Source: a virus. Taken from it: 36,861 bases of DNA. Below the pieces are notes generated by a model. It saw only the letters and a program-made list of their open reading frames with translations, was not told where the DNA came from and did not search any database. Positions 1 through 36,861 of this stretch are shown here, in pieces. Within the stretch, counting starts at the first letter, position 1. Each line of letters starts with the position of its first letter. Position numbers and translations under genes: made by a program. The stretch is from positions 1-36,861 of the IMG/VR virus record IMGVR_UViG_3300046167_000416, one strand, 5' to 3'.

Positions 1-210
1 AGCGGCAGGAGCGGCGACCGGCGCAGTCACGACCGGCGCTGCCTCGGCTACTGGCGCAGTAACGGGTGTAACGGCAGGCGCTGCTGGCTGGATGCCCAGT
101 GCCTCGATCTCAGTTGACGTCGCCTCTGCGCCCACCGGGACGCCGTTCATGTCCTTGTTGAGGGCCACCAGCTTGTCGATGTCCTCTTGTGTCAGTAGAT
201 ACGGTTCCAT
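1..210 (-). CDS. Internal/virion protein, N-terminal 70 residues (runs off the left edge)
   Basis: The gene starts at an ATG at 210 and reads leftward for 70 codons without a stop. It begins MEPYLLTQEDIDKLVALNKD and turns into an Ala/Pro/Val-rich linker. The last complete codon ends exactly at base 1, and the minus-strand frame entering at 36861 continues in register with DPATSGASTLQQLLAAQ. If the molecule is circular, this is the start of the gene annotated at 36061-36861, giving 336 residues. It lies directly downstream of the Ala/Gln-rich gene at 252-1697 in the virion operon, so a structural or ejected role is likely but inferred. No catalytic motif is visible. Confidence 0.75.
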   Translation of the reverse strand, partial: MEPYLLTQEDIDKLVALNKDMNGVPVGAEATSTEIEALGIQPAAPAVTPVTAPVAEAAPVVTAPVAAPAA

Positions 211-251
211 GCTTATCGTCCAATCCGTTTACATAAATCACTGCGTTTTTC

Positions 252-1697
252 TTACGGGTACATCATTTTGTAGCCTTTAGCCGCTGAGCCAGCGCCGCCG
301 AGCAAGTTGCCAACTGCCGTCAACCCGCCAAATGGATCGCGGGTTGTAACGGTCCCGAGATTTGCCGGGATGCCGGATCCCGCGGCCAATACGGCATTAA
401 GCTGCGAAAGTGGATACGCCTGCTGCTCTTGGAACATCGCGTAATCAGCCTGCAACTGCGCCTGCTCCAGTGCGCGCTCCTGCTCTCCAGCAGACATCTG
501 CGCGCCGAGGCCGGTGAGCTCCGATTGCAATTGCTGCCCCGCCAGTCCGGCCATTGCGTTGGCAGCGCCAGACTGAATGCCGGCGGCCTGAAACTGGCCT
601 TGGAAGTTGGCTGCGTTTGCCGCCTGCTGCCGCGCCGCCTCTGCCTGCATCGCTTGGTTGCGAGCCGCCTGATTGGACAAGCCAGCGGTTTGCGTCAGCC
701 CGGCCTGCTGTGATGCGCGTGCCGCAGCCTGCTGAGCCGCTGCGAGACCTGCCTGCTGAGAAAGCTGTGCCTGTGCTTGCGCTCTTGCATTAGCCGCAGC
801 CTGGTTTGCCAGTGTCGCCTGCTGCTCAAACTGCGCCTGCTGCTGCGCGAACTGGTTTGCCGCCGCCATGTTGCCGGCGCGTGCCGCCTGATCGCGGGCC
901 GCCGCAGCTTCTCGCGCCTGTTGGCCAAGAGTTTCAGCGGTCATCTGCTGACCCGACTGCAATGCGCGAGCCTGCTGCACGTTGTTAATGTCAAACTGGC
1001 CAGATTGCAGCGCCTGCGTAAATGCCTTTTCGTTCAACCCGGCGACAAGATCTGCCGCCTGCTTGCCGTAAGCCTCGCGGGTTCCAGCCTCTGCAACCCC
1101 TTGGCGTGACCCGCCAAACGCGCGGGCTGCGGTCGCTTGCGCGCCCAGCTTGTTCAGCGCCTGCTCTTGGGCGCCGCCCAGCGTCTCGAGACTGCGGTTG
1201 ATTACGTTTTGAGTGTATGGCGACATATACGCGCCAAGGTCTGTCCTTGCCAGCGTGTCGACGTCGATTTGTCCTGGAGCGCGCGCAGATCGAACAGCGC
1301 CGACGCCCTGCATACGCTCAACTTCGCCAAGATCAGCGGCTCTGGCGCGCTCTATCGGGGCTATTGTTGCTCCGCCGTATGCCGCGGTGTCAGCAACAGT
1401 TGCTCCGCCGTATGTAGAGGCCGGTCCGGCTGTGGCCGCGGACATAGCTCCAGGCGCGAAGCTGGAAAGCCCCCGCTGGACGTCGATTGCCTCCCCGTAT
1501 GTCTGGCCGCCTGTGTCCAGTCCGCCGAAGCCGGACAGTGCCTGCTCTTGCAGCGGCTTCATGCCGGCGATCAGCTCGCCTTCGTATGGGGTGTATTCAG
1601 TTTCGGCGATGTCAACGCCGCGCGGCAGGATCTGCTCCCGGATGAAGTCTTCCTGCCACTCAGGCAGCTTGGTTTCTTGCGTCTTAGTTGAACTCAT
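252..1697 (-). CDS. Ala/Gln-rich internal virion protein
   Basis: This 481-residue protein begins MSSTKTQETKLPEWQEDFIREQ. Its N-terminal third contains Gly/Ala/Tyr-rich loops (TYGGATVADTAAYGGATI). Residues about 160-430 are almost entirely Ala, Gln, Arg and Leu with heptad-like spacing, which predicts a long helical or coiled-coil rod. The C-terminus is a Gly-rich tail ending KGYKMMYP. Proteins of this build occur in the internal or ejection region of marine podovirus genomes; no enzymatic motif is visible. The ATG overlaps the stop of the upstream GNAT-like gene (ATGA), so translation is probably coupled. The product name is inferred from composition and position. Confidence 0.8.
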   Translation of the reverse strand: MSSTKTQETKLPEWQEDFIREQILPRGVDIAETEYTPYEGELIAGMKPLQEQALSGFGGLDTGGQTYGEAIDVQRGLSSFAPGAMSAATAGPASTYGGATVADTAAYGGATIAPIERARAADLGEVERMQGVGAVRSARAPGQIDVDTLARTDLGAYMSPYTQNVINRSLETLGGAQEQALNKLGAQATAARAFGGSRQGVAEAGTREAYGKQAADLVAGLNEKAFTQALQSGQFDINNVQQARALQSGQQMTAETLGQQAREAAAARDQAARAGNMAAANQFAQQQAQFEQQATLANQAAANARAQAQAQLSQQAGLAAAQQAAARASQQAGLTQTAGLSNQAARNQAMQAEAARQQAANAANFQGQFQAAGIQSGAANAMAGLAGQQLQSELTGLGAQMSAGEQERALEQAQLQADYAMFQEQQAYPLSQLNAVLAAGSGIPANLGTVTTRDPFGGLTAVGNLLGGAGSAAKGYKMMYP

Positions 1698-2161
1698 TGG
1701 CTCAGCTCCATCTCATAATGCCTGCGCGTTTCACGAAAGGAAGCAGCTTCTGCGTATTTCGCAAACCCCTTGCGACCGTCAGTCTCAATCGCGTCCATTT
1801 TAGCTTCTTTCGCTATTTTTGTCAAAGTGGCCAGAGCCTCGCCGGCCCAGAGGTGCATGTCCTCCCCGCCCATCCACTCAATCTTCATATTGCGCCGCAG
1901 CGGGTGGTGCAGAATGCAAGTGACGACGGACGCCATTGGGGTGCCGTCGACGTAAACCATCCAGAGAAGGGACATGCCATCATAGAGGTCTTGTATGATG
2001 TGATCGGCGTTTACATTGTCCTGGCGCGCGGTGGACATGGCTATAAAGCGCCGCGCGTCATCTATAACCGATGGAAGGTTCTCCGGCAAAACGGCGAACA
2101 TTTCCACCATAGGATCTTGCTGCGGTTCAAAGCTGACTTTTATGACGTTTTCACTGGTCAT
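1694..2161 (-). CDS. GNAT-like phage protein
   Basis: A 155-residue protein starting MTSENVIKVSFEPQQDPM. The order of elements resembles a GNAT acetyltransferase-like fold: an early helical pair with FAVLPENLPSVIDDARRFIA, a central strand pair (LLWMVYVDGTPMASVVTCIL), then HLWAGEALATLTKIAKEA and a final strand near the C-terminus (AAASFRETRRHYEMELSQ). The classic acetyl-CoA pyrophosphate loop (Q/RxxGxG/A) is not evident, so it may be catalytically dead. GNAT-like proteins of this size are common in virion operons of T7-like and marine podoviruses. It is coupled to both neighbours by four-base overlaps. Confidence 0.65.
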   Translation of the reverse strand: MTSENVIKVSFEPQQDPMVEMFAVLPENLPSVIDDARRFIAMSTARQDNVNADHIIQDLYDGMSLLWMVYVDGTPMASVVTCILHHPLRRNMKIEWMGGEDMHLWAGEALATLTKIAKEAKMDAIETDGRKGFAKYAEAASFRETRRHYEMELSQ

Positions 2162-2805
2162 CCATGAAGCCTCGTAATCGCTATCGTTGAGGCAGGCGCG
2201 GCAGGCGCAAATGCAGTTGCGGCTGTTGCGTCAAGAAAGCCATTGGTGTTGTCTACTGCCCACATAGCTTCAAGGTAATCTCCAGCGCTAAGCTCAAATA
2301 TTGCAGAACGCGAAACAACCAAAACAGCCCCGTTTTGGTGTAGTGCGTTTTTCATCGTGGACCCGGTAACGTCAGAGCCATTGACGCGAGGCCAAAACCA
2401 AAAGTTTACAGTTGAGCTTGATGTTGATGCAATCTGCGCTGAAAAGCTAATCATATACTGACCAGCCTCATCAAACACAATGCGAGAGGCTGGAGTGCCG
2501 TTAGCAATACCGTCAGCGATGCTGGAAGTGTAGGTCAAAGCGTAAGCTGTGTTTATGGACGCGGCAGTTTGGTCAGCTGCCACTGCCCCGGAATACTTGC
2601 CGTCCTCCAAAACAACTTGCACCCACTCACCATTCTTTGAGACAACCGGGTAGCCCTCTTCGCGATCCCAGAGCAAAACGCCATCCTCTGCCGCCGACAC
2701 GGACGCGTCTTTGGCGTCAAGCTGGTTTAGAGCTTTGCCAAGGTAGCGGCGCATATTTTCCGCCCACGCTGATAGGTCAAAGGTAATTGGCGGCACAACT
2801 CTCAT
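2158..2805 (-). CDS. C1q/TNF-like jelly-roll tail protein
   Basis: 215 residues. An N-terminal region of about 75 residues (MRVVPPITFDLSAWAENMRRY, then GVLLWDREEGYPVVSKNGEWVQV) resembles a virion-attachment part. Residues about 85-215 look like a C1q/TNF-type jelly roll: TAYALTYTSS, then ASRIVFDEAGQYMISFSAQIAS, NFWFWPRVNGSDV, SAIFELSAGDYLEAMWAVDN and IAITRLHG. The pattern 'F.. AG.Y.ISFS.Q' followed by 'L.AGDYLE..' is typical of this family in marine phages, where it forms trimeric tips or appendages that may contact the host. It overlaps both neighbours by four bases. Confidence 0.72.
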   Translation of the reverse strand: MRVVPPITFDLSAWAENMRRYLGKALNQLDAKDASVSAAEDGVLLWDREEGYPVVSKNGEWVQVVLEDGKYSGAVAADQTAASINTAYALTYTSSIADGIANGTPASRIVFDEAGQYMISFSAQIASTSSSTVNFWFWPRVNGSDVTGSTMKNALHQNGAVLVVSRSAIFELSAGDYLEAMWAVDNTNGFLDATAATAFAPAAPASTIAITRLHG

Positions 2806-4280
2806 CGACGCCCACCCTGCCGCGCATCAAGCCGCATAATGCCAACACGCCAGTCAGTGGCAACACTGCTTTCAACTCGCATACGCACTTGACGCCCTTG
2901 GAAACGAACCGAAGTAGGGTTGCTCATGTTGAAAGGCCCGTATTCGCTTTCATCGCCATTTGGATAGAAGCGTGTTTTAAACGTGGCAGTCACATCGCCC
3001 TGCGTTTTCTCGTCGGGAATAAGCTCAACAACATTCATAAGGTTGTCGCCAGCGCCAATGGAGATCGGCCCGGTTTCAGCGTAAGGAGTGCTTGAGCCGT
3101 AACTGTAGCCGATCTCATGCTCGTATAGCTCACCATCGCTTGCAATGAACATTGGGTAACGGAACACGCCGCGATCAACGCCAGCGGTGCGATCCATTTC
3201 GCCTGTAATCCATATGTTTTCGACAAAGTCATATGCAACGTAGCGGTTGCACTCAAGGCTGTCTGCGCTTGGATAGAACCACCAGATTTCGTTCCACGCG
3301 CTATTAACCACGCAAGACACTTTTGAACGCTGATCCTTGTTGATGTCGCTGAATACATAGTCAGCCACATCACACGGGACGCTCTGAACCCTGCCGCCAG
3401 AGTAAACAAAGAAGCCACGCAAACCCATCCAAATCACGCCGTTGTCAACAGAAGCCGCCGCACGGGCCGCTATAAGCCCGCAGGAGGTGCCAACGCGCTC
3501 CACGCCATACACAAACGGGGGGCCGGAGTAAGTCAATGTGTGGGCGTCTTCTGTGGTCAGAATGAGGGATTGGCCGCGTGTGCGCAGTCCCGCCAAGATA
3601 ACGCCGTTGGTTTGCAAGTTTATGTCACCAGCTTCGTTTGTCGCTGCGGGCGTCCAAGTCGTGTTATCCTCGCGATCTGACCACTGCACCTTGCGCGGGT
3701 CGCCGCCAGCGCCGAAGCATACAACGAAACGCTCTTCCGTCACCATCATGCCAGTGCAATCTGTGGGAGCGTTTGCAATCAGCGCGGCGTCAGTCAGGAC
3801 GTCACCCTGCCACTCGTATAGCTTGCCGTCATCGTATGACATGGCCAGCAAATACTCGCCCCAGTTCTCCAGAGACCAAGTTGTCGCCGGTAGGATTGTT
3901 TCAGTGTCAGCGCGTGGCAAGCCGTATTCTTCGTTGCCGTAATACCCGCCGCCGTATGCCGTGTTGATGTTTGCGTCGATGCGCCCTGCGGTTAAGCCAG
4001 TGGGTGTAATGTCAGTCGCTGTGCCGTTTGCGTTGATAACGTACAGGCTGTTGTACGTTCCCGCCGCCACTTGACGCAAGCCGTCGTTCTCTTCCCACGC
4101 GATCATGGATCGGACAACGCCGTTTAGGTCAACAGATGCACGCTGCCGCCATCCGCCTACAGGACGCAGGGCATCCTCATGCCAGCGGACGAGGTTAATG
4201 TCCCGCCAGCGGCCCTGAGACATAAGTTCAGTGCCGTTGCGATACTGGCCGGCGGGGAGTTTTAGCGGAATTAGCGGCAT
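2802..4280 (-). CDS. Tail hub/nozzle protein, P22 gp10-like (DNA stabilisation type)
   Basis: A 492-residue protein opening with MPLIPLKLPAGQYRNGTE, then GRWRDINLVRWHEDALRPVGGWRQR. This opening is characteristic of the large tail tube or 'packaged DNA stabilisation' family of short-tailed marine and P22-like phages. The body is mostly beta, with repeated Trp/Gly strand motifs (VQWSDREDNTTWTPA, GVIWMGLRGFFVYSGG, NEIWWFYPSADS) that suggest a propeller-like core. In P22-type tails this protein closes the channel beneath the adaptor. Here it follows the three propeller paralogues and precedes the jelly-roll protein, which suits a distal tail position. Assignment is by motif recognition only. Confidence 0.65.
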   Translation of the reverse strand: MPLIPLKLPAGQYRNGTELMSQGRWRDINLVRWHEDALRPVGGWRQRASVDLNGVVRSMIAWEENDGLRQVAAGTYNSLYVINANGTATDITPTGLTAGRIDANINTAYGGGYYGNEEYGLPRADTETILPATTWSLENWGEYLLAMSYDDGKLYEWQGDVLTDAALIANAPTDCTGMMVTEERFVVCFGAGGDPRKVQWSDREDNTTWTPAATNEAGDINLQTNGVILAGLRTRGQSLILTTEDAHTLTYSGPPFVYGVERVGTSCGLIAARAAASVDNGVIWMGLRGFFVYSGGRVQSVPCDVADYVFSDINKDQRSKVSCVVNSAWNEIWWFYPSADSLECNRYVAYDFVENIWITGEMDRTAGVDRGVFRYPMFIASDGELYEHEIGYSYGSSTPYAETGPISIGAGDNLMNVVELIPDEKTQGDVTATFKTRFYPNGDESEYGPFNMSNPTSVRFQGRQVRMRVESSVATDWRVGIMRLDARQGGRR

Positions 4281-4289
4281 GGTTTCGCC

Positions 4290-5726
4290 TTATGTTTTCA
4301 CTAGCATCTTTGTAGCAGATATTGCCGTTCCCGCCAAGACGCTCGGATCAGCAGGGGTCTCGCTTAGAGTGCCGTCTGTCTGAACGTAGTATTGCTGACC
4401 AGCGGTTAAGCCTGTCTGCTCGTCGCTAACGCTGCCAACAATACCGACAGTTGCGTTGCCACCGTCAGCTACAGGACCGCCAGTGGAGATACCGATGTAG
4501 TTCTCTGAGGTGAGGGTTGTAGTCGCAGGAAGATATAGCTCAGACCTTAACCTGCTTGCACTTTTCCCAAGAATTGCAACCTTATTCGAATTAGAATCAT
4601 AAGCTGAACTAAGACCAACACCGTCAAACGTGCTAGTAGCTGCATCCCCAACAGAAATTTCAGTTCCACTAATTGTTCCCAGCTTTACAGAAGTGTTTGA
4701 AGCGTCAGAAAAAACAATTGCTGTTTGGTTTAAATCTGAGTTGTATGAAACACTTGATGAAGCAGTATATGGAGCGGCGGAGGAATACTCAACGGCTGTG
4801 CCGTAAGATATTGATGTGCCAGATACAGTTCCGACAACCACCTTTCCAGCGTCTGCTGCGCTTGTGTCATGCCACGACAAGATAACCTTATTACTGGTCG
4901 TATCAAAAGCGGAGGTGGGATATCTTTGATAATTACCCGTCAAAACTGTTGTCAGGCTACCGTAAGATATAGACGTACCAGAAACGGTCCCCACCGCACT
5001 ATACAAGCCCCAAGAGCTGTCTATAAACGACACTACAATTTTATTTAAATTGCTGTCAAAGGTAGTTGTGCCGAAGCCTTTTTCGCCCATCGCTGCACTA
5101 GTGGAAACATTTGCCTCAGACCCAAAACTGACAGATGTTCCAGATATTGAAGCAACCCTTGACGCCATATAATTAGGGGCCGTGTCTTTTCTATAGCTTA
5201 TTACTGTTTTGTCGGCGTTTGAATCATACCCAACAGAAATTGTTTGGGCAGAAGTAAAAAACACTGAGGCACTACCAAAACTTATGCTTGAGCCAGAAAT
5301 AGTACCAACCCTAGCAGTACCATCGTTTGTCGAGCTTTGGTTCCGGTATGCAACAATTACCTTGCTGCTTCCAGCCTCACTAATGTCAAAATCTCTGACT
5401 TCTCCGCTTTCAAACACCACAGGCGATCCAAAGCTAATAGAGCTGCCTGATATTGTACCCACGGCAACAGTACCGTAATACGAGCTTGACGAATCAGAAT
5501 AGGCAACAACTACTTTGTTTGTTACTCTGCAAAAAGTTGACCTTGAAAAACTATCAATGTTCCCAGATGAAATTTGAACAGTTGAACTAAAACCTTCATC
5601 CGTTCCAGAAATAACACTCACAGTCCCATCAACATTAACAACAACAGGCACACCGCTTGGCAACGTACCAGATGCAACGGCCTTGAGCTTACCGCCCTCT
5701 TGCTTTGGAATGGTATCTAGTGCCAT
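4290..5726 (-). CDS. Seven-repeat beta-propeller-like tail protein, paralogue C
   Basis: 478 residues, the most diverged of three tandem paralogues. The N-terminal module is GGKLKAVASGTLPSGVPVVV followed by NVDGTVSVISG. The middle holds seven repeats of about 50-55 residues, each with an 'NKVVVAYSD'-like strand followed by 'VGTISGSSISFGSP' (KVVVAYSD, KVIVAYRN, KTVISYRK, KIVVSFID, KVILSWHD, QTAIVFSD, KVAILGKS). The C-terminal module is ENYIGISTGGPVADGGNA, then EQTGLTAGQQYYVQTDGTL and an end of ISATKMLVKT. Seven repeats suggest a seven-bladed propeller. N- and C-terminal modules of this type frame variable tail proteins in marine phages. Receptor binding or virion decoration is inferred. Confidence 0.8.
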   Translation of the reverse strand: MALDTIPKQEGGKLKAVASGTLPSGVPVVVNVDGTVSVISGTDEGFSSTVQISSGNIDSFSRSTFCRVTNKVVVAYSDSSSSYYGTVAVGTISGSSISFGSPVVFESGEVRDFDISEAGSSKVIVAYRNQSSTNDGTARVGTISGSSISFGSASVFFTSAQTISVGYDSNADKTVISYRKDTAPNYMASRVASISGTSVSFGSEANVSTSAAMGEKGFGTTTFDSNLNKIVVSFIDSSWGLYSAVGTVSGTSISYGSLTTVLTGNYQRYPTSAFDTTSNKVILSWHDTSAADAGKVVVGTVSGTSISYGTAVEYSSAAPYTASSSVSYNSDLNQTAIVFSDASNTSVKLGTISGTEISVGDAATSTFDGVGLSSAYDSNSNKVAILGKSASRLRSELYLPATTTLTSENYIGISTGGPVADGGNATVGIVGSVSDEQTGLTAGQQYYVQTDGTLSETPADPSVLAGTAISATKMLVKT

Positions 5727-5729
5727 GTC

Positions 5730-7193
5730 TTAGCCCTTCACGATAAGTTTGGTTGCAGCTACAGCAGTGCCAGCGAATACACTTGGGTCTGCTGGTGTCG
5801 TACCCAGTGTGCCGTCCGTCTGGACATAGTAACTCTGACCTGCGGTCAAGCCAGATTGGTTCTCGTCCACAGCGCCCTTGATGTTGATCTTAGCAGCCTT
5901 GCCATCAGGTGCGCCTGTAGCGGCAAAGCCTATGAAATTTGCCGAATTTGGACCCGGCCCTGCGTTTTGAAAAACCGTTGCAGTTCCATGCTCAGAGTTG
6001 TCAAAGTCGCCATAAACACAGACGACCTTGTTTGCGCTGCTGTCAAAAGCTGTCGACAGCTGTGTGCCGCTGTTGTTTGTCTGCCCTCCAGTAATATCAA
6101 CAGGAGTTCCGAAGGATATGGACGTTCCGCTGACAGTGCCGACAACAAACTTGCCCGTGCCATTTATATTGTCCTGATATGCAATCACCAGCTTATTTGC
6201 GTTGCTGTCAAATGAAATTGAATTGTTATTGCCCTCAGTTGAACCCGAATAAATAACAGGGCTACCAAAGCTAATAGTGGTTCCACTCACCGTTCCTACG
6301 ATTGCAGTTCCCTTGTCAATGTTAGCATCGTCCATGTAGGCAATGACAACTTTATTGCTGTTGCTATCAAAAGCTATAGAAGTCCAAGCAGTGCTGGCGC
6401 TTTCAAATGTAACAGCACTGCCAAAACTTATTCCTGTGCCGCTCACTGTGCCAACAATAGCCTTGCCGTAGTTAGAATTGCCAACGTCGCGAAAAGCTAT
6501 GACTACTTTACCAGCGTTACTGTCAAAGGCTGTTGATATATACTGAGTAGAGCCAGCTTCAAATATTACGGTTGAACCGGGAGAAATGGTTGTTCCGCTT
6601 ACAGTTAAAACTCTAGCCGTTCCCTTGTCAGCGTTAGTATCGTCCTCGTAAGCCACGACAACCTTGTTGTTTACGCTGTCAAAGGTCGCAGAAATAAATT
6701 GAGTGGCGCCAGATTCAAACTGGACCTCCGATCCAAAAGATATACTATCCCCGCTAACATTCCCCGCAATAGCAGTGCCTCTCGCGGAGTTCCCACCATC
6801 CTGATAACAGATAACAACTTTGTTTTCGTTGCTATCAAAGGTTGATGCGATATGATTTGTTTGAGCGCTTGCAAAGACTACAGGGGTCCCAAAGGTGATT
6901 GATGTGCCGCTCACTGTGCCAACAACTGCTGTGCCGTAAGAGGAATTATTTTGATCTCGGAATGACACAACAATTTTATTTGAGTTCGAATCAAACGTAA
7001 CAGAAGGATACAAAGTTCTATCAGCCTCAAAAACAACAGGGTCGCCAACGGCCTGCCCAACAGTTCCGCCTGTTTGATTTATAAGGCCAACAGTCCCATC
7101 TGAATTTACAACAACAGTGTCACCCGTGGACAACGCACCACTGGCAACGGCCTGTAATTCTCTCGCTTTTCCAGCGTTACCAATGATGCGCAT
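5730..7193 (-). CDS. Seven-repeat beta-propeller-like tail protein, paralogue B
   Basis: 487 residues, starting MRIIGNAGKARELQAVASGA. Seven regular repeats each carry FDSNxNKVVIAYxD followed by a Gly turn and VGTVSGTSISFGTPVVF: KIVVSFRD, KVVICYQD, KVVVAYED, KVVIAFRD, KVVIAYMD, KLVIAYQD and KVVCVYGD. The C-terminal module is ANFIGFAATGAPDG, then ENQSGLTAGQSYYVQTDGTL and a final AVAATKLIVKG. It shares both flanking modules with the genes at 4290-5726 and 7466-8908 and sits between them, separated from the upstream one only by an 86-residue gene. No catalytic residues are recognisable. A tail-surface or host-contact role is inferred. Confidence 0.82.
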   Translation of the reverse strand: MRIIGNAGKARELQAVASGALSTGDTVVVNSDGTVGLINQTGGTVGQAVGDPVVFEADRTLYPSVTFDSNSNKIVVSFRDQNNSSYGTAVVGTVSGTSITFGTPVVFASAQTNHIASTFDSNENKVVICYQDGGNSARGTAIAGNVSGDSISFGSEVQFESGATQFISATFDSVNNKVVVAYEDDTNADKGTARVLTVSGTTISPGSTVIFEAGSTQYISTAFDSNAGKVVIAFRDVGNSNYGKAIVGTVSGTGISFGSAVTFESASTAWTSIAFDSNSNKVVIAYMDDANIDKGTAIVGTVSGTTISFGSPVIYSGSTEGNNNSISFDSNANKLVIAYQDNINGTGKFVVGTVSGTSISFGTPVDITGGQTNNSGTQLSTAFDSSANKVVCVYGDFDNSEHGTATVFQNAGPGPNSANFIGFAATGAPDGKAAKINIKGAVDENQSGLTAGQSYYVQTDGTLGTTPADPSVFAGTAVAATKLIVKG

Positions 7194-7199
7194 ATCAGA

Positions 7200-7460
7200 T
7201 TAGTCCTCCAGCGTAGCAGGATCGACCCAGTCAGGGTTCAACGTCCATGTAGTGCCGTCAAAGAAATACTTGTTGCCAGACCAATCCGCAGGGGCGTTGG
7301 TCACGTTGTCAGTGACGGTCACTGTGGTGCTGTTCAAGTCACCAATGATGAACTGTGCAGGATCACCCACTGTGATGTTATTAGCAGTAGCAGTGACGGT
7401 CACGTCATCTGCAAGGAGGTACTTGCTAAGGCCGCTGGATGTTTCAACGATGGTCTTCAT
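7200..7460 (-). CDS. Small tail-associated protein between propeller genes
   Basis: 86 residues, beginning MKTIVETSSGLSKYLLADDV and ending WTLNPDWVDPATLED. It is rich in Thr/Val beta-strand stretches (TVTATANNITVG, STTVTVTDNVTNAP) and has an aromatic, acidic C-terminus (GNKYFFDGTTWTLNPDWVDP). Proteins of this kind recur in the tail-fibre region of marine phages, but I know of no assigned function. It lies 7 bases downstream of paralogue B's start and 6 bases from the end of paralogue A, inside the same operon, so it may be an adaptor or chaperone for the propellers. Confidence 0.75.
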   Translation of the reverse strand: MKTIVETSSGLSKYLLADDVTVTATANNITVGDPAQFIIGDLNSTTVTVTDNVTNAPADWSGNKYFFDGTTWTLNPDWVDPATLED

Positions 7461-7465
7461 GAGAG

Positions 7466-8908
7466 TTACCCTTTCACGATAATAGAGTTAGAAGATATGG
7501 CCGTTCCAGCCACAACAGACGGATCAGCAGGGGTTGTACCCAACGTGCCGTCAGCCTGCACATAGTAAGTCTCGCCAGCCGTTAAACCAGATTGGTTTTT
7601 GTCCACGGAGCAAGTCGAGTTAAGCGCTGCGGATTGACCGTCAGCGTAGCCGCTATTGGCAAAGCCTACGAAGTTTTCGGAGGTGAGGTTGGTGGTGCTG
7701 TAAGCGGGCCGGAATACAACGGATGTCCCATACTCAGAATTTCCAACATTTTCATATGATATAACTACGACTTCCTCGTCGGGATCATAAGCAGCCGACA
7801 CAAAATTTACTCTACCGCTTTCTACAACTAATTTAGAGCCAAAACTAATAGACGTTCCACTCACAGTACCGGCTATTGCCGTTCCATAGTTAGAGTTGCC
7901 AAGATCTGAATAAGCTATAACAACCTTTTGAGCCGCAGCATGATACACAATGGAATTATAATTGGCTACTCCTCCAGTGTTAAAAGCTACAGCAGTGCCA
8001 AAACTAATTGATGTCCCGCTAACAGTGCCAACAATGGCTAAGCCTTCAGTTCCTGTTCCTGTATAATAAGCTATAACAACCTTTTGAGCAGAAGCATCAT
8101 AAGCTATGTTAATACTATTAGTGGCTGCGCTGTTAAAAACAACAGGACTGCCAAAACTAATAGACGTGCCACTTACAGTTCCTACAATAGCTGTACCGTA
8201 ACTACTATTGCCATTGTCATGGTAACCTATAACAACCTTTTGGGCGCTGGCGTCATAAGCGATTGACTGCACGGTAGTATCCGCATTGTTGTATATTACA
8301 GGAGAGCCAAAACTTATTGATGTGCCACTGACAGTGCCGACTATAGCAGTCCCCTTGTCAGTGTTGCCGCCATCCTCGTAGCATATAACTATCTTCTGGG
8401 CGTTAGTGTCGTAAGTAGATGAAAGATTAATAGGGTCGGTCGTGTCAAATAACACACGAGTGCCAAAGCTAATGGAAGTTCCGCTAACAGTCCCCACAAT
8501 GGCAAAGCCGTCATTACTTTCGTTATAAATTACAACTACCTTTCCAGCACTAGCATCATAAGTGGAGGAAAGCCGAACTGTATTACCGCTCTCAAACACT
8601 ACTGGCGTCCCAAAGCTGATTGAAGTGCCAGACACAGTGCCGACTACAGCGGTGCCGTGTCCGGAGTTATTAACGTCGGTATAGGCTACTACAATTTTCT
8701 GAGAATTAACATCGTAAGCAGTTGTGGTCCGAGATATTCTGTCGCTTTCAAACGCTTCAAAGATACCAACAGCCTGCGTGAAATTCGTCTCCTCGACAAC
8801 ACTCACAGTGCCATCGCTGTTCACGACAACAGTATCTCCAGTGGCTAACGCACCAGAGGCGATAGCACGAACTTCACCATCTACAGGGGCGTTGCCAATA
8901 AAGCGCAT
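7466..8908 (-). CDS. Seven-repeat beta-propeller-like tail protein, paralogue A
   Basis: 480 residues, first of the three paralogues in transcription order. It begins MRFIGNAPVDGEVRAIASGA followed by TGDTVVVNSDGTVSVV. Seven repeats follow: YDVNSQKIVVAYTD, YDASAGKVVVIYNE, YDTNAQKIVICYED, YDASAQKVVIGYHD, YDASAQKVVIAYY, YHAAAQKVVIAYSD and YDPDEEVVVISYEN. All but the last are linked by VGTVSGTSISFGxPVVF. The C-terminal module contains ENFVGFANSGYADGQSA, KNQSGLTAGETYYVQADGTL and a final SNSIIVKG. The regular repeat makes a seven-bladed propeller likely. Its start overlaps the stop of the gene at 8908-9282 (TAATG). Confidence 0.82.
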   Translation of the reverse strand: MRFIGNAPVDGEVRAIASGALATGDTVVVNSDGTVSVVEETNFTQAVGIFEAFESDRISRTTTAYDVNSQKIVVAYTDVNNSGHGTAVVGTVSGTSISFGTPVVFESGNTVRLSSTYDASAGKVVVIYNESNDGFAIVGTVSGTSISFGTRVLFDTTDPINLSSTYDTNAQKIVICYEDGGNTDKGTAIVGTVSGTSISFGSPVIYNNADTTVQSIAYDASAQKVVIGYHDNGNSSYGTAIVGTVSGTSISFGSPVVFNSAATNSINIAYDASAQKVVIAYYTGTGTEGLAIVGTVSGTSISFGTAVAFNTGGVANYNSIVYHAAAQKVVIAYSDLGNSNYGTAIAGTVSGTSISFGSKLVVESGRVNFVSAAYDPDEEVVVISYENVGNSEYGTSVVFRPAYSTTNLTSENFVGFANSGYADGQSAALNSTCSVDKNQSGLTAGETYYVQADGTLGTTPADPSVVAGTAISSNSIIVKG

Positions 8909-9282
8909 TAGCTGATCTCTTCGTAGCTTACGATAACTTCCAAGTCGTTTGCTGTGCCAGCAGTGACGGTGATGGAGCGATCTTCCTCAAGGTAAAGAGC
9001 TGTGTTCTTGTCAATAGCAATCAACGACGAGTCAGCAGGGACAGATGCAGTCGCAACCAACGAGTAAGCTGTGCCGCCGCCAGATGCTGCGTTGTGTACA
9101 TCTACAGTCACGTCGCAGGCATTTGCGCCATCTACATTGGCAATCTGGATCATGTTGACCTTAAATACCTTGCCGCTGGATGCAGCGTTGCTGACGACCG
9201 AAGTCGCGGATGTTGAACTTAAAGCCACCATTGCCGATTTGGCAGTGATAGTGGCTACATTTACTACGTTTGGGGCGGCCAT
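8908..9282 (-). CDS. Small virion/tail protein
   Basis: 124 residues, almost entirely predicted beta and Ala/Ser/Thr/Val-rich: MAAPNVVNVATITAKSAMVA, then VFKVNMIQIANVDGANACDV, VPADSSLIAIDKNTALYLEE and LEVIVSYEEIS. The motif 'ADSSLIAIDKNTALYLEEDRS' is typical of a short phage structural protein found upstream of fibre genes in marine phages. No enzymatic signature is present. It is translationally coupled to propeller paralogue A by a one-base overlap. A decoration or fibre-attachment role is inferred from position. Confidence 0.75.
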   Translation of the reverse strand: MAAPNVVNVATITAKSAMVALSSTSATSVVSNAASSGKVFKVNMIQIANVDGANACDVTVDVHNAASGGGTAYSLVATASVPADSSLIAIDKNTALYLEEDRSITVTAGTANDLEVIVSYEEIS

Positions 9283-9294
9283 GGTTCTCTCCTA

Positions 9295-9480
9295 TTAACC
9301 GAATACAATCGCCATAGCGATGGCTTTTCCTGTTGAAGCTGCTGCGTCGGCCTTGTCTTCAACAGTCTTTAATGTCGTGTCAAGATCGTCCCAGTTTCCG
9401 TTTAGATAACCACCCCAAGCGTCTTCATCGCCGCCCACGGTTGGCTTGTTCCAAGAATAGTTTGTCGTTGTCGTAGGCAT
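9295..9480 (-). CDS. Stand-alone fibre N-terminal-type protein
   Basis: 61 residues from the ATG at 9480: MPTTTTNYSWNKPTVGGDED, then AWGGYLNGNWDDLDTTLKTV and a short hydrophobic C-terminus (GKAIAMAIVFG). The 'NYSWxKPTVGGDxDxWGxxLNxNWDxLD' pattern is the usual N-terminal virion-anchor segment of marine phage tail fibres, but here it forms a complete gene with no fibre body. An open frame extends upstream to 9546, but the ATG at 9480 overlaps the stop of the preceding gene (TAATG) and fits the family start. The fibre body may be supplied by the propeller proteins downstream. Confidence 0.78.
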   Translation of the reverse strand: MPTTTTNYSWNKPTVGGDEDAWGGYLNGNWDDLDTTLKTVEDKADAAASTGKAIAMAIVFG

Positions 9481-9911
9481 TACGCGGCCCTCTCTAAGTA
9501 GTCTGCTGGTGTCCAGCTTGTGGACGGCTCGGAAGCGTCGAGCCATTTATAACGTGCATTGACTGAAAGGCCAACCCGCACGATGTCTTCGACTTTGAAC
9601 GGTCTGACGCGGTTCCAATACAAATCCACGTCGCAAGTAATTGTGTCGGCCACAGACCCAGCAATGGTCGTATATCCAGCGGCAAAGGTGGATAACGTAA
9701 TGGCATCCAACACAGCGCCGCTTTGTATGCGAACACCGATCACAGACGCTGTAGTAGTTGTAGTAGCCGAAACAGCGCCAATCTTTATGCGCTCGGCGCT
9801 GGCAGTAGCACTTGATGAAATAGTGTCGGAAACAGCACCTTCATACACTTGAGGCAGGCCGAACTTGCCCGCCGTAAATGTACCAGTACCGTATCCCGTG
9901 CGAAGTGCCAT
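9480..9911 (-). CDS. Tail protein, hypothetical
   Basis: 143 residues, MALRTGYGTGTFTAGKFGLP, with three degenerate copies of a short beta motif (GAVSDTISSSATASAERI, GAVSATTTTTASVIGVRI, GSVADTITCDVDLYWNRV) spaced about 20-30 residues apart. The C-terminus is VGLSVNARYKWLDASEPSTS followed by WTPADYLERAA. It is probably a small structural protein of the tail or fibre base; I do not recognise a named family. It is coupled at both ends by one-base overlaps, so it belongs to one translational chain with 9295-9480 and 9911-10297. Confidence 0.75.
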   Translation of the reverse strand: MALRTGYGTGTFTAGKFGLPQVYEGAVSDTISSSATASAERIKIGAVSATTTTTASVIGVRIQSGAVLDAITLSTFAAGYTTIAGSVADTITCDVDLYWNRVRPFKVEDIVRVGLSVNARYKWLDASEPSTSWTPADYLERAA

Positions 9912-10297
9912 TAGTCGAGCGTAACGTCAAGATCGCCGGTTGGGATGCGGAATACATCACCATCAGCAATTACTTTTGCAGCAACCAGAGGCGAGTGGAC
10001 GATCATGTTCCCGCCAGAAGATGCGTCCATAATGCCAATCCACCCTATAGTACCCCAATCGCCACCGTTAGCAGCGGGGAACTCAACGCCAGCAGTGTTG
10101 CTTGCAGTGTTTCCAGAGACGCTAAACGTCACAGCCACGCGAACGTAATCAAAGCCAGACACCTCGGTGCCAGCTGCGCCTGTGTCAGTCGGGTCAGATG
10201 TAAACAAGCCAACATACCACGCGGTCGGGCGGGTAACGCTATCTGTGGTTAACAGATATTGCAGTGTGCTTGTCTCGAAAGCGTTAGTTAAAGACAT
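9911..10297 (-). CDS. Phage tail/virion protein
   Basis: 128 residues, MSLTNAFETSTLQYLLTTDS, then PTAWYVGLFTSDPTDTGAAG, FDYVRVAVTFSVSGNTASN and WGTIGWIGIMDASSGGNMIV. The sequence 'FE..TLQYLLTT..V.RPTAWYVGLFTSDP' identifies a common small phage structural family found beside tail genes in many marine and rhizobial phages; its exact function is not assigned. It is the first gene after a 49-base gap that carries a promoter-like element (10324-10339), so it may head a sub-operon of tail genes. Confidence 0.82.
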   Translation of the reverse strand: MSLTNAFETSTLQYLLTTDSVTRPTAWYVGLFTSDPTDTGAAGTEVSGFDYVRVAVTFSVSGNTASNTAGVEFPAANGGDWGTIGWIGIMDASSGGNMIVHSPLVAAKVIADGDVFRIPTGDLDVTLD

Positions 10298-10323
10298 GGA
10301 TTTCTCCGATTAGATATATCTGG

Positions 10324-10339
10324 CGCAATCATACACCAA
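10324..10339 (-). promoter_or_regulatory. Repeated late-promoter-like element, copy 1
   Basis: On the minus strand this reads TTGGTGTATGATTGCG, 27 bases upstream of the start at 10297. The same 16-mer with one change (TATTAT for TATGAT) lies at 18750-18765, 25 bases upstream of the first gene of the virion operon. TATGAT/TATTAT is a good -10 hexamer. No convincing -35 is visible 17 bases further up. The matching sequence and matching distance to two gene starts support a shared promoter; which sigma factor uses it is unknown. Confidence 0.55.
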
Positions 10340-10346
10340 TATTGAT

Positions 10347-10967
10347 TTAATAGCCAGACGTCCGCATTCGGAGGCCAGAGCCGGCGGATCGTGTTTCGTC
10401 GGACGACTTTTGCAGCGACTGTATTGCGTTTGAGTAGAGCGACGCCCACACCTGCGTCCGAACGTCATCGTTCAGATACGGGGCAGACTGCACAAGCGCG
10501 CCATAAAGGTAAACATCTGGCGCGTCCTGCAATAGCCAGTTGTATGAGTTGGTGGCGCTCAGCGCTGGGGTCTTGCCAAAATACATTAGCTGCATCTGAT
10601 ACTCGGTGTCTGGCGTCGGGAACACCTCAATCTCATGGCCCACGTTGGCGTAAAGCCGCGGCCGGCCACTCTGATTATTGTTCTGCTGGCGCAGCTGGGC
10701 CAGGTCGTCGATTGACGTCGCCTCGATGCGGAACGTGTTGCCAGACGTAATTGTGAAGCGCATTGTCTGCACCCAGTCGTCCGGCACTTGCACATAGCGG
10801 CTATCTAGCGTGGCGTCGGCGCGCTGCACCATCTTGTAATGCCGCAAGTCGCGGTCGATGCTGCTCTCAGCCAACGCAATAAAGTCTGGTATGACCGCCG
10901 TCAGGTCGTCTCTGTTTAGCCAGCTGGCGATAGATGCCTTGAGCTCGTCATACGTTGTGATCGCCAT
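10347..10967 (-). CDS. Head-tail adaptor protein, SU10-like
   Basis: 206 residues from the ATG at 10967: MAITTYDELKASIASWLNRD, DLTAVIPDFIALAESSIDRD, YVQVPDDWVQTMRFTITSG, GHEIEVFPTPDTEYQMQLMY. The N-terminal 'Y.EL...IA.WLNRDDL...IPDFI.LAE..I.RDLR' is the recognisable opening of the podoviral adaptor family that joins portal to tail. An open frame extends upstream to 11021, but the ATG at 10967 overlaps the preceding stop (TAATG) and matches the family start. Its position between capsid and tail genes agrees. Confidence 0.8.
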   Translation of the reverse strand: MAITTYDELKASIASWLNRDDLTAVIPDFIALAESSIDRDLRHYKMVQRADATLDSRYVQVPDDWVQTMRFTITSGNTFRIEATSIDDLAQLRQQNNNQSGRPRLYANVGHEIEVFPTPDTEYQMQLMYFGKTPALSATNSYNWLLQDAPDVYLYGALVQSAPYLNDDVRTQVWASLYSNAIQSLQKSSDETRSAGSGLRMRTSGY

Positions 10968-11266
10968 TACAGTGTACCTTCTCGCGTGCGAAACGCCTGA
11001 TTTTCCGACTGGTTGAGCCACTTGCGCAGCGCCTTGGGATCGTCAGCGATCCCCTGCCTCTTCAGCTCATAATACACGGAAAGCGGGATGGAGGCCACCT
11101 TGGCATGTTCTCCGAATTTTCCCGACACGTCGTTATACGAGCGCTTGTTTGCTTCGATGATCTTTGTGCTGTCCTGCACGGTCTCAATGACATATTCGCC
11201 ATTGCTTTTGACGTGCCAATATTTCGTAATCCCTGTCGCCTCGTCTCGGCTAAAAAGTCTTTTCAT
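10967..11266 (-). CDS. Hypothetical head-tail region protein
   Basis: 99 residues, MKRLFSRDEATGITKYWHVK, then YVIETVQDSTKIIEANKRSY and FGEHAKVASIPLSVYYELKR. A good ribosome binding site (GGAGGG) precedes the ATG. The motif 'A.VASIPLSVYYELKRQGIADDPKALRKWLN' is familiar from small proteins encoded between the capsid and adaptor genes of marine podoviruses, where function is unassigned. It is the first gene after the hairpin that follows the capsid gene, and it is coupled to the adaptor by a one-base overlap. Confidence 0.78.
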   Translation of the reverse strand: MKRLFSRDEATGITKYWHVKSNGEYVIETVQDSTKIIEANKRSYNDVSGKFGEHAKVASIPLSVYYELKRQGIADDPKALRKWLNQSENQAFRTREGTL

Positions 11267-11284
11267 CTTACCCTCCAGAGTAAT

Positions 11285-11304
11285 GGGGCGACCGAAGCCG
11301 CCCC
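11285..11304 (-). terminator. UUCG-loop hairpin after the capsid gene
   Basis: On the transcribed (minus) strand the sequence is GGGGCGGCTTCGGTCGCCCC, an 8-bp stem with one G-U pair closing a C(UUCG)G tetraloop. It starts 7 bases after the capsid stop. The following bases (ATTACTCTGG) lack a T-run, so it is more likely a partial terminator or an RNA-end stabiliser that raises capsid mRNA relative to downstream genes. Confidence 0.65.
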
Positions 11305-11311
11305 ACCATAT

Positions 11312-12268
11312 TTACGATACGTTCAAGTCAGCGATCAGGCCGTGAGCCTTTTCGTTAGTTACCTTGACGCCGGTTTCGCAGATGAGCATTTTCTTCTCGG
11401 CGTCGCCTGTTTTTGCAAGATCCACAGCTTGGATCGGACGCAGAGTTGCGATTGACGCGTATTCAGTGTCGAGGCACCATGCGTCACGCTCACGGCTGAA
11501 GCGGTTAGGCACAACAGTTAAGGAGCCAAAGTCTGACAGATAAACGTCAGCTGCACCGATGATGGTTGTTGGGCCATCAGATGGCGCCTGATAGCGCTGA
11601 GCCGCAATGCCAGCAAAGCCGGACACGACTGTTTTGTTGTACGGGCCAACCATCAACATGGATGGGTTGCCGCCGGATGTGTACGCCTGCTGCATCACGT
11701 CTTTGAGCATGGCTTCAGTGAAGTCACGCTGCGTGCCGTCGTTACGGGCGTCGGAGCCGTCTGCCGCAGTTGGGTTGGTGCCGTCACCAGCTTTGTTGAC
11801 GTTGGTTGCAATCCACGCACCCAAGCCAGCAGTTACGCGGCCAGCGGAAGCTGAACCGGCGGAACGGGCTGTGTTGCCTGTGTAGATTGTTTCCAAGTCG
11901 CGCTTGATCTCCTTGCCGCGCTTGGCGAGCTGATATGCAACCTCATCGTTGCGGCCAGCCAAGTCTTGGAAGCCGAGGTTGTCAGCAATAATCATGCTGC
12001 GGCGGCGGATTTGCGTGTAATTTCCGACCCTTACGGTTGCAGTTGTTGCGTCGAACGATGCAACATCGTCTCCGTCTATTACTGGCGTAACGTCAACAGA
12101 CGACAAATCATCCAATTGCCACTCAAAAAATGTGTTAGACACATTTTCGGAACCGACGTTAGATGTGAAGGGTGTTTCTTCTGGCGCGATGTTCGAGATG
12201 ACGTTTGCCAACTCTTCGCGGATACCCTTGGCGTCAAAAGACGTAAAGGTGTTTGCAATGATAGTCAT
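11312..12268 (-). CDS. Major capsid protein, SU10-like HK97 fold
   Basis: 318 residues, MTIIANTFTSFDAKGIREEL, then ANVISNIAPEETPFTSNVGS, FEWQLDDLSSVDVTPVIDGD and NYTQIRRRSMIIADNLGFQD. The pattern 'R.EL...I.NI.P.ETPF.S..G', 'FEWQ.D.L', 'V.NYTQI' and the late 'VVPNRF.RER.AW.LDT.Y..IA.LRPIQ' is the SU10-type major capsid family. It forms the icosahedral shell and is assembled with the upstream scaffold and portal. A strong ribosome binding site (AGGAG, 8-9 bases before the ATG) and the stable hairpin after the stop fit high expression. No head protease gene was recognised nearby. Confidence 0.9.
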   Translation of the reverse strand: MTIIANTFTSFDAKGIREELANVISNIAPEETPFTSNVGSENVSNTFFEWQLDDLSSVDVTPVIDGDDVASFDATTATVRVGNYTQIRRRSMIIADNLGFQDLAGRNDEVAYQLAKRGKEIKRDLETIYTGNTARSAGSASAGRVTAGLGAWIATNVNKAGDGTNPTAADGSDARNDGTQRDFTEAMLKDVMQQAYTSGGNPSMLMVGPYNKTVVSGFAGIAAQRYQAPSDGPTTIIGAADVYLSDFGSLTVVPNRFSRERDAWCLDTEYASIATLRPIQAVDLAKTGDAEKKMLICETGVKVTNEKAHGLIADLNVS

Positions 12269-12279
12269 AGTTTATGCTC

Positions 12280-12471
12280 CTATAGCAAGGCTTTGATTGC
12301 GGCCGCGGCGTCGTTGACGCGACCAGTTTTTCGTGCGCGGTTCTGCGCTTCCTGTGCTGATGAGGTGCGTTTAGGCTGTGACGCTCTGGAACCCGATTTC
12401 AATGTCTTGGCGCGCGACTTCTTAGGCTTAGCTTTAACCTCGTTGGCCCGCGTTTCTCCACGATCATACAA
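12280..12471 (-). CDS. Small basic Lys/Arg/Ala-rich protein between scaffold and capsid
   Basis: About 63 residues with strong positive charge: RANEVKAKPKKSRAKTLKSG, then SRASQPKRTSSAQEAQNRAR and VNDAAAAIKALL. The frame is clearly protein-like, but its only start is a TTG at 12471. The ATG that overlaps the scaffold stop (12467, GTATGA) is in another frame; a one-base correction just after it would join it to this frame. It overlaps the scaffold end by 8 bases. Function is unknown; such tails suit nucleic-acid binding. The start is uncertain. Confidence 0.6.
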   Translation of the reverse strand: MYDRGETRANEVKAKPKKSRAKTLKSGSRASQPKRTSSAQEAQNRARKTGRVNDAAAAIKALL

Positions 12472-13297
12472 GCATCGCTTTCCTCGCTAATTTCACAAGC
12501 GTTGCATTTGACATCCCGCTAACGTCCTGCTCGCTGAAACCTTCGCCAAGTAGGAAGTCCCGGATCTGGGTTGCTTCCGTGGCTGCAACTTTCTTGTCGC
12601 GCCACTCGGGGATGATGTCAGGCAAGATATGACGCTGCTGCTCCAAATACGATTGCTGCATCTGCTCTTGCTTCTGCGCTGCAATCTGCTGCATTCTTTG
12701 CTGCTCAGCTTGGACGGCCTGAAGTTGCGCGGTGCGCGCCTCCTGTTCCTTCCGCCACTGGCGTTCTGCCTTCGCTGCCATTACGGGGTCTGTGTCATAC
12801 AGAGTGTCCCAGTCCGGCTCCTGTTCCGCTGCCTGTTGGATGCGCTCCGCCATTGCCGGCAGTAGTTGCGCATATTCAGCACGCTCACGCTCAATCTCCT
12901 GATACTGCGCTTCCATAGCCTTTCGGTTTTCGGCGAGCTCTTGAGTTTTGCGTGTATAGTCCTTCTGCCGTAGGTGTCCGCTGCGCAGCTCCTCAAGGGT
13001 TATCTCTTCTCCATCAACCTCAATGGTCGTGGACAAATCAAGAGATCCATATTGGTCGCCGTCATCGTCGCCTTCGTCGTCCAGATCGCTTTCAGACCCC
13101 TCAACGGCAGAGTTATCAGCTTGCGCCTCATACTCGTCCTCTTGGCCTTCCGGCATTTCGGCTTCGTCCACTTGCGCGGCTTCTGCCTCAAGCGCATCGT
13201 CCGTCGTCACGTTATCCTCTTGAGGCGTGAGCATACTTCTGATTGCATTCTGAGCGCTGTACAGGTCAGTCCCTTGCGGGGTGCTGTTGTCTGACAT
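12464..13297 (-). CDS. Scaffolding protein
   Basis: 277 residues with the layout of a phage scaffold. The N-terminus is very acidic and low-complexity (ALEAEAAQVDEAEMPEGQED, then SDLDDEGDDDGDQ). A short beta patch follows (LDLSTTIEVDGEEITLEELR), then a long Gln/Glu/Arg-rich coiled coil at residues about 115-230 (RKAMEAQYQEIERERAEYAQ, QAVQAEQQRMQQIAAQKQEQ), and a compact C-terminal helix pair (IRDFLLGEGFSEQDVSGMSN). It lies directly upstream of the capsid gene, as usual for a protein that directs procapsid assembly with the portal. Confidence 0.88.
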   Translation of the reverse strand: MSDNSTPQGTDLYSAQNAIRSMLTPQEDNVTTDDALEAEAAQVDEAEMPEGQEDEYEAQADNSAVEGSESDLDDEGDDDGDQYGSLDLSTTIEVDGEEITLEELRSGHLRQKDYTRKTQELAENRKAMEAQYQEIERERAEYAQLLPAMAERIQQAAEQEPDWDTLYDTDPVMAAKAERQWRKEQEARTAQLQAVQAEQQRMQQIAAQKQEQMQQSYLEQQRHILPDIIPEWRDKKVAATEATQIRDFLLGEGFSEQDVSGMSNATLVKLARKAMLV

Positions 13298-13317
13298 CTC
13301 TTTCTTCCTCTATTATG

Positions 13318-13563
13318 CTACTTTTTCAGCTTCATTTCAATAGTAGCGTTATCAACCATGCTGCGCAGCGACTGGCGAACCATGTCAATTCCGCGCAACT
13401 TCATGTAAACAGCCTCTCGGCCGTCGGTGTCACTGGGGCCAGTTGCCTTAAACTGCGTCCAGCAATCCGCCTCGGCTTCCTCAAGAAACCGAAGCAAATC
13501 TGTGTCAGCGAGCAGGCGCTCCGCCTGCTTGCCGTCCGTGATGATCTGCTGCTTAGTCTTCAC
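13318..13563 (-). CDS. Small protein between portal and scaffold
   Basis: 81 residues, MKTKQQIITDGKQAERLLAD, TDLLRFLEEAEADCWTQFKA, then AVYMKLRGIDMVRQSLRSMV and DNATIEMKLKK. It is helical and charged. Small proteins of this kind sit between portal and scaffold in many podoviruses; function is unassigned. The start overlaps the portal end by 11 bases, which implies coupled translation. Confidence 0.75.
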   Translation of the reverse strand: MKTKQQIITDGKQAERLLADTDLLRFLEEAEADCWTQFKATGPSDTDGREAVYMKLRGIDMVRQSLRSMVDNATIEMKLKK

Positions 13564-15676
13564 GCGTCGCCTCCGTGATTATCTCAGCCTGCGCCTTCAT
13601 CACTTCGCGGTTGATCGCCATGTCGGCCCGGATCTGGGCGACGTCAAGCTGCGTGCCGTACTTCGCCTTCAGCTCTTCCGCCTTGACGCGGATGTCGGCC
13701 TCGAGCTCGTCGCGCTTGCGGTCGTCTTCCATCATCATCTGCTCGCGCTTCAGCTGAAGGCTCTGCCGCCTTCTTCTGCATGTCCGCCTGTATCTGCTGG
13801 ATCTGCACCTGGATTAGCTGCTCGTTGATGTCTGGCTTGTTGTCTGGCGGTGGCGGCTGGAACTTCGCAGGATCGCTCCAGAATTGCGACGTGTCCTTGA
13901 AGCCGGCCAGTGACGTCATTTCCTTGAGCGTGTTGCTCAGCTTGGAGATGTCGGTCAGCGGGTTCTGCGGGCCCATCGTCGACATGGCTTCCTTCTGCAT
14001 CTCGCCGATCTGGCGCAGCATCATCATCCGCTCGGTGTCAGTACCGCGACCCAAAGCCACATTAACAGAGACGTCCATGTTGGCGTCCCAAACTCTCGGG
14101 TCGATTTCGATGAAGTCGTTGTTCAAGCGGATCATCCGCGCCTTATCTTGGTGCGTGGTGATGTTGTACAGGACAAGCTCGTACAAGCGTTTAACGCCTG
14201 TCTCAGCGAACACCCTAGCGATCATCTCGATGTGCTGCTGTGCGGCGCTCACAGTGGCTGCCACGGCCGTTGCAGTGCTGGACTGTAGTGCGCCGGCGTC
14301 TAAACCCATAGACGCCTTGGAGATGCCTGTGCGGGCCTCCTTGACCTCGTCCATGTAGTTCAGGACCGGGAATGCCTGCTGGCCGACAAACGGCACGGTG
14401 AGCTGTTGGATCGAGCCCGGAGCGCGCTGGCGGACGATTGAACCCATCTCTGTGTTCATGGCGTCGTCCATGTTCACCATACCCTCGACGACTGCAACGC
14501 GAGGATGATGCTCAGGCTTAGGCTGTCCAGCGAGTTGCGCATGACGACTGACTTGATGCGCTGGATGTCCATCACGGTGTCGGCGACGGACATGCCGAAA
14601 AAGTCGTGCGGCTCGGGGTCTGGGCAGAGTGTTGCGAATGGCGCCATGTCGCACGGCTCGTTGTTGAGAATGACGTTGCCATCTCCGCCGGTGCAGATCT
14701 TGCGCAGCTCGGCGATGCCGTCTCCGTCGTAGTCTACGCGAATGTAGTTTTCGACGTAGAGAACCTTGCGCATCGCTGGGTCTTGGCGCGAATTCATGTC
14801 GTTTGACAATGCCGGGTTGCGCGTGTTGCGCTCGACGTTGGTGTCCATGTCGTCGTGGGTCGATGACAGGTTGTAGACCTCGTCGTAGTCGTATCCCATA
14901 GATACAAGCTCAGAGACAGTCACGATGCGGCGGTGCGCAACGTAGTCGGCTTCCTCAACGGATTTAGCCTCGCGGGAGATCAGGAACTCCTCCGGCGGCA
15001 GAGCCTCCACCTTCACGCGTCCGTCTGGCCGGGTGTAGGTGACGCGCAGGTCGTGTGACATGGGCGGCATGATGATCTGGCCAGTCGCAGGGTCGATCTG
15101 CGGCTCGCCGACCGGCGTGCTCACGGTAATGTCAACCTCGGCGGCTGGGTCAGCCATGAGCGCAGCCAGAGCGGTGTCATCGACGCCGGTGTATTCGATT
15201 GTGTCAAACTCGGTCTTGTCTTCCCAGTAACACTTGAGGATGCCGACCTTGCGCACCAGCGCGTCCATAAACGCGCTGTGCATCTCCATGAAGCCGCGGT
15301 TGTCGCGGTTGATGATGAAGTTGGCGTACTCGGTGGCCTGCTTTGCCGCCGGCACGTCCTCCGCGTTCTGCGGGACGTATTCGACGGTGCGGTCGGACCC
15401 GTTGAAGATGCGCATCAGGGACGGCATGATCGCCTGTACGGTATCCCGCACGTCCATGCTGACCACTTGGCTGCGACCCTCTTCCTCGTCACCAAACGGC
15501 TCACCCCGGTAGTATTGCGTCGCCGTGGCGCGGATCGGGGAGACCCAGTTGTCGATGAAGTCTATGGCGTCGTCGATCTCGTTGCCGACGATGCCTTGCA
15601 GCTCCTGATCGTCCATGACGTCCGGGTTCAGTTCAGCCTCGAGCTCGGAGGCCATTTCGTTTATTTCATAGTCCAT
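13553..15676 (-). CDS. Portal protein, with two opposite single-base frame breaks
   Basis: The coding content totals about 707 residues. The start is the ATG at 15676 (MDYEINEMASELEAELNPDV) with AAGGG upstream. Segment 1 (15676 to about 14505) contains ATQYYRGEPFGDEEEGRSQV and FFGMSVADTVMDIQRIKSVV. Segment 2 (about 14504-13760) is in another frame: PRVAVVEGMVNMDDAMNTEM, VPFVGQQAFPVLNYMDEVKE, SKASMGLDAGALQSSTATAV. Segment 3 returns to the first frame: MMMEDDRKRDELEADIRVKA. One A added near 14505 (ATCATCC to ATCAATCC, giving SINPRVAVVEG) and one C removed near 13760 restore a single protein. The portal is the dodecameric DNA gate at the capsid vertex. The breaks look like sequence errors. Confidence 0.85.
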
Positions 15677-15689
15677 CTTGTGGCCCTTC

Positions 15690-15718
15690 TTGCAACTCGG
15701 TTGCGGTTGTGTTAACAT
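15690..15718 (+). promoter_or_regulatory. Candidate promoter for the plus-strand gene, with a GTTAAC site
   Basis: TTGCAA at 15690-15695 and TAACAT at 15713-15718 are separated by 17 bases, a plausible -35/-10 pair for the plus-strand gene starting at 15745. The -10 overlaps GTTAAC (15711-15716), a hexamer that recurs in intergenic DNA of this genome. The stretch also forms the leader of the portal gene on the other strand, so it could affect both. Confidence 0.4.
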
Positions 15719-15744
15719 CCGTTGTTCCACGGGAGGAAAACGTA

Positions 15745-15900
15745 ATGGAATTTGAATTCACACCCGAGTTAATTCGGGAGATGGTTGTACTCAAGGCCAA
15801 GGCTCTAGGCGTGAACGATAGCGGCCTTGACGAAATGGACGAAATGATATGCGCATTAGTTGGCATTGATGATCCAGACCCCTTTATCTACCCGACCTAG
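15745..15900 (+). CDS. Small acidic protein, antisense to the virion operon
   Basis: 51 residues from the ATG at 15745: MEFEFTPELIREMVVLKAKA, then LGVNDSGLDEMDEMICALVG and IDDPDPFIYPT. An excellent ribosome binding site (GGGAGGAAAA, ATG 5 bases on) decides this start over the in-frame ATG at 15709. It is the only plus-strand gene between portal and the gene at 15884-17454, and its last 17 bases overlap the end of that gene tail to tail. It is very acidic and mostly helical. No family is recognised; a small regulator or inhibitor is possible. Confidence 0.7.
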   Translation: MEFEFTPELIREMVVLKAKALGVNDSGLDEMDEMICALVGIDDPDPFIYPT

Positions 15901-17454
15901 CAACGTAGTTTAGAATTCCCTCGAGAATATCTGGACGAAGCCTCTGAACTGGCATGATCGTTTTAATGGCGTGAGTTTTGTGGGCCTCGTTTAGCGGCTT
16001 GCCTGCCTTTGTGACACCACCCTCCATTGGGTCGTACACATCCCGGAATATGAGCCCTTGCGGCACAGGAGGAAGCGATCCGAAATAATCTCCTGTGATT
16101 TGCGTGTTGTAAGTCGAGTGCGGGACGCTTTGCCCTGGAGTATTACTCGACTTTGGCGAAGAGTTTTTGCGCAGTATCGGCGAAAGCTCGTCCAACTTAC
16201 TCACCCCTAGACCAAACATGCCCGCCGACATGTCAACCTGTGTGGGATCAGTAACGCTAAGCCGCGCTTTTGCTGGGCTCGGAAGGCCGGCCGCCTGCAT
16301 GGGCGCAGTGTCCATCAGCCTTATAAACATTTTACGATTTGGGGAGCTGGTGCTCACTGCCCACTCGGTCAGGTCTGGAGAATTCAATCCGACAAAGTTT
16401 GGATCAAACGCCTTCATGGCTTTGTCAAACTCTTTGGCCGTCTTTTTTGTAAACTTGGAGCCCTTAACAAGCTCAGCCATAGCGGCGCCAGTCATCGTCG
16501 CAAAATCATTTGCATTCGGGGCCATAGACCCGGTCATGCCGTAAATATCTTCTCCTTCGCTGAGCAGCCTCGCGCTATCAGCCTCATCCGCGATGCGTTT
16601 GATGATGTTACTGTTAGACGCCCACACAGCGCGATCTTGCTGAGCCGCTGGACCTCGCATGAAGTCGACCCCGCCTTCAGTGTAAACTGGGTTTGCAAAG
16701 GTGACGCCATCAACACCTTTTACAAGACGCCCTCGGCTCGTCCTGTCGCCATAAAGTGGCAAGATTAACTTATTCTCCATCTCTTCCCAGCTACGCGGGA
16801 CGCGAGATAAATTCTCTCCGAGATCTACGCTGTCAACTTCAACATTTGACAGGTAATCGTCCATCTTTGTGTCTTGGTAGAAATACGGGTCCAAGTCGCG
16901 CTTATTAGGTCCACGCGCAGCGCTCAGGCTTTCACCCTCGCCGCCACGCTGAAACGCCTCGATGAGGCCGCGCGGATCTCCCTGCGCAATTGACCGTCCG
17001 GCGTATGTCGCGTCCGCCGCTAGTCCGGAGACGTCAACTTCGCCAGCCGCTTTTGCGCCTGTTCTCAATGCCTTAGCTCCGGGGACCGCCATCGCAGCGG
17101 TTGACGCAAGGTCAGCGTAACGCGCGTCGTTGGCCATCTTGAGCTGCTCGGGCGTCGCGGTGGAGAGCGTCACGCCCTCCGGCAGGTAGTCCACCGCCGT
17201 ATTCGTCAGCGCGCGCTGGCACGGTGCCGGCGGCGTCGCTGACGACGCCCCGCACGGTGCCGACTGGGTCGGTGGCCATAGACTGGATGCCGCCGATCAT
17301 GCTCTCGCCGATCGCCTTGTTGACTGCCAGCGGATCCTCTTGGACAGCGCGCAGGAAGGCCGGCGCCGCCCTCGCCTGTCACGCGGGCCATGCCGAATAG
17401 GTCTTTGAGTGGGCCGCGTAGGCCCGGTGGGATGTATTGCTCGTAACCTGCCAT
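15884..17454 (-). CDS. Large internal/virion protein with two frame breaks
   Basis: Reconstructed, it has about 520 residues, starting MAGYEQYIPPGLRGPLKDLF at 17454 (the ATG overlaps the preceding stop, TAATG). It shifts near 17350 to FLRAVQEDPLAVNKAIGESM and again near 17220 to ALTNTAVDYLPEGVTLSTAT, which then runs clean to 15884. Later parts include VGLNSPDLTEWAVSTSSPNR and IKTIMPVQRLRPDILEGILN. I do not recognise a catalytic domain. The size, the Ala/Gly-rich N-terminal region and the position beside the transglycosylase-like gene suggest an ejected or internal protein, or a polyvalent phage protein fragment. One-base indels in GC-rich runs explain both breaks. Confidence 0.65.
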
Positions 17455-17996
17455 TAGCCGAGTAGACCCTGCGGACGAGCCACTGGCCGCGGTGACGTCT
17501 CAGGCGGCAGCAAACCCTGCGGGCGCATACGCGGACGGGGTGGCGTCTCGCTGTACAGGCTCTGGCCGGAAAACTTCCTGCCGTAATCCGAAATAAACGT
17601 GCCGAACTTGTCTTTCTTGTCCAACTCCCCGCCGCTCTCGAGGAAGTCGCGCATACCCTTGCGGCCTCCGAGGTGGGCCATGCCGACAACTGCCGACATA
17701 TCCACCGGCACGCCCTTGATCTCTTGGCCGAAGAAGCGGTCCAAGCCATTCTCCATGGCGTAGTCCACGACGTCCTGCTCGTGCCAGTTCATGACGCGCT
17801 CTTGTAGCTCCGGGCTGGACAGGAAGTCTTCTCGGGTGAACTTCTCGCCCGTGTCATCCATGAAATCTTTTAGGCGCGGGTCTCCGAACTGGTACGCACC
17901 TGCAACCATGTCACCGCCGCCGGCGTCAGTCAGGATGCCGTAGTTGCCGCTGCTCTCGCTCTGCGCCATTAAGTTTCTAAAGTCACTTCCGGGCAT
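17454..17996 (-). CDS. Lytic transglycosylase-like virion muramidase
   Basis: 180 residues, MPGSDFRNLMAQSESSGNYG, then GGGDMVAGAYQFGDPRLKDF. Glu14 in 'SESSGNYG' and the 'GAYQFGDPRL' motif at about 33-42 match the catalytic Glu and the GxYQ segment of lysozyme-like transglycosylase folds. 'VGMAHLGGRKGMRDFLESGG' is the late helix typical of this group. The C-terminus carries two copies of a Pro/Arg-rich unit (PPRPRMRPQGLL and SPRPVARPQGLLG). Because it lies in the virion operon rather than the lysis cassette, it probably opens peptidoglycan locally during DNA entry. Confidence 0.78.
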   Translation of the reverse strand: MPGSDFRNLMAQSESSGNYGILTDAGGGDMVAGAYQFGDPRLKDFMDDTGEKFTREDFLSSPELQERVMNWHEQDVVDYAMENGLDRFFGQEIKGVPVDMSAVVGMAHLGGRKGMRDFLESGGELDKKDKFGTFISDYGRKFSGQSLYSETPPRPRMRPQGLLPPETSPRPVARPQGLLG

Positions 17997-18725
17997 TAGT
18001 TGCTGCCTCCCTGCGTCTTTAAGTATTCCTTGAAAATTGCCCTCATGCGAACCGGGTCATCCCTGTAATTGTCGAAGGCTGGAAGGCTCCCGACCTGCTC
18101 CATGAAGGCGTCAAATTCACCTCCGGGCATGTACCTCGGGTCGCTAGGATTGCCGGTAAACACCTCAAGCTGCATGTCTGGCTCGGGTAGGCTTGGCGAC
18201 GTGCTGTACGCCGCCTCCATGCCCATAGGAACCCCGCCGCCCGCTGTGGGCGTGGTAATTGGTGCCACGGGCTCTATGATCGGCGTCTGCTGCCTCTGGG
18301 GCCGGTATGACGACCGCAGCTCACCCTGCGGCGGCGGTGCGTCGTATCCGCCGATAATGCGCGCCAGAATGCCCATGAGCGTCGGCGTATTAGTCAGCTT
18401 GTGCATAAATGTTCCGGGCTGCGGCAGGTTCGCGTCGCGGTAGGTCTGGGCCAAAGATCCCGGGCTGGAAATCGGAGCGGAGGCGTCCGCCGCTGGTGTA
18501 GGGATCGCGGACTGGGTTGGCGGCCTGACGGAAGTCGCTCAGATCCGGACCGATAGCCGTGCCGTAGTTGGGCGCCGCTGCGTACCTCTCGGAGATGCTA
18601 GAGCGATACCTGTCGCCGGCGTCGGAGCCTTGATTACGGCTTATCGTGTCCGCGGTGCGGTCGTAGTAGTCGCGGTCCTTTTCCTTGAACCCGAACCCCA
18701 TCGCTAAGTCGTCTAAGATGCCCAT
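17996..18725 (-). CDS. Hypothetical protein heading the virion operon (one frame break)
   Basis: Two overlapping frames read as one protein of about 242 residues. It starts MGILDDLAMGFGFKEKDRDY at 18725 and breaks near 18455. Removing one T from TTT (ATCTTTGGCC) gives DFQPGILAQTYRDANLPQPG, then TFMHKLTNTPTLMGILARII and a C-terminal MRAIFKEYLKTQGGSN. The middle is Pro-rich (RPQRQQTPIIEPVAPITTPT). The second segment could start at the TTG at 18454, but no ribosome binding site precedes it, so a frame break is preferred. The family is not recognised. It is the first gene after the element at 18750-18765. Confidence 0.65.
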
Positions 18726-18749
18726 GCGCTCGCCTCGTTCTTCTCTTCC

Positions 18750-18765
18750 CGCAATAATACACCAA
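18750..18765 (-). promoter_or_regulatory. Repeated late-promoter-like element, copy 2 (virion operon)
   Basis: The minus strand reads TTGGTGTATTATTGCG with TATTAT as the -10 candidate, 25 bases upstream of the first virion-operon gene. Copy 1 is at 10324-10339. TTACAC lies 17 bases above TATTAT but is a poor -35. That upstream stretch (TTACACTGAAGGCGGG) also occurs, nearly unchanged, inside two genes (near 16675 and 27545). Confidence 0.55.
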
Positions 18766-18931
18766 ACCCGCCTTCAGTGTAACCCCGCGCACCTGGGGGA
18801 AGAACCAAGCGCACGGGGGAGCCAATAAGCTCAGCGGCTGGGTGGGAGGGTAGCCGCTAACAGGCGCAGGATAACAAAAAAGTTTGCCGGAGGCCAGTTT
18901 TTTGCATTTTAGGGGTTGTAGTCTGTAGATG

Positions 18932-18956
18932 TTAACATTAGTTTAACTGGTATAGA
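18932..18956 (+). promoter_or_regulatory. CtrA-like site and -10 of the plus-strand pocket
   Basis: TTAA (18932-18935), seven bases, then TTAAC (18943-18947) is a perfect match to the TTAA-N7-TTAAC CtrA box known from alphaproteobacteria. A -10-like TATAGA follows three bases later (18951-18956). The first half would overlap the -35 region, as in CtrA-dependent promoters. The leader that follows (ACACAAACAAAGGAACACGG) is almost identical to that at 33372-33393 on the other strand. Only the motif is seen; binding is inferred. Confidence 0.55.
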
Positions 18957-18977
18957 CACAAACAAAGGAACACGGAC

Positions 18978-19163
18978 ATGAAAATCACTAAGAAAGCAAT
19001 CCAAGCGCTGGCAACACAATCGGTCAAAGATCAATACGCTCTTGAGGTGGACAAAGTCATATATCTGGAAAATGTGATTGATGCTGGAGGGTTTGACATC
19101 AGCTTGACTGATCGCCCGAACCAATGGGATCGCTGCATCGAATGGCTTGAAAACGCTGTATAA
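18978..19163 (+). CDS. Small hypothetical protein under the CtrA-like promoter
   Basis: 61 residues, MKITKKAIQALATQSVKDQY, then ALEVDKVIYLENVIDAGGFD and ISLTDRPNQWDRCIEWLENA. The ATG follows AAAGGAACACGGAC, which is nearly the same leader as the gene at 33144-33371. The N-terminus is basic and helical, the C-terminus acidic with a Trp pair. No family is recognised. A GC hairpin follows 7 bases after the stop, so the next genes may be transcribed at a reduced level. Confidence 0.72.
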   Translation: MKITKKAIQALATQSVKDQYALEVDKVIYLENVIDAGGFDISLTDRPNQWDRCIEWLENAV

Positions 19164-19170
19164 TCAACAC

Positions 19171-19188
19171 GGGGAGCTCCGGCTCCCC
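19171..19188 (+). terminator. GC hairpin after the first small gene
   Basis: GGGGAGC TCCG GCTCCCC forms a perfect 7-bp stem with a four-base loop, 7 bases after the stop at 19163. No T-run follows (ACAACC), so it is an attenuator or RNA stabiliser rather than a clear intrinsic terminator. A hairpin in the same relative place follows the gene at 33144-33371. Confidence 0.6.
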
Positions 19189-19205
19189 ACAACCGGGAGA
19201 ATAAA

Positions 19206-19835
19206 ATGCACAACAACACACCACAAAACACGCAGGAAGCCGTCGAGCTGGGCCTGTACCTCGCAATCACCGCCAGCACAGAGGAGAAGTCGGCGGAGGC
19301 GCTTGAGCTCGCCAAGGGGCTGGCGCAGGAGCTCAACTATGCCGAGGTCCAAGAGGCCAAGCGAAACGTCGCGGCGCGGATCGAGCAAGAGCGCCAGACG
19401 CGCAGAGACTTGTCAGACGTCATCAGCACCATATCTCCGGCGGAGACGCCGTTTTCTCGCGAGGCTCGGGAGTTGAGCGTAAGTCTACAAAAGTGGGAGA
19501 CCGCAAAGGCGAAATACATGCCCAAGCCAAAGCGCCTGACGCGCGACCTCATACTCGACGCAATCGGGTGCCCAAACCTCGAAATGATGAGGGTCAAGAA
19601 CGAAAACCCGCCAAAGTCGGCGCCGGCATACATGAAAGTGGCGTGGCGTTTCGTATACCTCAAGGAGCCAGGCACAAACCTGACACTCCACTACATGGCC
19701 ACCGGCAGGATTAAAGACCAAGTCGTCGCATTTCTCGACGTCGACCACCCACGCCTCAAAGACCTCACGCTCGAGCAGTGGGTCGAGAATGGCCAGATGC
19801 TCGTCGATCAGGTCGAGCGGGAGGGGCTAAGGTAA
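19206..19835 (+). CDS. Hypothetical protein, plus-strand pocket
   Basis: 209 residues with GGGAGA before the ATG. The N-terminal 60 residues (AVELGLYLAITASTEEKSAE, ALELAKGLAQELNYAEVQEA) resemble small stand-alone phage proteins with a 'LGLYLAITA.T.E.SAEAL.LA' pattern. The rest is a distinct region (LTRDLILDAIGCPNLEMMRV, APAYMKVAWRFVYLKEPGTN, LDVDHPRLKDLTLEQWVENG). It could be a natural two-domain protein. No catalytic motif is evident. Its stop overlaps the next start (TAATG). Confidence 0.7.
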   Translation: MHNNTPQNTQEAVELGLYLAITASTEEKSAEALELAKGLAQELNYAEVQEAKRNVAARIEQERQTRRDLSDVISTISPAETPFSREARELSVSLQKWETAKAKYMPKPKRLTRDLILDAIGCPNLEMMRVKNENPPKSAPAYMKVAWRFVYLKEPGTNLTLHYMATGRIKDQVVAFLDVDHPRLKDLTLEQWVENGQMLVDQVEREGLR

Positions 19836-20266
19836 TGTCGGACAAGCTCGACCCGAAGATGAAACCGATTAACGGCTTGGCCGCGCGTGTCGTCTTTGGG
19901 GAGGCCGTGCATTACGAGCCGGCGAGAAAGCTGACGCAGGCATACACGGAAATTCCGCCAATCGAAACGGACCAGAAGCGGATCGCCTCAATCGCGGCCA
20001 ATCCAGTTGGCAGGAAAGAGTTTATCGAGATGTTCACCCAAAAGCACGGCCGCTTAAAGGTCATAGGGTTAGCTAAAAACCACGGCGAGCACGGCTGGGA
20101 GGGAAAAAACGGCACACACCGCAACGGGGTTAAGCTCGTGTGCCGGTGCGACTGCGGCCACTATGTCACCGTCCGCCGTAAAACTCTCAAGCTGGGTCGA
20201 TTAAAAAACTGCGGGTGGTGCAATCAAACAGACTGGCTCCGGCAGGGCGCCCCTCTGACGCGCTAA
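19835..20266 (+). CDS. Cys-rich zinc-ribbon-like phage protein
   Basis: 143 residues from the ATG at 19835 (preceded by GCTAAGGTA and overlapping the previous stop): MSDKLDPKMKPINGLAARVV. The C-terminal half has GRLKVIGLAKNHGEHGWEGK, then VCRCDCGHYVTVRRKTLKLG and RLKNCGWCNQTDWLRQGAPL. The CxCxC ... CxxC arrangement with a 'W/V-CRCDCG ... LK.G..K.C' pattern resembles the zinc-ribbon proteins often found with phage HNH genes; no HNH catalytic motif is present. Its end overlaps the terminase end by four bases on the other strand. Confidence 0.72.
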   Translation: MSDKLDPKMKPINGLAARVVFGEAVHYEPARKLTQAYTEIPPIETDQKRIASIAANPVGRKEFIEMFTQKHGRLKVIGLAKNHGEHGWEGKNGTHRNGVKLVCRCDCGHYVTVRRKTLKLGRLKNCGWCNQTDWLRQGAPLTR

Positions 20267-21684
20267 ACCACCCCGCGAATACCACGCTTCAGCGGCTTAC
20301 CCCACGAGCCGCTGGCCGAAACGCCATACGACATCGTCGTGTGGTCATTGGCCAAAGCTAAGCAAAGCGCGTCGGCGCGGTCGGGAGATCGCACGCCGCG
20401 CTTTTTCATGCTGTCCTTGCTCTCAACCTGTATCTTGCCAGACGACGTGAACATATAACGCGGCGCCACCAGCTCCGAATACAGCGCGTCATCCTTGGGC
20501 AGAGACACGTCCATATTCTCGAGCCACGACTTGCACTTGAACCACAGCTCCGCGCGCAGGTTCAAATACGTCTGCTTCGCCATCGCGCGCTCAGACACGT
20601 TCAAGCCACGCGCCGGTAATCCCAGCTCCCTCAACCTATCCAACACCCCGGCGCCGAAGCCGTTGCTGTCGACGATGATCTCAACGGGGCGCTTGGATGG
20701 GGGCGCCGCATCGTATTCCGCTTTTACAGCGCCGGAGAGCTGCATCAGGTCCAAGTTGCGCCACACAGTCAGCGGGTGCACCACCGGCCCCTGACGCTTG
20801 CACAGCACGCTGCTGTCATCCCCCTGTCGCGCCACGTCCAAGCCCCAGACGCCCACCGTATCCTCGTGCACCTTCACCTCGTTGTTAAACGCGTGCTCAA
20901 CCAACGCGACCGGGATCACCGTGTCCTCCTCAGACGGCGGAAAGTTGCCCAAGACGCGCACATGAAACGCTGGGCTGTCCTCACCGTACCGGCGCTCCAT
21001 ATCCTTGACGAAATCCTCTGACACGCGCGGGCTGTCGACGCAGGAGACGTGCATCGTGTACCAGTCATCCCGCAGCCGCGTGTGGGTGTCGTAAAAGAAG
21101 CCAGTATTACGCGTCGGGTTGCCCGTCAGCACCGTCGTGGCGCTGTGGCCGGACATCGAGCCCGAGGCAGCCTCAAAAACGGCCTCCGGGATACCGCTGG
21201 CCTCATCCGCCAGCAGCAACACGTTCTCGCTGTGAACCCCGGCCAAGGCTTCCGGCTGCTCCGACCTCGACGTCCGACACGAAATAAACGTGCTCTCAGG
21301 CGCGCTCTTGAGCTCAATCCGATCAGACTTGATCTCTAGCAAATTGTTGAACGGCGGCTTCAGGCGCTTGGCGACGTTCTTCATCTCCGCAAAGCACGCG
21401 TCAAACAGCTGCGCGGACGTGGGGGCCGTGACCACCGTCTTGCTCGGGTAGCGCATCAAGACGTGCCAGATGGCCGCCATGGCGACGCCCGTAGACTTGC
21501 CGACGCCGTGGCCAGATCTGACGGATACGCGGCGCACCGCTGGGGCGGCGATCGCGTCCAACAGCTCAACCTGCCACTCGTCGGGCTCGATGCCAATGAC
21601 CTCCTGTGAGAAGCGCACCGGGTCGTCGCGGTATCTGCGCATCAACTTCAGAAACGGGTTATCTTGGGGGCTGGGGGCGTTCAT
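20263..21684 (-). CDS. terL: Terminase large subunit
   Basis: 473 residues. The ATPase half has Walker A SGHGVGKST at 57-65 and Walker B LLLADEA at 156-162 with D160/E161. The nuclease half has GLDVARQGDD (D283), IIVDSNGFGAG (D339) and RSPDRADAL (D435/D438), the usual three acidic positions of the RNase H-like fold. It pumps DNA into the procapsid through the portal. The ATG at 21684 has AGGAG upstream. A perfect palindrome, GTGTTAACAC, lies between that AGGAG and the start. The gene is separated from the small subunit by a 341-base AT-rich gap. Confidence 0.95.
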   Translation of the reverse strand: MNAPSPQDNPFLKLMRRYRDDPVRFSQEVIGIEPDEWQVELLDAIAAPAVRRVSVRSGHGVGKSTGVAMAAIWHVLMRYPSKTVVTAPTSAQLFDACFAEMKNVAKRLKPPFNNLLEIKSDRIELKSAPESTFISCRTSRSEQPEALAGVHSENVLLLADEASGIPEAVFEAASGSMSGHSATTVLTGNPTRNTGFFYDTHTRLRDDWYTMHVSCVDSPRVSEDFVKDMERRYGEDSPAFHVRVLGNFPPSEEDTVIPVALVEHAFNNEVKVHEDTVGVWGLDVARQGDDSSVLCKRQGPVVHPLTVWRNLDLMQLSGAVKAEYDAAPPSKRPVEIIVDSNGFGAGVLDRLRELGLPARGLNVSERAMAKQTYLNLRAELWFKCKSWLENMDVSLPKDDALYSELVAPRYMFTSSGKIQVESKDSMKKRGVRSPDRADALCLALANDHTTMSYGVSASGSWGKPLKRGIRGVV

Positions 21685-22025
21685 GTGTTAACACTCCTGT
21701 GGCGTGAATTTGTGGAAAATTTTTCTCGGGGTGCGTGAAGGGGACATGAGCTTTTGCACCCGCCCGAGATCTGAGAGGGGGGGGTCAAAACGCGGATCTC
21801 GGCAGCGATTTGGCGTCGGAGCGGGCGAAAGTGTCATAATGTGTATTATGTTAAATTTAATATCGTTGCAACTCAGCGACTTAGCTATTTTGCCCTGCTT
21901 ATGCCTTACTTTTGCCACATTTGCACACCCGAAAGTGCCCAATTGTGGCACATTGTTGACGGATCGGCGCGATGATGTCACGCGCGCACGCGCACGCTTC
22001 GTTGCGTCGATGTGCGTTTTCGCGC
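21685..22025. other. Non-coding gap between small and large terminase genes
   Basis: No convincing gene is seen. The stretch contains: GTGTTAACAC palindrome (21686-21693 core) beside the terL start; an 8-bp inverted repeat CCGAGATC/GATCTCGG (21764-21771 and 21795-21802) enclosing a run of eight G; a perfect CATAAT-GTGT-ATTATG palindrome (21835-21850); and an AT-rich stretch to about 21880. On the minus strand TTGCAA, 15 bases, CATAAT could serve as a weak promoter for terL. The structure also fits a packaging recognition site, since pac sites often lie in or near terS. Both uses are inferences. Confidence 0.5.
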
Positions 22026-22481
22026 TCAATCGTCATCCTCCACCTCGACTGCCTCGCCCTCGATGACGTCGCCGCCAACGCTGTTGAGCAGCTGCGCTGC
22101 CTGCGCGTGCAGGTCGTTGACGCTGATGTTGATCGCGACGTCACGCTGCCTCGTGTCATACTCGGGCGACGCTTTCGCCGCCTTCCACTTCAGCACGTCG
22201 ACCGCCAGCTTCGCGCTGTTCACGCTCGCCTCGTGCTGGTGGATCTCGTCTGCAATCTTCTGCGCCTGAGACGCGTAGTAGTGACCAGCCATCTGCTTGG
22301 CCTCGTCGTAGCGCTGAGCTCTGCCCTCGCCGGACGCGATCCACTTGTGAACAGGTTCCAGCCCACATCGTAATGCGCGATCACGTCCGACGCGTTCTTG
22401 CCCGCAGCGATCATGCCGAAGATCTCGTCCTCGCCGGCAGCTTCCAGCGCTGCCAGCTTCAGCCTTGCCAATTGTACCCAT
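22026..22481 (-). CDS. terS: Terminase small subunit (frame break)
   Basis: The reconstructed protein has about 151 residues. The N-terminal part in one frame reads LARLKLAALEAAGEDEIFGM, then IAAGKNASDVIAHYDVGWNL, a helix-turn-helix DNA-binding segment. It continues in the other frame as HKWIASGEGRAQRYDEAKQM and AGHYYASQAQKIADEIHQHE, then an acidic tail (GEAVEVEDDD). Restoring one C near 22352 (TTCACAAG to TTCCACAAG) gives NLFHKWIASG. The start is either the ATG at 22481 (good AGGAG spacing, needs another one-base fix) or a GTG a few bases upstream. It recognises viral DNA and recruits the large subunit. Confidence 0.78.
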   Translation of the reverse strand: MGTIGKAEAGSAGSCRRGRDLRHDRCGQERVGRDRALRCGLEPVHKWIASGEGRAQRYDEAKQMAGHYYASQAQKIADEIHQHEASVNSAKLAVDVLKWKAAKASPEYDTRQRDVAINISVNDLHAQAAQLLNSVGGDVIEGEAVEVEDDD

Positions 22482-22521
22482 GTCACACGTCTCCTCTCAA
22501 AACGGTATCTCGTCGCCCAGC

Positions 22522-23101
22522 TCACGTCAAACGTGCTGTTCGCTGGCCGATGCACCGCGTCACCTTTGCCTCGGGAAACTGCTCCAGCGTCTTCTCGATG
22601 AACTCGCTGCTAAAGTTGTTCCCCAGCACGATTGCTGCGTCGACCATATCATACACCAACCACTCTGGATGTTCACGCCTGATGCCGACCGCGTCGTGCA
22701 GCGCGATGCACACGATGTTGCCAGAGGCGATCTCGATGCAGTATGCGTGCCGACCCACCGGCTGGTGCCCGTTAGCCTCCGCCTCCGCCTCCAGCACGTC
22801 CCACGCGCGTATCAGCTGCGTCGCAATCTGGTGCACCGCCACCACGTCATCCGCTTCGATCTTCGACCCGCAGCGCGTCATACGCCGCCTCAAAGCGTCC
22901 AGCGAGCTCCGGGCTCACGAGAGCCGGCAGAGTGTCACCCCACTTGAGCGTCTTCTCACGCGCCTTGCGATCCAGCGGAGCCAGCTGACCATCGACCTGA
23001 CGCGAGATCGGCTTGCTCTGTGTGCCAGTCTCAAACGTCCCACGGTCTTTGCGCGCCTTCGCATATCCCGCCTTTGCTTTCCCACTCACCTTCGTTGCCA
23101 T
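22522..23101 (-). CDS. Hypothetical protein upstream of terminase (frame break)
   Basis: About 192 residues once joined. The N-terminal part, MATKVSGKAKAGYAKARKDR, then DTLPALVSPELAGRFEAAYD, is basic then helical. It continues after a one-base break near 22880 as KIEADDVVAVHQIATQLIRA, WDVLEAEAEANGHQPVGRHA and TLEQFPEAKVTRCIGQRTAR. No family is recognised. The start at 23101 has GGGGGAG upstream and lies just past the structured repeat region. An adjacent GTTAAC (23128-23133) sits 27 bases above the start. Confidence 0.65.
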
Positions 23102-23133
23102 GATACTACTCCCCCTTCGCTGCCAATGTTAAC

Positions 23134-23273
23134 CACACCCAATTCAAAACGCCACCACACACCACACCACACCACCCTATACAATAGGGGGTGGTGGTGT
23201 GGAACGTGAAATGGCCGTATTCTCCACACTCTCCACACCTCCCCACACCACAAGTGTGGTAAGTGTGGAGGCA
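23134..23273. repeat. CCACAC-repeat region with two large hairpins; candidate replication origin
   Basis: A 140-base gene-free stretch. Hairpin 1: arms 23162-23180 and 23184-23202 pair at 16 of 19 positions around a three-base loop. Hairpin 2: CTCCACAC (23222-23229 and 23231-23238) faces GTGTGGAG (23263-23270), with an inner CCACAC/GTGTGG stem (23243-23248, 23254-23259). CTCCACAC units repeat at 9-10-base spacing. TTCTCCACA at 23220-23228 matches the DnaA box TTATCCACA at 8 of 9 positions. With the primase-helicase adjacent, an origin is plausible; a strong terminator is the alternative. Confidence 0.5.
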
Positions 23274-23523
23274 TTAGTGCAACAGCTCCGCACCACTGCG
23301 CACCTCCACCATCTGGTCGTCGAGGCGCACCAATGCGTGCTCCAGACACTGCATGGTTGCCACTATAATCTCCTGCACGCGCATCCGCTCCTCGACGGTG
23401 CGCGGCTGCATGAGGTCGGGTTGGAAAGTCGATGGCGCAAGCTCTGAATATGTCGGACCAGTAGATCGCCATGATGAGATCCTCGTCCTCGAGATCCATT
23501 GCCGTATTCTTCTTCGAAGTCAT
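23274..23523 (-). CDS. Small acidic protein after the primase-helicase (frame break)
   Basis: About 82 residues after joining two frames: MTSKKNTAMDLEDEDLIMAI, then YWSDIFR, and after a one-base break near 23440, ELAPSTFQPDLMQPRTVEER, VQEIIVATMQCLEHALVRLD and QMVEVRSGAELLH, ending at a TAA (23274). If the first frame is simply continued it runs into the low-complexity hairpin DNA, which supports the break. Its ATG overlaps the stop of the primase-helicase (ATGA). No function is recognised. Confidence 0.6.
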
Positions 23524-25731
23524 CCATCAATTACGCCCGCCTCCTCGCCAGTGATCCACTCACCCACGACGACCACCGGCACGTCACGCCCGGTGCGCAA
23601 GTCTTTCTCGCGCTCGATGCGCAGCACGTCGGTCTCGATCCACTTCTTCACGATTGCGTTGACCTTGGCCTTCTCGTGCTTCTTGTCGACGTCGAGCTCG
23701 AGGTGCAGCGCCACGACGTTGCCCACCCACTGCTTTGCCTGCGGGTTCTGGCGCATAAACTCGCCGCGCTGGGCCGCCTGCCCGACGTCACGCTGCACCT
23801 TCATCGCGTCCTTGGCGCTTACGCCCGTCGAATAGATCGGGCATAGAAAAGGCCTCGGCCACACCGACGTATTCTCCGTTTGGCAATTTTACGCCGACCA
23901 TGCGCCGGTACACTGCCTTCGATGCCGGCGGTGCCATGTTCGATTTGCCGTCCTCCACTTTAAAAATGCCCAAGCGCCTCGGTCTCCGACACGCCCAGCT
24001 TCATCGCGTCCTCCATGAGACACGCGGTTGATGACGCGCGCCGCTCGGGCTGCGCCGAGCAAGGCTGCCTGCGCTCCGCGTATGCTGTCGACCGTGGCGT
24101 CGTCGCCGTTGCCCTTGCGTATGTGGTGCACGAGGACGCCGCGCAGTCTGTCTCGTCACACGGCTGCGCACAGGCCCCGACGGCGGCGTTCATTGCGACG
24201 TTGTCGTTCTCGTTGATGCCGGTTCGCGCCGACCCACGGGTCGATGACACCAGCCGATCTCGTTCTGCGTGATCTTGGCCGTCAGGTAGTCCGACCAGCG
24301 CGTCGTCGACTGTGATGCCCTCGCGGTCCTGCTCTGGCGAAGATCATGTTCATGTCGCGGCCCGCATCCAGGAATAGCTTGCCCCGGATTTCGTCTGCCG
24401 TGACGTTGTAGTGCAGCATCGCCGCGGCCACGCGCCGCTGGAGCTCCTCAGACGGATCTTCCAGGTTGATGATCCACACGTTGCACGGCTCGTGCACGGG
24501 CTCACCGAGCAGCGGACGCCGGTGCAAATTGCCAGCGCCTCCACGATCTGCATCGACGTCTTGCCCACGCCCCCGGCTGACGCCAGCACGGACACGTTTG
24601 ATCGGATGTAGTGCTGGCCGTAGATCCAGCCGCCGCGCCGGTATCGCTGCCGGGTCGACGGGATCGTAGGGCGTCGGGTAGCTGCGCTCGGACTGCGCGA
24701 TCTCGGCCTGCACCTGCGCGACCGGCTTGGCCATCGCCAGAGCCTCACGCAATTTCTCGGCGCTGGTCTCACGCAGGTAGTCGTTTGCGTCCTTCACGCC
24801 CTCGACGCCCAGCATGTCGAAGCGCACGACGTGCACGTCGGTGCTGCCGTCGCCGCGGAGCACATCTGCCACCGCATCCACGTCCAGATCCGGGTCGGCG
24901 CAGATCGTCACGTCGGACGCCCGCGGCACGGGGTATGTGGACATGCCGGCCTTGCCAAACGTGCACACGACCGTCGCCTCGTCGCCGACCGCCTGATACA
25001 CGCTCAGCGCATCCTCTGGCCCCTCGGCCATGATGATGACGCCGCCCTCGTGCTCGTCGCCGATCCGCATGACGTTGCCTGCGATCACGCCGCGGCTGTA
25101 TTTGCTGATCCCGTTGTGCTCTCGCTTCTGGCCCTCGGGTGTGAGCAGCACGCTCTGCACGCCGCACACTTCTCCGCTTGGACTGAGCGCGGGAAACATG
25201 ATCGCGGGGCCGTCGTATATATTCGGGCTAAACCGCGCCGCATGCGAGGCTGTACTGGCCCTCAGACCCCGCGAGTTGAGGTAGAGCAGCGCCGGACGCA
25301 CGGCGTCGACGTTGTCACGCGAAATTGTGACGCCCCGCTCCCAGATCTCGCGCGCCTTGCGCATCTTGTCCGCGCGGCTCTCGTCGTCACGCGCCAGCAC
25401 TTCCTTGGCGGCCAGGCGCGTCATCAGGCGCTCGAACTCTGACGGCGTGTACGGCAGCGCGTCGGAGTTTTCGAGCTCCTTTCGGGCTGTCGCCGCCGCG
25501 CTTAAATCCGCTGCCAATCGTCGCCTTGATCTCGTGGTCTTGCAGGCCCATCGCCTTCGCTGCGCTGTGCAATTCGCTGATCGCTGCGTCTAAGTTTGCC
25601 GGTGCCATGTGGGCGTGACGCCCGAGGCTGAACGCGGCCTTGTTTAAAATTTCGTTGCGGCTCCCCTTGATCGCATTGGCCACGTCGGCCACTGCGCTCT
25701 CCGCGACTTTGCTAAAGTATCTCTCGCTCAT
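23520..25731 (-). CDS. Primase-helicase: TOPRIM plus RepA-like ATPase (many frame breaks)
   Basis: About 736 residues reconstructed from several frames. The start is MSERYFSKVAESAVADVANA at 25731. After a break near 25485 a TOPRIM-type primase region follows: VIIMAEGPEDALSVYQAVGD, DVTICADPDLDVDAVADVLR and KDANDYLRE. Then comes a RecA-fold ATPase: WIYGQHYIRSNVSVLASAGG with Walker A GVGKTS, VWIINLEDPSEELQRR (Walker B), LVHHIRKGNGDDATVDSIRG and AQAALLGAARAARVINRVS. The C-terminal part is PNGEYVGVAEAFSMPDLFDG, then DAMKVQRDVGQAAQRGEFMR. This is the replicative primase-helicase type common in alphaproteobacterial phages. About nine one-base breaks lie between 23850 and 25500. With no phage polymerase found, it likely loads host enzymes. 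Confidence 0.8.
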
Positions 25732-25781
25732 AGTTTCCACCCTATAGTTTGGCCGCCCGCCGAGGCAGGCGGCCATGTTGA

Positions 25782-26370
25782 TCAGAAGCCGAAGTTGTTA
25801 TCGGTCGCGGGTGCTGCGGCGGGTGCCGGTGTAGGCGCCGGTGCCATTTCGGGTGCCGCTGCGGCCGCCGGGTGCTCTGCGCCGTTCTCCGGGCGGTTGA
25901 TCCACTTGGAGATGTTGAACGACACATCGTATGACGTGCCCTTGCCGATCACTACCGGGGTGCTGCCTGTGACTTGTACAATCGGGATCTGCGTCGCAAA
26001 TTCCGGCGCCTGCTCTGCCTGATTGTACAGCTTGGCGATGAACTGGCCGAGGCCATACGAGTTGCCGCTGAACGACGCCTCACGACCGTCGACCAGCCAG
26101 CACTTGACCTCGAAGCCCTGCTTGTAGACCTCGCTCTGGGCGCGGGATCTGCTCGGAGGGTGACGGCCAAGGCTGCCAGTCACGCACGCCGATGTCGATA
26201 TGCAGCCAGCCGAACTGTACGTTTTTGATGTCTACCGCGAAGCCGCGAGACATGTCGATGTTCTCGTCGCCGGCCTCCGTCTTAACCCACCAGCGATTTT
26301 GCGGTAAGATTTGATCGTATGAATAGTGAGCTCCCAGAACCCTCTGAACTGATCCGAATGATATTGGCAT
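25782..26370 (-). CDS. Single-stranded DNA-binding-like protein (frame break)
   Basis: About 195 residues joined across a break near 26140: MPISFGSVQRVLGAHYSYDQ, then FAVDIKNVQFGWLHIDIGVR, WPSPSEQIPR and, in the second frame, AQSEVYKQGFEVKCWLVDGR. The body ends SYDVSFNISKWINRPENGAE. A flexible Ala/Pro linker (APEMAPAPTPAPAAAPA) leads to the tip TDNNFGF, an SSB-like tail of acidic residue plus terminal Phe that normally contacts replication partners. Placement between exonuclease and primase-helicase agrees. No standard OB-fold signature is obvious, so the role is inferred from tail and neighbours. Confidence 0.6.
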
Positions 26371-26401
26371 ATGTTGTCTCCTAGACTATGGTTGCCGTTT
26401 C

Positions 26402-27195
26402 TCAGTCAATCTGACTGAACTTAAATGAGTAGCGCGGAATTTGGATCGTTTTCAAGTCCCCAAAATCGTAACCCCACTCGTTGCTCTCGCTCGCCTTGCG
26501 ATATTTCTCGAGAGCGTACTGAACTGCGGCCTTCCCCTCGTCGAGGCTGGCCCAGTCCAATTCGTACACGCCGACTAAGTGCGGACGTGATTTTTGAACC
26601 GCTATGAAGCAAAAGCGGTCGACCTCAAATCCGGCGTTCTCCATGCACCGCGGTAAAATTGGTCCTGTATATGATACCCCAGATTGGCGCATTGCTTGGC
26701 AAAGCCCTCGGGGTCTGACGCAATGGTCGTCTTTAAGTCGATCAGCGCGCCAATGTCCCGGCGCCATCCGTCCGGGCGGCACCGCATCTCGACGCCGGTC
26801 GACGGATCCTTGCTGAATATGCTGGCCTCGCAGACCAGATCGCCGCTGAGAAGATCCGCGGCTGCCCGGTTTGATCGCACAGCTTCAGCCATGTCAGCGG
26901 CCAAGCGGTAATCCGCTTCCGTCAACAGCAAGGCGCCCGCCTCGTCCGCTTCCAACTTCTTGCGCTTCCAGTCGAGCCCCCGGCGTGTCTCTGGCCCACA
27001 CCAGATGTTTTCCGCGTTGTGCGGCTCAAATACCATAGTGTGTGTTGCCGTGCCTGTGTCGAAGGCTGGGTTACTCTTAAACTCGCCGTATTTAAACTCA
27101 GCCAGCGAGCCCAGCGCAATCTTCTTGGCGCCGCTGGCACTAAGCGACGGCTCGAAGTGATACGCCTCGTTTGTCATGTCAAGTTTTACGGTCAT
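26402..27195 (-). CDS. RecE/YqaJ-type PD-(D/E)XK exonuclease (frame break)
   Basis: About 264 residues from the ATG at 27195 (AAGGGGGAGAGAG upstream): MTVKLDMTNEAYHFEPSLSA. The core has LVCEASIFSKDPSTGVEMRC, RPDGWRRDIGALIDLKTTIA and FAKQCANLGYHIQDQFYRGA. This gives the E ... D ... DLK nuclease core and the Q-x(3)-Y helix of the phage recombination exonuclease family. After a missing A near 26643 it continues MENAGFEVDRFCFIAVQKSR to FKFSQID. It resects double-stranded ends for recombination or concatemer processing, usually with a ssDNA-binding partner, here probably the SSB-like neighbour. No RecT/Beta annealase was found. Confidence 0.82.
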
Positions 27196-27652
27196 CTCTC
27201 TCCCCCTTCCATACGCGGCGACAAGTAAACTCTCGGCGCGGTGTTCGTCCTTCTTGCGCTTCAGTCTCAGCGCCAGATCTGGGAACCACTGCTGCGCCTG
27301 CCTGCGTGCTGCGTCCTTATCCTTTGGCAAATTCATGCTCGACTTCCACTTGGCGGGCCGCACTTCGCTGTACGGATAGCCAGATAATGCGGCAGTCGTT
27401 AAGATTTGGCCGTAGGCGAAACCCCAGCTTGAACACACTGACCACGCCCTGCTTTGGCATAGCCTGTTGTTTTTCCAGCCAAATGTGTTCCACAGGACCG
27501 GCGCTGTTTATGATGTCGAGCAGCGCGATCACGTCGACGCCACCTTCAGTGTAGACCGGCAGGTCGTGCACCTCGGCGAAGTTGTCGCCCAGTAATGCGA
27601 CGCCGCCGGTGCGATAGCCGGGATCAATACCGATCGTAATCTTCGACAACAT
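27192..27652 (-). CDS. RuvC-like Holliday junction resolvase (frame break)
   Basis: About 153 residues. MLSKITIGIDPGYRTGGVAL carries the first catalytic Asp (D10). HIWLEKQQAMPKQGVVSVFK carries E60 and the 'MPKQGV' turn. After one extra T near 27417 it continues FAYGQILTTAALSGYPYSEV, RPAKWKSSMNLPKDKDAARR and KRKKDEHRAESLLVAAYGRG with the late D/E pair (D135, E140). This is the phage RuvC-type resolvase used to debranch DNA before packaging. As written, its second frame runs straight into the exonuclease. Removing one G from the GGGGG run near 27205 would give a TGA overlapping the exonuclease ATG. Confidence 0.82.
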
Positions 27653-27794
27653 ACCCACCCTTTTTGAGATATTCGACGATCAGTCGCTCTATCGTCAGCG
27701 AGGCGCTGACGCGTTGACTTGCACACTGCTCTTTGAGCATTTGCGCTATATCGGCGCGGATGCGCGGCCCGATTTGTTTCAACTCATGTTTCAC
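27624..27794 (-). CDS. Ribbon-helix-helix-type DNA-binding protein
   Basis: 56 residues from a GTG at 27794 with GGAGGGACTACC upstream: MKHELKQIGPRIRADIAQML, then KEQCASQRVSASLTIERLIV and EYLKKGGYVVEDYDRY. The pattern 'IR.DI...LKE.......S.S..IE.LI.EYLKK' is that of Arc/MetJ-type ribbon-helix-helix regulators. It is the first gene of the recombination-replication operon, and its end overlaps the RuvC-like gene. Its own leader holds GTTAAC (27822-27827) just above TGTACAAACAAA, so self-regulation through that site is a reasonable guess. No binding data are implied. Confidence 0.72.
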   Translation of the reverse strand: MKHELKQIGPRIRADIAQMLKEQCASQRVSASLTIERLIVEYLKKGGYVVEDYDRY

Positions 27795-27916
27795 GGTAGT
27801 CCCTCCATTTGTTTGTACAGAGTTAACAGAACGAGGGCAGGGGTCAAGGTGTTGCCGAGATATTTCTTTTCTATCGTCGCCGTGTTAATATGCGCCAGAA
27901 TAAAGTGGAGTTTAAA
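27795..27916. promoter_or_regulatory. Divergent intergenic region between replication and lysis operons
   Basis: This 122-base region separates the minus-strand ribbon-helix-helix gene from the plus-strand lysis cassette. For the minus strand TTGACC is followed, after 14 bases, by GTTAAC and then TGTACA and ACAAACAAA, which resembles the proximal half and leader of the two CtrA-like promoters. For the plus strand the AT-rich stretch ending GTTAATATG is the only -10-like segment, without a clear -35. GTGGAG precedes the plus-strand ATG at 27917. Confidence 0.45.
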
Positions 27917-28141
27917 ATGGAAGCTGACGTTATGTGGAGCGGACTACTATCAATCGTTGTTACAGGCATTGGCTTCTGGGTTAAGTCGTGGACAAATGAG
28001 ATCACGCGGTTGCAGATCCTCATCAATCGGACGCGTGAGGAATACATCACCAAGGCGGACAGCTCCGACCAGATGAACAGGGTGATGACGCGGCTGGATG
28101 GGCTCGACGCCAAAATAGACCGCTTGATAGAGAGAAAATGA
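27917..28141 (+). CDS. Small membrane protein with coiled coil
   Basis: 74 residues from the ATG at 27917: MEADVMWSGLLSIVVTGIGF, a single N-terminal membrane segment of about 18 residues, then WVKSWTNEITRLQILINRTR and MNRVMTRLDGLDAKIDRLIE, a helical coiled coil. Proteins with this build open many lysis cassettes; they are annotated variously as holin-associated or unknown. An upstream in-frame start at 27890 is possible but has no ribosome binding site. Its end overlaps the next start (ATGATG). Confidence 0.7.
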   Translation: MEADVMWSGLLSIVVTGIGFWVKSWTNEITRLQILINRTREEYITKADSSDQMNRVMTRLDGLDAKIDRLIERK

Positions 28142-28323
28142 TGCTTTGCGCTTTGGTCTTTGTAAGCTTCGGTCACGCATGGGTGCAGGGCGCAGGCAAT
28201 GTTTTGGTGAAGTCGTGCTATTATGACTGCGGCCAGAAGAAGATAGCGAATGGCCAGTGGTATGATCGCAAGTACAGCGTGCCGCCGCATTACGTTTGCC
28301 CAGTGAGGTTTGCAGAAGCATGA
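28138..28323 (+). CDS. Small exported Cys-containing protein
   Basis: 61 residues, MMLCALVFVSFGHAWVQGAG, with a short hydrophobic N-terminus that could be a signal peptide, followed by NVLVKSCYYDCGQKKIANGQ and YSVPPHYVCPVRFAEA. Three Cys in the mature part (CYYDC ... C) could form a disulfide in the periplasm. Similar tiny exported proteins occur in phage lysis regions, but I know of no assigned role. It is coupled to both neighbours through ATGA-type overlaps. Confidence 0.65.
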   Translation: MMLCALVFVSFGHAWVQGAGNVLVKSCYYDCGQKKIANGQWYDRKYSVPPHYVCPVRFAEA

Positions 28324-28787
28324 TTGATCCAATTTCCGCCATAGCCATTGCCGCCAGCGCCGTGAACAATGCCAAGTCGTTGATCGCCGCGGGGAAAGAC
28401 GCCTCATCTGCTCTTAGCCGGTTCGCCGGGGCAGTATCGGATGTGAATTACGCAGCTGAAAAGTCGCGTAATCCAGGATTGTTTGCGTCTCTCACTGGCT
28501 CCGCAGAACAGGCTGCAATCGACGCATTTTCTGCGCAGAAGCGCTTGAAATCTATGAAAAAAGAGATCGAGACAATTATTATGTATCAGTACGGCCCTCA
28601 AGGTCTGGAAGAATATAAGGACACGCTCCGAAAGATCAGAGCGCAGCGCAAGAAAACTGCGTATCGTAAGGCCGAAATCAAAGAGGCTATAATTATGTGG
28701 GTTGTTGGCGGCATCATCGTGCTGGCGGGTGTCGCCGGGCTGATTGCCACCCTGTGGCTAATCGGTAAGCAGCAAGGCCGATGGTAG
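28320..28787 (+). CDS. Phage membrane-associated protein
   Basis: 155 residues from the ATG at 28320: MIDPISAIAIAASAVNNAKS, LIAAGKDASSALSRFAGAVS, then a charged helical region (KKEIETIIMYQYGPQGLEEY, KDTLRKIRAQRKKTAYRKAE) and a C-terminal membrane segment (IIMWVVGGIIVLAGVAGLIA). The opening 'DPI.AIA.A..A.N..KS.I.AG.D' is a familiar family in marine phages and cyanophages with unassigned function. An ATGA overlap ties it to the previous gene. Confidence 0.75.
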   Translation: MIDPISAIAIAASAVNNAKSLIAAGKDASSALSRFAGAVSDVNYAAEKSRNPGLFASLTGSAEQAAIDAFSAQKRLKSMKKEIETIIMYQYGPQGLEEYKDTLRKIRAQRKKTAYRKAEIKEAIIMWVVGGIIVLAGVAGLIATLWLIGKQQGRW

Positions 28788-28937
28788 ATGAAGGACGAAG
28801 AGATCATACGCTTGTTCGATCAAAACCTTGAACTAATCATTGAGGGCTTGGCTGCGCGATCCGGTCGAGAGTTTAGTGAAGTTCTTTTACTTTTGCAGGA
28901 AGGTAGGAAGCTACATGGCACACACAATATTAGATGA
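28788..28937 (+). CDS. Very small protein overlapping the holin-like gene
   Basis: 49 residues, MKDEEIIRLFDQNLELIIEG, then LAARSGREFSEVLLLLQEGR and KLHGTHNIR. It starts immediately after the TAG of the preceding gene and its last 23 bases overlap the next gene in another frame. It is predicted helical. The abutting start and its amino-acid make-up favour a real gene, although it is short. Function is unknown. Confidence 0.55.
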   Translation: MKDEEIIRLFDQNLELIIEGLAARSGREFSEVLLLLQEGRKLHGTHNIR

Positions 28938-29160
28938 TTGGAAGGTTCTGCCGCGCTTGATGATGCTGGCAGTCACTGTGCTGACGTATCAGGCGGTGCA
29001 TTGGTTCATGGGGCTAGATGATCCCAGCGTTGCTCAATCAGGGCTTGTATCGGTCTGTATGGGCGCTCTCACAGGCTGCTTTGGCATCTGGATGGGTAAG
29101 GAGTCAAAGACCACCGTAACGCCCACCAAGATAGTGCATGAAGAGAGGTATGACAAATGA
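28915..29160 (+). CDS. Holin candidate with two membrane segments
   Basis: 81 residues from the ATG at 28915, preceded by GGTAGGAAGCTAC: MAHTILDDWKVLPRLMMLAV, then TVLTYQAVHWFMGLDDPSVA and LVSVCMGALTGCFGIWMGKE. Two membrane helices (about 12-32 and 45-65) are joined by a short acidic loop, with a charged C-terminus (SKTTVTPTKIVHEERYDK). This is the usual class II holin layout, and the gene lies a few hundred bases before the endolysin. A holin would open the inner membrane to release the endolysin. Confidence 0.68.
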   Translation: MAHTILDDWKVLPRLMMLAVTVLTYQAVHWFMGLDDPSVAQSGLVSVCMGALTGCFGIWMGKESKTTVTPTKIVHEERYDK

Positions 29161-29501
29161 TCGGTCAGATAATCGGATCACTCGGCGGCCTTGCGGCAAG
29201 CTACATTGACGGCAAGACTGCCGTGAAGAAAGCTGAGGCTGAGACCAAGATGAAAATCGCCACTGGCGAGATCAGCTGGGAGCAAGCCGCGATTGAGGCC
29301 AGCAATAATTCGTGGAAAGATGAGGCGTGGACAGTTGCCTTTATCGCCATTGTGCTAGGCAGCTTCATACCGGGCATACAGCCTTACATGGCGCAAGGTT
29401 TCGCCAATCTGGATGCTGCACCGCAGTGGTTCCAGTGGGCAATGTATGCGAGCATTGCGGCGAGCTTTGGCATACGCACAGTAAAGGGGTTGAAAAGGTA
29501 A
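29157..29501 (+). CDS. Holin-like / 3TM-type phage membrane protein
   Basis: 114 residues, MIGQIIGSLGGLAASYIDGK, then TAVKKAEAETKMKIATGEIS and WEQAAIEASNNSWKDEAWTV. Membrane segments follow at about 60-78 (AFIAIVLGSFIPGI) and 92-108 (WFQWAMYASIAASFGI). The 'K.EAE...K...GE..WE..A...S..SWKDE..T' pattern matches the holin-of-3TM type found in gene transfer agents and marine phages. With 28915-29160 this gives two membrane candidates for the lysis pore, or a holin plus a partner. Confidence 0.72.
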   Translation: MIGQIIGSLGGLAASYIDGKTAVKKAEAETKMKIATGEISWEQAAIEASNNSWKDEAWTVAFIAIVLGSFIPGIQPYMAQGFANLDAAPQWFQWAMYASIAASFGIRTVKGLKR

Positions 29502-29755
29502 TGGCTACACCAGCGAAGGGTAAAGCCCGAGTTAAAGTTACATCCAGCGGACGCAAAGTCAGTTACGGTCAAGCTGGCAAGGCAAAGGGCGGTGGCCCCC
29601 GGGTCAAGCCCGGAACGTCAAAGGGTGACGCATACTGCGCACGCTCTGCTGCGCAGAAAAAGAAGTTCCCAAAGGCTGCGGCTGATCCAAACAGCCCTTT
29701 AAATCTTTCACGCAAGCGCTGGAAATGCTCCGGAACTAAATCGAAGAGGACTTAA
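29501..29755 (+). CDS. Small basic phage protein with 'KPGTSKGDAYCARS' motif
   Basis: 84 residues from the ATG at 29501 (TAATG overlap with the preceding stop): MATPAKGKARVKVTSSGRKV, GPRVKPGTSKGDAYCARSAA, then NSPLNLSRKRWKCSGTKSKR. The 'PGT.KGDAYCARS.....PK....NSPL.LSRK.W.C.G.KS' pattern is a recognisable small family common in marine phages near DNA packaging or lysis genes. The two conserved Cys and many Lys/Arg suggest nucleic-acid binding; function is unassigned. Confidence 0.75.
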   Translation: MATPAKGKARVKVTSSGRKVSYGQAGKAKGGGPRVKPGTSKGDAYCARSAAQKKKFPKAAADPNSPLNLSRKRWKCSGTKSKRT

Positions 29756-29759
29756 TGAA

Positions 29760-29909
29760 ATGGCAAAGCTCACACCTGCACAAAAGGCTAAGGCCAAAGC
29801 AATGTCTGCTAAAAGGGGCGTTAAATATCCAAACGCTTGGAGCAACCTTGCCGTGGCCAAGGGCCAAAAGCCCAAGAAAAAGACAGCAAAGAAAAAGGTT
29901 AAGAAATGA
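29760..29909 (+). CDS. Small Lys/Ala-rich basic protein
   Basis: 49 residues, MAKLTPAQKAKAKAMSAKRG, then VKYPNAWSNLAVAKGQKPKK and KTAKKKVKK. GAAGAGGA precedes the ATG. It is strongly positive with a histone-H1-like tail and a central 'VKYPNAWSNLAVAKG', which resembles small DNA-associated proteins in marine phage genomes. Its end overlaps the endolysin start by four bases. Function is not known. Confidence 0.65.
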   Translation: MAKLTPAQKAKAKAMSAKRGVKYPNAWSNLAVAKGQKPKKKTAKKKVKK

Positions 29910-30526
29910 GCAAGGCAATGGCTAGCCTCCAAACTAAAATCGGGTCAACTCCCGATGGTGAGTTTGGGCCGAATACGGCGCGAGCAATCGCAAAGTATTT
30001 TAACTTATCCCCAGCGCGCGGCGCGCATTTGATGGGGCAGGCGTCACACGAAAGCGGTGGCTTCAAGCGCACCCGTGAAAGCCTGTACTATAGCTCACCA
30101 GAGCGCATACAAGCTGTGTGGCCTTCGCGCTTCCCAACCGTTGAAGATGCAGAGCCATACGCCAAGAACCCAACCGGGCTTGCTGGCAAGGTCTATGCTG
30201 GCCGCATGGGTAACGAGAATGAGGCGCAAGCGAGCCTATACATTGGCCGTGGATTTCTCCAGCTCACAGGGCGCAACAACTACCGCTCATTTGCGTCTGA
30301 CATGGGCGTTCCGAAGGTTATGACAGACCCAGACTTAGTTGCAGACGACTACGCATTTGAAACTGCGCTGTGGTTTTTCGAGAAGAATGGCTTGTTTAAG
30401 ATTGCCGATGAGGGCGTAACGGATGACGCCATCAAGCGCATAACGCGCCGCGTGAATGGCGGTTATCACGGGCTGGATGATCGAAGCAACCAGAGCAAGA
30501 AAATCCACACTTGGCTAATGGCCTAG
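29906..30526 (+). CDS. GH19 endolysin (chitinase-like muramidase)
   Basis: 206 residues. GEFGPNTARAIAKYFNLSPA is followed by GQASHESGGFKRTRESLYYS, with the catalytic Glu49 in 'HESGGF' and a second Glu58, and then LYIGRGFLQLTGRNNYRSFA (about 111-130), the glycoside hydrolase 19 signature. The C-terminal region includes VNGGYHGLDDRSNQ. GH19 endolysins cut the glycan strands of peptidoglycan at the end of infection. There is no signal peptide, so export depends on the holin. It is the last strongly recognised gene of the lysis cassette. Confidence 0.9.
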   Translation: MSKAMASLQTKIGSTPDGEFGPNTARAIAKYFNLSPARGAHLMGQASHESGGFKRTRESLYYSSPERIQAVWPSRFPTVEDAEPYAKNPTGLAGKVYAGRMGNENEAQASLYIGRGFLQLTGRNNYRSFASDMGVPKVMTDPDLVADDYAFETALWFFEKNGLFKIADEGVTDDAIKRITRRVNGGYHGLDDRSNQSKKIHTWLMA

Positions 30527-30544
30527 TCTAGCTAAGTTAGCTAA

Positions 30545-30928
30545 GTGCGGGTCCAAGATCAGAAGGCCAGCGCGGCAGTAGGCAGAGCGGGCGAGCATTT
30601 AGCACTCGCCCGACTTTCGCTTGCTGGCTATCTCTGCACCCTGTGCCAGATAAGAGACCACGATGCGTATATACAGACGGATGCACGCACGCTCACATTA
30701 CAAGTAAAGAGCGCCAGTAAAACGCATGGGGTAGAACAAAGGTACAAATTCTACACAGCTAAAAAGAGCGGCCAGCGGTCAGACGTTTACGCCTTTGTCG
30801 CTGTGGATCTTGACGCTGTAGTCTTTCGCCGTGGCGACGAAATCCTCAAGACGACAACATATGTTTCAGAGGCGGAATTTCTAAACGAGAGCCAGTCGAT
30901 GCAAAAAACTCTGGACAGCTTCAAATAA
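30545..30928 (+). CDS. PD-(D/E)XK-type endonuclease-like protein
   Basis: 127 residues from a GTG at 30545: MRVQDQKASAAVGRAGEHLA, LARLSLAGYLCTLCQIRDHD, AYIQTDARTLTLQVKSASKT. Glu17 in 'GRAGE', the acidic pair D38/D40, and Q53-V-K55 form the E ... D ... (E/Q)xK pattern of Hjc-like and intron-type PD-(D/E)XK endonucleases. The strand-rich second half (DVYAFVAVDLDAVVFRRGDE) fits that fold. There is no good ribosome binding site, and a 9-base tandem repeat overlaps the start. Possible roles are host or competitor DNA cleavage or DNA processing; these are inferred. Confidence 0.68.
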   Translation: MRVQDQKASAAVGRAGEHLALARLSLAGYLCTLCQIRDHDAYIQTDARTLTLQVKSASKTHGVEQRYKFYTAKKSGQRSDVYAFVAVDLDAVVFRRGDEILKTTTYVSEAEFLNESQSMQKTLDSFK

Positions 30929-30967
30929 TCTCTGGCGCCCATATGTGAGCTTGCGTAGAAAGTTTGA

Positions 30968-31038
30968 GCGGGTGGTTCAACATATTGTTTGTTGGTTAAC
31001 GTGCTCCGAATGCGCCAATCATTCACACGACCACCCGC
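30968..31038. repeat. 9-bp inverted repeat in the convergent gap
   Basis: GCGGGTGGT (30968-30976) and ACCACCCGC (31030-31038) form a perfect 9-bp inverted repeat with a 53-base spacer that contains GTTAAC (30995-31000). It lies between the convergent ends of the nuclease gene and the small membrane gene. It could be a weak bidirectional transcription stop or a protein site; neither is shown. Confidence 0.4.
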
Positions 31039-31045
31039 ACGATTA

Positions 31046-31157
31046 CTAGAATATAATGCCCACCAGCGTCATCAGGCCAGCGCCAGCGACGAAGCCAAAG
31101 ACTGGCTCCAATCAGACCGGCCGCGTTTATCATGCGCTCCATTTCCTTATCTTCCAT
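31046..31157 (-). CDS. Tiny membrane protein (probable frame break)
   Basis: The ATG at 31157 overlaps the stop of the preceding gene (TAATG). As written it reads MEDKEMERMINAAGLIGASL then WLRRWRWPDDAGG, an unlikely Arg/Trp-rich tail that stops at 31023. Removing one T near 31110 (AGTCTTTGG to AGCTTTGG) gives AGLIGASFGFVAGAGLMTLV and GIIF, a clean membrane helix ending at 31046, about 36 residues. The second reading is far more protein-like. Confidence 0.5.
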
Positions 31158-31924
31158 TATTCCTCATCCTCAAACCTGTTGGAAAGCGCCTTGATCGGCT
31201 GCTTGCTGAAGACCCAACGCCATTGGCGCTTGGTGTAGCCCGGCACTTCAACGAAGTCACGCACTCGGTATATCTTGTCAGCCTCCCACATCTTCTTGAG
31301 ATAGCTTGACGTGCGCGGAACGCTATCGCCCAGAAGCTCTGCGGCCTCTGCGGCAGTCACGCGCTGGTCGTAAGGTATTAGAGAGAACAGGCGGTTCCCT
31401 TGCTCGATGCTGTGCTGCTTCATCTTCTCAGCGGCCACCAGCATTGACGGTGAGGTTGTCAGCGGCCTGCGCGGGCCAGACGGCAGCGGGTCACGTTTGC
31501 CCGCCCGATACATAGACTGCTCGTATTCCCAAACGCAGTGGCCGTATGTGATCTCGTACCGCTCATGCTTGTCTGTGACGCCCTCCAGCTTCTTCTTCAG
31601 TCGCTCTGTTGCTTCACGCTGGTCGCGCGCCTTAGTGCGTCTAACAGGGCTTGCACTTCCTCGAGCCTCTGCTTCAGGTTTGGCCGCATCGCCGTCTTCT
31701 GCTCCGCCAGCATTATGCTGTTGATCCGCTCGAGGCGCCCGATAATGATCTGAGTTTGGTCCGTATTCACGGGGCTTCCTTTCCAGTTTGATGCTTAGCT
31801 TTTTGGTGATGCGGTGGACTGTTGAGCGCGACACGCGCAGCAAGTCTGCCACGTCGGCCTGAGACATGCCCTGCTCCGCGCAGTCTATGACGTGGCGCGT
31901 GAGCGCCTCCGGGTCATACTTCAT
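31157..31924 (-). CDS. Helix-turn-helix regulator with C-terminal winged-helix-like region
   Basis: 255 residues from the ATG at 31924: MKYDPEALTRHVIDCAEQGM, then SQADVADLLRVSRSTVHRIT, a clear helix-turn-helix at about 20-42. The middle (about residues 55-110) is unusually rich in Arg, Ala, Gly, His and Gln and reads like an off-frame translation. The C-terminal 130 residues (ITYGHCVWEYEQSMYRAGKR, VTAAEAAELLGDSVPRTSSY, LKKMWEADKIYRVRDFVEVP) look like a winged helix. The gene may therefore be two genes with a third between them (see 31597-31770) and frame breaks. The start overlaps the zinc-finger gene by four bases. Confidence 0.6.
   Translation of the reverse strand: MKYDPEALTRHVIDCAEQGMSQADVADLLRVSRSTVHRITKKLSIKLERKPREYGPNSDHYRAPRADQQHNAGGAEDGDAAKPEAEARGSASPVRRTKARDQREATERLKKKLEGVTDKHERYEITYGHCVWEYEQSMYRAGKRDPLPSGPRRPLTTSPSMLVAAEKMKQHSIEQGNRLFSLIPYDQRVTAAEAAELLGDSVPRTSSYLKKMWEADKIYRVRDFVEVPGYTKRQWRWVFSKQPIKALSNRFEDEE
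31597..31770 (-). CDS. Possible small helical protein inside the regulator frame
   Basis: 57 residues from a GTG at 31770 with AGGAAG 4 bases upstream: MNTDQTQIIIGRLERINSIM, then LAEQKTAMRPNLKQRLEEVQ and ALLDALRRATSVKQQSD. It is a convincing amphipathic helix in a frame different from the longer open frame that covers it, where the same DNA encodes improbable sequence. In the third frame a TGA overlaps the GTG (GTGA), as expected for a coupled gene junction. Either the long frame is an artefact here or two frames are used. Confidence 0.45.
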   Translation of the reverse strand: MNTDQTQIIIGRLERINSIMLAEQKTAMRPNLKQRLEEVQALLDALRRATSVKQQSD

Positions 31925-32133
31925 TCGTCTTCCTCCTCTTCCTCTTCTTCCTCGGGCGGCGGGATCTCGCCCATGCCGCCGCACTCTGGACACGATACGG
32001 TCTCCATGATTATTTCACCGATGTCGCGGCCCGCGTTGTGAGGGTATGCGTACCCCTCCTCTATAGTGCCCTCACCGTGGCACTCAGGACACGCTACCAG
32101 CCTCGGTAAGATGGCTGCCCATGCTTCGCTCAT
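31921..32133 (-). CDS. Small zinc-finger protein with poly-Glu tail
   Basis: 70 residues, MSEAWAAILPRLVACPECHG, then EGTIEEGYAYPHNAGRDIGE and VSCPECGGMGEIPPPEE. Two CPEC motifs (CPECHGEG and CPECGGMG) form a DnaJ-like zinc knuckle. The C-terminus is a run of Glu ending EDE. The gene overlaps its neighbours by four bases at each end. Such proteins can bind metal or unfolded substrates; role unknown. Confidence 0.75.
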   Translation of the reverse strand: MSEAWAAILPRLVACPECHGEGTIEEGYAYPHNAGRDIGEIIMETVSCPECGGMGEIPPPEEEEEEEEDE

Positions 32134-32423
32134 GTCGAACCCTCCGGGCGCTCAGCGGCCAGCTCACCGCCGCAGGCGGCGTACCCGACCAGATCCACCC
32201 AGTTGTCGGCGTGGCCGGCGTTAGACTTGAGGCGAGCGAGCTTTATCTGCCCGCACATAATTGCGCAATCTACGGCGGTCACCTCAACCCCCAAGTGGAT
32301 GCTCCAGTACGCCGCAATCGTCGAGAAGTTTTCCTCCATATCGCCGTGCGTCGCAGCCCGATCTCTCGTGATGCATTCGCTCGCCATGTCGAGGATGTCG
32401 GAGCGTGAGTAGTTGTTAGCCAT
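32130..32423 (-). CDS. DUF6378-like phage protein
   Basis: 97 residues from the ATG at 32423 (GGGAG upstream): MANNYSRSDILDMASECITR, DRAATHGDMEENFSTIAAYW, then AIMCGQIKLARLKSNAGHAD and NWVDLVGYAACGGELAAERP. The 'RAATHGD.E.NF..IA..W' and 'H.DNWVD..GYAACG.EL' motifs are the hallmark of the DUF6378 family, widespread in phages and of unknown biochemical role. An open frame extends up to 32471 but the family starts at the inner Met. Confidence 0.82.
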   Translation of the reverse strand: MANNYSRSDILDMASECITRDRAATHGDMEENFSTIAAYWSIHLGVEVTAVDCAIMCGQIKLARLKSNAGHADNWVDLVGYAACGGELAAERPEGST

Positions 32424-32565
32424 GTGTGGTCTCCCAGTGTGTTGGTCGCGCCTTTGGGCGCATTGTTTCATCAGTTACATTAGCGGCCACGGTGCAGGCG
32501 ATCAACAGCCCGCAGAGTGACGTCCAAGCGATCAGGATCGCCCAGTCTTGCGCAGTTGGCATCAT
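32416..32565 (-). CDS. Very small membrane protein
   Basis: 49 residues, MMPTAQDWAILIAWTSLCGL, then LIACTVAANVTDETMRPKAR and PTHWETTHG. It has one membrane helix (about 7-28). The start overlaps the stop of the gene at 32562-33098 (TGATG), and its last 8 bases overlap the start of the DUF6378-like gene (ATGGCTAA). The exact fit between neighbours supports it. Function is unknown. Confidence 0.62.
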   Translation of the reverse strand: MMPTAQDWAILIAWTSLCGLLIACTVAANVTDETMRPKARPTHWETTHG

Positions 32566-33098
32566 TTCATTAGCCTTTCAACAGTTTCGCACCAGACGGT
32601 TTGTGTGGACCTTCCCTGTCCGGCGCTCCTGTATATCTTGGCGCATGAGATCTCTCCTGATGTGAACATATTGTTCAGGCAGGTGCTGGCCTTATTGTGC
32701 TTCAGGCCGGTGATCTCGGCCACTTCGCTCGCTAGAAACGGCTCGCCGTCCATTGAGGCAACAGCTTCGCGCACGAGCTCCGCCGGCGCCTTCTCTGGCT
32801 CGGCAAACGGATCCCACTCTGGAGTGATCGGAGCTTCAGCGGGTGGCATTGTTTCGAGAGCGTCTTTCAGCTTATCGCGCAGGCCAAAGTCAGAGCCTTC
32901 GATGAACGTGACGAACCAAGGCGTTTGGCCTTTGGGGTCGTGGCGGTTCTCAACGACGCCGGCGCGGTATGTTCTGCCGACCTCGAGCTTGATGGATGAC
33001 ACGACCGAGTTTGGCACATACGCCTGCTCGAAGGTGTCAGTCAAAACGGCGAATGCGTGATGGTCGCCAGCGTAAGTTGTTGTGATTTCTTTGAGCAT
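32562..33098 (-). CDS. Hypothetical protein with OB-like N-terminus and winged-helix-like C-terminus
   Basis: 178 residues, MLKEITTTYAGDHHAFAVLT, then FEQAYVPNSVVSSIKLEVGR and TPWFVTFIEGSDFGLRDKLK. The N-terminal half (FAVL ... AYVPNSVV ... LEVGRTYRAGVVEN) resembles a cold-shock or OB-type barrel. The C-terminal half (EPFLASEVAEITGLKHNKAS, TCLNNMFTSGEISCAKIYRS) looks like a winged helix. A DNA-binding or regulatory role is likely but inferred. The ATG follows AAGGAGAGC in the leader after the hairpin at 33121-33137. Confidence 0.68.
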   Translation of the reverse strand: MLKEITTTYAGDHHAFAVLTDTFEQAYVPNSVVSSIKLEVGRTYRAGVVENRHDPKGQTPWFVTFIEGSDFGLRDKLKDALETMPPAEAPITPEWDPFAEPEKAPAELVREAVASMDGEPFLASEVAEITGLKHNKASTCLNNMFTSGEISCAKIYRSAGQGRSTQTVWCETVERLMK

Positions 33099-33120
33099 GA
33101 TGCTCTCCTTCTTTGTTTGT

Positions 33121-33137
33121 GGGGGCGCGTGGCCCCC
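33121..33137 (-). terminator. GC hairpin after the first gene of the accessory block
   Basis: On the minus strand GGGGGC CACGC GCCCCC forms a perfect 6-bp stem with a five-base loop, 6 bases after the stop at 33144. No T-run follows (ACAAACAAAG). It matches in placement the hairpin at 19171-19188 and is probably an attenuator or stabiliser. Confidence 0.58.
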
Positions 33138-33143
33138 GGTTGG

Positions 33144-33371
33144 TTAAACTTTTTCAAAACGCTTAGAGTAAACAGCGCCTCTAGGGCCAAGCTGAACCGA
33201 CAGCCACAGGTTGGCGTCATCTTTAACTTGGACAGTTGGGTAATTATTCCCGAGAACATCATTGACAATAATCATGCCGATCTTGCGCCCGTTCCACAAA
33301 GACTTCATGGCAGCGCGTTGTGACTTGTTTAGCTTATTGATCTCTAATGTTTTTATCTCGTTGGCTTGCAT
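33144..33371 (-). CDS. Small hypothetical protein under the second CtrA-like promoter
   Basis: 75 residues, MQANEIKTLEINKLNKSQRA, then AMKSLWNGRKIGMIIVNDVL and GNNYPTVQVKDDANLWLSVQ. A helical, basic N-terminus is followed by a beta-like second half. It is not similar to the gene at 18978-19163, although the two share a nearly identical leader. Unknown function; early expression is suggested by its isolated strong promoter and ribosome binding site (AAAGGAACACGGAA). Confidence 0.72.
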   Translation of the reverse strand: MQANEIKTLEINKLNKSQRAAMKSLWNGRKIGMIIVNDVLGNNYPTVQVKDDANLWLSVQLGPRGAVYSKRFEKV

Positions 33372-33416
33372 TTCCGTGTTCCTTTGTTTCTGTGTATATT
33401 GTTAACATAGGGGTAA
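33372..33416 (-). promoter_or_regulatory. Second CtrA-like promoter and duplicated leader
   Basis: On the minus strand TTAC, seven bases, TTAAC (33416-33401) differs from the CtrA box TTAA-N7-TTAAC by one base. TATACA follows two bases later (33398-33393), and the leader ACACAGAAACAAAGGAACAC reaches the ATG at 33371. The order and spacing repeat those at 18932-18977: 29 versus 30 bases from TTAAC to ATG. A conserved transcription and translation start is evident; the protein that reads it is inferred. Confidence 0.55.
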
Positions 33417-33498
33417 CTCCGCACCCTTGCAAGCACAAAATGTTCACATAAGCGAAAAAATGTTATAGGCTGCCAGAGTGACATTCATGGAGGATCAC

Positions 33499-33699
33499 AT
33501 GCTAGACGACGACACAAAGGAACTGGTGCGCAATCTCAACAACCCGCACCGCGTAACAAACATCATGGCGCTGTTTAAATTCTGCGAGCAGGCGGCCACC
33601 ATCATCCAAGACCAGTCGGCCCAGCTTCACCGCGCAGCCGCAGACGCGCTTGAGGCGCAGCCAAAGAAGGCCGCGCCTAAGAAAGCTGCTAAGAAGTAG
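33499..33699 (+). CDS. Small acidic-to-basic protein with H1-like tail
   Basis: 66 residues from the ATG at 33499, chosen because GGAGG lies 5 bases upstream; in-frame starts at 33478 and 33487 are less favourable. MLDDDTKELVRNLNNPHRVT, then NIMALFKFCEQAATIIQDQS and AQLHRAAADALEAQPKKAAP, ending KKAAKK. It has a helical body and a Lys/Ala tail typical of nucleoid-binding proteins. It is a single gene on the plus strand, convergent with the large internal protein, and its stop lies 3 bases from that gene's end. Unknown function. Confidence 0.68.
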   Translation: MLDDDTKELVRNLNNPHRVTNIMALFKFCEQAATIIQDQSAQLHRAAADALEAQPKKAAPKKAAKK

Positions 33700-33702
33700 C
33701 GG

Positions 33703-36048
33703 TTAGCGGGGGCCGGCGAGAAGCCTTAACAGATCCTGAGAGGGGTCGATTGGGGGTTGAACGCCGGCAGCCTGCGCTGACATGCCCGTGCCGAGTAGTC
33801 CACTTATGACGTTACTCCGGGCCGCCTCTCCAGTTTCTCTGGCCGCTTGTATGCCCGGAGCTGCGCTCTCCATAGCCTGCGCCTGACGCATTAAGTCGTC
33901 CGGCGTCATGCGGCGTGATAAGATGGGCGCCAGCTGCTCTTGGGCGGCGCGGATGCGATCCGCCTGACCGCCTCCAGACAGCAATAGGTCCGACGCCATC
34001 GCGGTCGGCGCGCCCAGCAATCCTTGCTGGCCAATGCGCTCGCCCATCGTCGGGGTGATTAGCTCCTCAAAGCGCTTCTGAACCGCCTGACGTATTGCTG
34101 TTTTCGAGTTTTGAGCAACAGATGCTGCCATAATCATGGCGTCGCTGGCTTCTCGGATCTTGTTCGACATCTTCTCGAAGCCGACGTCACCCAGAACCAT
34201 CTGCATCTTTGTGGCCACGGCTCGAGTATTCATCGCCTTGAGCTGGGCCAGCGCCTCAACCACCTCGGCGTCGGTGCGCTTGGATGGGTTGATTTTCGCG
34301 TTTGCAGCAATCTCGTCTAAACGGTTTCTCAACGCAGTTCTGACTTGCTTCAGCTCGGTAGGACCCATGACGTCCAGTGCAATCTGCACTTCTTCGCGCG
34401 TCACCGACGGGCTCAGCAAGTCTGTGCCAAGGTCTGCCGCAATTTTCTGGTCTATGGCGTCCTTGCCAGCAGCGCGAGCAGCGGCGTAGTCTGGGCTGAC
34501 TTCGTCAAGTGCATTGCGCATCTGAATTGCCAGCGCAGTCTTTGAGCGGTATCCTTCGATGTCGCCAGATCGCTTGAGCTCTTGGGCCCGGCTGTGCAGG
34601 CGGCGCGTGACGTAGTCCAGCGTCTCGACCGTAGGCGTCCGCATGGCGATGTAGTTCCCGTCGACGTCGTAAGTTATGTTCACGCCGTCTGCGCTTTTCA
34701 GTATCTTGTTTGCCTGCTCTTCGCTGACGCGCGTCGGCACCATGTAGCTAAACTCTCCGCCGGCCTCACGCATCAGTGTGGTGGCGCCAGTTAAGTCTTC
34801 TGGAGCGACCCGAGTGTACAGGTCAAGCACAGTGTCAGAGGCGGCTTCTCCGGGAGTTACTTGAGAGGTGTATGCGCTGCCGTACAGCTCGCGGCGCGCC
34901 TCGGCGGTGTCGGCCATGATGTCGGCTTTCTGGCCAATCTTGCCGGCCGTAACCTCGCCAAGAACGTCGTCTAGCGTTCTCGACAAATCTTGTGACGCGG
35001 CCAGAGATGTCTCATTGAGGTTTGACCGCACCACTGCCGCACCCTTGCCCGGAGTGTTCGCAACGACGTCAAGAAGGTTTGACATATTCGGGCCGAGAGT
35101 TGCTATGTTTCCATAAGGCGTGTTTGCCGCAGCTGTGGCCCCAACGCCGTCAGCCTCTACGGCGTCTTTTATCAGCTTTCGAGCGTCACCCTTGGCGCCG
35201 ATCTTATTAATGTCAGAACGAAACGGCATTTCGGCTCTGAGGCGGCTCACGCCTCCGACGATGGATCCGACAACAGGCGCAGCCGCGCCAAAAATGCCTC
35301 CAAGCTGAAAGCCAGTTTGGCCCTGCTCTACTGCTCCCGGCAATCCACCCTCACCGTAGCCCGCAATAGCGCCTTCAGCGCCCCCAATGCCTGCCCCATA
35401 GCCTACAGCTTGAGCGGCCCGCCCAATGCGCGTTGGCGCGTTGATAAGGCGGTCGGCGCCAGACGCCACGCCAAGAGTTGCACCAGTCGCGAGGCGACCA
35501 GCGGTGGTTAAACCGGGAAGCTCTGCCTCCTGCGATCCTATGGCGGCGCGGATAGTTTCCTCGCTGACAGCCGGTGTCCCCGTAAACTGCTCAGCAAACT
35601 CGCTGACTTTGGCCATTGCTGGCTCAACATAGCCGCGAGCAAACGGAACACCTTTGCCAAACATGCTGGCCATCGTCGTAAAGCCCTCGCCGAGCACGTC
35701 GCGGGACATTTCGCCTTTTACAACTTTTGCAGCGTCCCCGCCTTCACGCATGATGCTGGTAATTGTGCCTTGATCGGCGGTCACATAAGCGTCATTCGGA
35801 TTGACATAATTCATCCGCCGCGTCTTGCGGTCTTGCGTGATGTAGCCGCCGTCCGGGTACTGCTTTAGGAGCGTGGAACCTTCTGGGATCGTCGGAGCCT
35901 CTTGAGCGGGAGCCAGTCCGATTTTAGTTGAGAAATCGCCGAAATCCATGTCTGAATAGAACTTGCCGTGAAGCGCCCGTGCAAGCTCTTCGTCACTCAG
36001 CTGGTCATACTGAGGGTATTTGCTGCGTATTTCTTGTATGGAGGCCAT
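33703..36048 (-). CDS. Large internal/ejection-type virion protein
   Basis: 781 residues, MASIQEIRSKYPQYDQLSDE, then LARALHGKFYSDMDFGDFST, a short N-terminal helical motif common in phage internal proteins. Residues about 170-290 are Gly/Ala-rich and hydrophobic (AVGYGAGIGGAEGAIAGYGE, GIFGAAAPVVGSIVGG), suggesting a membrane-interacting part. The rest is long and helical (QKIAADLGTDLLSPSVTREE, RTALRNRLDEIAANAKINPS). The C-terminus is Pro-rich, ending LLRLLAGPR. It is the last gene of the virion operon. Size and make-up fit an ejected protein that helps DNA cross the cell envelope; no lysozyme motif is seen. Confidence 0.72.
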   Translation of the reverse strand: MASIQEIRSKYPQYDQLSDEELARALHGKFYSDMDFGDFSTKIGLAPAQEAPTIPEGSTLLKQYPDGGYITQDRKTRRMNYVNPNDAYVTADQGTITSIMREGGDAAKVVKGEMSRDVLGEGFTTMASMFGKGVPFARGYVEPAMAKVSEFAEQFTGTPAVSEETIRAAIGSQEAELPGLTTAGRLATGATLGVASGADRLINAPTRIGRAAQAVGYGAGIGGAEGAIAGYGEGGLPGAVEQGQTGFQLGGIFGAAAPVVGSIVGGVSRLRAEMPFRSDINKIGAKGDARKLIKDAVEADGVGATAAANTPYGNIATLGPNMSNLLDVVANTPGKGAAVVRSNLNETSLAASQDLSRTLDDVLGEVTAGKIGQKADIMADTAEARRELYGSAYTSQVTPGEAASDTVLDLYTRVAPEDLTGATTLMREAGGEFSYMVPTRVSEEQANKILKSADGVNITYDVDGNYIAMRTPTVETLDYVTRRLHSRAQELKRSGDIEGYRSKTALAIQMRNALDEVSPDYAAARAAGKDAIDQKIAADLGTDLLSPSVTREEVQIALDVMGPTELKQVRTALRNRLDEIAANAKINPSKRTDAEVVEALAQLKAMNTRAVATKMQMVLGDVGFEKMSNKIREASDAMIMAASVAQNSKTAIRQAVQKRFEELITPTMGERIGQQGLLGAPTAMASDLLLSGGGQADRIRAAQEQLAPILSRRMTPDDLMRQAQAMESAAPGIQAARETGEAARSNVISGLLGTGMSAQAAGVQPPIDPSQDLLRLLAGPR

Positions 36049-36060
36049 GCTTGTACCCTA

Positions 36061-36861
36061 TTATAAAATGTTCAGTGGATCTGTTGAGCCGCCTGACGGA
36101 TCTTGCCCCGGAGTGTAGATCATCTCGTCGGGGATGCTCTCCCCTTGCAGCCTGCGGGAGAAAATATCAACGTAGAAGCGCAGCTCCTTCAGCGAATTGA
36201 CATAGTCTTCATAGCTTTGCATCTGTCCGAGGCGAGCCATTGCCTGCTCAGCCTTCATGCCTTCCAGCTCGGTGATCTGGCCGCCGCCCTTCAGCTTCTC
36301 AAACGCCTGCAAGAAAACGTCGCCTCGGACCTGCTTAATCATCTCGTTCACTCGAGCCACGTCTGGATCAAGCCCAACGTTAGAAGCGAAGCCGCGAACA
36401 ATTCCCTCAAAGCCAAGAGCGTCTTCCAAGTTTGGATCATTCATCAGCGCGTCAATGCGCGCAATAAGGGCCGCCTTGCCAGATATTTCCGTCCCTTGCG
36501 TCTTCTGGCGCTCCAACTCCTCGATCATCAGCTTAGCTGTCGGCCCGTCAATCAAGCCTTGCGCAGCAGCGCCAAGTATCGCCTGACGGCTGGCCAGTCC
36601 GCCACCTAGAAGCTGATTGCGCTGCGCCGCCGCCGTAGCCTTGCGCTGCATGTCGGCCTGCTCGTTTAAGCGGCCGAGCATGGCGTTGAAGTTTCCACCC
36701 TGCCGCCCCGCCAGCGATGCCCCTGCGTCTTCTAACGCGGAAAACGCCAACATGCGGCGCTGCGTTTTAGTCAGGTTCGCGTATGGATCTGCCGGGGTGG
36801 CTGGAGTGGCCTGAGCGGCCAGTAGCTGCTGGAGCGTTGATGCGCCGCTTGTGGCTGGATC
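36061..36861 (-). CDS. Internal/virion protein, C-terminal part (runs off the right edge)
   Basis: 266 residues are visible, open at the edge: DPATSGASTLQQLLAAQATP, then YANLTKTQRRMLAFSALEDA and GASLAGRQGGNFNAMLGRLN. It ends YTPGQDPSGGSTDPLNIL. The middle is helical and charged (LIDGPTAKLMIEELERQKTQ, MKAEQAMARLGQMQSYEDYV). 'KTQRRMLAFSALEDAG.SLAG..G..FN.ML.R.NE' resembles the internal proteins of marine podoviruses. The frame at 36861 matches the frame at base 1, so the N-terminus is very likely the fragment at 1-210, giving 336 residues. It sits 12 bases from the next gene. Confidence 0.8.
   Translation of the reverse strand, partial: DPATSGASTLQQLLAAQATPATPADPYANLTKTQRRMLAFSALEDAGASLAGRQGGNFNAMLGRLNEQADMQRKATAAAQRNQLLGGGLASRQAILGAAAQGLIDGPTAKLMIEELERQKTQGTEISGKAALIARIDALMNDPNLEDALGFEGIVRGFASNVGLDPDVARVNEMIKQVRGDVFLQAFEKLKGGGQITELEGMKAEQAMARLGQMQSYEDYVNSLKELRFYVDIFSRRLQGESIPDEMIYTPGQDPSGGSTDPLNIL

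Follow-up and report, generated by a model that had tools for sequence, protein, structure and literature searches.

A CtrA-type box as a probable operator over the promoters of exchangeable small genes in an uncultured phage family

The viral DNA analyzed here, hereafter called the window, is 36,861 nucleotides long and comprises positions 1 to 36,861 of the IMG/VR record IMGVR_UViG_3300046167_000416. Genes for a portal, scaffold, major capsid protein (MCP), terminase, primase and endolysin were recognizable in it, and a search for known RNA elements and tRNAs found none. A non-coding gap (18726-18977) separates a minus-strand gene starting at 18725 from a plus-strand gene starting at 18978, with minus-strand structural genes on one side and a short group of plus-strand genes on the other. 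The portal, primase and other genes (13644-15730, 22522-25776 and 17996-18725) are split into overlapping frames that are single open reading frames in relatives, which suggests indel errors in the contig.

Within the gap lies GTTAACATTAGTTTAAC, a near-perfect palindrome at the only place in the window where TTAA-N7-TTAAC occurs exactly. A preliminary description of this DNA had claimed an exact match to this CtrA binding sequence, and the match was confirmed at 18932-18947 on the plus strand (TTAACATTAGTTTAAC). Because the site has the form GTTAA-N7-TTAAC, it is also matched on the minus strand (18931-18946). The window thus contains two overlapping exact matches, one per strand, compared with a mean of 0.05 in 100 dinucleotide shuffles, none of which reached two. 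When one mismatch was allowed, 33401-33417 was the sole further place in the window matching on both strands. The box equals the CtrA motif of D. shibae, TTAAC-N5-GTTAAC (PMC7232146), save for one base in a half-site. Coordinates of the features discussed below are collected in Table 1.

Table 1 Features at the two boxed promoters of the window and their positions.
Feature	Position	Strand	Remark
-35 element TTGTAG, slot A promoter	18916..18921	+	TTG 15 nt above box in relatives; 17-bp spacing to TAGTTT
CtrA-type box GTTAACATTAGTTTAAC, proposed operator	18931..18947	both	TTAA-N7-TTAAC; kept in relatives mostly as GTTAACATTAGGTTAAC
Proposed -10 TAGTTT, within box	18939..18944	+	TA at offset 23 from TTG in relatives
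TATAGA, -10 of the preliminary description, here placed at the probable transcription start	18951..18956	+	Mostly 33-35 nt from TTG in relatives possessing it; distance to box varies
Candidate divergent promoter TTAACA-N18-TAAAAT toward structural genes, -35 formed by box half-site	18906..18935	-	Consensus scan 10/12
Slot A cassette gene, 61 aa	18978..19163	+	Replaced in most relatives
Hairpin GGGGAGC-TCCG-GCTCCCC, downstream cassette edge	19171..19188	+	Edge conserved in relatives
209-aa gene adjoining cassette	19206..19835	+	Common to near relatives
-35 element TTGCAA, slot C	33427..33432	-
Slot C box GTTACCCCTATGTTAAC	33401..33417	-	One mismatch; encloses -10 TATGTT (33404-33409)
Slot C cassette gene, 75 aa	33144..33371	-	5' leader closely matches the slot A leader
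GC-rich inverted repeat GGGGGCCACGCGCCCCC, 3' of slot C cassette	33121..33137	-	Read from sequence
73-aa gene adjoining slot C	33478..33699	+	In all nine genomes compared

The promoter above the plus-strand gene, at the place called slot A, was read as TTGTAG-N17-TAGTTT with a start near 18951-18953. The -10 is a poor one, and this plus-strand promoter escaped a consensus scan; a conserved TTG with little else is characteristic of a promoter class in S. meliloti (PMC3616915). A second promoter of the same design is present in the window on the minus strand (33401-33432, slot C), and its leader, ACAGAAACAAAGGAACACGGAAATG, is almost the slot A leader. In both slots a GC-rich inverted repeat trails the cassette gene. 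At slot A the stretch 19155-19215 has a predicted fold of -17.2 kcal/mol (z -2.3).

The genes beneath these promoters turn over rapidly. The mean identity of the promoter region across eight near relatives is 92%, whereas global alignments of the cassette gene give 61% on average and fall as low as 44%, roughly what unrelated DNA would score, and in one locus (L011) the cassette gene is absent altogether. The first open reading frames below boxed promoters comprise 149 distinct sequences in 82 sequence clusters, and some of these genes recur in more than one class of TTG-to-box spacing. The slot A gene of the window gave no PHROGs or Pfam match, and a Pfam scan of ten first open reading frames gave none at the curated cut-off; the CopG-like and SprT-like similarities that it did show were weak. 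Two cassette genes (L081:1441-1950, minus strand, and L412:5197-5922, plus strand) carry GDCGVRAM and YCGPAVIS motifs that resemble, by eye, cysteine-peptidase active sites; neither has a Pfam match. The preliminary description had tied the box to early or accessory genes, and the comparison of relatives bears out the accessory part insofar as the box appears to control a slot whose gene is replaced from one relative to another. Our guess is that the cassette genes are host-directed, perhaps acting in host takeover or counter-defence.

Relatives were collected from IMG/VR independently of the box, giving 12 loci through the 209-aa gene at 19206 and 80 through the capsid protein. Near relatives nearly always carry the box as GTTAACATTAGGTTAAC, a perfect GTTAAC-N5-GTTAAC, while the gene below it differs; in more distant ones, whose capsid protein is 78% identical, the two half-sites remain in position but enclose different spacers, for example GTTAACAAAATGTTAAC. 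The box with its upstream TTG was found in 23 of the 27 loci spanning slot A, and the box in 9 of 9 loci at slot C beside the 73-aa gene, although the effective numbers are a little lower, since some entries represent the same genome twice (as locus and as full contig) and three genomes (G009, G010 and G015) entered through the motif; apart from some such full genomes, the loci behind these counts were fetched by protein. In several relatives a third boxed place, slot B, lies ahead of the lysis-side genes. Family genomes carry from zero to three boxes at separate slots, with three each in G004 and G015. An additional box, for example TTTAACACTGTGTTAAC, precedes the portal gene, a structural gene and not a cassette, in L007, L031, G001 and G005.

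Broader scans agreed once the promoter context was required. Among 248 family loci, 167 sites with at most two mismatches had TTG at a set distance together with a ribosome binding site and ATG (RBS+ATG), whereas three permuted motifs gave 0-3; some of the 248 loci had been retrieved with the motif itself, which inflates the number of perfect sites and affects the slot counts much less. The raw IMG/VR count of box plus TATA, more than 120 contigs against 96 for a permuted control, by itself amounts to no enrichment, whereas the TTG and RBS+ATG context was present in 55 of 126 such contigs and in 0 of 97 from the permuted control. Every IMG/VR contig with TTG, box and RBS+ATG that was examined in full has portal, terminase or replication proteins in common with the window, which assigns the TTG-box architecture to this phage family. 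The box was missing from nine related records, which comprised isolates and uncultured genomes, and no cultured relative among those examined carried it, including Sinorhizobium phage phiM5, whose host bears CtrA, a point against the reading favored below; a BLAST search of the promoter consensus against cultured phages returned chance matches only. Box-bearing IMG/VR contigs with isolate-type identifiers proved to lie outside the family, with the exception of L132, whose provenance is ambiguous. Per-position tolerance does not discriminate between a direct-repeat and an inverted-repeat nature of the box. Its persistence at the same place across relatives despite a changing spacer makes it very likely that the box is functional. 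The site is weightier than the single match first described would suggest. A chance match without function, for which nothing speaks beyond the general possibility (0.05 matches are expected per genome), is contradicted by the retention of the box at fixed slots although the family has diverged, and is most improbable.

The position of the box relative to the promoter varies between relatives. Two spacings from TTG to box predominate, each forming a large class, one of 15 nt and one of 10 nt; 5, 14 or 16 nt is rare. With TTG as the -35, a 17-bp spacer would put the TA of the -10 at offset 23. Of the 48 deduplicated promoters in the 15-nt class, 45 have TA at this offset and 44 have TAnnnT, in the middle of the box spacer. 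In the 10-nt class TA is at offset 23 in 59 of 59, where it falls within the second half-site and the box spacer is free, so that its register alone, and not its presence, is informative. When distinct spacers were counted once, TA occupied spacer positions 3-4 in 12 of 15 in the 15-nt class versus 4 of 28 in the 10-nt class (Fisher p 4e-5). In promoters that have TATA, it mostly keeps a distance of 32-35 nt to TTG whichever the class, while its distance to the box ranges between 1 and 10 nt: 2-3 nt in near relatives, and 1, 5-7 or 10 nt in the other spacing class, in which it is often missing. The box thus slides by about 5 bp against TTG between relatives, and its place varies by 5-10 bp relative to TTG/TA and TATA, while the -10 TA keeps step with TTG. 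A fixed sigma70 pair with a box moving over it argues for an occluding operator and not for an activator site; an operator that blocks the promoter is probably the better reading, and TATAGA probably lies at the transcription start and is not a -10. In the window the proposed -10 falls inside the box, which by sequence is the arrangement of CtrA-repressed promoters, where the site covers the -10 or the start.

GANTC is the site methylated by CcrM in alphaproteobacteria. The window contains 7 GANTC sites versus 133 expected, and eight other family genomes (G001-G005, G009, G010 and G015) contain 0-12 each, so that across the family the site is depleted about 10- to 100-fold or is absent. The GANTC ratio has a median of 0.05-0.08 in family contigs compared with 0.88 in 53 other viral contigs. 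Reference phages gave 0.26 (Rhizobium), 0.28 (Sulfitobacter), 0.54 (Octadecabacter) and 0.77 (Pelagibacter), with 0.95 for Venkman, a phage of the betaproteobacterial Methylophilales, and phiM5 has 0 sites versus 181 expected. GANTC depletion has been published for some pelagiphages (PMC9516812). This depletion favors a CcrM-bearing, hence alphaproteobacterial, host, and the family signature points to that class, although GANTC avoidance could instead reflect HinfI-like restriction. CCNGG is wholly absent from three genomes, G004, G009 and G010 (L491/L492, L495/L496 and L497/L498; 0 versus 85-126 expected), and only mildly reduced in the other family genomes, which suggests a second, clade-specific restriction pressure. 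Other routes to the host were set aside: aligning the MCP against GTDB contigs found five loci, mostly on metagenome-assembled contigs from unrelated phyla, and the best lie in metagenome-assembled genomes labelled Desulfuromonadales (76%) and Opitutae (72%), and these family contigs (L510, L511) are probably misbinned phage; the nearest cultured relative, phiM5 (MCP 49%, terminase 52%), is too distant. Box-bearing contigs outside the family have a median GANTC ratio of 0.90, with 7 of 51 below 0.3; in the absence of a general depletion, the box alone is no marker of alphaproteobacterial phages. Eight contigs outside the family (L115, L116, L126, L139, L168, L175, L183 and L200) carry GTTAACCTTTTGTTAAC near more GTTAAC half-sites or near a DnaA-like TTATCCACA box and TATA, and several of them are also low in GANTC; this is possibly another CtrA-type or an origin-like site.

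The preliminary description had taken the box as a CtrA-activated element, with its first half over the -35 and TATAGA as the -10. TATAGA is indeed present just below the box, TATA stays close to the box in near relatives, a single site at -35 is usual among the promoters that CtrA activates in Caulobacter (PMC11264516), and CtrA activates phage promoters in phiCbK and Cp1R7A-A1 (PMC9437464). However, a site that activates should overlap the -35 and keep a constant spacing to the -10, and the position of the box varies. TATA shifts against the box or is missing in the other spacing class and is in register with TTG, the conservation of TTG and TA is left unexplained, and 5-bp shifts should break an activator's contact. 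The claimed geometry is accordingly unsupported, activation is doubtful, and the model is probably to be reversed. A switch in which CtrA represses the cassette promoter while activating the divergent structural promoter from the same box would put CtrA at the -35 of that promoter, its usual activating place. The required spacing fails where the box is 10 nt from TTG (13 bp versus 18), however, and another promoter-like site (18783-18754, consensus scan) lies nearer the structural gene, so this variant is less probable still.

The strongest competitor keeps the operator and changes its ligand: the phage would control its early promoters through a repressor that it encodes itself, independently of the host cell cycle. 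Aca proteins repress anti-CRISPR promoters in this way, and acr-aca operons have a strong phage promoter and an inverted-repeat operator above swapped small genes, with the Aca repressor encoded in the operon. The likeness lies in the inverted-repeat operator over the promoter of swapped small genes; the difference is that no such regulator gene was recognized here and that no anti-CRISPR activity is known for them. Several boxed promoters per genome, three in each of two genomes, would form a regulon, the palindromic site is as expected for a repressor dimer, the window encodes a helix-turn-helix protein (31157-31993) and a second possible regulator (32562-33098), and one clade has a CopG-like gene directly beneath a boxed promoter. 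Against this, the helix-turn-helix gene occurs in 5 of 9 genomes and is absent from four that carry boxes, a relative of the second regulator occurs in 5 of 9 although boxes are in all, and the sole slot-adjacent gene in all nine, the 73-aa gene, has no PHROGs match. The motif, moreover, is the one that CtrA reads, and the signature of the host points to an alphaproteobacterium. No cognate regulator gene common to all nine family genomes was recognized; diverged or replaced repressors could escape such a comparison, and for this reason a phage repressor, though less likely than CtrA, is kept as the main rival.

With a probability of about one half, we favor a conserved operator within the sigma70 promoter of an exchangeable one-gene cassette, with CtrA as its most likely binder and repression as its effect. 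TTGTAG-N17-TAGTTT would be a host-type (sigma70) phage promoter driving the cassette. Phosphorylated host CtrA would bind GTTAAC-N5-KTTAAC, cover the -10 and block RNA polymerase, so that the cassette gene and its slot C counterpart would be on at low CtrA activity and off at high. The phage may in this way gate small, rapidly exchanged genes by the cell-cycle or physiological state of the host. CtrA has been described as almost universal in alphaproteobacteria (PMC9836097). The alphaproteobacterial host suggested by the preliminary description is backed indirectly, by the GANTC depletion, and CtrA as the binding protein is what we infer. Somewhat more tentatively, CtrA may serve throughout a widespread aquatic phage family as the shared repressor of several separate, modular one-gene slots with a constant operator and promoter and very rapid replacement of the genes, the changing host-directed set being expressed only at low CtrA activity.

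CtrA binds and regulates the promoters of several cultured phages (Mascolo 2022, PMC9437464), and the 68-aa gene DELTA_120 of phage vB_BsubS-Delta is repressed by it (PMC9437464). The alphaproteobacterial phages vB_BsubS-Delta, phiCbK and Cp1R7A-A1 likewise have TTAA-N7-TTAA sites in intergenic promoter regions, where these control small uncharacterized genes (PMC9437464). Their sites are many and clustered in large gaps or terminal repeats, whereas here, in an uncultured family, one site per promoter lies over the -10 at two or three slots with exchangeable genes; with one exact site, the window lacks the many CtrA sites in one gap or terminal repeat that mark LPEG phages. The Rhodobacter capsulatus phage Jorvik needs host ctrA for infection and has one putative CtrA site in a gap between oppositely facing operons; it is a membrane-containing, lysogenic, unrelated phage and is not reported to have a sliding operator or cassette (PMC10589892). 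In Caulobacter, CtrA represses ctrA P1 and hemE Ps from a site or half-site at -10, although these are host promoters and, in hemE Ps, a further site lies at -35 (PMC11264516). CtrA sites in phage promoters are therefore already known, and single operators over hypervariable one-gene cassettes appear to be new here. Compared with the precedents, the single operators at several slots, their sliding register and the exchangeable genes would be distinctive.

So far, a handful of cultured phages are known to use CtrA, and in most of them the sites are clustered. In the large uncultured family described here, a CtrA-like motif is a standing feature, placed as an operator would be and marking fast-changing small genes. 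If a phage protein binds the box, the phage would possess a regulator mimicking the CtrA site, a finding of interest in its own right. If CtrA binds it, phage sensing of the cell cycle would extend to a widespread aquatic group, and the combination of TTG, box and slot would provide a search key for host-directed small genes.
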